Assembly: GCA_945869195.1 (NCBI GenBank)
Contig: CAMBNV010000012.1
Span: forward strand, 1 to 43,461
Length of the DNA: 43,461 nucleotides
Direction: 5' to 3'
Origin: Gemmatimonas phototrophica
GTDB lineage: Bacteria > Gemmatimonadota > Gemmatimonadetes > Gemmatimonadales > Gemmatimonadaceae
Below the pieces are notes generated by a model, which worked only from the letters and a program-made list of their open reading frames with translations, made no database searches and was not told the origin of the DNA. Below, in pieces: positions 1-43,461 of the stretch (the first letter of the stretch is position 1; each line of letters opens with the position of its first letter). A program made the translations under genes and the position numbers.

Positions 1-87
1 CGCCTGCGCCATCGTCACGCCGCGATTCCGCACCAGCTTCACCGCTTCCACCTTGAACTCTCTTGTAAACTTCCGTCGCGTACCCAT
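1..87 (-). CDS. IS3-family transposase OrfA, N-terminal part (cut by window edge)
   Basis: Reading the minus strand from an ATG at 87 gives 29 codons that begin MGTRRKFTREFK and continue with VEAVKLVRNRG. This is the typical start of the helix-turn-helix OrfA of IS3-family elements, which binds the element's ends. The frame is open to base 1, so the rest lies outside the window. A GGAGG-like ribosome binding site sits just upstream of the ATG. I call the family from the characteristic N-terminal wording; the subgroup cannot be told from so little sequence. Confidence 0.8.
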   Translation of the reverse strand, partial: MGTRRKFTREFKVEAVKLVRNRGVTMAQA

Positions 88-130
88 GCCGCACCTCCGA
101 TTCCGAAAGAACACCTAAAGAAGGTGTCCA
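88..130 (-). repeat. Probable terminal end of the IS3-type element
   Basis: Between the OrfA start and position 130 lies the non-coding leader of the element. On the minus strand it begins TGGACACCTTCTTTAGG. IS3-family ends start with TG, which fits a boundary at about 130. The other end of the element is outside the window, so the inverted repeat cannot be confirmed. Beyond 130 the sequence changes to a fragment of another transposase. Confidence 0.45.
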
Positions 131-285
131 CGGAACCCAGTGCAGCTCAGACTGCCCTGGTCGGAGTGGTGGAGCAGCTTCTCCGGGCCGCCGCGCCGCC
201 ACACGGCCATCAACAACGCGTCCGTCACGAGCTGACTCGTCATCGTCGATTGCATCGACCAGCCCACCGCGCGCTGCGAGAAGCT
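115..285 (-). pseudogene. IS3-family transposase OrfB fragment (integrase core piece)
   Basis: The minus strand from 285 encodes RAVGWSMQSTMTSQLV and then WRRGGPEKLLHHSDQGS. These are hallmark segments of the IS3-family OrfB (rve/DDE integrase core); the Asp in HHSDQGS is one of the catalytic acids. Homology stops after QGS, near 151, and the frame then runs into the end of the neighbouring IS and terminates at 115. Both ends are therefore missing: the 5' side abuts the capD remnant at 286 and the 3' side abuts the IS end near 130. This is a dead fragment, probably of an older element cut by a later insertion. Confidence 0.75.
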
Positions 286-547
286 TGGCGCGCCGGCCTC
301 TATCGCTGCATCTGGCGCTTCGCCAGCATCGTCGAGCTCGAGCGCATCCTTGCCGTCGGCCTAGCTGCCAGCGCCGCAGTCACCACCACCATCGGCGTCG
401 GCCTCAAGCTAGCCGGCGCGCCGCAGCGCATGCCGCTGTCCGCCATCGCGATCGACGCGATGCTCACCCTCGCCATCTTCGCCGGCGGAACCGAAGGATG
501 TCCTGCCGATCAAGAAGCGCGACTCTGGGGATATCCGCCGGGCTTGA
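286..547 (+). pseudogene. Collapsed capD/WbpM-like gene (N-terminal piece joined to the C-terminal tail)
   Basis: Codons from 286 to 486 encode WRAGLYRCIWRFAS, VELERIL and then PLSAIAIDAMLTL. These match residues about 54-120 (the end of the membrane region) of the intact dehydratase at 7883-9772. From 491, in a different frame, the sequence reads PKDVLPIKKRDSGDIRR and stops at 545-547. That matches the intact protein's last residues, QQDVLPLAKRPSGGNRRR. About 490 codons, covering both Rossmann domains, are missing between the two pieces. The 5' end is replaced by transposase debris. The remnant converges on gmhA with a gap of about 12 bases. It cannot be functional. Confidence 0.8.
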
Positions 548-559
548 CGGGGGGCTTGC

Positions 560-1135
560 TCAGCCTCCTGCCACCTCAGCATCCACCACATCGCAAATGG
601 CATGCTGGATCGCCAGGTGCACCTCCTGCGCCCGGTCCGTCCGCTGCGTCGGCACCACCAAGCACAGATTCGCGATCCCTTTCACCCGCCCGCCGTCCTT
701 CGCGGTGAGCGCAATCGTGCGCATCCCGAGCGCCTTGGCGGCTTCAATCGCCCGCACACAATTCGGCGAGTTCCCACTCGTCGTGTGCACCATCAACAAA
801 TCCCCGGCGCGCCCCAACGCCTCGATCTGACGACTGAAAATCTCGTCAAACGAGAAGTCGTTGCCGGCCGCCGTCAGAACTGAGGTGTCGGTAGTGAGCG
901 CAATCGCCCGTAACGGCCGCCGAGTCCGCTGGTACCGCACGACATACTCAGTCGCCATGTGCTGCGCATCCGCCGCGCTGCCGCCATTCCCGCAAAAGAA
1001 AATGGTCCCGCCGGCTAGCACGGTCTCGCGCGTGATCTCGGTCGCCTGCCGGATTTGCGAAGCCAGCTGATCCGCCGCCCGCGTGGCAGTCTCGGCGAGC
1101 TCCCGAAGGTGAGCCACGGGGTCAATGCCGCTCAT
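560..1135 (-). CDS. gmhA: Sedoheptulose 7-phosphate isomerase (GmhA-type SIS protein)
   Basis: This 191-residue protein has the SIS phosphosugar-binding fold. The phosphate loop reads FFCGNGGSAADAQH, a second ligand segment reads TTSGNSPN, and a C-terminal segment reads EVHLAIQHAICD. These are the landmarks of GmhA, which converts sedoheptulose 7-phosphate to D-glycero-D-manno-heptose 7-phosphate, the first step of heptose supply for lipopolysaccharide or S-layer glycans. Length is normal. The ATG at 1135 lies a few bases after the stop of the upstream small gene, so the two are probably cotranscribed. A second, wrecked copy of this gene lies at 3306-3443, which makes this copy the likely functional one. 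Confidence 0.9.
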   Translation of the reverse strand: MSGIDPVAHLRELAETATRAADQLASQIRQATEITRETVLAGGTIFFCGNGGSAADAQHMATEYVVRYQRTRRPLRAIALTTDTSVLTAAGNDFSFDEIFSRQIEALGRAGDLLMVHTTSGNSPNCVRAIEAAKALGMRTIALTAKDGGRVKGIANLCLVVPTQRTDRAQEVHLAIQHAICDVVDAEVAGG

Positions 1136-1139
1136 GAGA

Positions 1140-1442
1140 TCACCACCGCGGCAAGCCGCTCCATGGTCGCGGAGGCATGCGCCCCCGATCAGCCGCAGCC
1201 TCAGGGGCCCAGGTCACGCAGGCATCGGCGGCGAGCAAGTCCAGCGCCCGGTCGCGCGGCGCGCCATACCCCTCGCCATCGACGAGGACGGTCCGCAAAA
1301 ACTCATCCGCCACGGAAACGAGCGATTCGGAGGCCGGCAGCGCACCCCACGTGGGATGCGCCGCCAACACCTCGCGCACCCGCGCCACAAGCCGCTCAGG
1401 CACATCCGCCGGCACCCCCGCCATCCACTCGGCGGCCGTCAC
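1140..1442 (-). CDS. Small uncharacterised protein, paralogue of the one after alaS
   Basis: I do not recognise a named family. From a GTG at 1442 the gene encodes about 100 residues. They align along most of their length with the protein at 4668-5000; shared stretches include EVLAAHPTWGALP (against EVIVAHPAWEALP) and ALDLLAADACVTW (against ALDLLAADACMTW). It is mainly helical and soluble, with no signal peptide. The same frame reads back without a stop into an alaS remnant, so the reading frame is fused to debris, and the GTG is chosen by alignment with the paralogue. The last 15 or so residues differ from the paralogue. Another frame there ends in ATGA overlapping the gmhA start, so a frameshift near the 3' end is possible. 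Confidence 0.55.
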   Translation of the reverse strand: MTAAEWMAGVPADVPERLVARVREVLAAHPTWGALPASESLVSVADEFLRTVLVDGEGYGAPRDRALDLLAADACVTWAPEAAADRGRMPPRPWSGLPRW

Positions 1443-1575
1443 TTGGCCCCCGAGGAGCCCACGAACAATCTCCGCGGCAAGGGCCTTCACCACGCCGCCG
1501 AGCACGCGTTCACGGGTGCGAAGGAACTCGTACGCTCCGCGCCCCGTGACCGCGAGGTGAGCGCGAGCGACGCGA
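1443..1575 (-). pseudogene. alaS 3'-end remnant with internal deletion
   Basis: The minus strand reads AVTGRGAYEFLRTRERVLG, nearly identical to residues of the intact AlaS where the DHHA1/coiled-coil part begins. It then jumps to VVKALAAEIVRGLLGG, which resembles the extreme AlaS C-terminus. Roughly 140 codons between the two pieces are missing, and the AlaS stop codon is lost, so the frame continues into the small gene at 1442. The remnant keeps the order alaS-small gene-gmhA seen in transcription direction. It lies immediately downstream of hipA and is one of two alaS tail remnants in the window. Confidence 0.75.
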
Positions 1576-1682
1576 CCGGAGAGAGGGCGAGAGAGGACGG
1601 CTCAGTCATGCGCGAAAACTAGTCGGCGCTCGGCCGCTCGGCAGGGTTTCCTGGGGCAGGGTTCTGGAGGCACTCAGTGGCG

Positions 1683-2909
1683 TCAAGAAACCGCCAGCCC
1701 ACTCGAGATCCGCCGCACCCACAGCTCCGGCACGTCGGCCCCTTCCGCGAACTCCGGCCAGCGCGAGACCGCGCGCCGAACGTCCGCGAGCACGGCACTC
1801 GCCTGAGGGAGATCCAGCCCGGCCGCCACCGCGATGCGCTGCAGGTGCCGGGTCCCCGGCGCCCGCGACTCGCCGTCCACGGACATCGCGTGGTACCCCG
1901 TGCCGCGCTCCGTCCACGTGAGATCGTAGGCCGGCGCAAGCGTCCACGTGCCGGACGGCGACATCAGGAACGCCACGTTCCGAGTGTGGTCATCTCGATT
2001 CCCGGCGTAGACGTTGAACGCAGCAAGACGCAGGGCCTGCAGCACCTGTGTGAAGCTCCCCGTGAGTCGCCGGGCGACCTCCAGCAGATGCCCGTAGTCG
2101 GCGAGATCGTTCGCCGGATCGAGTTCCAACAGCGCCGCCAACGTCTGCACGTGCCGAGGCTCGTCCCCCGCGCGGTCGAACCGATCCACGATCAGCGCGT
2201 CCTCGCCCGACTCGAGATGCCATACTTGCGCCTGCGGCACCTCGAGTCCGGCCGCGCGCGCCATCTCGAGATACGCCGACTCGATCGCGGGGAGTGCGGG
2301 GGAATCGGTCCGCGCTCGGAACTTGATCAGCACGTGACGGAATCCGGCCCGAAGGGGCAACGCGGCATCGTGGATCCGTCCGTCATCGTTCCACGCGACC
2401 GTGAGCTTTGGGCGCACGCCCCCCGAGGTGCCAGCCGCGCGCTTCATCTCGGTCGGGAGTGCGTCGATCATCTCCGCATCGAGCCGCAACGCATCCGCCG
2501 CGAGGGACTCGAGGTCCAGCCCGTCGGCGACCCGCCCCCATACGTCCTGCGCTGGCTGGTACGCGAGCGCACCCATCCCACGTCGTCCGATCGCACGCAA
2601 CAGTGAGAGGGGAGAAGCCCGGAAGGGATCCACCCCCGACTCGCGCAGTGCCTGGTGCAGCACCTTGAGCCCCCATCCGTCGGGGATGGAATCGGCGAAG
2701 AGGCCGCGCAGTCGATGGAGCGCGCGCGGTCCGGGTGGGTGCGCACCATCACGCAACGGGAGGGCGAGCGGCGACAGTTGCACTCCCAAGGCGCGGAACG
2801 CTGGGTCGTACTCGAAGTACGGCCCGTCACCGACATCCAGGAGCCGCCCGACGGTCGGTGCAGGATCACGATCGCAGAGGCGAACGTCGAGCGACTCGGC
2901 CGCCGCCAT
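1683..2909 (-). CDS. hipA: HipA-type serine/threonine kinase toxin
   Basis: The 408-residue protein has the HipA layout: an N-terminal HipA_N region (residues about 15-120), then the kinase core. SGGVRPK at 162-168 is the glycine-rich loop and IKF at 195-197 carries a likely ATP-binding lysine. NRDDHTRN at 304-311 matches the family's N-x-D-x-H-x-K/R-N catalytic loop, and YDL at 328-330 matches the metal-binding DFG-like site. All key residues are present, so it is probably active. HipA kinases phosphorylate translation factors (GltX for E. coli HipA) and cause growth arrest. The ATG overlaps the hipB stop (TGATG), giving a standard antitoxin-first operon. The target here is unknown. Confidence 0.92.
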   Translation of the reverse strand: MAAAESLDVRLCDRDPAPTVGRLLDVGDGPYFEYDPAFRALGVQLSPLALPLRDGAHPPGPRALHRLRGLFADSIPDGWGLKVLHQALRESGVDPFRASPLSLLRAIGRRGMGALAYQPAQDVWGRVADGLDLESLAADALRLDAEMIDALPTEMKRAAGTSGGVRPKLTVAWNDDGRIHDAALPLRAGFRHVLIKFRARTDSPALPAIESAYLEMARAAGLEVPQAQVWHLESGEDALIVDRFDRAGDEPRHVQTLAALLELDPANDLADYGHLLEVARRLTGSFTQVLQALRLAAFNVYAGNRDDHTRNVAFLMSPSGTWTLAPAYDLTWTERGTGYHAMSVDGESRAPGTRHLQRIAVAAGLDLPQASAVLADVRRAVSRWPEFAEGADVPELWVRRISSGLAVS

Positions 2910-3202
2910 CAGCGGCCCCGCTGGCGGCGCTGGCCCCGCTCCGCGAGTTCATCGAGCGAGACCACGGGGCGAGGCAGGAAGAGGTGCTCCAGCTCGTCGC
3001 GCATTCCGAGTGCGTCCGCCAGCCGGACGAGGCGGCGAAGGGATACCTGCCCCGAGCGCTCGAATACACGCAGCGTTGCCGGTGAGACCGCCGCACGCTC
3101 GCCGAGCGCTTCGCGCGACCATCCGAGTTCGAGGCGCCTCGCCTGTAACCGACCAGCGAGCACGCGCGCGACATCCGTTCCAGGGTCGATTAATACAGGC
3201 AT
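2909..3202 (-). CDS. hipB: HipB-type antitoxin, XRE-family repressor
   Basis: This 97-residue protein has an XRE helix-turn-helix at about residues 15-70, with LGWSREALGERAAVSPAT and LRVFERSG as recognisable pieces. Its C-terminal tail is basic and low in complexity. It sits directly upstream of hipA with overlapping stop and start codons, as expected for the cognate antitoxin that binds HipA and represses the operon. A perfect inverted repeat just upstream (3209-3241) is a plausible operator. No other hipB-like gene is near. Confidence 0.88.
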   Translation of the reverse strand: MPVLIDPGTDVARVLAGRLQARRLELGWSREALGERAAVSPATLRVFERSGQVSLRRLVRLADALGMRDELEHLFLPRPVVSLDELAERGQRRQRGR

Positions 3203-3208
3203 TATGAC

Positions 3209-3241
3209 ACCCCTTAACAGACATTATTAAACACAAGGGGT
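3209..3241 (-). promoter_or_regulatory. Inverted repeat upstream of hipB, probable operator
   Basis: Plus-strand ACCCCTT (3209-3215) and AAGGGGT (3235-3241) are perfect inverted 7-base arms separated by 19 AT-rich bases. The inner arm begins 7 bases before the hipB start codon. The whole stretch 3200-3260 is strikingly AT-rich for this genome and contains promoter-like TATATT and TAATAAT strings. The position fits autoregulation by HipB; binding itself is inferred. Confidence 0.6.
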
Positions 3242-3267
3242 AATATACTACCTCTAGGGAGCTTCCG

Positions 3268-3312
3268 CTATGCCCCCCGAATCGCGCGCACGATCTCGCC
3301 AGCCGTCACACC
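3268..3312 (-). pseudogene. alaS C-terminal tail remnant
   Basis: The minus strand ends GVTAGEIVRAIRGA followed by TAG. The intact AlaS reads AGVTAEQVT and then ends AAEIVRAALAGAA. The remnant therefore joins the GVTA segment to the EIVRA end, with about ten residues deleted and the natural stop kept. It lies directly upstream of the hipB promoter region. It is short, so the call rests on its being the second alaS-tail match within this cluster and on its adjacency to a gmhA remnant. Confidence 0.6.
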
Positions 3313-3443
3313 ACCACGAGTCAGAGATCGACCATCCCGCGGATCCTCCCCCCGTCCCGCGCCGTCAACGCCAGCGTCTTCACCCCGAGCACCTTGGCCA
3401 ACTCGCGAAGGTGCGCGACCGGGTCCACGGTCTGTCCACTCAG
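3306..3443 (-). pseudogene. Degraded gmhA copy (start joined to a C-terminal half)
   Basis: From 3443 the minus strand encodes SGQTVDPVAHLRELA, matching the GmhA start (MSGIDPVAHLRELA). It is fused directly to KVLGVKTLALTARDGG, matching GmhA residues about 135-150. A TGA follows at 3321-3323, where the intact gene has a Cys codon, and another stop follows LVVV at about 3306-3308. About 120 codons containing the phosphate loop are gone, and the start codon has become CTG. It lies immediately behind the ATPase gene, whose stop codon overlaps its first codons just as the small gene nearly abuts intact gmhA. Confidence 0.8.
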
Positions 3444-4609
3444 TGCGCCACCAGTCGATCCGCGAGCGCCCGTAGTGCGACGACTTCCACGCCGCCGGGC
3501 ATCGGATACCCCGCATCGCCGCTGAATACGACGAACGTCCGATGCGGTTGTAGGTCCTCACAGGCGTGATGGAACCCACGCCCCAAGGTCGGGGCGTGGC
3601 CCCGCTTGATCTCAATGGCCCAACGTTCGCCGCCCGGAAGATCCAGTACGAGATCCATTTCCGCTCCAGCCGAGGTCCGGTAAAATCCCGCCTGCGTCTC
3701 TGGCGGCGCTACGGATAGCAGATTCTCGATCACGAAGCCTTCCCAACTTCCCCCGACCACGGGATGGCCAATGAGAGCGTTGTGATCACCGATCTGGAGC
3801 AGAGCGTGAACGAGCCCGCTGTCGCGAACATATACCTTCGGTGACTTCACCAACCGCTTGCCGACATTCGCATGCACCGGGGGCAGCCGTCGTACCAGCA
3901 ACAGGTCGGAGAGCAGATCGATGTAGCGCCCGATCGTCTGGGCACTGGCGCCGAGGCTGCCCGCCAAGCGGGACTGGTTCAACACCGTGCCTTGATCGTG
4001 AGCGAGCATCGTCCAGAAACGTTCGAGTGTCTCCGCTGGCAGTCGCGAGTTGAACATGGCTACATCACGGTGCAGATAGGACCGGATAAAATCCTTGCGC
4101 AGGCGCACACTCGCTGCATCACCGGGCGCGAGAAAACTGTCTGGGAATCCGCCGCGCAACCAGAGGGAGTTCACGACCGCCGAAGTGGCCTCGACCTCCA
4201 ACACATTCAGTGGCGTGAGTTCCCGATACGCGATGCGTCCGGCGAGCGTCTCTCCAGAGCGCTGTACCACGTCGAGTGATGCCGATCCGAGGATCAGGAA
4301 TCGCCCGTTGCGCCGACCCCTCCGTCGTCCACGGTCGATCACTCCCCGAAGTTGGGGGAACAAGTCCGGCATCCGGTGGATCTCGTCGAGGATCACCAAT
4401 CGATCCTCGTAGTGATCAAGAAAGACTCTCGGATCCGCCACTTTCTCGCGATCGCCCAAATCCTCCAGATCGAGATACACGGCGTTCCGCTTCTCGCCGA
4501 TACTCAGTGCGAGCGTCGTCTTCCCGACCTGGCGGGGACCAAGTAGCGCCACCGCCGCCTGATTCTCGAGCGCCTGTTCGATCTCCGCTTGAATCCGACG
4601 TGGAATCAT
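3440..4609 (-). CDS. AAA_14/DUF4143 family ATPase
   Basis: The 389-residue protein begins with a AAA_14 ATPase domain: Walker A GPRQVGKT at 24-31, Walker B LVILDEIH at 71-78, and a sensor-like ILGSAS near 107. A winged-helix-like middle follows, then the DUF4143 domain. The DUF4143 part contains EMDLVLDL and AIEIKRG, the acidic/lysine pattern of a PD-(D/E)XK nuclease fold. Such proteins are common, patchily distributed cargo genes; their biological role is not settled. The gene stands alone, between the small alaS-linked gene and a gmhA remnant. An AT-rich leader with a palindrome precedes the ATG at 4609. It was probably acquired horizontally. Confidence 0.88.
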   Translation of the reverse strand: MIPRRIQAEIEQALENQAAVALLGPRQVGKTTLALSIGEKRNAVYLDLEDLGDREKVADPRVFLDHYEDRLVILDEIHRMPDLFPQLRGVIDRGRRRGRRNGRFLILGSASLDVVQRSGETLAGRIAYRELTPLNVLEVEATSAVVNSLWLRGGFPDSFLAPGDAASVRLRKDFIRSYLHRDVAMFNSRLPAETLERFWTMLAHDQGTVLNQSRLAGSLGASAQTIGRYIDLLSDLLLVRRLPPVHANVGKRLVKSPKVYVRDSGLVHALLQIGDHNALIGHPVVGGSWEGFVIENLLSVAPPETQAGFYRTSAGAEMDLVLDLPGGERWAIEIKRGHAPTLGRGFHHACEDLQPHRTFVVFSGDAGYPMPGGVEVVALRALADRLVAH

Positions 4610-4620
4610 CCTTGAATATA

Positions 4621-4635
4621 ATCCATACGTTGGAT
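4621..4635. promoter_or_regulatory. Short palindrome in the ATPase gene leader
   Basis: ATCCA TACGT TGGAT is a perfect 5-base-arm palindrome 11 bases before the ATPase ATG. It sits in an AT-rich stretch (4605-4660) unlike the surrounding GC-rich DNA. It may be an operator or part of the promoter; TATATT follows it on the coding strand. There is no direct evidence for a regulator. Confidence 0.3.
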
Positions 4636-4667
4636 GATTTTCAATGATAGCGGCAGTTCCCGCCGCA

Positions 4668-5000
4668 TCATCTGACTGACTCGGCCGCGAATATCCGCCC
4701 CATCACGCCCTGCGCGCGCACAGAGAGCAGTTCCGGGGCCGTCGCCGCCACTTCGAACGCCCACGTCATGCACGCGTCCGCCGCGAGCAGGTCCAGCGCG
4801 CTCGCACGGTCCTCCGCTGCCGCCGCGCCCAGCACCGCGCGCAACAGCTCCTCCCCCGCGAGAGTCAGTGCGTCGGCAACAGGCAGTGCCTCCCACGCAG
4901 GATGCGCGACAATGACCTCAGTCACGCGGCGCACCAGCGCCGGCGGCGCGGCGGGCTCGGCGCGCGCGACCCACTCGGAGTGCGTCGCGCGCACGCTCAC
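4668..5000 (-). CDS. Small uncharacterised protein coupled to alaS
   Basis: Function unknown. The 110 residues include THSEWVARAEP, EVIVAHPAWEALPV and ALDLLAADACMTWAFEVAA; the last is the best conserved stretch against the paralogue at 1140-1442. No signal peptide, membrane segment or catalytic motif is visible; it looks helical and acidic. The GTG start at 5000 overlaps the alaS stop (GTGA), so translation is coupled to alaS. The ancestral order appears to have been alaS, this gene, gmhA. Two copies in one locus, both beside the same neighbours, suggest a real conserved gene rather than a chance frame. Confidence 0.7.
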   Translation of the reverse strand: MSVRATHSEWVARAEPAAPPALVRRVTEVIVAHPAWEALPVADALTLAGEELLRAVLGAAAAEDRASALDLLAADACMTWAFEVAATAPELLSVRAQGVMGRIFAAESVR

Positions 5001-7717
5001 GCGGCGCCCGCAAGGGCCGCGCGCACGATCTCGGCCGCCACAAGCGGCATCGTAGTCACTTGTTCGGCCGTCACTCCCGCCTGCGCCATGTGATCCTTGC
5101 CCCCACCCCGAATGCCGGTCTTGGTCGAGAGCGTCTTCACGATCCCACCAGCCGTCACACCCTTGGCGCGCAGGTCGTCGCTGACCACCACCACCAGTCC
5201 GCCCTTGTCGTCGCCGAAATCGGCGACCAGCACACCCACGCCACTGCCGAGCTGCTCGCGCACCACGTCGCCGAGCGCCTGCAGCTCCTTCATGCTCTCG
5301 GCCTTCACCACCTTCGCGAGCAGTTGCGCGCCGTTCACCGTCTCCACGCCCGCGAGCAGGTCGCCGCCCTGGCTCCCACCCCCACGCATCGCTTCGTCGA
5401 GCTTCTTCTCCAGCGCACGCTTCTCGCTGAGCAAGGCGTCGAGCCGCTTGCCGATCAGCTCGGGCGACACCGCATTCACCTTGAGCTTCTCAGCCACCTC
5501 GCCGAGCGCGCGTTCGCGGGTGCGCAGGAACTCGTACGCCCCCCGCCCCGTGACCGCCTCGATCCGCCGTACGCCCGCCGCAACCCCGCTCTCCGAGACG
5601 ATCCGCACGAGCGCGATCTGCCCGGTGTTCCGCACATGCGTCCCACCGCAGAGCTCGGTCGAGAGCCCCGCGATCTCCACCACACGCACCACGTCACCGT
5701 ACTTCTCGCCGAAGAGCGCCATGGCGCCCTGCCTGATCGCCTCCTGATACGGCTTCTCGGTCGTCCGCACGTCGACGTTCGCCCAGATCCCCTCGTTCAC
5801 CATCTGCTCGATCCGCTCCAACTGCTCGGGCCTGATCGGGCCATGATGCGAGAAGTCGAACCGCAACCGATCGGGCGCGACGAGCGAACCCGCCTGGTGG
5901 ACCTGCTCGCCGAGCACCTCGCGGAGCGCCGCGTGCAGCAGGTGCGTCGCGGTGTGGTTGCGCTCGGTGTCGTTGCGGCGCGTGCCGGGGACTCGCGCGC
6001 GCACCATCTCGAACTTCGGCTGCCCCGTCGCGACTCCGATCGCCGCCACGCGTCCGTCGATCTTGCGCACATCGGCGACGTCCAGACGCCAGCCACTGCC
6101 CACGATCTCGCCCAGGTCGGACACCTGCCCGCCCGACTCGGCATAGAACGGCGACTCGCGCAGCATCACGGCCACCTGTCCGTCCTCGAGCGTCTTGACC
6201 GCGGTCACGAGCGACTCGATCTCCACCTGGTCGTAGCCCACGAAGGCGCCCATGGCGGTCCCGCCGTCGGCGATGCTCCACGTGGCGATGTCGCGCAGTT
6301 CGTCGGCCGCTACGCTGAGCTTGCGCGACTTGCGATCCTCCTGCGACATCTTGCGCTGCCCGGCGAGCGCCCTCTCGAAGCCCGCGCTATCCACCCGGTA
6401 GCCGCGCTCGATCGCCATGAGCTCGGTCAGGTCGATCGGGAAGCCGAACGTGTCGTAGAGCTTGAACGCGTCCTCTCCGCTGATGATGCCGCGAAGGGCC
6501 GTGGAGCCCTGCGTCGATCCGGCGGGCGCGAGTTCCTCGAACCGAGTCAGGCCGCCCTCGATCGTCGCGAGGAACCGCTCTTCCTCAGCCCGCGTCGTCT
6601 CGATGATATGCTGGCGCCGCGCCGCGAGCTCGGGGAACTGCGTGCTCATCATATCAAGCACCTGCTCAACCACCTGCACGAGTGTCGGCTCACGGCGGCC
6701 CAGGAGCCACGCGTGGCGCACCGCACGTCGCAGGATGCGGCGCAGCACGTAGCCGCGCCCCTCGTTGCTCGGGAAGACACCGTCGGCGAGCAGGAAGCTC
6801 ACGGCACGCGCATGATCGGCGAGCACACGGTAGCTCGCCGAGTCGCTGTCGGCGTAGACGTACGGCTTCCCGACGATCCGCGACACCGTGTCGAGCAGCG
6901 GCCGGAACAGATCGGTGTGGTAGTTGTTCGCGACACCCTGCAGTACGGCCGCAATGCGCTCGAGTCCCGCGCCGGTGTCGACCGACGGCTTGGGAAGCGG
7001 CTGCAGTACGCCGTCCGGCTGCCGGTCGAACTGCATGAAGACGAGGTTCCAGATCTCGAGGAAACGCCCCGCTTCGGCCCCTTCCACGAACGCCGCCTCC
7101 GAGAACTCGGTGCGCGTGCGGTCGGTCCACTCGCCGGTCGCGCCTGCGGGGAACTCGAAGTCCTTCGCCATGTGCGCGAGATCGATGTAGATCTCGGTGC
7201 ACGGTCCGCAGGGGCCGGTATCGGCCATCTGCCAGAAGTTGTCCTTCTCACCCAGTCCGTAGATGCGGCTCGCTGCGATGCCGGTCACTTCGCGCCAGAG
7301 GCCGCGCGCCTCGTCGTCGTCCTTGTAGACCGTGACGCGGATATGCTCGACCGGGATCTTCAGCTCCTCGGTGACGAACTCCCAAGCGAAACGGATCGCG
7401 TCGCGCTTGAAGTAGTCGCCGAACGAGAAGTTGCCGAGCATCTCGAAGAAGGTGTGATGCCGGGCGGTGTGCCCCACCTGTTCGAGGTCGTTGTGCTTGC
7501 CGCCGGCACGTACGCACTTCTGGGAGGTCGTCGCGCGGCGGTTACCGTCGGGCGCTGGTTCCTGGCCCAGGAAGACCTTCTTGAACTGCACCATTCCCGC
7601 GTTGGTGAACAGCAGCGTCGGATCGTCCCCGGGGACCAGGGACGACGAGGGGCCCACCAGGTGCTGCTGGCGGGCGAAATAGGCGAGGAACCGGCTCCGG
7701 ATCTCTTCAGCGCGCAT
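4997..7717 (-). CDS. alaS: Alanine--tRNA ligase
   Basis: The 906-residue enzyme charges tRNA-Ala. The class II catalytic core opens with EIRSRFLAYF and has the motif-2-like region around TSQKCVRAGGKHNDLE. The editing domain carries the zinc-binding HTATH at about 586-590 and CGGTH at about 688-692. The C-terminal coiled coil and DHHA1 part end with GGGGKDHMAQAG. Length is typical (about 870-900). The ATG at 7717 is followed by the standard N-terminus. It heads an operon with the small gene at 4668. Two broken copies of its 3' end lie further along the same strand (3268-3312 and 1443-1575). Confidence 0.97.
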   Translation of the reverse strand: MRAEEIRSRFLAYFARQQHLVGPSSSLVPGDDPTLLFTNAGMVQFKKVFLGQEPAPDGNRRATTSQKCVRAGGKHNDLEQVGHTARHHTFFEMLGNFSFGDYFKRDAIRFAWEFVTEELKIPVEHIRVTVYKDDDEARGLWREVTGIAASRIYGLGEKDNFWQMADTGPCGPCTEIYIDLAHMAKDFEFPAGATGEWTDRTRTEFSEAAFVEGAEAGRFLEIWNLVFMQFDRQPDGVLQPLPKPSVDTGAGLERIAAVLQGVANNYHTDLFRPLLDTVSRIVGKPYVYADSDSASYRVLADHARAVSFLLADGVFPSNEGRGYVLRRILRRAVRHAWLLGRREPTLVQVVEQVLDMMSTQFPELAARRQHIIETTRAEEERFLATIEGGLTRFEELAPAGSTQGSTALRGIISGEDAFKLYDTFGFPIDLTELMAIERGYRVDSAGFERALAGQRKMSQEDRKSRKLSVAADELRDIATWSIADGGTAMGAFVGYDQVEIESLVTAVKTLEDGQVAVMLRESPFYAESGGQVSDLGEIVGSGWRLDVADVRKIDGRVAAIGVATGQPKFEMVRARVPGTRRNDTERNHTATHLLHAALREVLGEQVHQAGSLVAPDRLRFDFSHHGPIRPEQLERIEQMVNEGIWANVDVRTTEKPYQEAIRQGAMALFGEKYGDVVRVVEIAGLSTELCGGTHVRNTGQIALVRIVSESGVAAGVRRIEAVTGRGAYEFLRTRERALGEVAEKLKVNAVSPELIGKRLDALLSEKRALEKKLDEAMRGGGSQGGDLLAGVETVNGAQLLAKVVKAESMKELQALGDVVREQLGSGVGVLVADFGDDKGGLVVVVSDDLRAKGVTAGGIVKTLSTKTGIRGGGKDHMAQAGVTAEQVTTMPLVAAEIVRAALAGAA

Positions 7718-7882
7718 GTCGTTGCAACATAACCGTTTGCGCTCGGACCGACAATATGGAGTCTGGGGGCGCGCGCCTTACCGACGTCGAGCCAGGTGCT
7801 TAACATTGTGACGGAATATGCATCTGTGCGTGTATCATGAGCGTCCTACCGGATCACTGCTTCTTTCACCACTCGCAACCCC

Positions 7883-9772
7883 ATGCCCAACCGCTACTTC
7901 CTGCTGCTCGACGGCCTCCTGCTCGCGCTGGCCCCCCTGCTCGCACTGTTGCTGCGACTCGAGGGCACCGCCGGGCTCGGTAGCTACGCCGAGCCGCTGC
8001 TCTGGTTCACCCTCCTCATGCTCCCGATCAGCCTTGCGATCGCCTGGCGCACAGGTCTCTACCGCTGTGCCTGGCGGTACGCCAGCATCAGCGAGCTCGA
8101 GCGAATCCTCCTCGCAGGGATCAGCATCACCGTTGTCGCTACGGTCATGAACTTCGGTCTGCAGGCGGTTGGGACCCTTCAGCGCCTGCCGCTGTCCGTC
8201 ATCGCGATTGACGTGATGCTCACCTTTATGGTGCTCGCGGGGCCGCGCCTTGGAGCTCGCGCACTGCACCTCCGGCGCCGGCGGGGCGGCGCAGCGGTCC
8301 GCACAATCGTTGTAGGCGCCGGCGGCGCCGGTCAGATGGTAGCCCGTGAGGCCACTCTCGGCGACCAAATACAGTTCACCGTCGTCGGGTTCGTCGACGA
8401 CGACCCCCGGAAACTCGGCCAGATGGTAAACGGGGTCCGCGTCGTCGGACGGGTCGACGAGCTGCCGCGCTTGGTGCGCGAACTGGGCATCCAGGAAGTC
8501 ATCATCGCCATGCCCTCGGCTCGGGGCCTGGCAATCCGGCGCATCGTGGAGTTGGCATCAGGCGTCGGCGTGCGTACGGTCACCGTGCCGAGTCTCGCCG
8601 ATCTCGTCTCGGGGAGAATCGAGTACAACGCGCTGCGGCCCATCGAGATTCAGGATCTCCTGCGCCGCGCCCCGATTGCCACCGACCTCTCGAAAGTCCG
8701 GGTCCTCGCCCAGGCGCGCACAGTGATGGTGACCGGTGCCGGCGGTAGCATCGGATCGGAGCTCTGTCGGCAGATCGCGGCGCTCCAGCCGCAGCTGCTC
8801 GTCATCCTCGACCACTCCGAGAATCAGGTGTTCGAGGTGGAGGCGGAACTCCGACGCCGATTCCCCCTGCTCGCGATCGCTCCCGTCATCGCCGACATCC
8901 GCGACGAACAGCGCATCAATGAGATCTTTGAGCGCTTCGTTCCGTTCGCCGTCTTCCATGCGGCAGCACACAAGCATGTGCCGCTCATGGAGGAGAATGT
9001 CGTCGAGGCCATCACCAACAATGTGCGCGGAACCCGCACCGTCGTCGACGCCGCCGTAGCTCACGGAACGACGCACTTCGTGCTGATCTCCACCGACAAG
9101 GCCGTGCGCCCGACATCGATCATGGGGGTGACCAAGCGTCTCGCTGAGTTGATTGTGTGTGAGGCCGCCGAGCGGACAGCGCAGAACTTCGTCGTCGTCC
9201 GCTTCGGCAATGTGCTCGGATCGCGCGGCTCGGTCGTGCCGACCTTTTTGGAACAGATCGCCCGCGGCGGCCCTATCACCGTCACGCATCCGGAGATGCG
9301 CCGCTACTTCATGACAATCCCGGAGGCGGTCCAGCTCGTGTTGCAGGCTGGCGCCCAGGGGACGGGCGGTGAGCTATTCGTCCTGGATATGGGCGAGATG
9401 GTGCGGATTGCCGATCTGGCGCGTGACCTCATTCGGCTGTCGGGGCTCGAAGAGGGCGCGGACATTGAGATCCGGTACACCGGGATGCGTCCCGGCGAAA
9501 AGCTCTACGAGGAACTCCTCGTTGGGCACGAGGATGTGCGCCCGACGGAGCATCCGAAGGTGATGCGTGCGCTCGCAGTCGCTACCGATCTGGGGTTGGT
9601 AACGCGGATCGACGACCTCCTGCGATATGTCGCGCTTCATCCCTCCTCCCCCGACGAGAGCGCCTTGCGCTCGGCCCTCATCGCACTCGTCCCCGACTTC
9701 ATCGCGGCGACTCCCCAGCAGGACGTCCTGCCGCTGGCGAAGCGGCCATCGGGGGGCAATCGACGGCGCTGA
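7883..9772 (+). CDS. Membrane-bound nucleotide-sugar 4,6-dehydratase (CapD/WbpM/PglF type)
   Basis: The 629-residue protein starts with about four membrane segments (residues about 5-120). A first Rossmann domain follows (VGAGGAGQM near 140), then the catalytic extended-SDR domain with TGAGGSIGSE at about 283-292. STDKAV near 402 and MGVTK at 414-418 mark the active site of the WbpM/PglF group. These enzymes remove water from UDP-GlcNAc-type sugars at the inner membrane to feed capsule, O-antigen or glycoprotein glycans. It is divergent from alaS with a 165-base gap. A collapsed relative of this gene lies at 286-547. The exact substrate cannot be read from sequence. Confidence 0.92.
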   Translation: MPNRYFLLLDGLLLALAPLLALLLRLEGTAGLGSYAEPLLWFTLLMLPISLAIAWRTGLYRCAWRYASISELERILLAGISITVVATVMNFGLQAVGTLQRLPLSVIAIDVMLTFMVLAGPRLGARALHLRRRRGGAAVRTIVVGAGGAGQMVAREATLGDQIQFTVVGFVDDDPRKLGQMVNGVRVVGRVDELPRLVRELGIQEVIIAMPSARGLAIRRIVELASGVGVRTVTVPSLADLVSGRIEYNALRPIEIQDLLRRAPIATDLSKVRVLAQARTVMVTGAGGSIGSELCRQIAALQPQLLVILDHSENQVFEVEAELRRRFPLLAIAPVIADIRDEQRINEIFERFVPFAVFHAAAHKHVPLMEENVVEAITNNVRGTRTVVDAAVAHGTTHFVLISTDKAVRPTSIMGVTKRLAELIVCEAAERTAQNFVVVRFGNVLGSRGSVVPTFLEQIARGGPITVTHPEMRRYFMTIPEAVQLVLQAGAQGTGGELFVLDMGEMVRIADLARDLIRLSGLEEGADIEIRYTGMRPGEKLYEELLVGHEDVRPTEHPKVMRALAVATDLGLVTRIDDLLRYVALHPSSPDESALRSALIALVPDFIAATPQQDVLPLAKRPSGGNRRR

Positions 9773-9776
9773 TCGC

Positions 9777-10565
9777 TCAGCCGGGAAGAACGCTCCCGCC
9801 GTTCACATTGAACACCTCGCCCACGACGTGGCGAGCGCCCGGCATGCAGAGCGCCACCGCCGCCCAGGCGATGTCCTCGGGACTGGCCACATGCCCGTTT
9901 GGGATCCCCGCCTCGACGCGCGCCCTGCCGCCCTTGGCGAACGGGAGCAGACACATCTCGGTGTCGACCCACCCCGGGGCGACGGCGTTCACGGTGATCC
10001 CGCGGCCCGCAAGCTCGATCGCCTGGCTCTTCACGAACGAGATCATCGCCCCCTTGCTGGCGGCGTAGTCCGCGTGGAAGGACTCGCCGCGCTGCCCCGC
10101 CGTCGAGGCGATATGCACAATCCGGCCACCGTCACCAATGACGCGGGCGGCGGCACGCGAAACGTGAAACATCGCATCGACGTTCTCGCGCATCGTCCGG
10201 TGCCAGCGTTCGTCGGCCATCTCGTGGACCGGGACCTCCTCGGGGGGCCAGATCCCCGCACTATGGATCATCAGGTCGACGCCGCCGAACGCGCTGACGG
10301 CTTCGGCGATCAGTCGATCCGCACCGGACGCATCACCGAGGTCGGCGGCGACCGCAGTTGCCTGAACGCCCCGGCGGCGCAGCTCCTCGGCCAACGAGTC
10401 GGCCTCCGCGGACCGTGCGCGATAGCCGATGCAGACGTCGGCACCGAAGTCGGCAAGGAGGCGGGAGATGGCGGCCCCGATGCCGCGCGAGCCACCGGTC
10501 ACGACGGCGCGTCTGCCGGCCAACGAGAACGGAGCGGGGATCGAGCGAATCTGGGGGCTTGTCAT
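9777..10565 (-). CDS. SDR-family NAD(P)-dependent oxidoreductase
   Basis: A 262-residue classical short-chain dehydrogenase. The cofactor loop is TGGSRGIG, a structural motif reads HSAG (NNAG in most relatives), and the catalytic set is IASTAG (Ser) with YAASK (Tyr, Lys). The C-terminus, VFNVNGGSVLPG, is FabG-like. It could reduce a 3-oxoacyl or sugar substrate; the family is too broad to choose. Its ATG overlaps the stop of the outer-membrane-type gene upstream (ATGA), and it converges on the capD-like gene with only 4 bases between the stops. Confidence 0.88.
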   Translation of the reverse strand: MTSPQIRSIPAPFSLAGRRAVVTGGSRGIGAAISRLLADFGADVCIGYRARSAEADSLAEELRRRGVQATAVAADLGDASGADRLIAEAVSAFGGVDLMIHSAGIWPPEEVPVHEMADERWHRTMRENVDAMFHVSRAAARVIGDGGRIVHIASTAGQRGESFHADYAASKGAMISFVKSQAIELAGRGITVNAVAPGWVDTEMCLLPFAKGGRARVEAGIPNGHVASPEDIAWAAVALCMPGARHVVGEVFNVNGGSVLPG

Positions 10566-11197
10566 TCGCGGAGACTAGTCGCCGTAGACCGTGGCGGCAA
10601 TCCGATCGACAGCCCCGTTCGGTAGGGCAGAATCTCTCCACTGATGTTCCACAGCTTGGCACCATCCACCCGCGAGCCGGTCAGTCGGTCATAGCTCTTA
10701 TAGAGCGACTGCACCGTGCCCCCACCCAGGTACGCGTCAACAACCCACCCGCGACGCGTGCGCCAGGCATGGCCAACGCTGCCGCCCACCATGAAGTTCG
10801 CGCCCTCATGATAGATCGTCGAATCGCGATAGTCCCATCGCTGAATCTGGAAAGCACCCAAACCCGCGTGAACGGCCGCGTACCATCCGTCGGCAGCGCG
10901 ACCGCGATAGGCGCGCCATTCGGCGGTGCCGACGACGAAGTAGAGCGGGAATCCTTCGACGCTCGCCCAGGGCGAGACCAGCATATCCCATTGGAAGGTG
11001 CGGCCAGTCCGGGCAAGTGGACGCTCGACGCCAATGCTTGGGATTCCTAAGAGCGTGGAGGCGCCGATTTTGATCCGGTGACTCGCCGCGGTCGCATCGC
11101 CGGCCACGGAGCTACCGTCGGTCCGCTGGGCAACGAGTCCGCCGAGCGGTACGGTCGTGAGGGCGCAGATCGCGATGAAGTGGCGCAAGGTGTGCAT
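10562..11197 (-). CDS. Predicted exported outer-membrane-type beta-barrel protein
   Basis: Starting at the ATG at 11197 gives a 211-residue protein with a clear signal peptide: MHTLRHFIA, a hydrophobic core, then a VAQ cleavage-like end. The mature part has alternating aromatic and glycine-rich strands (WRAYRGRAADGWYAAVHAG and then WVVDAYLGGG) typical of small outer-membrane barrels. It resembles the DUF3575 type, which I state tentatively. A longer frame opens upstream at 11233, but the signal peptide decides the start. It is translationally coupled to the SDR gene. Role unknown. Confidence 0.65.
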   Translation of the reverse strand: MHTLRHFIAICALTTVPLGGLVAQRTDGSSVAGDATAASHRIKIGASTLLGIPSIGVERPLARTGRTFQWDMLVSPWASVEGFPLYFVVGTAEWRAYRGRAADGWYAAVHAGLGAFQIQRWDYRDSTIYHEGANFMVGGSVGHAWRTRRGWVVDAYLGGGTVQSLYKSYDRLTGSRVDGAKLWNISGEILPYRTGLSIGLPPRSTATSLRE

Positions 11198-11275
11198 GCG
11201 AGGAACTTCACTCCGTGCGGCACCACCTGCCACCCCTCCATACCCGGCCTGATCGCCTGCTGCGACACCATCCGC

Positions 11276-11962
11276 TCACTCCTCCTTGAGCGCCTGCCTT
11301 GCCGCGCGCGCTGCCTCGCCGATTCCAAATCCACGGCGCACGAGCCACCCGACCAGGCGTCGGTACGCCACCGCAGGCTCGAGCGACCGCAACGATTTCG
11401 CGCGCCGCCCCGCGGCCGCGTCAAGCGTGAGCTGCTCCGACTCCCGAGCCTCCTCGTCGCGTGGGCCGATCACACGGTCGACCAGAGCAGACTCGACGCC
11501 GCGCCGCCTGAGCTCGGACACGGTGCGCCTAAAACCGAACCCGCGCGCGCGAGCAGGTCCCTCGGCGTATGCGCGAGCGTACGCCTCGTCGTCGAGCAGG
11601 CCGAGTGCGAGGAGCCGTTCACAGGCGCACGAGATCGCCTCCGGCGAGTGATCGCGCTGTTTCAGGTACCGCTCCAACTCGCGCTGCGAGCGCCCTTTCC
11701 GGGCGAGTGCATCCAGCGCCTTGTCGTAGCAGAAGGTCGCGGCGCTCGCCTCGAGTAGGCGCGCCACCACCTCGGCGCTCAGCGCCCGGCCTACGGCCAG
11801 CGCGAGCTCGCTGATCGTCTCGACTCCGACCGGCGTCACCGGTATACCACCGATCTCGACCGTGTAGCGCCCAGCCCGCCTCGGCGACTCGCGAACGGCG
11901 GTCACGGGGCCAGCCTCAGGGCGCGGGGGGGGCGCGGAGTTCCGCGACGGCATCGCCCTCAT
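11276..11962 (-). CDS. recX: Regulatory protein RecX
   Basis: The RecX-type helical repeats are recognisable: YDKALDALARKGRSQRELE, then LLDDEAYARAYAE, and a C-terminal AYRRLVGWLVRRGF. RecX binds RecA filaments and limits recombinase activity. The frame is open to 12115, but the stretch upstream of residue 52 looks non-coding. I start at the ATG at 11962, which overlaps the stop of the preceding remnant (ATGA), giving 228 residues. The N-terminal 20 residues are Pro-rich. Its position just downstream of recA is the common arrangement. Confidence 0.85.
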   Translation of the reverse strand: MRAMPSRNSAPPPRPEAGPVTAVRESPRRAGRYTVEIGGIPVTPVGVETISELALAVGRALSAEVVARLLEASAATFCYDKALDALARKGRSQRELERYLKQRDHSPEAISCACERLLALGLLDDEAYARAYAEGPARARGFGFRRTVSELRRRGVESALVDRVIGPRDEEARESEQLTLDAAAGRRAKSLRSLEPAVAYRRLVGWLVRRGFGIGEAARAARQALKEE

Positions 11963-12177
11963 GGGCCACTCACACTGAACATCGCCTCGAGCGCGAGTCG
12001 CGTACGGCGCTTGACCATCGGTTCGTCGTAGTAAGGCTCGCCGATCGCGAGCGCCGAGGCCAGGAGATACTGCGGCTGTGCGACGAAGACTCGGAGATGC
12101 GGCAGGTCGAGCCACGGATCGTACCGACCGCGCTCGGCGAGGAAGCGAAGGGCGACTTTCTGCGGCGGCGAGGAAGA
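11959..12177 (-). pseudogene. Truncated gene remnant between recA and recX
   Basis: About 65 codons look like real protein: KVALRFLAERGRYDPWLDL, then LRVFVAQPQYLLASALA, ending EAMFSVSGP. The VFVAQPQYLLA stretch is reminiscent of DUF6036/AbiEii-like nucleotidyltransferases, which usually have a similar 'VFVA.PEYLLA' segment; this is a weak resemblance. No convincing start exists, because the upstream frame runs through the recA terminator-like hairpin. It is best read as a 5'-truncated remnant, though its stop overlaps the recX start, so it may still be translated. Confidence 0.4.
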
Positions 12178-12178
12178 G

Positions 12179-12257
12179 AAAAACGTCGGGGGTGGATCCG
12201 AGTGGAACGGCGGGGATTCCGGGCCCCGACGACTCACTGCAGATCGCACCCCCGACG
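12179..12257 (-). terminator. Terminator-like structure after recA
   Basis: Just after the recA stop the transcript has CGTCGGGGGTG (12257-12247) and, 52 bases later, the perfect complement CACCCCCGACG (12194-12184), followed at once by five T residues. The loop holds an inner CGGGG/CCCCG hairpin. The 11-base outer stem plus T-run fits a branched intrinsic terminator or an attenuator that would lower recX expression relative to recA. Confidence 0.55.
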
Positions 12258-12268
12258 CACTACCGGTC

Positions 12269-13309
12269 CTACTCGTCCGTCTCTGACTCGGCGACCACCT
12301 TATTGATCCCGAGCACCGTCTTGACCTTCTCCTCGATCTCCGCCATCACCGCCGGATTGTCCTTCAGGAACATCTTGGCATTCTCGCGGCCCTGCCCGAT
12401 CCGCTGCGTGCCATAGCTGTACCAGGCGCCCGACTTCTCGATGATGCCCGACTCTGACCCAATGTCGACCAGCAGCGAGGCATGCGAGATCCCTTCGGCG
12501 TACATGATGTCGAACTCCGCCTGCTTGAACGGCGGCGCGACCTTGTTCTTCACCACCTTCACACGGACGTGCGACCCGATCACATCCTCCTTCTCCTTCA
12601 CCGGACCGATGCGGCGGATGTCGAGCCGCAGTGAGGCGTAGAACTTGAGTGCCTTGCCACCGGTGGTCGTCTCGGGGTTGCCGAACATCACCCCGATCTT
12701 CTCACGCAGCTGGTTGATGAAGATCACCGAGCAGTTCGATCGGGCGATGGCACCGGTGAGCTTGCGGAGCGCCTGGCTCATGAGCCGGGCCTGCAACCCC
12801 ATGTGCGACTCACCCATCTCCCCCTCGATCTCGGCCTTCGGCACCAGCGCCGCCACCGAGTCGATCACGATCACGTCCACAGCGCCGGAGCGTACGAGGA
12901 TCTCGCAGATCTCCATCGCCTGCTCCCCGGTGTCGGGCTGCGACACGAGGAGCTTATCGATATCCACGCCCAACTTCCCGGCGTAGTCGGTGTCCAATGC
13001 ATGTTCGGCGTCGATGAAGGCCGCCGTCCCACCCTGCTTCTGCGCATTCGCGACGACGTGCAAGCAGAGCGTCGTCTTGCCGCTGCTCTCGGGACCGTAG
13101 ATCTCGGTGACACGCCCCCGAGGAATCCCCCCCACCCCGATCGCCGCATCGAGATTGATCGCGCCCGTCGGGATCGCGTCGATCTTCACTCGGAAACCAT
13201 CGGCGCCCATTTTCATGATCGCGCCTTTGCCGAACGCCTTCTCGATCTGCGATACCGCGAGTCCCAACGCCTTATTGCGGTCCGCCTGCTGTGCTGCCGT
13301 CGTAGCCAT
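12269..13309 (-). CDS. recA: Recombinase RecA
   Basis: The 346-residue RecA has Walker [10 protein letters not shown], Walker [13 protein letters not shown], the L2-loop region with [19 protein letters not shown] and the acidic tail ESETDE. It polymerises on single-stranded DNA for strand exchange and triggers LexA self-cleavage. I use the ATG at 13309; a TTG directly before it is less likely. A GTTC-N7-GTTC direct repeat about 90 bases upstream is a candidate LexA site. A strong hairpin follows the gene before recX. Confidence 0.98.
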
Positions 13310-13645
13310 CAACGCCTCGGATGGTCCTGCCTGTAACGTCGGCAGCGCCGACTTGTGAAGGGAATCTACCCCGTACCTGAGACGGGGCCACCCCGAACGA
13401 ACTGCGAAAGAACAGTGGAGTGCTGCAACCAGCTGTATACCGAACAGATGGCGAAAGTAGCGCCAGGAAGCAAGCCCCAGAACGCCACAGGCAAAAATGA
13501 TGGCGATAGGCCATTATGTGATTACGGCGATGCAGTTTTCAACATTTAGCTAACTACTTACCTGCCAATACTTAACGCCTGTGAAACGCTGTAGAACTCT
13601 GTGGGTATGATTTGGATTTACTGTAAGTTATCAACACCTCCGCCG
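13310..13645. other. 336-base intergenic region between yraN and recA
   Basis: No gene is visible. The half nearest recA (13310-13460) is GC-rich and carries the LexA-like repeat. The half nearest yraN (13500-13640) is clearly AT-richer than the surroundings and holds TTTTCAACA and TTATCAACA, each near the DnaA-box consensus, but only two such strings. It most likely contains the recA promoter. I could not fix a confident -35/-10 pair. Confidence 0.6.
13399..13413 (-). promoter_or_regulatory. LexA-like direct repeat upstream of recA
   Basis: On the recA coding strand the sequence is GTTC, seven bases, GTTC (13413-13399), with a further GTTC directly after it (13398-13395). GTTC-N7-GTTC is the LexA operator known from Alphaproteobacteria. 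It lies 90 bases upstream of the recA ATG, where an SOS operator is expected. Whether this organism's LexA uses this motif is not known from the window. Confidence 0.5.
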
Positions 13646-14014
13646 TCAGCGAGCAATCTGAAACGCATCCTCGACATGCTTCACTGATACGCGTTCGCCC
13701 TCGATCAGCACCCCCACCACGTCGAATCGATACGATTCCTCGGCGCGCCCGTGGCGATCGATCCAGACGTGAGCGCTCTTCGCAAGCTCGCGCTGCTTCT
13801 GAAAATTCACGGCCTCGACCGGATCGCCGAACGCCGCGCCTGATCGCGCCTTCACTTCGACGAATGCGATGAGCGCGTCGCGCTCGGCGACGAGGTCGAT
13901 GTCGCGGCGGCCGTTGCGAAAGCGGCGATAGACGATCCGCCACCCTTTGCGCCGGAGCCACCGCGCGGCGATCTGCTCACCGAGCAGGCCCAGGCGTTGG
14001 TTGTGATTCGTCAT
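13646..14014 (-). CDS. yraN: YraN/UPF0102 family protein (nuclease fold)
   Basis: A 122-residue protein of the UPF0102 family. It has the characteristic GEQIAARWLRRKGWRI opening, RRDIDLVA and FVEVKAR. The Asp, Glu and Lys in the last two form a PD-(D/E)XK-like nuclease site related to Holliday-junction resolvases. Its cellular role is not established. I start at the ATG at 14014 (MTNHNQR); two codons further upstream are possible. The recA promoter region lies downstream. Confidence 0.85.
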   Translation of the reverse strand: MTNHNQRLGLLGEQIAARWLRRKGWRIVYRRFRNGRRDIDLVAERDALIAFVEVKARSGAAFGDPVEAVNFQKQRELAKSAHVWIDRHGRAEESYRFDVVGVLIEGERVSVKHVEDAFQIAR

Positions 14015-14100
14015 GACGCACAAGCTAGGAGCCGGCGCCGCGCCTCCAGCACCCGGATGCCGCAGGCGTCATCGTCGCCATTCGCGGCGCTACCGCGACC

Positions 14101-14139
14101 CTACGCCGCGAAGCTACGCCGCGAAGCTACGCCGCGAAG
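14101..14139. repeat. Three tandem 13-base repeats at the ftsK 3' end
   Basis: CTACGCCGCGAAG occurs three times in a row (14101-14113, 14114-14126, 14127-14139). The last copy contains the ftsK stop codon and its final Phe-Ala-Ala codons. The extra copies therefore lie just behind the stop and look like slippage duplication of the gene end. They do not change the protein. Confidence 0.9.
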
Positions 14140-16685
14140 CGAGCCCCGGCGATCCGGTCGAGGTCCTCGAGACCGACCAGCACGTCGCGCGGCTTGGAGC
14201 CGTCGGGGGGGCCCAGGATACCGGCCAGATGCAGTTGGTCGATGATCCGCGCCGCGCGCCCGTACCCGACTTTGAGGCGCCGCTGCAGCAACGACGTCGA
14301 CCCGCCCTGATGCTGGACGCAGATCTCTGCCGCCTCGCGGAACAGCTTGTCGCGGTCGCTCGCGTCGTCGGACGACTCCTCGGTGCCGCCGGCCTCGAGC
14401 GCCTCGCGGGCGCGCACCGCCTCGAGGATGTCCCCCTCGGAATGCGGCTCGATCTGGATCAGCCCCTGCGACTGCATCGCGACCTTCCGCGCCTCTTTCC
14501 GTTCCGTGTACCAGTGCATGAGCCGCTCGGTGTCGTCGTTCGACAGAAACGCCCCCTGCAGACGACTCGGCTCGCTCTTCCCCGGCGGGATGAACAGCAT
14601 ATCCCCGTTGCCCAGCAGCGACTCGGCCCCCATGCCGTCGATGATCGTGCGACTGTCGATCTGTGACGCCACACGGAACGCGATCCGACTGGGGAAGTTC
14701 GCCTTGATCAGGCCGGTGATCACGTTCACGCTCGGCCGCTGCGTGGCGAGGATCAGGTGGATGCCGATCGCCCGGGCCTTCTGCGCCAGCATCGCGAGCG
14801 GCGTCTCGACCTCGGCCGCGACCGTCATCATCAGGTCAGCGAGTTCGTCGATCACCACGACGATATACGGGAGCACGCCACCGGTGTAGTCACGATTCTC
14901 AAAGCCGACGTTCGGGTCCTTTGGCTTCCGCAATGTGCTGCCGGCGCGGACCTTCGTATTGAAGTCCTGGATATTCCGTGCGCCATTCTCCGCCAGCAGC
15001 GCGTAGCGCTCCTGCATCTCGAGGACCGCCCACTTGAGCACCGCCGCCGCGTCCCGGTTGTCGGTGACGACTTTGTGGCGCAGGTGGGGCAGCACATTGT
15101 ACACGCTCAACTCCACCATCTTGGGGTCGACCATCAGGAAGCGCAGCGTCTTGGGCGTGTGCCGGTAGATGAGCGAGGTCACGATCGTGTTCACGCAGAC
15201 CGACTTACCCGAGCCGGTTGCGCCGGCGATGAGGAGGTGCGGCATCTTCGCCAGATCCGCGATCACCGCCCGCCCCTCGAGATCCTTGCCGAGTGCGATC
15301 GGCAGGGCCATGGGTTTGTTCTGATAGTCCGCGCTCTCGAGCATCTCGCGAAACGCGACCATTTCGGGGTGTGGGTTCGGCACCTCGATACCCACCGCGC
15401 CCTTGCCCGGGATTGGGGCCACCACCCGGATGCTCGGCGCCCGCATGGCAAGCGCGAGATCGTTGGCGAGGTTGGCGAACTGACGGACCTTCACCCCAGG
15501 GGCGGGCTCAATCTCGAACTGCGTGACCGTCGGGCCGCTGGTGCGGCCCGTCAGGGTGCCCTCGACCTTGAAGGTGCGCAGCGACTCGATGAGCTTGGCA
15601 CCCATGGCGTCGAGCTGCGCCCTACCCGCCTCGAGATTTCGTGCCGGCGCCGGGGTAAGTAGCAGAGGGCTCGGCAGCTCATCCGACTCCGGCAGTGGCG
15701 GACTGGCCGAGGCCAGTCGCTGGGCATCTCCCGCCCTGGCCTCCGCTCCCGTGCCGGTACTCCGCTTGCCGCGCGTCCCCCTCGGCGCGGCAGCGATAGG
15801 CGTCTCGTCGACCGCCTCCACTGATGGCTCGATGACCGGGGCATGCGCCGTCTTCGGCGGCACGGTGTCGGCCGTGGCCTCGGCGGCGAGACCCATCAGC
15901 GCGAGATCGATCGCGGGCATCTCTTTCGCGTCGGGCTCAAGCGCCTCCGCCCGCGTGATCGCCGCGGCCACGGGATCGACGACGGTGACGGGGTCGACGA
16001 CGGTCACGGGAGGTCTGGTGCCGACCGCGACGATCGCACGCAGCGGATTCCAGCCGAGCGTCACCGCGGTGAGGACACTGACGGCCGTGACGATGATAAA
16101 CCAGGCGCCGCCGCGGCCGAGGGCCTCGGCGAGGTAGAAGCCGGCGAATGACCCCCAGAGGCCAGCGAGCGGATCACCAGTGCCCGCGGGGACGGCGCCG
16201 AGACGCGCGAGTCCCGCAGCAACCGGGACGATCACCACGAGCCCGAGGGGGAATAGGTCGAAGTGCGCACGCGAGGTCTGTTCGATCCGGCCCAAGAGCC
16301 GCAGGGCCCGTACGGCGGGGATGAGCGGCACGATCAGGGCCGCGATCCCGCCCACGAGACCAAGAATCGACCATCGGAGACAGCCGCCGACGGGCCCAAA
16401 GGCGCCCCCAGCCACGCGGCATGACTCGAGCGACTCCGGTGCATGACCAAAGAGCAACGCCCCGGCCACGAAGAGCGAACCCACGAGGAACACGATGCCG
16501 GTGATCTCGCGGCGCAGCGGCGATCCGCCTTCGACCGGGGGGCGTCTGTCGCTATCCAGTCGCGTCGGGCTCAGGCTGTCACTGCGCGACTCGTCCGGCG
16601 ACTTGCGTACGCGCGTGCGGCGCGCGGCCGGCGCGAGCGGGGATTCGAGTAAGAGGGGGTCTTCCTGGGGCAGCTTCCGCGGCAT
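14127..16685 (-). CDS. ftsK: DNA translocase FtsK/SpoIIIE
   Basis: The 852-residue protein has about four membrane segments between residues 60 and 215 and a low-complexity Pro/Ala/acidic linker (about 225-350). The motor domain has Walker A GATGSGKS near 485-492 and Walker B PYIVVVIDELADLMM. The C-terminal winged-helix gamma domain includes TSLLQRRLKVGYGRAARI. It pumps chromosome ends across the closing septum and promotes dimer resolution at dif. The linker contains VTVVDP twice, from an 18-base tandem repeat (15974-16009). The ATG at 16685 fits the hydrophilic N-terminus. Length is within the family range. Confidence 0.95.
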   Translation of the reverse strand: MPRKLPQEDPLLLESPLAPAARRTRVRKSPDESRSDSLSPTRLDSDRRPPVEGGSPLRREITGIVFLVGSLFVAGALLFGHAPESLESCRVAGGAFGPVGGCLRWSILGLVGGIAALIVPLIPAVRALRLLGRIEQTSRAHFDLFPLGLVVIVPVAAGLARLGAVPAGTGDPLAGLWGSFAGFYLAEALGRGGAWFIIVTAVSVLTAVTLGWNPLRAIVAVGTRPPVTVVDPVTVVDPVAAAITRAEALEPDAKEMPAIDLALMGLAAEATADTVPPKTAHAPVIEPSVEAVDETPIAAAPRGTRGKRSTGTGAEARAGDAQRLASASPPLPESDELPSPLLLTPAPARNLEAGRAQLDAMGAKLIESLRTFKVEGTLTGRTSGPTVTQFEIEPAPGVKVRQFANLANDLALAMRAPSIRVVAPIPGKGAVGIEVPNPHPEMVAFREMLESADYQNKPMALPIALGKDLEGRAVIADLAKMPHLLIAGATGSGKSVCVNTIVTSLIYRHTPKTLRFLMVDPKMVELSVYNVLPHLRHKVVTDNRDAAAVLKWAVLEMQERYALLAENGARNIQDFNTKVRAGSTLRKPKDPNVGFENRDYTGGVLPYIVVVIDELADLMMTVAAEVETPLAMLAQKARAIGIHLILATQRPSVNVITGLIKANFPSRIAFRVASQIDSRTIIDGMGAESLLGNGDMLFIPPGKSEPSRLQGAFLSNDDTERLMHWYTERKEARKVAMQSQGLIQIEPHSEGDILEAVRAREALEAGGTEESSDDASDRDKLFREAAEICVQHQGGSTSLLQRRLKVGYGRAARIIDQLHLAGILGPPDGSKPRDVLVGLEDLDRIAGARFAA

Positions 16686-16816
16686 CGGTCTCGGGGGGTC
16701 TGGGGGACATCACCGAGACGATTGGGTCGTCGCACGGGAAACGCGATTCGGCAAGAAAATACTGGCAGTCCCACCGATAGCGGAGCGGCGCAACCCACCG
16801 CACCGCGCCATGACGG

Positions 16817-18166
16817 TCAGAGGAAGAGGTCGGCCCCTTCCTGCTCCAAGAACTTCGTATGCACGTCACCGCTCACGAACTTCGGATGATCCATCAACTT
16901 GCCGAGGAACGGGATCGTGGTGGTGACACCCTGGATGATGAAGGTGTCGAGTGCCAGTCGCATTTTCGCGAGCGCCTCCGCGCGGTCGTGGCCGTGCACG
17001 ATCAGCTTGGCGATCATCGAGTCATAGTAGGGCGGCACATGGTATCCGGCGTAGGCATGCGTGTCGACCCGCACGCCATTGCCGCCGGGCATGTGGAAGA
17101 CGTCGATCCTTCCGGGGCTCGGCTGGAAGTTGCGCGCCGGGTCCTCCGCATTCACCCGGCACTCAATCACGTGACCGCGCATGGCGGGCGTCTCGCTGAT
17201 CGAAAGCTTCTCGCCGGCCGCGACACGAAGCTGCTCCTTCACAAGGTCCACGCCGGTGATCATCTCGGTGACCGGATGCTCCACCTGGATCCGTGTGTTC
17301 ATCTCCATGAAGTAGAACGCACCGTCTTCGTCGAGGAGCATCTCGACGGTGCCCGCGCCCACATAGTCAATTGCCTTGGCACCCTTGACCGCCGCCTCAC
17401 CCATGCGGGCGCGAAGATCGGGCGTCATGACCGGGCAGGGAGACTCCTCGACGAGCTTCTGATGACGGCGCTGCACGGAGCAGTCGCGCTCACCGAGATG
17501 AATCACCGTGCCGTGGGTGTCGCCAAGAATCTGGAACTCCACATGACGAGGGCGCTGCAGGTACTTCTCAACGTAGACCGAGCCATTGCCAAAGGCCGAG
17601 AGCGCCTCGGCGCGCGCGACCTGAAACGACTTTGCCAGATCGTCCACGTCGCGGGCGACGCGCATACCCTTCCCGCCCCCGCCGGCGGACGCCTTGATAA
17701 TGACGGGGAAGCCCATCTTCTCAGCCCACTCGAGCGCCTCGTCGACACTCTCGACGGGGCCGGGAGAACCAGGAACGACCGGGACACCGTTGGCGATCAT
17801 CGCGGCGCGGGCGGCCGACTTGTCGCCCATGGTGCGAATCTGATGGGGCGTCGGCCCGATGAAGGTGATCCCGCTCGCCGCACAGGTCTCCGCGAACTCG
17901 GCGTTCTCGGCGAGGAAACCGTAGCCCGGGTGAATCGCGTCGGCCCCGGTGATTTCGGCGGCGGCGATCAGACGAGGAATACGCAGGTAGGAGTCGCGCG
18001 CCGGTGCCGGACCGATACAGACGTCGTCATCGGCGAAGCGGACATGCAACGACTCACGGTCGGCCTCGGAGTAGACGGCGACCGTCGCGACACCGAGCTC
18101 CCGGCACGCGCGGATTACACGGAGGGCGATCTCGCCCCGATTCGCAATCAGAACTTTCGTAAACAC
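16817..18166 (-). CDS. accC: Acetyl-CoA carboxylase, biotin carboxylase subunit
   Basis: This 449-residue protein opens [20 protein letters not shown], the biotin carboxylase signature. It continues with ATP-grasp landmarks: [12 protein letters not shown], then [14 protein letters not shown]-type wording (here [15 protein letters not shown]) and the catalytic [13 protein letters not shown]. It carboxylates biotin on AccB using ATP and bicarbonate, the first half of malonyl-CoA synthesis. GTG start at 18166, immediately after the pilT stop. accB lies one gene upstream, so pilT sits between the two subunit genes. Confidence 0.97.
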
Positions 18167-19330
18167 TTAGTGGGCACCCTGGTTGACTGCACTCCAGTCT
18201 TGTTCTGAGCTCCCGCCGATGCCCTGCGTCCGCAACGAGAACTCGCTCGGATTCGTCGAGGCCTCAAGCGCCGCCTCATACGAGATGACTCCCTGCTTGA
18301 ACCAGTTCAGGATCGATTGATCGAAGGACTGCATGCCGTACTGTACAGTCCCCTCACTGAGGAGATCCGGGATCGCGAGCGCCTTGGAGATATCGCGAAT
18401 GTTCTCCGCGACGGCGGCGCTATTGACCAGGATCTCGGTCGCGGGAATTCGACCCGGTCTGTCCTTGCGCGGGATGAGGCGGAGGCAGACGATCGCCTGG
18501 AGTGCCGTGGACAACTGGAATCGGATATCGGACTGCTCGTGCGGTGGATAGAACGAAAGGATACGGTTGATCGTCTGCGTCGCGTCCATCGTATGCAACG
18601 TCGAGAAGACGAGGTGCCCGGTGTCGGCCGCCTTGAGCGCGATCTCGAGTGTTTCCAGATCGCGAATCTCGCCGATCATGATGATATCGGGGTCCTGCCG
18701 AAGCACGCGGCGCAGCGCCTGGGCGAAGCTGGTGGTGTCGGTGCCGACCTCGCGCTGATTGATGTGGCATTTATTGTCGCGATGCAGGAACTCAATCGGG
18801 TCTTCGATCGTGATCACGTTCGCGTGCCGATGCTCATTCACGTGCTGGAGCATCGCCGCGAGTGCCGTCGACTTCCCCGAACCGGTCGTGCCCGTGACGA
18901 GCACGAGGCCGCGCGGCCGCATCGCGATCTCTTTGAGGACCGGAGGGAGATTGAGATCCTCCATCGAGAGCGACTGAAAGGCGATGGCACGAAACGCGTA
19001 CGCGAGCGAGCCCCGCTGTTGATAGACATTCACCCGGTACCGCCCCGCGCCCGGCACGCCGACGGCGAAGTCGGCATCCCGGGATTTATCAAACTCGCGC
19101 CGGAGGTCGGGCGGGATAATTTGCTCACCGACCGAGCGCAAATCTTCCGACCGCAACGCCGGGAGCGCCATCGGCACGAGCTCACCATTGAGACGCATGG
19201 TTGGCGGACGTCCGAGCTTGAGGTGCAGGTCGGAACCGCCCTGCTGCGCCATCGTCTGCAACACGAGCTTGACGTTATATGCGGTGGTGGTGGCGGAGTC
19301 GGCCGGCAACGACGTCTCCGGCTCAGCCAT
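18167..19330 (-). CDS. pilT: PilT-type twitching-motility ATPase
   Basis: From the ATG at 19330 the protein has 387 residues. It shows the PilT/GspE pattern: Walker A GTTGSGKST, Asp box DPIEFLH, Walker B IIMIGEIRD, His box TGHLVFSTLHT. PilT ATPases retract type IV pili. No pilus structural gene is in the window. The frame extends to 19378, but the ATG at 19330 overlaps the accB stop by 8 bases and precedes a normal N-terminus. It is lodged between accB and accC, in the same transcription unit. Confidence 0.92.
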   Translation of the reverse strand: MAEPETSLPADSATTTAYNVKLVLQTMAQQGGSDLHLKLGRPPTMRLNGELVPMALPALRSEDLRSVGEQIIPPDLRREFDKSRDADFAVGVPGAGRYRVNVYQQRGSLAYAFRAIAFQSLSMEDLNLPPVLKEIAMRPRGLVLVTGTTGSGKSTALAAMLQHVNEHRHANVITIEDPIEFLHRDNKCHINQREVGTDTTSFAQALRRVLRQDPDIIMIGEIRDLETLEIALKAADTGHLVFSTLHTMDATQTINRILSFYPPHEQSDIRFQLSTALQAIVCLRLIPRKDRPGRIPATEILVNSAAVAENIRDISKALAIPDLLSEGTVQYGMQSFDQSILNWFKQGVISYEAALEASTNPSEFSLRTQGIGGSSEQDWSAVNQGAH

Positions 19331-19814
19331 CTGTCGCGACGCGGAAAAGCACCTGACCGTATTCGACCGGGTGGGCATCGACCGCGGTCATCTCGACGAT
19401 CGTGCCCGCGACCTCGGACTCGATCTCGTTCATGATCTTCATCGCCTCAATGATGCAGAGCACCTGCCCCTTCTTGATCTGCTGACCCACGGTGACGTAG
19501 GGCTTCGCCCCCGGCTCGGGTGCCCCATAGTACGTACCGACCATCGGCGACTTCACATCCGCCTGATTGCTTGCGGCGGGAACGCTCGCGGCGACGGGAG
19601 CCGTCGAGGCGGCGGCGACCGGAGCCGCGGGCACAGGCGCCGCAGCCAGCGCGGCCGGCGGGGCCGGCGGGGCGGCGTACTGCACCACACCGCGAGAGGC
19701 GGGCGTCTTATTCAGACGGATCCGGAGCCCTTTGTCGGTTGAGATCTCCATCGAATCCACGGTGGACTCGTCGAGCATCTCCAGCAGCTTTTTCACGTAT
19801 CGAAGGTCGATCAT
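19323..19814 (-). CDS. accB: Biotin carboxyl carrier protein of acetyl-CoA carboxylase
   Basis: The 163-residue protein starts MIDLRYVKKLLEML, has an Ala/Pro/Val-rich flexible linker in the middle, and ends with the biotinyl domain. EAMKIMNEIES contains the Lys that is biotinylated, and GTIVEM and YGQVLF complete the domain. It carries CO2 between AccC and the transferase. The ATG at 19814 is preferred to upstream in-frame codons because homologues begin exactly here. Confidence 0.95.
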   Translation of the reverse strand: MIDLRYVKKLLEMLDESTVDSMEISTDKGLRIRLNKTPASRGVVQYAAPPAPPAALAAAPVPAAPVAAASTAPVAASVPAASNQADVKSPMVGTYYGAPEPGAKPYVTVGQQIKKGQVLCIIEAMKIMNEIESEVAGTIVEMTAVDAHPVEYGQVLFRVATDG

Positions 19815-19929
19815 TGAATGACAGGTGGTGGGTGGGAGGAGCGCGGTATCCGGGAGCGCGCTCACTTCACTATCTCTCGTCTCCAGTCGCCGTACGCCTA
19901 AACCAATCTCCGTTGCGACGACGCCAGCG

Positions 19930-21024
19930 CTACAACTGGAGTAGTTCGCGTGTGAATCCAGTCAGCACCTCGGAGCCCGCGCTGCCCAGGAGGACGTCGT
20001 CCTCGACCCGCACTCCGCCCCACCCTTCCAGATAGATCCCCGGCTCGATTGTCACCACAGCGCCCATCGGGAGCGGCGCGTCGGCGCTCTTTGCCAACCG
20101 CGGTGCTTCATGGATCTCCAACCCGATCCCGTGGCCCAGCGAGTGACCGAAGGCCTCCGCGAAGCCACGGCGCTGAAGATAGTCTCGCGCGAGCGCGTCA
20201 GCATCCCGTCCCCGCATTCCGGCCCGAACGAGGGCCGAAGCGCTCCCGTTCGCTTCCCGAACCGCGGCATGAATCTCCACCTGACGCTCCGATGGGGGCG
20301 CACCGACCACGAAGGTGCGCGTGATGTCGCTGCAGTAGCCCGCGTACACCGCACCAAAGTCGATGAGCAACAGGTCACCTCGCACGATCACCTGGCGCGA
20401 CGCCCGCGCATGCGGCAGCGCCGACCGGGAGCCCGCCGCGATGATCGTTTCGAACGGAAAGCCCTCGCTGCCCGCCCGCCGCAGTTCGTGCTCCAGTCGG
20501 CCCGCAACGTCTAACTCGGTCACCCCAGCGCCCACATGGGGCAACGTGGCCGCCAGCGCCTGCTCGGCAATCCGCACCGCCTCTCGGATCCGCGCGAGTT
20601 CCGACGCGTCTTTCGACTCGCGCAGCACCTCGACCAGATTGACCGAAGGCCGCCAGAGCCAGCGCGACCCATCACTCGCCGCGTCGAGGAACCGGGCGGC
20701 GTCGAGGTGCGACAGATGGGCGGTTTCGAAGGCGATGACCTGCGTACCGGAGAGCGCCCGCAGCTCCTTCCAGAGTCGCAGCCAGAGTGAGGACTCCTCG
20801 ATCACCGACCGCACGCCGTCCACCACCTCCTGCTTCACCTGCGTCGCGTAACGAAAGTCCGTCAACAGGAGGCAGTCGGTTGGCGTCACCACGACCAGGG
20901 CGTTGGAGCCGGAAAACCCCGTCAGATACCGGATGTTGGGGAGCGCGCTCACCAGCATCGCGTCGAGGCCGCTCTCGGCGAGCGACCGCCGCAGTCGTGT
21001 GAGCCGGGCGTCCGCTCCGCTCAC
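19930..21024 (-). CDS. Xaa-Pro aminopeptidase (M24 family)
   Basis: A 364-residue M24 'pita-bread' peptidase. The creatinase-type N-terminal domain includes NIRYLTGFSGSNA. The catalytic domain has dimetal ligands: DFGAVYAGYCSDITRTF (two Asp), GHSLGHGIGLEIHE (His), TIEPGIYL and VRVEDDVLL (two Glu). It cleaves the residue before proline from peptides. The GTG at 21024 overlaps the hflX stop (GTGA); the open frame upstream to 21138 is a shadow of hflX. Being next to accB in the same direction is a common arrangement. Confidence 0.9.
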   Translation of the reverse strand: MSGADARLTRLRRSLAESGLDAMLVSALPNIRYLTGFSGSNALVVVTPTDCLLLTDFRYATQVKQEVVDGVRSVIEESSLWLRLWKELRALSGTQVIAFETAHLSHLDAARFLDAASDGSRWLWRPSVNLVEVLRESKDASELARIREAVRIAEQALAATLPHVGAGVTELDVAGRLEHELRRAGSEGFPFETIIAAGSRSALPHARASRQVIVRGDLLLIDFGAVYAGYCSDITRTFVVGAPPSERQVEIHAAVREANGSASALVRAGMRGRDADALARDYLQRRGFAEAFGHSLGHGIGLEIHEAPRLAKSADAPLPMGAVVTIEPGIYLEGWGGVRVEDDVLLGSAGSEVLTGFTRELLQL

Positions 21025-22271
21025 GCCCGCACCGCCCCGCCGCGCTCGAGACGCCCGAGGGACGCCGTGTCGAAGCGGCCGCGAATGCGCATGACGCCCT
21101 CGTCCTCGTCGGTCTCGCTCTCGATGTTCTCCCCGCACCGGTGGGCCTCGGCGAGCAGCCGACCGTCGGTAAGCGGGATCAGCAGCGTGACCTCGGGCCG
21201 TCGGTCACGCAGTCGTGTACGCAGGAGTTCGAGTAACGGCACAAGTCCAGTCGCCTCGGTCGCCGACGTGAAAATCGACAGAGGCGCGAGGTTCTGCATG
21301 CGCTCCTTCAGCGCCTCCTGCAACGCGCTCGACAGCCGGTCCATCTTATGGAACACGTAGACCATCGGGACCTGCTGCACGCCGAGCTCGGCGAGCACGT
21401 CGTCAACGACGAGTCGTTGCTCCTCCCAACCAGGATGACTCGCGTCGATGACGTGCAAGAGGAGGTCCGCCTCCGCCACCTCCTCGAGCGTCGCGCGAAA
21501 ACTCGCCACCAGATGGTGAGGCAGCTTGCGAATGAAGCCGACGGTGTCGGTGAGGAGAACCGACTGATGCTCGCCGAGTTCGATCTCGCGCGTGAGTGGG
21601 TCGAGCGTCGCGAAGAGCCGGTCCTCAACGAAGATGTCGTCCTCACCGGTCACACCACGCAGGATCGAACTCTTCCCCGCATTCGTGTACCCGACCAGTG
21701 AGGCGCGAAAACTCCCCACGCGCCCGGCGCGCTGCACCGTCCGCGCCTTCGCGATGTCTACAATCCGGTCCTTGAGGAGCTTGATGCGCTGCCCCACAAG
21801 CCGACGATCCGTCTCGAGCTGTGTCTCGCCGGGACCACGCACCCCGATCCCGCCGCGGAACTTCTCGAGGTGGGTCCACATGCGCGTCAGGCGCGGGAGC
21901 GAATACTCAAGCTGTGCGAGCTCGACCTGCATGCGGGCCTCGGCAGAACGGGCGCGCGTCGCGAAGATGTCGAGGATCAACTCCGCACGATCGATCACGC
22001 GCCGTCCGAGCTCTCCCTCGAGGTTTTTGCCCTGCGCGGGCGAGAGTTCGTCATCGAAGATCACGAGCGTCGCATCGTTCTCCACGAGCATCGCCTTGAG
22101 CTCGTCGACCTTTCCGCGGCCGATGTAGGTCGCCGAGTCAGGGCGGTCGAGCTGCTGCGTGAGCGTCCCGACGACGATTCCACCGGCGGTGTCCGCCAGT
22201 CGCTCGAGTTCCTCGAGGTGCTCGGTGACGTGATGGCGCGCGTGAGAGCGCTTGATCGGTGCTCCGACCAA
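21021..22271 (-). CDS. hflX: GTPase HflX
   Basis: The protein has the HflX N-terminal domain with YIGRGKVDEL and FDDELSPAQGKNLE, a coiled linker ending FRGGIGVRGPGETQLETD, and the G domain with GYTNAGKSS (P-loop), DTVGFIRKLPH (switch II) and FHKMD (base recognition). HflX splits stalled or hibernating ribosomes. The TTG at 22271 gives 416 residues, but family-like sequence (IRSLIELKAPQERAIL) continues upstream to 22316 with no ATG, GTG or TTG before a stop at 22323. The true start may be a rare ATT at 22316. No terminator separates it from the peptidase gene. Confidence 0.9.
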   Translation of the reverse strand: MVGAPIKRSHARHHVTEHLEELERLADTAGGIVVGTLTQQLDRPDSATYIGRGKVDELKAMLVENDATLVIFDDELSPAQGKNLEGELGRRVIDRAELILDIFATRARSAEARMQVELAQLEYSLPRLTRMWTHLEKFRGGIGVRGPGETQLETDRRLVGQRIKLLKDRIVDIAKARTVQRAGRVGSFRASLVGYTNAGKSSILRGVTGEDDIFVEDRLFATLDPLTREIELGEHQSVLLTDTVGFIRKLPHHLVASFRATLEEVAEADLLLHVIDASHPGWEEQRLVVDDVLAELGVQQVPMVYVFHKMDRLSSALQEALKERMQNLAPLSIFTSATEATGLVPLLELLRTRLRDRRPEVTLLIPLTDGRLLAEAHRCGENIESETDEDEGVMRIRGRFDTASLGRLERGGAVRA

Positions 22272-22439
22272 GATGGCGCGTTCTTGGGGCGCTTTGAGCT
22301 CGATGAGGCTACGAATCGGGAGTCAGGCAGAGGGCGGAAGGAGGGGCACGGACCGAGGGGAATCTACGTCGTCGCGCCCCAATCTCACCATCGTCGAACC
22401 CCCTACGGTCTCCCCACTACGCGCGCCGAACTCGTCTGC

Positions 22440-22901
22440 TCAGCGAAATGAATCCAGTCGCCCCGCTCCCGCATACGGACGCGTGATGCTGCCGAACGGG
22501 GTCTGCAGGGTGAAGGCGCCCGTGACGCGGTAATCAACGCTCCCGCGCTGGGCGTAGTGCACGAGCGCCCTCTGCACGGCCGCAAAGGTAAAGCGCACCG
22601 GGACGACCAGGGCCGAGTTCCCCCCGGGCGTGAGCGTCACGAGGTGGTCGATCTCCCCAGTCGCGATCTGACTCGAGTCCACCCAGACCTGATAGGTGAT
22701 CCGATTCGCATCGATCCGATACTTGTTCGGATTGTAGACGTCGAGGAGGAGATCGAGCGACCCGCCCTGCAGGCCGATCCCTTTCACCCGAACATCCGTG
22801 ACCGTGACCACCGGAGGGGAGAACGCCTGCCGCGCGAGCGTGGCGCAGCCCGAGAGTACGACCACCACAGAGAGCGCGATTCCCATAATCCAGCGGCGCA
22901 T
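22440..22901 (-). CDS. LEA type 2 family lipoprotein
   Basis: A 153-residue protein with a lipoprotein signal (MRRWIMGIALSVVVVLSGC; Cys at the lipobox). A single LEA-2/WHy-like domain follows: LLLDVYNPNKYRIDANRITYQ and a matching second half rich in beta strands. Such domains occur in envelope proteins of unclear role. The ATG at 22901 overlaps the rarA stop (TGATG), which decides the start; the frame upstream is a rarA shadow. Location is predicted at the periplasmic membrane surface. Confidence 0.8.
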   Translation of the reverse strand: MRRWIMGIALSVVVVLSGCATLARQAFSPPVVTVTDVRVKGIGLQGGSLDLLLDVYNPNKYRIDANRITYQVWVDSSQIATGEIDHLVTLTPGGNSALVVPVRFTFAAVQRALVHYAQRGSVDYRVTGAFTLQTPFGSITRPYAGAGRLDSFR

Positions 22902-24280
22902 CAACCGTCTCCGCGTGCGTCTGGTTCGCCCCGGGCTCGCCACCAGGCGAGCCGCTTCTCTACCTCTTTCTCGAACCCCATCGTCCCCGGCACATAAAAT
23001 GTTCGGTCGGCGACTTCGTCGGGCAGATAGGTCTGCGACCGAGAGGCGTCGGGGGCGGTGTGCGCGTACTGATACCCGTCGCCGTACCCGAGTTCCTTCA
23101 TGAGCTTCGTCGGCGCGTTCCGAATGTGCATCGGCACCGGTGCGGCGGGTGTCGCCCGCGCCGCATCGAGCGCCGCATTCCAGGCCGTATAGATCCGGTT
23201 CGATTTGGGTGCGGTCGCGAGATAGACGGCGGCCTCGGCGAGTGCGAGTTCCCCCTCGGGTGAGCCGAGAAACTGGTACGCATCGCGCGCGGCGATCGCC
23301 AACTCGAGCGCACGCGGATCTGCAAGGCCCACATCCTCGGCGGCGAAGCGCACCATACGACGCGCGATGTAGAGCGCGTCCTCCCCGCCCTCGATCATCC
23401 GTGCGAGCCAGTAGAGCGCCCCCTGGGGGTCGGAGCCGCGCAACGACTTGTGATACGCCGAGATGAGATTGTAGTGCTGCTCGCCGGACTTGTCGTATAC
23501 CGCGACGCGCTGCTGCAGCGCACCTTCGACCTGGTCGCGGGCGATCGGGACTGAGACGGCGCCGGCGCCGGCCGCGGTCTCCGCGAGGAGCGCGGCCGCT
23601 TCGAGCACCGTGAGCGCGCGGCGCGCGTCGCCGTCCGCCTGCTCGGCGAGCATCGTGAGCGCGTCGGTGGCGAGGGAGTAGCCCCGGCCTCCGAGGCCGC
23701 GCTCGTCGTCCGCAAGCGCACGCGTCAGCAGCCGCTCGATCGCCTCACGCGGCAACGGGCGCAGGACGAAAACACGCATCCGACTCAGCAACGCGCCGTT
23801 GATCTCGAAGCTGGGGTTTTCCGTTGTCGCGCCGATCAGCGTGAGAAGACCACTCTCGACATGCGGTAACAGCGCGTCCTGCTGACCGCGATTGAAGCGG
23901 TGGATCTCGTCGACAAAGAGCACGGTGCGCCTGCCGAGTTGGCGCCGCTTCTCCGCCTCGCCGACGATCTCACGAATCCGCGGCACGCCGTCGGTTACCG
24001 CGCTGAAGGGGACAAACTCCCCCTCGACATGCCGGGCCACCAGCCGGGCAATCGTCGTCTTCCCGGTGCCCGGCGGGCCCCAGAGGAGAATCGATCCGGT
24101 CTCGCCGCGCTCCATCGCGACGCGCAGCGGCTTTCCCGGATCGAGGAGCTGCTCCTGTCCGACGACGTCGTCGAGTGTTCGCGGACGAAGCCGCGACGCC
24201 AGCGGAGCGGCCAGCGGCCGCTCAAAGAGTCCCGGGGCCGTCGCAGCACTGCGGGCGCGAGTCGGGCCTGGACGCGCCAC
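22901..24280 (-). CDS. rarA: Replication-associated recombination ATPase RarA (MgsA)
   Basis: A 459-residue AAA+ clamp-loader relative. DDVVGQEQLL marks the start of the domain. It has Walker A GPPGTGKTT, Walker B LFVDEIHRF and sensor IGATTENPSFE, and the C-terminal tetramerisation region includes HYNLISAYHKSLRGSD and ELGYGDGYQYAH. RarA acts at stalled replication forks. I choose the GTG at 24280, two bases after the ZIP gene stop; the open frame further upstream is a shadow of that gene. Confidence 0.94.
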   Translation of the reverse strand: MARPGPTRARSAATAPGLFERPLAAPLASRLRPRTLDDVVGQEQLLDPGKPLRVAMERGETGSILLWGPPGTGKTTIARLVARHVEGEFVPFSAVTDGVPRIREIVGEAEKRRQLGRRTVLFVDEIHRFNRGQQDALLPHVESGLLTLIGATTENPSFEINGALLSRMRVFVLRPLPREAIERLLTRALADDERGLGGRGYSLATDALTMLAEQADGDARRALTVLEAAALLAETAAGAGAVSVPIARDQVEGALQQRVAVYDKSGEQHYNLISAYHKSLRGSDPQGALYWLARMIEGGEDALYIARRMVRFAAEDVGLADPRALELAIAARDAYQFLGSPEGELALAEAAVYLATAPKSNRIYTAWNAALDAARATPAAPVPMHIRNAPTKLMKELGYGDGYQYAHTAPDASRSQTYLPDEVADRTFYVPGTMGFEKEVEKRLAWWRARGEPDARGDG

Positions 24281-24282
24281 GA

Positions 24283-24993
24283 TCAGTGACCCATTAGCGA
24301 GCGCATCCCCAATGCGATCGCACAGCCCACGAAGAAGGCGGTGTTGTGGCCCCAACCGGACCTGCCTTGGAACTCGGGGATCAGGTTTGATGCGCCCACA
24401 TAGAGCGTCACGCCCGCCGAGAGCGCGAGCCCCCAGTGTGCGAGGGGGGCGAACAGCCCCGTCAGGATCACACCGAAGAGCGTGGCGACACCGAGCGCGG
24501 TCGCCGCGCCGAGGGCCTCAACGCGACTGCGCCCCGAGGCGATCCAGAGCGAGGCAATCGCTAACCCCTCAGGGATCTTGTGCAGGAAGACGGCACCGAA
24601 CACGAGCATACCAAGCTCGTCACTCACCAGGAACGCGCTCGCGATTGCTACGCCGTCGACGAAGGTGTGGAGCAACAGCCCCGCGAGCGCGGACAGGCTC
24701 ACGGCACGACTCACATGGTGCGTCTCCTCGCCAAAATGGAAATGCCCCACGAGCGCGTGCTGCGTGAGATGCACGGCGAGGAAACCTGCGAGCACGACCG
24801 GTGCCGCTCCACGGCCGGCCTGCGCTAACGCCTCGGGCAGGAGTCCGACGATGGCGACGACCACGAGGAAGCCTGCCGAAAAGGCGAGGAATAGCTCGAG
24901 CGAGCGCGGAGACCACCGGGGTCGCGCCGTGATGGCCGCTGCGCCGACAAGGTTCCCTGCCGCGGCCAGTACGGCGTAGATGAGTGAGGACAC
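24283..24993 (-). CDS. ZIP-family metal transporter
   Basis: A 236-residue membrane protein with about eight hydrophobic segments. The metal-binding helices read LLLHTFVDGVAIASAF (TM4-like) and FLHKIPEGLAIASLW (TM5-like), the two His-rich ZIP signatures. A short loop, GHFHFGEETHH, adds more histidines between TM3 and TM4. It probably brings zinc or another divalent metal into the cell. GTG start at 24993, 29 bases behind aroQ; same transcription unit. Confidence 0.88.
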   Translation of the reverse strand: MSSLIYAVLAAAGNLVGAAAITARPRWSPRSLELFLAFSAGFLVVVAIVGLLPEALAQAGRGAAPVVLAGFLAVHLTQHALVGHFHFGEETHHVSRAVSLSALAGLLLHTFVDGVAIASAFLVSDELGMLVFGAVFLHKIPEGLAIASLWIASGRSRVEALGAATALGVATLFGVILTGLFAPLAHWGLALSAGVTLYVGASNLIPEFQGRSGWGHNTAFFVGCAIALGMRSLMGH

Positions 24994-25022
24994 GTGCGGA
25001 AGTTAGTCGACGCCGGAGAGCG

Positions 25023-25475
25023 TCAGCGGGCGCTGGAGGGGGCGCTGCTCATGGCACGGACGAGGCCACGGAGCGCGAGTTCGTAGCCGTCCGCTCCGAA
25101 GCCGGCGATGATGCCGATCGCCCCTGGCGCGAGCCACGAGTGCCGACGCTCCGGCTCGCGCGCATAGATGTTCGAGAGGTGGACCTCGACGTAGGGCAGT
25201 GCGACCGCCGAAAAAGCATCACGGATGGCAAGGCTCGTGTGCGTCCAGGCGCCCGCGTTCACCAACGCCGCCGTGACCACGCCACGGCAGTTGTGAATGG
25301 CGTCCAGCATGCGCCCTTCGTCATTGAACTGAGAGAAGAGGAGCGTCACGCCCAGCTCGGCCCCGACCACCTCGAGCCTCGCTTCGATCTCACCCAGCGT
25401 TGTCGTCCCGTAGATCTCCGGCTCTCGAATGCCGAGGAGATTCAGGTTGGGACCGTTCAGGACGGCAATCCTCAT
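25023..25475 (-). CDS. aroQ: 3-dehydroquinate dehydratase, type II
   Basis: A 150-residue type II dehydroquinase: VLNGPNLNLLGIREPEIYG at the N-terminus (catalytic Tyr and Asn region), FNDEGRMLD, VNAGAWTHTSLAI and VEVHLSNIYARE, all expected active-site segments. It removes water from 3-dehydroquinate in the shikimate pathway. The ATG at 25475 overlaps the TPR gene stop (ATGA). The C-terminal dozen residues are variable Ser/Ala/Arg-rich. Confidence 0.96.
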   Translation of the reverse strand: MRIAVLNGPNLNLLGIREPEIYGTTTLGEIEARLEVVGAELGVTLLFSQFNDEGRMLDAIHNCRGVVTAALVNAGAWTHTSLAIRDAFSAVALPYVEVHLSNIYAREPERRHSWLAPGAIGIIAGFGADGYELALRGLVRAMSSAPSSAR

Positions 25476-26989
25476 TGGGTGTTCCTCCGGATCTCGCGCT
25501 GGACCTGATCGAGCTCCTCGTTTTGGCCAACGGCCTGATCCTCGGGCGCTTCGCCGGTGGCGGAGGGCCGCGCGGCGTCGGTCGACAGCTGCCTGAGCGA
25601 CCGCCGTGCGAAGCTCGAAAAGAACTCACGGGCGGTCGGCCCCGTCGGGATGCCGGCGGGCACGAAAATCGGGGTGGACAGAACCACATCGTCGAACGAC
25701 ATCGCCGAGAGCATGGCGTTGGCCGGTGCGGGCGGCTCGATCACGAAGTCGGACATGACCGGGGTGTCGAACACGAGAGAGACCCGAGGAGCCGTGGCGC
25801 GCCGAGTGGGTGCGGGCGCAGCCACCGCGCTCGGTGGCATCGATTCGAATGCCGGGAACTCGTGAGCATCCGCCGTGGGAGCATCGGCCGGCTGTTCGAG
25901 TGAGCGCAGCCGGTCCCTCAGGCCCTGATCGTCCGGCATCCGCGCGATCAACTGGCGATAGACGTCGATCGCCCTGTCCCGAAGGCCCTGCTGCAAGTAC
26001 AGCGCGGCCATTGTCTCCGTGACGAAGGTCGCCGACCTCTCGAAGCGCCGCGGCGCCGCAGCGTCGACCTGAGCCGGCTCGACGCCGTCGAGGGCCGACA
26101 ATAACGGGAGTCCCTGCGTGGCCGATGCGCGGCGGGCGACAGGGTCTGGCTCCTGCTCGAGCTCTCCGAAGGCCGACAGTAGTGGCAGATCAGAGGTCGG
26201 CGACTCAGTGAGATCGGCGAACGACAGATGGTCCATCGCGATCGATCGAAACGTCGCACGCACCTCCGGAGCCGGCGCCACGAACTCAAGCGACTCGACT
26301 CCCTCGAGCGCCGGGGCGTCACCAGCGGCGATCTCCCGCAGCTCGAGCTCGGAGATCGGCGTGCGCTCCGCCGAGAAGGGACCGAGATGGAGCCCCGCGA
26401 TCGGGCTCATGGCCGAGCGCGGCTCCGCGGCCGGCAGGAGCGGGTGTGCCGTCGGCGGGAGTGGCGTCTCCGCCGCGACGTTGTGGACGGCGCTGTTCAG
26501 ATCGAGCCGAGCTGCCGAGAAGGCCACACTCACGGACGACGCCACCGAGACGCCGGGTATCCCAAGCGAGGGGGCCGCGACCCGTACCGCTCCGCCACCG
26601 AGGTCGGCGAGGAGCGCGATCACCTCGGTATTCCGGCGGTCGAGCTCGAGGATCAGCGAGTACCAGGTTCGCGCCGTCGCGTGATCGAGACGGAGGCGAG
26701 CGATGTCACCGAGATGGCGCAGCGCAATCAGGTTCTCGCCGTCGACCACCAGCGCGGCCTCGAACGGGACACGAGCCTCCTCCAGCCGACCGATCTCGAA
26801 GAGGCACTGGCCGTAGACGATAAGCCCGTTCATCTGCCCCGGCTGCTCACCAAGGTGCTTCTGACAGAGCAGAATCGCGCGGTCGGTGAAGCCGGTTTTA
26901 CGATACTCGTTGGCCAGCGGCGCGAAAAATCGCCGCGGGTTCTCGTGATATCGCTTCCGAAGTTCGTCGACGCGGCTGGTAGTAGTCAT
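25472..26989 (-). CDS. TPR-repeat protein with long low-complexity middle
   Basis: A 505-residue cytoplasmic-looking protein. Residues 1-125 are TPR-like helices (FFAPLANEYRKTGFTDRAI and then AALVVDGENLIALRHLGDIA). Residues about 130-330 are Ala/Pro/Glu-rich and probably disordered, with repeated LPLLSA motifs. Another TPR unit follows (AALYLQQGLRDRAIDVYRQL, about 340-365), then an Ala/Pro tail. No enzyme motif is seen. The protein at 30660-32717 has a similar plan. It heads the aroQ-ZIP-rarA unit behind a promoter at 27037-27066. Function unknown; a scaffold is the general inference. Confidence 0.75.
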   Translation of the reverse strand: MTTTSRVDELRKRYHENPRRFFAPLANEYRKTGFTDRAILLCQKHLGEQPGQMNGLIVYGQCLFEIGRLEEARVPFEAALVVDGENLIALRHLGDIARLRLDHATARTWYSLILELDRRNTEVIALLADLGGGAVRVAAPSLGIPGVSVASSVSVAFSAARLDLNSAVHNVAAETPLPPTAHPLLPAAEPRSAMSPIAGLHLGPFSAERTPISELELREIAAGDAPALEGVESLEFVAPAPEVRATFRSIAMDHLSFADLTESPTSDLPLLSAFGELEQEPDPVARRASATQGLPLLSALDGVEPAQVDAAAPRRFERSATFVTETMAALYLQQGLRDRAIDVYRQLIARMPDDQGLRDRLRSLEQPADAPTADAHEFPAFESMPPSAVAAPAPTRRATAPRVSLVFDTPVMSDFVIEPPAPANAMLSAMSFDDVVLSTPIFVPAGIPTGPTAREFFSSFARRSLRQLSTDAARPSATGEAPEDQAVGQNEELDQVQREIRRNTQ

Positions 26990-27036
26990 ACGACAGATTC
27001 AAGAGAGGGCGCTCGGAGGCTCGAGCACCCATGGGC

Positions 27037-27066
27037 AAACTATCATGATGGCGGACCGAGCGTCAA
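27037..27066 (-). promoter_or_regulatory. Probable promoter of the TPR-aroQ operon
   Basis: On the minus strand TTGACG (27066-27061) and TAGTTT (27042-27037) are separated by 18 bases and end 47 bases before the ATG at 26989. This resembles a sigma-70-type -35/-10 pair with a weak -10. The divergent gene has the same -10 hexamer. Confidence 0.4.
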
Positions 27067-27085
27067 TCCGAAGTTGCCGTCTCGC

Positions 27086-27115
27086 TTGATTTTACGCCGC
27101 TCGACCGGGTAGTTT
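27086..27115 (+). promoter_or_regulatory. Probable promoter of the PpiD-like gene
   Basis: TTGATT (27086-27091) and TAGTTT (27110-27115) with an 18-base spacer lie about 100 bases before the GTG at 27218. The spacing is plausible but the -10 is imperfect. The pair mirrors the divergent promoter across this 228-base intergenic region. Confidence 0.35.
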
Positions 27116-27217
27116 TCGAGGTTACGTCACTCACGCCGCGAGGGGTCCTGAGCGCCTCGTTGAGGCATCGGATTCCCCGCGCCTCTTCATTACTGCTTGA
27201 TTCAGAGGTCGTCGTCC

Positions 27218-29056
27218 GTGCTGCAAAAGATGCGGGGCATCGCCAAGTACATCTGGATCTTCATCTTCGTCGCCTTCGTCGGCGGATTCCTTCTGGGTGA
27301 CGTATCGGGCCTGCTCGGCCGTGCCCCCGTGACGACCACTACGGTGGTCGCGAAGGTGAACGGAGACAAGATTCCGTACCTCTCGTGGCAGAACCTCTCG
27401 GCGCAGCTCGCGAGCGAACAGGAGCGTCGTACGGGGCGACCGTTGAACCTCGATGAGCGTCGCCAGATCGACGACCAGGCGTTCAACCAACTCGTCTCCG
27501 ACGTGCTGCTGCAACAGGAATACAAGAAGCGCGGGATTCGCGTCACGGATGACGAGATCCGCGAAGCCGCGCTAACCTCCCCGCCGCAGGACGTCTACCA
27601 GAATCCGAACTTCCAGACGGACGGGCGATTCGACGCCGCCAAGTACCAGCGTTTTATCACCTCTCCAATCGCGCGGCAGCAGGGAATCAGCCTTCAGCTC
27701 GAGAACTACTACCGCACCGAGCTCCCCAAGCAGAAGCTCTTCTCGCAGCTCATCTCGGATACCTGGGTCAGCGATGAGCGGCTCTTCCGGATCTATCGAG
27801 ATGAGCGCGATTCAGCGACGGTGCGGTACGTCGCCATCAGACCGACGCCGGCCGAGATCGAGGCCGCCGTTGTGAGCGAGAGCGAGGCCCAGCAGTTCTA
27901 TGGCCAGTACGAGGACCGCTGGGATCGGCCAGCTCACGCCGTGGTGTCGGTGGTGGGCATCGGCCGCATGCCGACCGCGGCCGACACGGCGTCGACCGCC
28001 GAGCGGCTTCGCACCCTCAAGGCCGAGATCCTCAGCGGGAGCGCGACCTTTGAGGAGGTCGCCAAGCGTGAGTCAGAGGATACCATCTCCGGCCCAGACG
28101 GCGGCGACCTGGGTCGCGGGCCCAAGGGTCGCTTCGTTCCGGACTTCGAGAACGCCGCCTTTGCCCTGCGCGTCGGCCAGCTGTCGGAGCCGGTGCAGAC
28201 CCAGTTCGGCTGGCACCTGATCAAGGCGACGGAGCGCAGAGGAGACACGCTCGCGCTCCGGCACATCCTGCTGAGCGTCAAGCAGAACGACTCGAGCGCG
28301 ACGGCTACCGACCGCCGTGCTGACGAACTTTCCACGCTGGCGGGTGGCGCCCTCGAGGCGGAGAAGCTCGACAGCGCGGCCGCACAGCTCGGCCTGCTCA
28401 TCACGCAGATGCCGGTGCAGGACGGCCAGCCGACGAGCTACTTTGGCCGACCGGTCGGTGGCATCACCGGGTGGGCCTTCTCGGGAATGGCCGTAGGCGA
28501 AACGTCCGACCTCTTGGACGACGACGACGGCTACTATCTGGTCCGCCTTGACTCGATGACACGCGGTGGCAAGCAACCGTTCACCGCGGTCCGCGGCGAG
28601 ATCATGCAGGCGCTCAAGGAGCGGAAGGCCGTGGGCAACCTCGCGGCACGAGGCGAGGCGCTCCTCGCCGACGCCAAGGCCACTGGGCTCGACTCCGCCG
28701 CCGCCAAGGCCGGTCTCACGCCGGCGCCAGTGGGTCCGTTCACGCGCCTCGGGTTCGTCCAGGGCCTCGGCTACTATAACGAAGCTGTTGGTGCTGCCTT
28801 CGCTCTGCCGATCGGGACGCCAGGGATGGCGTCGACCTACGAAGCGGTGCTCGTAATGGTCGTGGAGGCGCGTGTCGAGGCCACCCGCGAGTCGTTCGAG
28901 GCCCAGAAGAGTGCAATGCGCGAGCAGACCGTTCAGTCACTCCGCGAACAGAAGGTGCGACTCTTCCTGAACAACCTGCGTCGCGACGCGAAGGTCGTGG
29001 ACCGCCGCTTGGAAATCAACGCGTCCCTGCGGCGGCAGTCGGTGGCCGCGCCGTAA
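27218..29056 (+). CDS. PpiD/SurA-type peptidyl-prolyl isomerase, membrane anchored
   Basis: A 612-residue foldase. The N-terminal anchor is IAKYIWIFIFVAFVGGFLL, followed by a SurA_N-like helical domain (about 45-190). A parvulin domain has ESEDTISGPDGGDLGRGPKG and then FALRVGQLSEPVQTQFGWHLI, and a second, less clear parvulin-like part begins at LALRHILLSV. It sits in the inner membrane facing the periplasm and helps exported proteins fold. The GTG at 27218 (reading (M)LQKMRGIAK) has AGAGG nine bases upstream; an ATG at 27230 is the alternative. It converges on tatA. Confidence 0.85.
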   Translation: MLQKMRGIAKYIWIFIFVAFVGGFLLGDVSGLLGRAPVTTTTVVAKVNGDKIPYLSWQNLSAQLASEQERRTGRPLNLDERRQIDDQAFNQLVSDVLLQQEYKKRGIRVTDDEIREAALTSPPQDVYQNPNFQTDGRFDAAKYQRFITSPIARQQGISLQLENYYRTELPKQKLFSQLISDTWVSDERLFRIYRDERDSATVRYVAIRPTPAEIEAAVVSESEAQQFYGQYEDRWDRPAHAVVSVVGIGRMPTAADTASTAERLRTLKAEILSGSATFEEVAKRESEDTISGPDGGDLGRGPKGRFVPDFENAAFALRVGQLSEPVQTQFGWHLIKATERRGDTLALRHILLSVKQNDSSATATDRRADELSTLAGGALEAEKLDSAAAQLGLLITQMPVQDGQPTSYFGRPVGGITGWAFSGMAVGETSDLLDDDDGYYLVRLDSMTRGGKQPFTAVRGEIMQALKERKAVGNLAARGEALLADAKATGLDSAAAKAGLTPAPVGPFTRLGFVQGLGYYNEAVGAAFALPIGTPGMASTYEAVLVMVVEARVEATRESFEAQKSAMREQTVQSLREQKVRLFLNNLRRDAKVVDRRLEINASLRRQSVAAP

Positions 29057-29118
29057 CAGAGCGGGCCGGCAGACAGGAGCGTCGTATGTGGCCATGCGAC
29101 GCCGGTCGCACTCCAGCC

Positions 29119-29367
29119 CTAGAGGAGCCTCCGCGGCTCCTTCGCCGGCGAGTCATCATGCTCCACCGCGTCGCGCGAAGCGGCCGGCGGGAGCGCGTCA
29201 CGCTCGGCCGGCGTCGCGATCTCACGTTGAACCTCATTCATGTTCTTTTTGAATTCTTTGATTCCCTTCCCGAACGAGCCTGCAATTTCAGGAATGCGCT
29301 TCGCTCCAAAGAGCAGCAGCACCACCACAAGGCCGACGATCATCTCGGTTGGTCCCAGTCCAAACAT
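29119..29367 (-). CDS. tatA: Sec-independent translocase subunit TatA
   Basis: An 82-residue TatA: MFGLGPTEMIVGLVVVLLLFG membrane helix, then the amphipathic helix with KRIPEIAGSFGKGIKEFKK and a charged tail. TatA multimers form the pore for folded, twin-arginine proteins. An excellent AAGGAGGA ribosome binding site precedes the ATG at 29367; codons further upstream in the same frame are shadows of the next gene. tatC lies about 12 kb upstream on the same strand. Confidence 0.95.
   Translation of the reverse strand: MFGLGPTEMIVGLVVVLLLFGAKRIPEIAGSFGKGIKEFKKNMNEVQREIATPAERDALPPAASRDAVEHDDSPAKEPRRLL
29123..29141. terminator. Hairpin at the convergent ppiD/tatA ends
   Basis: AGGAGCC (29123-29129) and GGCTCCT (29135-29141) form a perfect 7-base stem with a 5-base loop. 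It covers the last tatA codons and lies about 65 bases after the PpiD-like gene's stop. A short T-rich trail exists on both strands but no real T-run. It may work as a bidirectional terminator or only protect 3' ends. Confidence 0.35.
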
Positions 29368-29377
29368 CAGATCCTCC

Positions 29378-29659
29378 TTAAAAAAGCGAGCGCGCGATGA
29401 GATAGGCGACGAGGACCCCGACGAGACTGAGCAACGAGACGTCGAGCGCGATGGGTCCCAGTCCAACACTGAGGAGTACGAGATCGATCTTCAAGGGTCC
29501 CATGGACGGGGTGACCCCCGTCGTTAGAAACTCCTTCACCGCCCCAGAGGGGAGGAAGATCCGGCAGAACTGCGTCAGGAACCCCCCGAGCACGAACCCG
29601 ATGCTCAGGACGATCACGTGGAACCCTGGCCGATGCTTCGCACTCCCGTGCATCGCCAT
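29378..29659 (-). CDS. DUF4321-like small membrane protein
   Basis: A 93-residue protein with two hydrophobic segments (FHVIVLSIGFVLGGFLTQF and a C-terminal VSLLSLVGVLVAYLIA). Between them lies LPSGAVKEFLTTGVTPSMG, a pattern seen in the DUF4321 family. Role unknown. The ATG at 29659 overlaps the polyprenyl synthase stop (TGATG), which decides the start. It is followed 10 bases later by the tatA start, so the three form one unit. Confidence 0.75.
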   Translation of the reverse strand: MAMHGSAKHRPGFHVIVLSIGFVLGGFLTQFCRIFLPSGAVKEFLTTGVTPSMGPLKIDLVLLSVGLGPIALDVSLLSLVGVLVAYLIARSLF

Positions 29660-30663
29660 CAGGACCGCCGGTCCATGACATACCCTACTGCGTCGAACAG
29701 GGACTGCCGTACCTCGGAGGCGGGCAGTCCGCTCAGCGCCGCTTCGGCTTCCTCGGCGAACTCCAACCCCTTCTCTCGCGCGCGGTCGAGCCCACCGCAC
29801 TCCGCTACGATGCCGACGACCTCCGCGATCGAGGCGTCACTCGGCGTCGGGTCGGCGAAGATCGAATCGACCCGGCCTCGCTGCGCCGGCGACATCTGCG
29901 GGATCGCCGCGATTAACGGGAGCGTGACCTTATGCTCTCTGAGGTCGTTGCCGCTCGGTTTTCCCGTCACGGATTCCTGCTCGGTGTAATCGATCAGGTC
30001 ATCGGCCACCTGAAACGCCATGCCGAGATGCTCGCCGAAGCGGCGCATCGGTGCGCGAAACCGCGGGGCACCCGCGAGTGCGCCCATTTCGCATGCCGCC
30101 CCCACGAGTGAGGCCGTTTTGGCGCGAATCAGGGCGTAGTAGTCGGACTCAGAGAAGCTCAGCGCATCGAATGATGAGAGCTGACGGAGCTCACCGAGCG
30201 TCATCTCGTTGGACGCCTGCGTGAAGACGCGGAGTGGCTCCAAGTCCCCGAGGCGCACGAGCTCGGCGATCGCCTTGGAGAAGAGAAAGTCGCCCATCAG
30301 AACGGCCACCTGATGGCTGAAGAGCGCGTTAACCGTCGGCTGACCCCGACGCAGGACCGAGTGGTCCACCGAGTCGTCGTGGACGACGCTCGTGAGATGG
30401 ACGAGCTCTGTGACGGCGGCGAGCACGACCGCGCGCTCCTCTGGAGCCTCTTCGATCGATGAGGCCAAGAGCAGGAGGGTTGGGCGGAAGAGCTTGCCGC
30501 GCATCCCGCGCAGATGTCCGTTGACCGCTTCGACGATCGCGACGTCGGCCTGCATGATGCGCCATATCTCCTCGGGCACCCGGTCCAGACGCTCGCGAAT
30601 CGGTGCCTGGATATCGAGCAGCGCCGCAGCGACCGGAGCGTGCAAGCGAGATTCAAAGGTCAC
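29659..30663 (-). CDS. Trans-polyprenyl diphosphate synthase
   Basis: A 334-residue isoprenyl chain-elongating enzyme. The first Asp-rich motif is HDDSVDHSVLRRGQPT (Asp 96, 97 and 100) and the second is QVADDLIDY; a GKLFRP segment near 56-61 binds the pyrophosphate. These enzymes make C40-C50 chains for quinones or related lipids; chain length cannot be assigned by eye. GTG start at 30663 overlapping the upstream TPR gene stop (GTGA). It is likely part of menaquinone or ubiquinone supply. Confidence 0.9.
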   Translation of the reverse strand: MTFESRLHAPVAAALLDIQAPIRERLDRVPEEIWRIMQADVAIVEAVNGHLRGMRGKLFRPTLLLLASSIEEAPEERAVVLAAVTELVHLTSVVHDDSVDHSVLRRGQPTVNALFSHQVAVLMGDFLFSKAIAELVRLGDLEPLRVFTQASNEMTLGELRQLSSFDALSFSESDYYALIRAKTASLVGAACEMGALAGAPRFRAPMRRFGEHLGMAFQVADDLIDYTEQESVTGKPSGNDLREHKVTLPLIAAIPQMSPAQRGRVDSIFADPTPSDASIAEVVGIVAECGGLDRAREKGLEFAEEAEAALSGLPASEVRQSLFDAVGYVMDRRS

Positions 30664-32717
30664 TTGAGTCGCTTCTCCACTGCAGTGAGACGGGCGCCAA
30701 CGTCGCGAAACCGGATGTCCACGCCGATGACGCGCGTATAGAACTTCTTCGCGTCGGCGAACAGCTCCAGCTCGTCAGCGATCGTGCCGAGGAGATAGTG
30801 CACGCCGACGAGAGAGCGGTCCGTTACGCCCGGCTCAGTCAAAGCCCGAGTCAGAATCGTCGCAGCCACCGGTAACTGCCCTTTCTCGACGAAGCAGTGG
30901 CCAAGCGTTTCGAGTGCGCGCACCCGTTTGTGCGGTCCGCGTAGTGACTTCTGAAACTCCGCGATAGCCTCGTCGAGCAGCCCCATCTCCTTGTACGCGA
31001 CGCCGAGGTCGTAGTGCGCCTCATAATCCTCGTCCTCGACGTTCTCCGAGACGCCCTGCTTGAACTTGCGCAACATGTCGGCAAAATCGGCCTTTTCGTC
31101 ACCGGTCGGCTCCTGCTCGTCCACCACCATGCGCGTGTTCTTCGGTTGCGCATCGTCGCGCAGCCAGTCGCCCACGGAGATGAATCCATCGTCCTCGGGG
31201 TTCTTGGTCCCCACCTTGGCAGGCGCCGGCGCGAGCGCCTTGCTCGTCCGCGTGGAGCGTCGGGGCGCGGGACTGTCAGGTACGGTCGCGTCGGGGATCG
31301 ACGCTAAGGCGGCCTGCGCACGAATATCGTCGGGTGCGATCTCGAGCACCCGCTGGTAGACGACACGCGCCTTCGGTGCCTGCCCGTCGCCGACGAGCGC
31401 GTCGGCGAGTTCCATGTACGCCGTGGCAAGGCGCAGGCGGTCGTCGGCACGGAAGGCGAACTCGATCCGCTTCTGGTGATACCGGATCACCGTGGGCGCG
31501 ATGCGCACGAGCTCCTCGGTGACCGACGCCGCGGTGTCGAGGTCCCCCTGATGCTCGAAGCCGCCGAGCGTGACCTCAAGCTCGGCGATGCCCGCATCGC
31601 GGTGTCCGCCGTCGAGGAGGGCCTCCGCGAGCTGACGGCGCAGACTCCAATCGCCTGGAGCGGTCTCGCACTGACTGCGCAAAAGGTCGACGGAGTTGGC
31701 GAGGACCTCTGACGTCGTGCGCCGTTCCGGCTCCGAGGTGTCCAAGGCGAACATCGGCTCCACACCGCGCGGCTCGAACTCACCGAACGCCTCATCCAGG
31801 ATCGTTGCGCTGGGCTCACCGAAGCTCGTGAAGTCACCCTTCGGTGGCTCCGCGGCGATCCGACCCTGTGCCGGTGGACCAACGTCGATGAAATCGAGCA
31901 AGGGAAGCTCAACGGCAGGAGCGGACACCAGAGGAAGATCGGTGTCGGGAAGGGTGAGGCCTTGGAGGGACTTCGTCAGGCGTCGAGCCGGCCCGGCCGT
32001 CGTGGGCCCTGAGCTACGCGTCGCACGCTTGGCCGGCGCCGAGTCGATCTCGAGGAAGACAAGCCCCCCGAGCTTCGCGGACGAGCCCGACGCCGACGAC
32101 CTCGGTTCGACGGTCGGGTCGATCGCCCTCATTCGCTGGGCGATCGCATCGGCATCGCGGCCGGCGCTCACACACTGCGCGTAGCAGAGCTGCAACTGCT
32201 CAAGCGCCTCCTGCTTGCGACCCGCCTTTTCCAACTGCTCGGCCAGCATGAGCCGGACATCGTCCTGATCAGGGACGATCTCCGCGAACTCCTTGAGTGC
32301 GCGGAACGCCTCGTCGAGGTTCCCCGACGTCTGCATCCGCGAGGCATATTCCAGATAGTTCTGTTTTGCATCGCCCTTGAAGCCCTTGTCCGCCGAAATC
32401 TTTCCGAGCTTGTAGTAGATCACGGCCCGGCCCGGCGACTGGCGCAGAATCTTGTTGCAGAGGGCGATCGCGGGATTGAAGAACCCGCCGTCGGCGTAGA
32501 GATCAACGGCCCGCTCCCACATCGCGACCGCAGCGGGGAGGTTGCCCGCTTTCTGCAACAGGTCCCCGGCGCGATTGTAAATCGGGATGTCGATCGGTTC
32601 TTCTTTACCACTATCGTACAGCGCGATGATCTCGCGATAGAGCGCGAGCACCTTGTCCGGCTGCTTCTTGGCCTCAAACTCGGCAGCCTTCTTCTTCAAC
32701 TTGACGATGTCGGCCAT
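30660..32717 (-). CDS. Large TPR-repeat protein
   Basis: A 685-residue soluble protein. N-terminal TPR units (about 1-190) include DLLQKAGNLPAAVAMWERAV and YKLGKISADKGFKGDA. A low-complexity linker (about 205-345) contains LPDTDLPLVSA and ELPLLDF. More TPRs follow at about 350-470, a second acidic linker comes next, and a final TPR set (about 565-680) includes AHYDLGVAYKEMGLLDEA. No catalytic motif is seen. It shares its plan and LPLL motifs with the protein at 25472-26989. The ATG at 32717 is followed by a clean start. Function unknown; it is coupled to the polyprenyl synthase by overlapping codons. Confidence 0.78.
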   Translation of the reverse strand: MADIVKLKKKAAEFEAKKQPDKVLALYREIIALYDSGKEEPIDIPIYNRAGDLLQKAGNLPAAVAMWERAVDLYADGGFFNPAIALCNKILRQSPGRAVIYYKLGKISADKGFKGDAKQNYLEYASRMQTSGNLDEAFRALKEFAEIVPDQDDVRLMLAEQLEKAGRKQEALEQLQLCYAQCVSAGRDADAIAQRMRAIDPTVEPRSSASGSSAKLGGLVFLEIDSAPAKRATRSSGPTTAGPARRLTKSLQGLTLPDTDLPLVSAPAVELPLLDFIDVGPPAQGRIAAEPPKGDFTSFGEPSATILDEAFGEFEPRGVEPMFALDTSEPERRTTSEVLANSVDLLRSQCETAPGDWSLRRQLAEALLDGGHRDAGIAELEVTLGGFEHQGDLDTAASVTEELVRIAPTVIRYHQKRIEFAFRADDRLRLATAYMELADALVGDGQAPKARVVYQRVLEIAPDDIRAQAALASIPDATVPDSPAPRRSTRTSKALAPAPAKVGTKNPEDDGFISVGDWLRDDAQPKNTRMVVDEQEPTGDEKADFADMLRKFKQGVSENVEDEDYEAHYDLGVAYKEMGLLDEAIAEFQKSLRGPHKRVRALETLGHCFVEKGQLPVAATILTRALTEPGVTDRSLVGVHYLLGTIADELELFADAKKFYTRVIGVDIRFRDVGARLTAVEKRLK

Positions 32718-32780
32718 TCGGTAAACTTACCGTGCCAACCGGTGGCCTGACAAGCGTTTGAGCGACCTCGCCAGCGGCTT

Positions 32781-34046
32781 TTATCCGGGGTGGGCTGGCC
32801 GGCCAGCTAACCAGGTACCCACACACCGGTTGTCACCGTACCAGTAGGGGATCTCGCGATGGTCCCGGACGTCAAAGAGCGCGAGGTCCCCCTGAAATCC
32901 AGGCGCAATCTGGCCGATATCGGCGGCCAACCCGAGGGCAGCCGCCCCGTTCACCGTCGCGGCAACAAAGGCTTCAGCCACGCTCAGACGCAACTGACTC
33001 ACGCCAAGAGTGAGCACGAGTGAGAAGTTGACGGTCGGACTGGTACCGGGATTGAAATCCGACGCCAGCGCGACGGGGACGCCGGCGGCGATGAGCGCGC
33101 GCGCCGGGGCCTGCTTCTGGCGCCCGAGAAAGAGCATCGTCCCTGGCAGCAGGGTGGCCACGGTGCCCGCCCCAGCGAGTGCCGCGATCCCCGCCTCAGA
33201 GATCGCGGCGAGGTGATCGGCGGAGGTCGCGCGGAGCTCCGCGGCGAGTTCGGCGGCCGCTCCATTCTCGAGCTCGTCCGCGTGCAGCTTGAGCGCAAGG
33301 CCGGCCGCACGCGCCGCCCCGAGGATCCGTCGCGTCTCGTCAGAGGTGTACACCCCGGGTTCGCAGAAAACATCGCAGAAGCGGGCGAGCCCTTCGGCAG
33401 CCACGGCGGGAATCATCTCGCCGGTCACGAGTCCGATATACTCGTCTCGGCTTCGCGGCGCCTCTCGGTACTCCATCGGAACCTCGTGCGCACCGAGAAA
33501 GGTGGGCACGAGTCGCAGCGGCACCTCGGCCGACAGTCGACGGATGAGGCGCAACGTCGCCAGCTCGGACTCGAGCGAGAGGCCGTATCCCGACTTCACC
33601 TCGAGCGTCGTGGTGCCGTGCGCCGCGATGCGTCGGAGTCGAGTGGTCGCGAGGGCAGCCAACTCGTCAGCGGAACGGTTCCGGAGGTCGCGCACAGACG
33701 AGTGGATCCCGCCCCCGCGACGGGCGATGTCGAGATATCCGACGCCGGTGGCGCGGAGCTCCTGCTCCTCATACCGCGCGCGGCCGAAAATCGCGTGCGT
33801 GTGCGAGTCGACAAAGCCCGGCGTCAGCACGCCCTGGGAACAGTCGACGAGCGGCGCGTATGGAAAGGCCGCGCGCAGCTCCGCGTCGGGCGCAACGGAC
33901 GCGATGCGGCCATCGGCACCGACGGCGATACCCACCCGGTCGCGGACCAGTGCATCCGCCTGCTCGGCTCCCCGTCGGGCCCGGGCCGGCCCAGCGCAGG
34001 TGACGACTTGCGCGGCATTCACGAACAGCTGACTGCGGTCGCTCAT
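32781..34046 (-). CDS. hutI: Imidazolonepropionase
   Basis: A 421-residue amidohydrolase of the HutI type: metal ligands in FVDSHTHAIFGRARYEE, EVKSGYGLSLESELATLR, LHADEL, and the late Asp in ASDFNPGTSP. It opens the imidazolone ring to N-formimidoyl-glutamate, the third step of histidine degradation. I start at the ATG at 34046 (MSDRSQLF); the frame upstream is a shadow. It is 43 bases downstream of the radical SAM gene. hutG/hutF functions are not in the window. Confidence 0.94.
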   Translation of the reverse strand: MSDRSQLFVNAAQVVTCAGPARARRGAEQADALVRDRVGIAVGADGRIASVAPDAELRAAFPYAPLVDCSQGVLTPGFVDSHTHAIFGRARYEEQELRATGVGYLDIARRGGGIHSSVRDLRNRSADELAALATTRLRRIAAHGTTTLEVKSGYGLSLESELATLRLIRRLSAEVPLRLVPTFLGAHEVPMEYREAPRSRDEYIGLVTGEMIPAVAAEGLARFCDVFCEPGVYTSDETRRILGAARAAGLALKLHADELENGAAAELAAELRATSADHLAAISEAGIAALAGAGTVATLLPGTMLFLGRQKQAPARALIAAGVPVALASDFNPGTSPTVNFSLVLTLGVSQLRLSVAEAFVAATVNGAAALGLAADIGQIAPGFQGDLALFDVRDHREIPYWYGDNRCVGTWLAGRPAHPG

Positions 34047-34089
34047 GGCGGGCTCGGTGCGGGGGCGAATGCTCCGGTCGGCGTCGCCG

Positions 34090-35064
34090 TCACGGCGACG
34101 CGACAAGATCGAGAAACCGATTGGGGCGCAGGGGAGCCTGCGCCTCCCCACGGCAGGCGTAAAAGCACCGGTCGCACCGGATCGGGGCGTAACCCTCGTA
34201 CGCACTCCAATGTCCGTCCACGGGGAAGTCAGGGCAACGCCTGATGCCGCCGTACGGATCGATATGCACCGTATCTTTTCCCGACTCGCAGGGCTCAGTC
34301 ATCTCGCCGCGCAGGTATCGCGGAATCTCGGCGAGATAGTGGTCGGAGTTTGAGATCGTCCCGCGGCGGCGGCGCTTGAACGCGAGGAGCTCGCGCACCA
34401 GCGACTCGACACGCGTGATCTGCTCCGCTCGAAGCAGGTGCGCGCGGTTGCCATTCTTGAAATCCGTGTACACGGACAGGTTCACGCCCACGCGCATCGC
34501 CTCGGCGGCGCGCACGATCGGCATAATGTCTGCGAGGTTGTCGTCTTTGATCACCGTGTTGAAACGCACGGTCATCCCCTCGCCACGGATCGCTTCGGCA
34601 TTGGCAAGAATCTTCGCCGCCAGGCCGGGGATGCCTCGGGCGGTGTCGTGCCGCTCGTCGAGATAGTCGAGCGAGACGCTGAACTGCCCCACGCCGGCGT
34701 CCCAGAGCGATCGCGCGCGCTCTCGGGTGAGCAGCGCCCCGTGCGTGATGAGCGTCATCCACTTGAAGCGGATCGCGCGATCGACCGCGCCGACGAGGTC
34801 CTCGAGATCGCCCCGCAGGAGCGGCTCGCCCCCGGTCCAGGTGACGACCATCGGATCGAACGCTTTCGCCGCGTCGACAAACGAGTCGAGCTCCATGGCC
34901 TTCATCGCCGACGACGTCTTCCAATAGTCGCAGAAATCGCAACGTGCGTTGCACCGCATCGTGACCTCGAAGTGCACGAGGACCGGACGACGGCGCAGCC
35001 GGAGACTGGCATACTTCCAGCTGAACGGAATGAGATGCCAGGGTCTGAACTTGGCGCTGAGCAA
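34090..35064 (-). CDS. Radical SAM enzyme with extra C-terminal cysteines
   Basis: A 324-residue radical SAM protein. TMRCNARCDFC carries the CX3CX2C cluster ligands (Cys 38, 42, 45) and TWTGGEPLL is the SAM-binding GGEP motif. The C-terminus has Cys 259, 277, 297, 300 and 304 (the last three in CDRCFYAC), suggesting an auxiliary iron-sulfur cluster of the SPASM/twitch kind. The substrate is unknown. It lies between hutU and hutI with 62- and 43-base gaps. No peptide precursor or maturase partner is obvious nearby. Confidence 0.85.
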   Translation of the reverse strand: MLSAKFRPWHLIPFSWKYASLRLRRRPVLVHFEVTMRCNARCDFCDYWKTSSAMKAMELDSFVDAAKAFDPMVVTWTGGEPLLRGDLEDLVGAVDRAIRFKWMTLITHGALLTRERARSLWDAGVGQFSVSLDYLDERHDTARGIPGLAAKILANAEAIRGEGMTVRFNTVIKDDNLADIMPIVRAAEAMRVGVNLSVYTDFKNGNRAHLLRAEQITRVESLVRELLAFKRRRRGTISNSDHYLAEIPRYLRGEMTEPCESGKDTVHIDPYGGIRRCPDFPVDGHWSAYEGYAPIRCDRCFYACRGEAQAPLRPNRFLDLVASP

Positions 35065-35126
35065 CGGCGAGGACGGCTGAAGGATGAGGGCGCGAGAATC
35101 ACCAGCGACTCCGGGCGGCGATCGCG

Positions 35127-36785
35127 CTACGTCGGCAGTGACGGCAGCTGAATGCCTTCGCGGCGCGCCGTTGCACGGGCCGTCTCGTACCCGGCGTCGG
35201 CGTGGCGCGCCACACCGATGCCAGGATCGTTGGTGAGCACACGCTGCAACCGCTCACGCATCTCCGGTGTGCCATCGGCGACGATGACCTGCCCGGCATG
35301 CAGCGAGTTGCCGATCCCTACGCCGCCGCCATGATGGAAACTCACCCAGCTCGCGCCGCTCGCCACGTTGAGCATCGCATTGAGAAATGCCCAGTCGGCG
35401 ATGGCATCGGACCCGTCCTTCATCGCCTCGGTCTCTCGGAAGGGCGACGCCACACTGCCGGTATCGAGGTGGTCGCGTCCGATGACGATCGGCGCGCTGA
35501 GTTCGCCGCTCGCGACGAGGTCGTTGATCGCGACGCCGAACCGGGCGCGCTCCCCCTGCCCCAACCAGCAGATACGCGCGGGGAGACCCTGAAAACGGAT
35601 CTGCTCCTGCGCCAGCGTGATCCACCGCCTGAGATGCTCGTCCTGCGGGAACATCTCGAGGACGAGTGCATCGGTGCGTGCGATATCGGCCGGATCGCCG
35701 GAGAGCGCCACCCACCGGAACGGCCCCTTCCCCTCACAGAACAGCGGACGGACGTACTCGGGGACGAACCCTGGAATGTCAAAGGCATCGGCCAGCCCCG
35801 CATCGAGCGCGACGGTGCGGATGTTGTTCCCGTAGTCGAACGCGATCGCCCCCTGGTCCTGCATCTCGCGCATCGCCCGGACGTGGACGACCGCGCTCGC
35901 GGTGGAGCGTTGCAGGTACTCCGTCGAGTTGGTCGTGCGGAGGGCGACCGCCTCCGCGAGCGTGAGGCCGTGCGGCACGTAGCCATGCAGCATATCGTGC
36001 GCCGAGGTCTGGTCGGTCACGACATCGGGGATGATACCCCGCTCGACCATGCGCGGAAGCACATCGGCGGCGTTGCCGACCAGGCCGACGGAGCAACCCC
36101 GTTTGGCTCTCTGCGCCTCACGGATCCACCCCATCGCCTCATCCAGATCGGTGGTCATCTTGTCGCAGTAGCCGGTCTGCAGCCGCTTCTCAATGCGCGT
36201 CGGATCGACGTCGACGCCGAGGATTGCCGCGTCGAGCATCGTCGCAGCGAGCGGCTGCGCCCCGCCCATCCCACCGAGTCCCGCCGTCACCACGAAGCGA
36301 CCCGCGAGACTCCCGCCGAAATGCTTTTTTGCCACGGCGCCGAAGGTTTCGTAGGTTCCCTGCACGATCCCTTGCGAGCCGATGTAGATCCACGATCCGG
36401 CCGTCATCTGACCGTACATAATGAGCCCCTGCCGCTCGAGCTCGCGAAAGTAGTCCCAGGTCGCGAAGCGGCCGACGAGGTTCGAGTTCGCGATCAGGAC
36501 GCGCGGGGCGCCCGCGTGGGTACGGAACACGGCGACGGGCTTGCCACTTTGGACGATGAGCGTTTCGTCGTTCTCGAGGCCGCGGAGCGCGACCACGATG
36601 GCATCAAACGCCTCCCAGTTGCGCACGGCCTTGCCGGTGCCGCCATAGACGACGAGGTCGTCTGGGCGTTCGGCCACATCAGGATCAAGGTTGTTCATGA
36701 GCATCCGGAGGGCGGCTTCCTGCTGCCACCCCTTGCAACTGATCTCGGTTCCGCGCGCGGCGCGGACCAGGCGCGCCTGGCTCAT
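35127..36785 (-). CDS. hutU: Urocanate hydratase
   Basis: A 552-residue urocanase. [15 protein letters not shown] opens the family region and [12 protein letters not shown] follows. [15 protein letters not shown] is the NAD-binding loop; [14 protein letters not shown] and [11 protein letters not shown] are conserved urocanase segments. It adds water to urocanate using tightly bound NAD+, the second step of histidine breakdown. The ATG at 36785 overlaps the hutH stop (ATGA). Length is typical. Confidence 0.97.
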
Positions 36786-38305
36786 CGGGTCTCCCTGGTT
36801 GACGACGAAAATCGGCCATCCGCCACGGCCACCGCGAGTCGTTCGATATCTGGCCCGAGCACGCGGTCGTCGGTGAGAGCAGGCACGAGCGAACGCACCG
36901 TCGCGTACGCCACTTCAACGCCGACGCCCGCCCGCAGCGGCCGCCGGAACTCAATGCCCTGCGCCGCGCACATCAATTCAATCGCGAGCACATGCTGCAG
37001 GTTGTGCAGGATCCGACGCAGCTTGGTCGCGGCGCCCATTGCCATGGGCACCACATCTTCCTTGTTGCCATCGGTCGGGATTGAATCGACACTCGCCGGG
37101 TGCGAGAGGATCTTGCACTCGCTCGTGATCGCCGCCGCGGTCACCTGTGCCATCATGAATCCCGAGCTCACGCCCGCCGTCGTCGTGAGAAAGGGAGGGA
37201 GACCCTCGTTGAGATCGGGATGCACGAGCCGGTCGATCCGTCGCTCGCTCATGACCGCAAGATTGGTCATGGCGATCGCGAGCAGATCGAGCGCCATCGC
37301 CCCCGCCTGCCCGTGAAAGTTGCCACCCGAGAGCATCGTCCCATCGTCGAAGACGAGCGGATTGTCGGTCGCGGCGTTGAGTTCGCCGCTCAGCAGCCCC
37401 TCGGCGAAGCGAATCGCCTCGAGCACCGGGCCATGCACCTGGGGCATACAGCGCAGCGCGTAGGCATCCTGCACGCGCGAATCTCCCACGCGGTGTGACT
37501 CGCGAATCTCGCTCTCCGCCAGGAGCTCGAGCAGCATGGCCGCCGACTCCATCTGTCCGCGCTGCCCCCGCGCGGCATGGATGCGCGCGTCGAAGGCCGT
37601 CGGCGTGCCGAGCAGCGCCTCGAGCGACGCGGCACCGGCCACCTGCGCCGCCTCCCAGCACCGGCGTGCCCCCACGAGCGCGAGCGTCCCCACCGCGGTA
37701 TGCGCCTGCGTCCCGTTGATGAGCGCGAGCCCTTCCTTCGGTCCCAGTGTCACTGGCAATAGGCGATGCGCGCGCAGGACCTCAGCGGCCGGTCCCGTGC
37801 CCCCGGCATGGTGCAGCTCGCCTTCGCCGAGGAGTGAGAGCGCGAGGTGCGCCAGTGGCGCGAGGTCTCCGCTCGCGCCGACCGACCCCTGCTCAGGAAC
37901 TCCCGGGTACAGTCCCTCGTTGAGCATCGCGCAGAGCAGCTCGGCCAGTTCCGGCCGCGCACCGCTAAAGCCTTTCGCGAGCACATTCGCGCGGAGAAGC
38001 ATCATCGCGCGCACCTCGCGCTCCGGGAGCCGCGGCCCGACCCCCGCGGCGTGACTGCGCACCAGGTTCACCTGTAACTGCGCGAGCTGATCGGGGGCGA
38101 TCGCGATGTCCGAGAGTTTGCCGAAGCCGGTCGTAACGCCGTAGACCGCCGTCCCGCTCGCAGCGAGACCCTCGACAATCGCGCGCGTACGGAGCATCCG
38201 GGCTCGAGCCTCCGGGGCGAGTCGAACCGCCTGACGGCCCTCGGCGACATGCAGCACATCGGTGACGGTGAGCGAAGAGCCGTCGAGCAGGAGAGGAGCG
38301 GTCAC
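36782..38305 (-). CDS. hutH: Histidine ammonia-lyase
   Basis: A 507-residue lyase. [17 protein letters not shown] holds the Ala-Ser-Gly triad (144-146) that cyclises to the MIO cofactor. YGVTTGFG (from Tyr 55) and GNFHGQ are also active-site segments. It converts histidine to urocanate and ammonia. The GTG at 38305 overlaps the stop of the lptD-like gene (GTGA), an odd coupling of a catabolic gene to an envelope gene. hutU follows with an ATGA overlap. Confidence 0.97.
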
Positions 38306-41289
38306 TGGATGCGCGATCCGGTTGGAGGGCGGTACGTGGCTTTGTCGTAGTCGAGCTTGATCTCGGGCTGCGCTTTGAGCGAGATGAAGAATGTAAAGGC
38401 GAAGTTCCCGTTGGGCGCCTGGGTGAAGCCGAAAACCGCCTTCCAGTCGTGCATCTCGCGCTGGAGCGTCACGACCTGACTGGCAAACTCGCGACGTTCG
38501 ACGTCGTACATCGTACTCCAGCCCGCCGCCCAGTTGGGCGTGAGATTAAAGCTCGTGCGAAAGCCGACCGAGGTGGTCGGCGGGACCCGGTAGAAGGTCC
38601 CGCCGGCGGCGCCAAAATCATTGGGGTCACGGGTCCCGGCGTTCTGCGTGGCCTGACGGACGCATTCGTCGTAGTTGAAGGTGCCGAGCAGGTACGCCGC
38701 GCATTGGGTCGTGGCGTCATACTGGACCACCCGTCCGCCCACCGGTGGCCGCTGGCGGTTGGCACTGACGTTGAACGAGGCGGTGAAGCCCTGCCCCGTG
38801 GGGATTTCCCTCACCGCGCCGCGCGTCCGCGTCCCGGTAATCGCCCCCATCCCCTGCTGGGCGCCCATCGTCGACGAGAGTCCGTCCATCTCGTCTGTGC
38901 GGGTGGGCAACTCGGTGGGTATGCGCCCCGCCGAAAACGAGGCACCGAAGAGCCGCGCGATCCCGCGCACGATCGCGGAATTCGCGTCGAGCGAGAAGGC
39001 CGCACGCGCCGACTCGCGGAACGGATCGAACACGGCGGTGTCGCTCAGAAAGTTGCCCTGAAAGAGCGAGTAGTCCACGCCGAGATCGAACCCCGGCAGG
39101 AGGTCGGAGCGAAACGTGTAGCCGACTCGGTCCGTCGCGAATCCCGTCTTACCGGTCACGCGCTGCCGCTCAAAGTCCCATGACACCGACGTGAACTGAA
39201 ACGTCGCGACCTTGATCTTTTCTCCTTCGGCGTCGGCGGAGTCCCCTCGGGCCCGCATCTTGGCCTCAATGTTCGTCGAGAAGCCGATCGTCAGCCGATT
39301 CTGCGCGAGCGCACCCAGGTAGCCGGTCGCGACCTGGTTGGTCGCCGCGAGGAACTCATCGCTCACCGTCGCGGCCGGCGAGTAGCTGTACGACACGGTC
39401 GGCGCCAGCGAGTGCCGGAAACGCTGTACGCGCCCGACCCCAGGATAGAGACGGAACACCGTCGGAGAGACGCTCAGGCCGTAGGAGAGCCGCTTGCTCT
39501 GCGCGACCCACTCCCCGTTGGAGAGATGCGTCCGGATCGCGAACCCCTTCGGGTCGACATTGGCCGCATTGATACTCGGTCCCAGGTTCCAGGTCCCCTG
39601 AAAGAACTGCGGCAACCCGACACTGACATCGAAGTCGAACGCGGAGTCGTAGGTGCCGGCGTAGACGCGATCGATGCGTGCCGACGAATCGACGGGATCG
39701 CGGACGGTGATGATCTGCGGATAGTCGCGGATCGTGTTATTGAACCGCATGCCGCTCTGGACCTGGAAGTCGAGGATCTTGAACGGCGTCGACAGACTGA
39801 TATTGGTGCTGCTCTGATCGCGTTTGAGTCGCACCGAATCGAGCGCGCCGCCGGCATTGACGTAGCGGTAGGCGAAGTCGCCCGTCGCATCGAGGTTCAG
39901 ACTCTGTTGCGTCGTGTACTGGAACGACGGCGTCATGAGGAACCAGGTGCCGAGCTCGAGTGGTTTGGATGAGACGTTGAGCGACGGGAAGGTGCGGTCC
40001 ACCTGATCGCGACCCGGATACTGCCGTTGCGTGCCGCCGAGATTCACGGTGAACGGGCCCTGGGAGCGCACGAGATTGAGCTGCGACGCGATCGTCGCGA
40101 TCGCCGCCATCGGATTGATGATCGTCTGCCGCTGGACCTGGGTGCTCGTGACGTAGTTGAGGTTGGAGTTAATCCGCGTTCTCGACGAGAACTCCTGCGC
40201 GTGTGACCAACTGACCGCGGTGTTGCTGCTCCCGGTGCTGAGCGTGTTCCGGGAGAGTGCGAGACTCCCCGACATGAATCGGTCGAGCCAGCGGTACCGG
40301 AGTTCCCCATTGTATCGAGTCCACCCCGGATCACGTACCGTCGCACGCGCGCTCGATCGCCAGTCCATGCTGACCTCCGCGTCGAGGTAGTCACTGAGCG
40401 CGAAGTAGTACCCGAGGTTTTCGGTCGTGCGGCGGTACGTTGGGCTGTTCCGCACCAGCTCGGCGAAGCCAACGCGGGGGGTGAGGATCCCCGAGCGTCG
40501 GCCCGAACGAATGTCCTGGAAGATGAACGGCAGCCACATGACCGGGACGCCCTGCACATAGAGGATCGCCGGCCTGGCGACGATCGTACGTCCGCTGACG
40601 CGCTTGAGCTCCTTCGCCAGGAAGTGGTAATGCGGGAGCGGGTCAAGACAGGAGGTGATCATCCCGTCGCGGCCATACACGGTACTCTCGTCGGTGAGGC
40701 TGTCGGAGGTGAAGGCGGCCCGATGCGCCAAGACCTTCCAGTCCTCCCCCGCATTCGCGACCGTCGAGAAGTCGCGTGTGTGCCCCTCGCGGCGGGCGAC
40801 GTCGTAGGTGAGCTCACCGAGCCCGAGCACGTCGGACGACTGCTGCGGATCCCGCATGATGATCGTGTCGCCGTTGGCGCTGATGAGCTGGAGACTGTCG
40901 CTATAGGCAATGGAATGGGCAACGAGCATCATCGCGTCGCGCTGCACCGCGGCGCGCGCGCTATCGGTGCCGGTGAGCGTCATCATCCGACTAGAACCGG
41001 AGAACCCGACGTGGTGCGCCTGATAGCGCACGACCGAGTAGCCGAGACGCGCGACCAATGCCGTCATCACGCTGTCGTCGGGCGCCCAGTCGATAAGCTT
41101 CGGACGACTCGCGGTCGTGTCGCGCCCGATCGGCCGGAGCGGATCGCCCGGCGCGCTGGGCGCCGGGTTCGTCGCTGGACGCGGGCGGGGCGGGCGCACC
41201 TGCGCTGATGCGACCGAGACCGCCCCCGCGAGGAGGAGCGTGGCAATCACTGCCGGCAGGAGGGCGCGCGAGCGCCCGCCGCGGATCAC
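38302..41289 (-). CDS. LptD-like outer-membrane assembly protein
   Basis: About 995 residues from a GTG at 41289 that overlaps the tatC stop (GTGA). The signal peptide has the core LLPAVIATLLLAGAVSVASA, then a Pro-rich stretch. A short OstA-like region follows and then the LptD family hallmark near residues 245-275: VPVMWLPFIFQDI and SGRRSGILTPRVGF. The rest is a long series of alternating strands ending in a barrel-type C-terminus. LptD inserts lipopolysaccharide into the outer leaflet. Few cysteines are present, so the usual disulfide pattern cannot be assigned. The LptD name is by pattern only. Confidence 0.8.
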   Translation of the reverse strand: MIRGGRSRALLPAVIATLLLAGAVSVASAQVRPPRPRPATNPAPSAPGDPLRPIGRDTTASRPKLIDWAPDDSVMTALVARLGYSVVRYQAHHVGFSGSSRMMTLTGTDSARAAVQRDAMMLVAHSIAYSDSLQLISANGDTIIMRDPQQSSDVLGLGELTYDVARREGHTRDFSTVANAGEDWKVLAHRAAFTSDSLTDESTVYGRDGMITSCLDPLPHYHFLAKELKRVSGRTIVARPAILYVQGVPVMWLPFIFQDIRSGRRSGILTPRVGFAELVRNSPTYRRTTENLGYYFALSDYLDAEVSMDWRSSARATVRDPGWTRYNGELRYRWLDRFMSGSLALSRNTLSTGSSNTAVSWSHAQEFSSRTRINSNLNYVTSTQVQRQTIINPMAAIATIASQLNLVRSQGPFTVNLGGTQRQYPGRDQVDRTFPSLNVSSKPLELGTWFLMTPSFQYTTQQSLNLDATGDFAYRYVNAGGALDSVRLKRDQSSTNISLSTPFKILDFQVQSGMRFNNTIRDYPQIITVRDPVDSSARIDRVYAGTYDSAFDFDVSVGLPQFFQGTWNLGPSINAANVDPKGFAIRTHLSNGEWVAQSKRLSYGLSVSPTVFRLYPGVGRVQRFRHSLAPTVSYSYSPAATVSDEFLAATNQVATGYLGALAQNRLTIGFSTNIEAKMRARGDSADAEGEKIKVATFQFTSVSWDFERQRVTGKTGFATDRVGYTFRSDLLPGFDLGVDYSLFQGNFLSDTAVFDPFRESARAAFSLDANSAIVRGIARLFGASFSAGRIPTELPTRTDEMDGLSSTMGAQQGMGAITGTRTRGAVREIPTGQGFTASFNVSANRQRPPVGGRVVQYDATTQCAAYLLGTFNYDECVRQATQNAGTRDPNDFGAAGGTFYRVPPTTSVGFRTSFNLTPNWAAGWSTMYDVERREFASQVVTLQREMHDWKAVFGFTQAPNGNFAFTFFISLKAQPEIKLDYDKATYRPPTGSRIQ

Positions 41290-42098
41290 GCCGTTGCCTC
41301 GCCGATCCGCTCGCGCTCGACCCGCCGGAGGCGACGGTCCCGTGCGCGTTTGGTCAGCCACGAGACGATGATACTCACCTCGTACAGTCCGTACAGCGGG
41401 ACGGCCATGACCAGCGTCATCGTGATCAGATCGCCCGGGGTAATGATCGCCGAAATCAGCACGCTTCCGACCGCGGCGTGGCGACGGACCTTCGACATCG
41501 CCGCCGGCGTCACAAGGCCGAGCGCGGTCAGCGCCATCACCACGATAGGCAGCTGCATAATCGCGCCGAACGCGAGGCAGATCGTCACCATGAACGAGAA
41601 GTACTCGTTCGCGGTGATCATCATCTGCATCGACTCGGCCTGGAACGAAAACAGGACCTTGAGCATCATCGGGAGCGCCCATCGCCATCCGAGGAATACC
41701 CCGGACGCGAACAAAAGCGTCGCGCCCATGATGACCGGCAGCACCAGCTTCTTCTCGTGCCGATGGAGCGCGGGCGAAAGGAAGGCCCAGACCTGATAGA
41801 CGATCACCGGCAACGAGAGAACGAACCCGAACCCAAACGCGATTTTCAGTCGGATGGTGACCGGGTCGACGGGGTGCGTGTAGACGAGCTTCCCGGACTC
41901 AAGCAGTGGCAGGATCGGCGCCGCGAAGAAACCGATCACGTCCAGGCTGGGACGCATGATGACCGCGAAGGCCAGCAGCATTGTGACGCCGAGTGTCCCC
42001 ACCGCCCAGAAGAGCCGGTAGCGGAGCTCCTCGAGGTGGTCAAGGAAGGGCATTTCGCCCGATGAGCCGTTCATCATCGCGGATCCAGGTGCCGACAC
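41286..42098 (-). CDS. tatC: Sec-independent translocase subunit TatC
   Basis: A 270-residue TatC with six membrane helices. The signature start is MPFLDHLEELRYRLFWA (conserved LxELRxR), followed by FGFGFVLSLPVIVYQVWAF and ISAIITPGDLITMTLVMAVP. TatC recognises twin-arginine signals and recruits TatA. A short hydrophilic N-terminus (MSAPGSAMMNGSS) precedes the conserved part; the internal start MNGSS is possible. It is followed with overlap by the lptD-like gene. Confidence 0.96.
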   Translation of the reverse strand: MSAPGSAMMNGSSGEMPFLDHLEELRYRLFWAVGTLGVTMLLAFAVIMRPSLDVIGFFAAPILPLLESGKLVYTHPVDPVTIRLKIAFGFGFVLSLPVIVYQVWAFLSPALHRHEKKLVLPVIMGATLLFASGVFLGWRWALPMMLKVLFSFQAESMQMMITANEYFSFMVTICLAFGAIMQLPIVVMALTALGLVTPAAMSKVRRHAAVGSVLISAIITPGDLITMTLVMAVPLYGLYEVSIIVSWLTKRARDRRLRRVERERIGEATA

Positions 42099-42114
42099 GG
42101 CCGGCGAAGGGGAC

Positions 42115-42954
42115 TCAGGGCTTTCGTGTCCCGAGGAATCCCTCGGCGAGCACCGCAGCGTCGGAGCGCGGATACTGTTCCACGATCACCTTGTACAGCG
42201 CTTGCGCCGCTGCGACCTGTCCGGTCACCCGGAGCGCGGTGGCGCGCTTGTAGAGCGCCGTCGGTGCCCGTTCGGACTTCGGAAACCGCTCGACCACGAG
42301 GGCGTACACCGAGTCGGCGCTCGCCCCTTGCCCATCGTTTTCGAAGGACTGTCCGATCCCGAACAGCGCATCGACCACGAGATCAGACGAGGGGAACTGC
42401 GTGAGGAGCTCATGGAACGCCCCGCGCGCCGACCCCCAGCTCCCGCGCCGGAGCTGGTCCTGCCCCATCTGGTAGAACTGTGCCGGTCCGGGCCCGGCGG
42501 GTGCCGCTCCGGCAACGGGCAGCCGGCTGGAGTCCGTCGGGGTGATGATGGGCGCTGCCCGTTCGGTCGCGTCCGCCTCGAGCGCGGCGCGCAGCTCCTG
42601 GATTCGCCGCGTTGAAGCGCCCACCAGCTGCTCGACCGTGATCAGCTGCGTCCTGATCGTCGTCAGGTCCTCACGCACGTCGCCACGCAGCCGCATCGTG
42701 ACGGCCTGCACACTGCGGACACTATCGGTCACGAGCGCCAGTCCGCGCCCTATGCCGATCAGCATCGAATCGAGGTGGCGCCGGTTCGCCTCGGCTCGCG
42801 CGGCCGACTCGGCGAGGCCGGCATTCATCTCCGCACGCGAGGCCTGCAGGTCTGTCTGCAGGATTCGCATGTCACTGCGGGTTGCGAAGCAGGCGCTGGT
42901 CGTCAGAAGGACGATCGGCGCAAGCCAGGCGCGACGATTCAGGAATCCACTCAC
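42115..42954 (-). CDS. cpoB: CpoB/YbgF-type Tol-Pal system protein
   Basis: A 279-residue exported protein. The signal peptide ends LLTTSAC, a lipobox that suggests a lipoprotein. Residues about 28-125 form a coiled coil (RSDMRILQTDLQASRAEMN), then comes a Pro/Ala linker, then three TPR-like units (FYQMGQDQLRRGSWGSARGAF and later repeats) ending FLGTRKP. CpoB links the Tol-Pal machine to septal wall synthesis. The GTG at 42954 overlaps the pal stop (GTGA). Confidence 0.88.
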   Translation of the reverse strand: MSGFLNRRAWLAPIVLLTTSACFATRSDMRILQTDLQASRAEMNAGLAESAARAEANRRHLDSMLIGIGRGLALVTDSVRSVQAVTMRLRGDVREDLTTIRTQLITVEQLVGASTRRIQELRAALEADATERAAPIITPTDSSRLPVAGAAPAGPGPAQFYQMGQDQLRRGSWGSARGAFHELLTQFPSSDLVVDALFGIGQSFENDGQGASADSVYALVVERFPKSERAPTALYKRATALRVTGQVAAAQALYKVIVEQYPRSDAAVLAEGFLGTRKP

Positions 42955-43461
42955 GGAACGCGGATCGAATCCCCACCGACGATGATCTCGAACTCATCGC
43001 GGCGGTTCTTCGACCAGTTGTCCTCACCCGATTGCATCGCGGCCGGCCGCTCTTCGCCGAAGCTTACGACGTCGATCCGCTCTGCCGAGATCCCCAGGTC
43101 GACCAGATAACGCTTCGCCGAGGCGGCGCGCTTCTGGCTCAGCGCGACGTTGTACTCGTCGGAGCCGCGGTCGTCGGCATGACCGGCGATACGAATACGA
43201 ATATGGGAGTTCGCACTCAGCAGCGGGAGCTTCGCGTCGAGCAGCAGGCGGCTCTCGGTGCTGAGATCGGACCGATCGAGATCGAAGTAGATCGCGGAAG
43301 AAAAATCGGCGCGGGCTGCGGACTCGGCACGGGCTGCGGCTGCGGCTGCGGCACGGGCGTCGCCCTCTGCCTTGAGTCGGAGCGCTTCGGCGGCCGCCTC
43401 GCGAGCCTTCGCCTCGGCCGCAGCACGGAGCTGCACCGCGGCGGCCTCGCGGGCACGCGAG
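42951..43461 (-). CDS. pal: Pal, peptidoglycan-associated lipoprotein (5' end outside window)
   Basis: The visible C-terminal part of an OmpA-family protein. An Ala/Arg/Glu-rich helical stretch comes first, then the peptidoglycan-binding domain with IYFDLDRSDLS, IRIAGHADDRGSDEYNVALS (the Asp that contacts diaminopimelate), VSFGEERPA and NRRDEFEI. Pal ties the outer membrane to the wall as part of Tol-Pal. The frame is open through 43461, so the signal peptide lies outside. The long Ala/Glu-rich helix is unusual for Pal and may mean a longer OmpA-like protein. Confidence 0.88.
   Translation of the reverse strand, partial: SRAREAAAVQLRAAAEAKAREAAAEALRLKAEGDARAAAAAAARAESAARADFSSAIYFDLDRSDLSTESRLLLDAKLPLLSANSHIRIRIAGHADDRGSDEYNVALSQKRAASAKRYLVDLGISAERIDVVSFGEERPAAMQSGEDNWSKNRRDEFEIIVGGDSIRVP

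Follow-up and report, generated by a model that had tools for sequence, protein, structure and literature searches.

The window, a stretch of 43,461 nucleotides from Gemmatimonas phototrophica (genome G000 of our set), harbors recA on the minus strand and a recX-like open reading frame downstream of it (Table 1). The minus strand upstream of recA reads GTTCTTTCGCAGTTCGTTC and is also quoted as GTTCTTTCGCAGTTCGTTCGG. The recA start codon, an ATG at 13309-13307, stands about 85-90 bases downstream of a GTTC-N7-GTTC. The first-pass annotation had drawn attention to a GTTC-N7-GTTC-GTTC some 90 bases before recA, and this element was indeed present, with the third GTTC extending the span to 13395-13413. 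It had been taken for an SOS direct-repeat operator of the alphaproteobacterial type. Two predicted LexA boxes, termed A and B, were placed in the same region, and box B overlaps the GTTC-N7-GTTC with an offset of four bases.

Table 1. Features of the recA region of the window
Feature	Position	Strand	Evidence
recA, 346 aa	12269..13309	-	TIGR02012, 559 bits (cut-off 325)
recX-like ORF, downstream of recA	11276..12115	-	Sub-threshold NCBIfam matches
Predicted LexA box B, TTTCGCAGTTCGTTCGG, TTTCGC-N5-GTTCGG (TTCG-N7-TTCGG), downstream box before recA	13393..13409	-	Register set by TTCG-N7-TTCGG in 30/30 best-matching recA promoters of the family
Predicted LexA box A, TTTCGCCATCTGTTCGG, upstream box before recA, absent from the first-pass annotation	13440..13456	-	Same box, TTCGCCATTTGTTCGG, in same-genus genome G023
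GTTC-N7-GTTC, apparent off-register reading of box B	13399..13413	-	Conserved in only 2/30 best-matching recA promoters

GTTC-N7-GTTC occurred twice in the window versus 1.24 occurrences expected from shuffled sequences, and at least two matches were obtained in 37 of 100 shuffles. The sole other match in the window (16477-16491) lies within an ftsK-like open reading frame (14127-16685) and looks like a product of chance. Genome-wide, 42 matches were counted, none of them at the lexA, imuA-imuB-dnaE2, uvrA, or dinB loci of this genome. Here and below, imuA, imuB, dnaE2, and the splB-like gene are names that we assumed from reading the sequences. Upstream of lexA, the pattern was found in 5 of 81 loci; among the best-matching 30 loci for each of the other genes, it preceded recA in two and the splB-like gene, uvrA, and dinB in none. 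As a LexA box, GTTC-N7-GTTC was rejected on the grounds of its chance-level frequency in the window, its rarity at lexA and recA, and its absence from the 30 splB-like promoters.

Side-by-side reading of the lexA promoters revealed a different element, TTCGG repeated at 11-bp intervals. Boxes were counted as exact TTCG-N7-TTCGG in the 300 bases upstream of a gene. The 81 lexA loci examined comprised those of 80 LexA relatives, the closest of which were 90-92% identical, and that of the genome under study. All 76 Gemmatimonadota loci carried the box; these were the loci of 75 relatives (L083, labeled "bacterium," counted in) and the genome's own. The five loci lacking it belong to Acidobacteria (L106, L107, and L108) and to Lambda- and Deltaproteobacteria (L110 and L112). 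Sets for recA, the splB-like gene, uvrA, and dinB consisted of the best 30 loci of larger lists from 59 genomes of the host's family. In these sets, the box preceded recA in 30, the splB-like gene in 29, uvrA in four, and dinB in one. Seven other families of the phylum supplied another 40 lexA promoters, of which 39 carried the box and the exception had TTCGC instead; some of these loci apparently stem from the same organisms as in the first sample (e.g. L415 and L105, whose contigs are equally long).

The spacing of the repeat was strict. TTCG start positions were 11 bp apart in 76/76 lexA, 30/30 recA, and 29/30 splB promoters (the latter two among the best-matching 30 each), the neighboring spacings TTCG-N6-TTCGG and TTCG-N8-TTCGG gave only 0-2 matches per promoter set, and shuffled upstream sequences gave approximately none. 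Inverted TTCG arrangements were not enriched in any of the lexA, recA, and splB sets. Both palindromic candidates were rejected as operators in the upstream promoter sets, GAAC-N4-GTTC being present in 0 of 81 lexA and 1 of 30 recA promoters and CTGT-N8-ACAG likewise being discarded. Three alphaproteobacterial lexA promoters served as a control; they contained GAAC-N7-GAAC, the reverse complement of the alphaproteobacterial box, and TTCG-N7-TTCGG in no case. In the 2.33-Mb genome (15 contigs), TTCG-N7-TTCGG matched 19 times versus five times for the reversed-pattern control. Four of the 19 matches fell at SOS promoters, two each at lexA and recA, and the remaining 15 were located away from known SOS genes, mostly inside open reading frames. 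The first-pass annotation had proposed looking at the other SOS promoters of the genome for GTTC-N7-GTTC or for another conserved box. GTTC-N7-GTTC was missing there, and another box, YTTCGG-N5-NTTCGG, was found.

The aligned promoters gave the consensus YTTCGG-N4-T-V-TTCGG. The base at position -1 of the first half-site was mostly C or T, with G accounting for 5, 5, and 3% in lexA, recA, and splB promoters, respectively. Because G almost never occurs at this position, GTTC is not the half-site. Judged by this conservation, the GTTC-N7-GTTC before recA is an accident of register. Thus, of the operator initially claimed, an SOS direct repeat with an 11-bp period was retained, though in another phylum and with another half-site. 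Upstream of lexA, tandem operators were the usual arrangement, with 1.87 sites per promoter. A TTG-16..18-TA promoter bracketed it in 74 of 76 lexA promoters and in 22 of the 30 best-matching splB promoters, so that the box occupied the -35/-10 spacer. In 26 of the 30 best-matching recA promoters, the -10 element (mostly TANTTT) lay within the operator with a TTG 16-17 bp upstream, a layout that was seen at neither of the two recA boxes of the genome under study. Both of these boxes have TTCGC as first half-site and may therefore be weak.

In the genome under study, two boxes were found upstream of lexA (contig C5, 59436-60035), and two boxes, each one mismatch away from TTCGG-N6-TTCGG, preceded imuA in the imuA-imuB-dnaE2 operon, with which contig 4 begins. 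No box was detected at either of the two uvrA genes or at dinB, and splB itself was not found in this genome. The predicted SOS regulon would thus consist of lexA and recA with two boxes each and imuA-imuB-dnaE2 with its two single-mismatch boxes. In other bacteria, uvrA and dinB are SOS genes. Here they were rejected as regular members for most genomes (4/30 and 1/30 among the best-matching loci), and since they mostly lack a box, and do so entirely in the genome under study, the regulon is small. An IMS search recovered a single Y-family polymerase domain in most genomes (L162-L191) with a LexA box upstream in 1 of 30; this count covers the 300 bases upstream of the domain match, such that a dinB start situated further upstream could hide a box.

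Two complete genomes, G022 and G048, were scanned with a slightly stricter pattern and yielded 9 and 11 matches, respectively. In both, lexA (two boxes) and recA were recovered; the G022 matches also included a splB-like radical-SAM gene and those of G048 imuA (two boxes) and dnaE2. Conserved matches near mutM and uvrC in these genomes and in L222 and L223 were not counted as operators, being in or near reading frames. Two tandem boxes also preceded imuA in G023 and G049. The promoter of dnaE2 had a box of its own in 3 of 30 loci, and in the loci that were read the box lay mostly within the imu operon. In some relatives, such as G022, the splB-like gene is situated immediately upstream of imuA-imuB-dnaE2. 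A perfect TTCGG-N6-TTCGG was also noted at L121:1501-1516 (contig 4:146974-146989 of the genome under study), flanked by a TetR-like gene, divergently oriented, and an open reading frame resembling msrB, both names being our assumption; it is possibly an additional LexA target or a chance match.

The LexA protein encoded in the genome under study scored 202.9 bits against TIGR00498 (cut-off 110.95). The Ala-Gly cleavage site at Escherichia coli positions 84/85 and the catalytic residues Ser119 and Lys156 were all kept. The recognition helix was SLATVHEHL in the 76 Gemmatimonadota LexAs (75 relatives and the genome's own), compared with SKSGIHRLI in Alphaproteobacteria and SSSTVHGHL in Bacillus. 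Conservation of the box, its spacing, its promoter position, the set of genes that it precedes, and the intact cleavage site and catalytic pair of LexA were all computed here. Binding of the box by LexA, the geometry of the dimer, and induction by DNA damage are what we infer. We hold it to be very probable that recA of the window is preceded by two copies of a Gemmatimonadota LexA direct-repeat operator. The phylum appears to use this operator of its own before lexA, recA, and mutagenesis genes. It would consist of two half-sites, YTTCGG-N4-T-V-TTCGG, whose starts are 11 bp, one helical turn, apart, and a LexA dimer would most likely set both of its recognition helices, identically oriented, on one face of the DNA. 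At lexA and splB promoters, the -35/-10 spacer is filled by the predicted operator; in the family's recA promoters, the -10 hexamer mostly lies within it. As a consequence of this placement, a bound repressor would exclude RNA polymerase, until RecA filaments formed on damaged DNA trigger self-cleavage of LexA.

The origin of the box is a separate matter. A LexA tree of 40 rows was calculated, which included 21 of the 76 Gemmatimonadota rows, three acidobacterial and three alphaproteobacterial rows, with several long branches outside these groups. Gemmatimonadota LexA grouped with the three acidobacterial LexAs (99/96 support), and the alphaproteobacterial sequences branched beside the Gemmatimonadota-Acidobacteria-Delta group, separated by a short internode. 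This branching, together with the shared period, the common TTC core, and the 11-bp direct repeat TTCGC-N6-TTTGC in 3/3 acidobacterial lexA loci, would fit an ancestral LexA of Gemmatimonadota, Acidobacteria, and Alphaproteobacteria that already bound 11-bp direct repeats, the half-sites alone having diverged. Such deep inheritance would be compatible with the operator proposed here, but a clade of these three groups alone was borderline (p-AU 0.041). The lambda- and deltaproteobacterial LexAs, which are nearer to those of Gemmatimonadota than the alphaproteobacterial ones, go without TTCG-N7-TTCGG, and the tree has only three alphaproteobacterial rows and long branches. We consider this origin rather unlikely. 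For L110 and L112, the LexA helix was SAGGVHKH, and the promoters contained GTTC half-sites near ACATATGTTC and ACAAATGTTC and no TTCGG, which we read as a putative further operator type.

A genuine alphaproteobacterial-type box, with a LexA held in common with Alphaproteobacteria or obtained from them, is highly improbable, even though an exact GTTC-N7-GTTC precedes recA and the direct-repeat architecture and the 11-bp period are identical. Lateral acquisition of LexA has an acidobacterial precedent, as Acidobacterium capsulatum reportedly received an alphaproteobacterial-type LexA and box in this way. Against it stand the rejection of a joint clade of Gemmatimonadota and alphaproteobacterial LexA (p-AU 0.0044, with three alphaproteobacterial rows), the dissimilar recognition helices, the low counts of GTTC-N7-GTTC at lexA, recA, and splB promoters, and the alphaproteobacterial controls, which have their own box and no TTCG-N7-TTCGG. 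The first-pass annotation had invoked convergence or shared ancestry of LexA specificity; acquisition or close shared ancestry found no support in the clade test and the helices.

A second LexA-like protein is encoded in most Gemmatimonadaceae genomes searched. In the genome under study, its gene is located on contig 7 (L002:1453-2097, minus strand) beside a gltX-like gene, and the loci in relatives are L353-L382. Its helix reads STK[TS]V, and among 25 aligned copies the catalytic Ser was present in eight and Lys in six. Because most copies go without the Ser/Lys pair, the paralogue looks like a LexA on its way to becoming a non-cleavable regulator. We deem it very doubtful that the box belongs to this or another SOS-like regulator rather than to LexA: the paralogue has a different helix and has lost the catalytic pair in most copies, G022, G048, and nearly all genomes of families f2 and f3, with LexA itself as the single match, keep the box, and the box is found in the promoter of lexA, as autoregulation predicts. 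That a promoter or codon constraint instead of an operator conserves the box is scarcely credible, for although it overlaps -35/-10 regions that are themselves conserved, its position relative to the promoter differs between lexA or splB and recA at an unchanged 11-bp spacing, almost none turned up in shuffled sequences or in controls with a period of 10 or 12 bp, and most uvrA and dinB promoters lack it.

Within the LexA direct-repeat operator, the last base of the half-site covaried with one residue of the protein. The residue corresponding to E. coli position 45 was Glu in 76 of 76 Gemmatimonadota lexA loci and, without exception, in the 39 additional loci with TTCGG. Of six genomes searched from a different class of Gemmatimonadota, five gave a match, and their LexA helix read ATVHKHL, with Lys at position 45; the lexA promoters of these five had tandem boxes of the type TTTCGC-N5-NTTCGC, the second box ending in T in two of them. 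Lys was also present at this position in the three acidobacterial relatives, whose lexA loci (L106-L108) showed TTGACTTTCGC...TTTGC...TA, an 11-bp direct repeat with a related but different half-site. From these counts, Glu at position 45 pairs with TTCGG and Lys with TTCGC. The chemistry would fit this pattern, with Glu contacting the cytosine and Lys the guanine opposite the last base of the half-site. The link is suggestive only, because very few evolutionary events are involved. Since TTCGT or TTCGC forms the first half-site of recA boxes in the Glu-bearing family, the rule could apply strictly to the second half-site only. Whether Gemmatimonadota evolved a phylum-wide direct-repeat operator independently of Alphaproteobacteria, with residue 45 alone setting the last base, is in our judgment evenly poised. 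If true, this would be a case in nature of LexA specificity being switched by one residue, and the base-reading rule suggested by Glu/Lys and G/C can be tested by a single point mutation.

Among regulators, LexA has changed its operator unusually often. In E. coli, the SOS box is the palindrome CTGT-N8-ACAG; the Ala-Gly bond, Ser, and Lys are kept in the LexA studied here and a box likewise precedes its own gene and recA, but here the operator is no palindrome, its half-sites differ, and the gene set is smaller, with uvrA and dinB of the genome under study lacking a box. A search of openly licensed papers on LexA in Gemmatimonadota retrieved no description of a LexA box for the phylum. As far as our searches tell, within the literature covered, this would be a usual SOS system whose operator had not been described before, and the TTCGG box provides a ready search pattern for Gemmatimonadota SOS regulons.

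The Gram-positive LexA box is given as GAAC-N4-GTTC in PMC3323433. It shares the TTC core, and the Bacillus helix is closer than the alphaproteobacterial one to the helix found here; unlike the Gemmatimonadota box, it is a palindrome. The imuA-imuB-dnaE2 mutagenesis cassette is described as LexA-regulated in PMC3919608. The same gene order follows a LexA-type box here, but the box is of the TTCGG type and some relatives have the splB-like gene just upstream. According to PMC8565304, LexA proteins bind 17 distinct motifs; as an instance of a direct repeat, both this paper and PMC3323433 name the alphaproteobacterial GTTC-N7-GTTC. This box resembles the operator proposed here in being a direct repeat with an 11-bp half-site period (one helical turn) and a TTC core and, as predicted here, in controlling lexA and recA. 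It differs in its half-sites, YTTCGG/TTCGG with avoidance of G at -1 of the first being characteristic of Gemmatimonadota, and in the lineage and recognition helix of its LexA. A second direct-repeat operator, phylum-wide and in a separate LexA lineage, would offer a comparison for the shift of the LexA dimer from palindromic to direct-repeat DNA.
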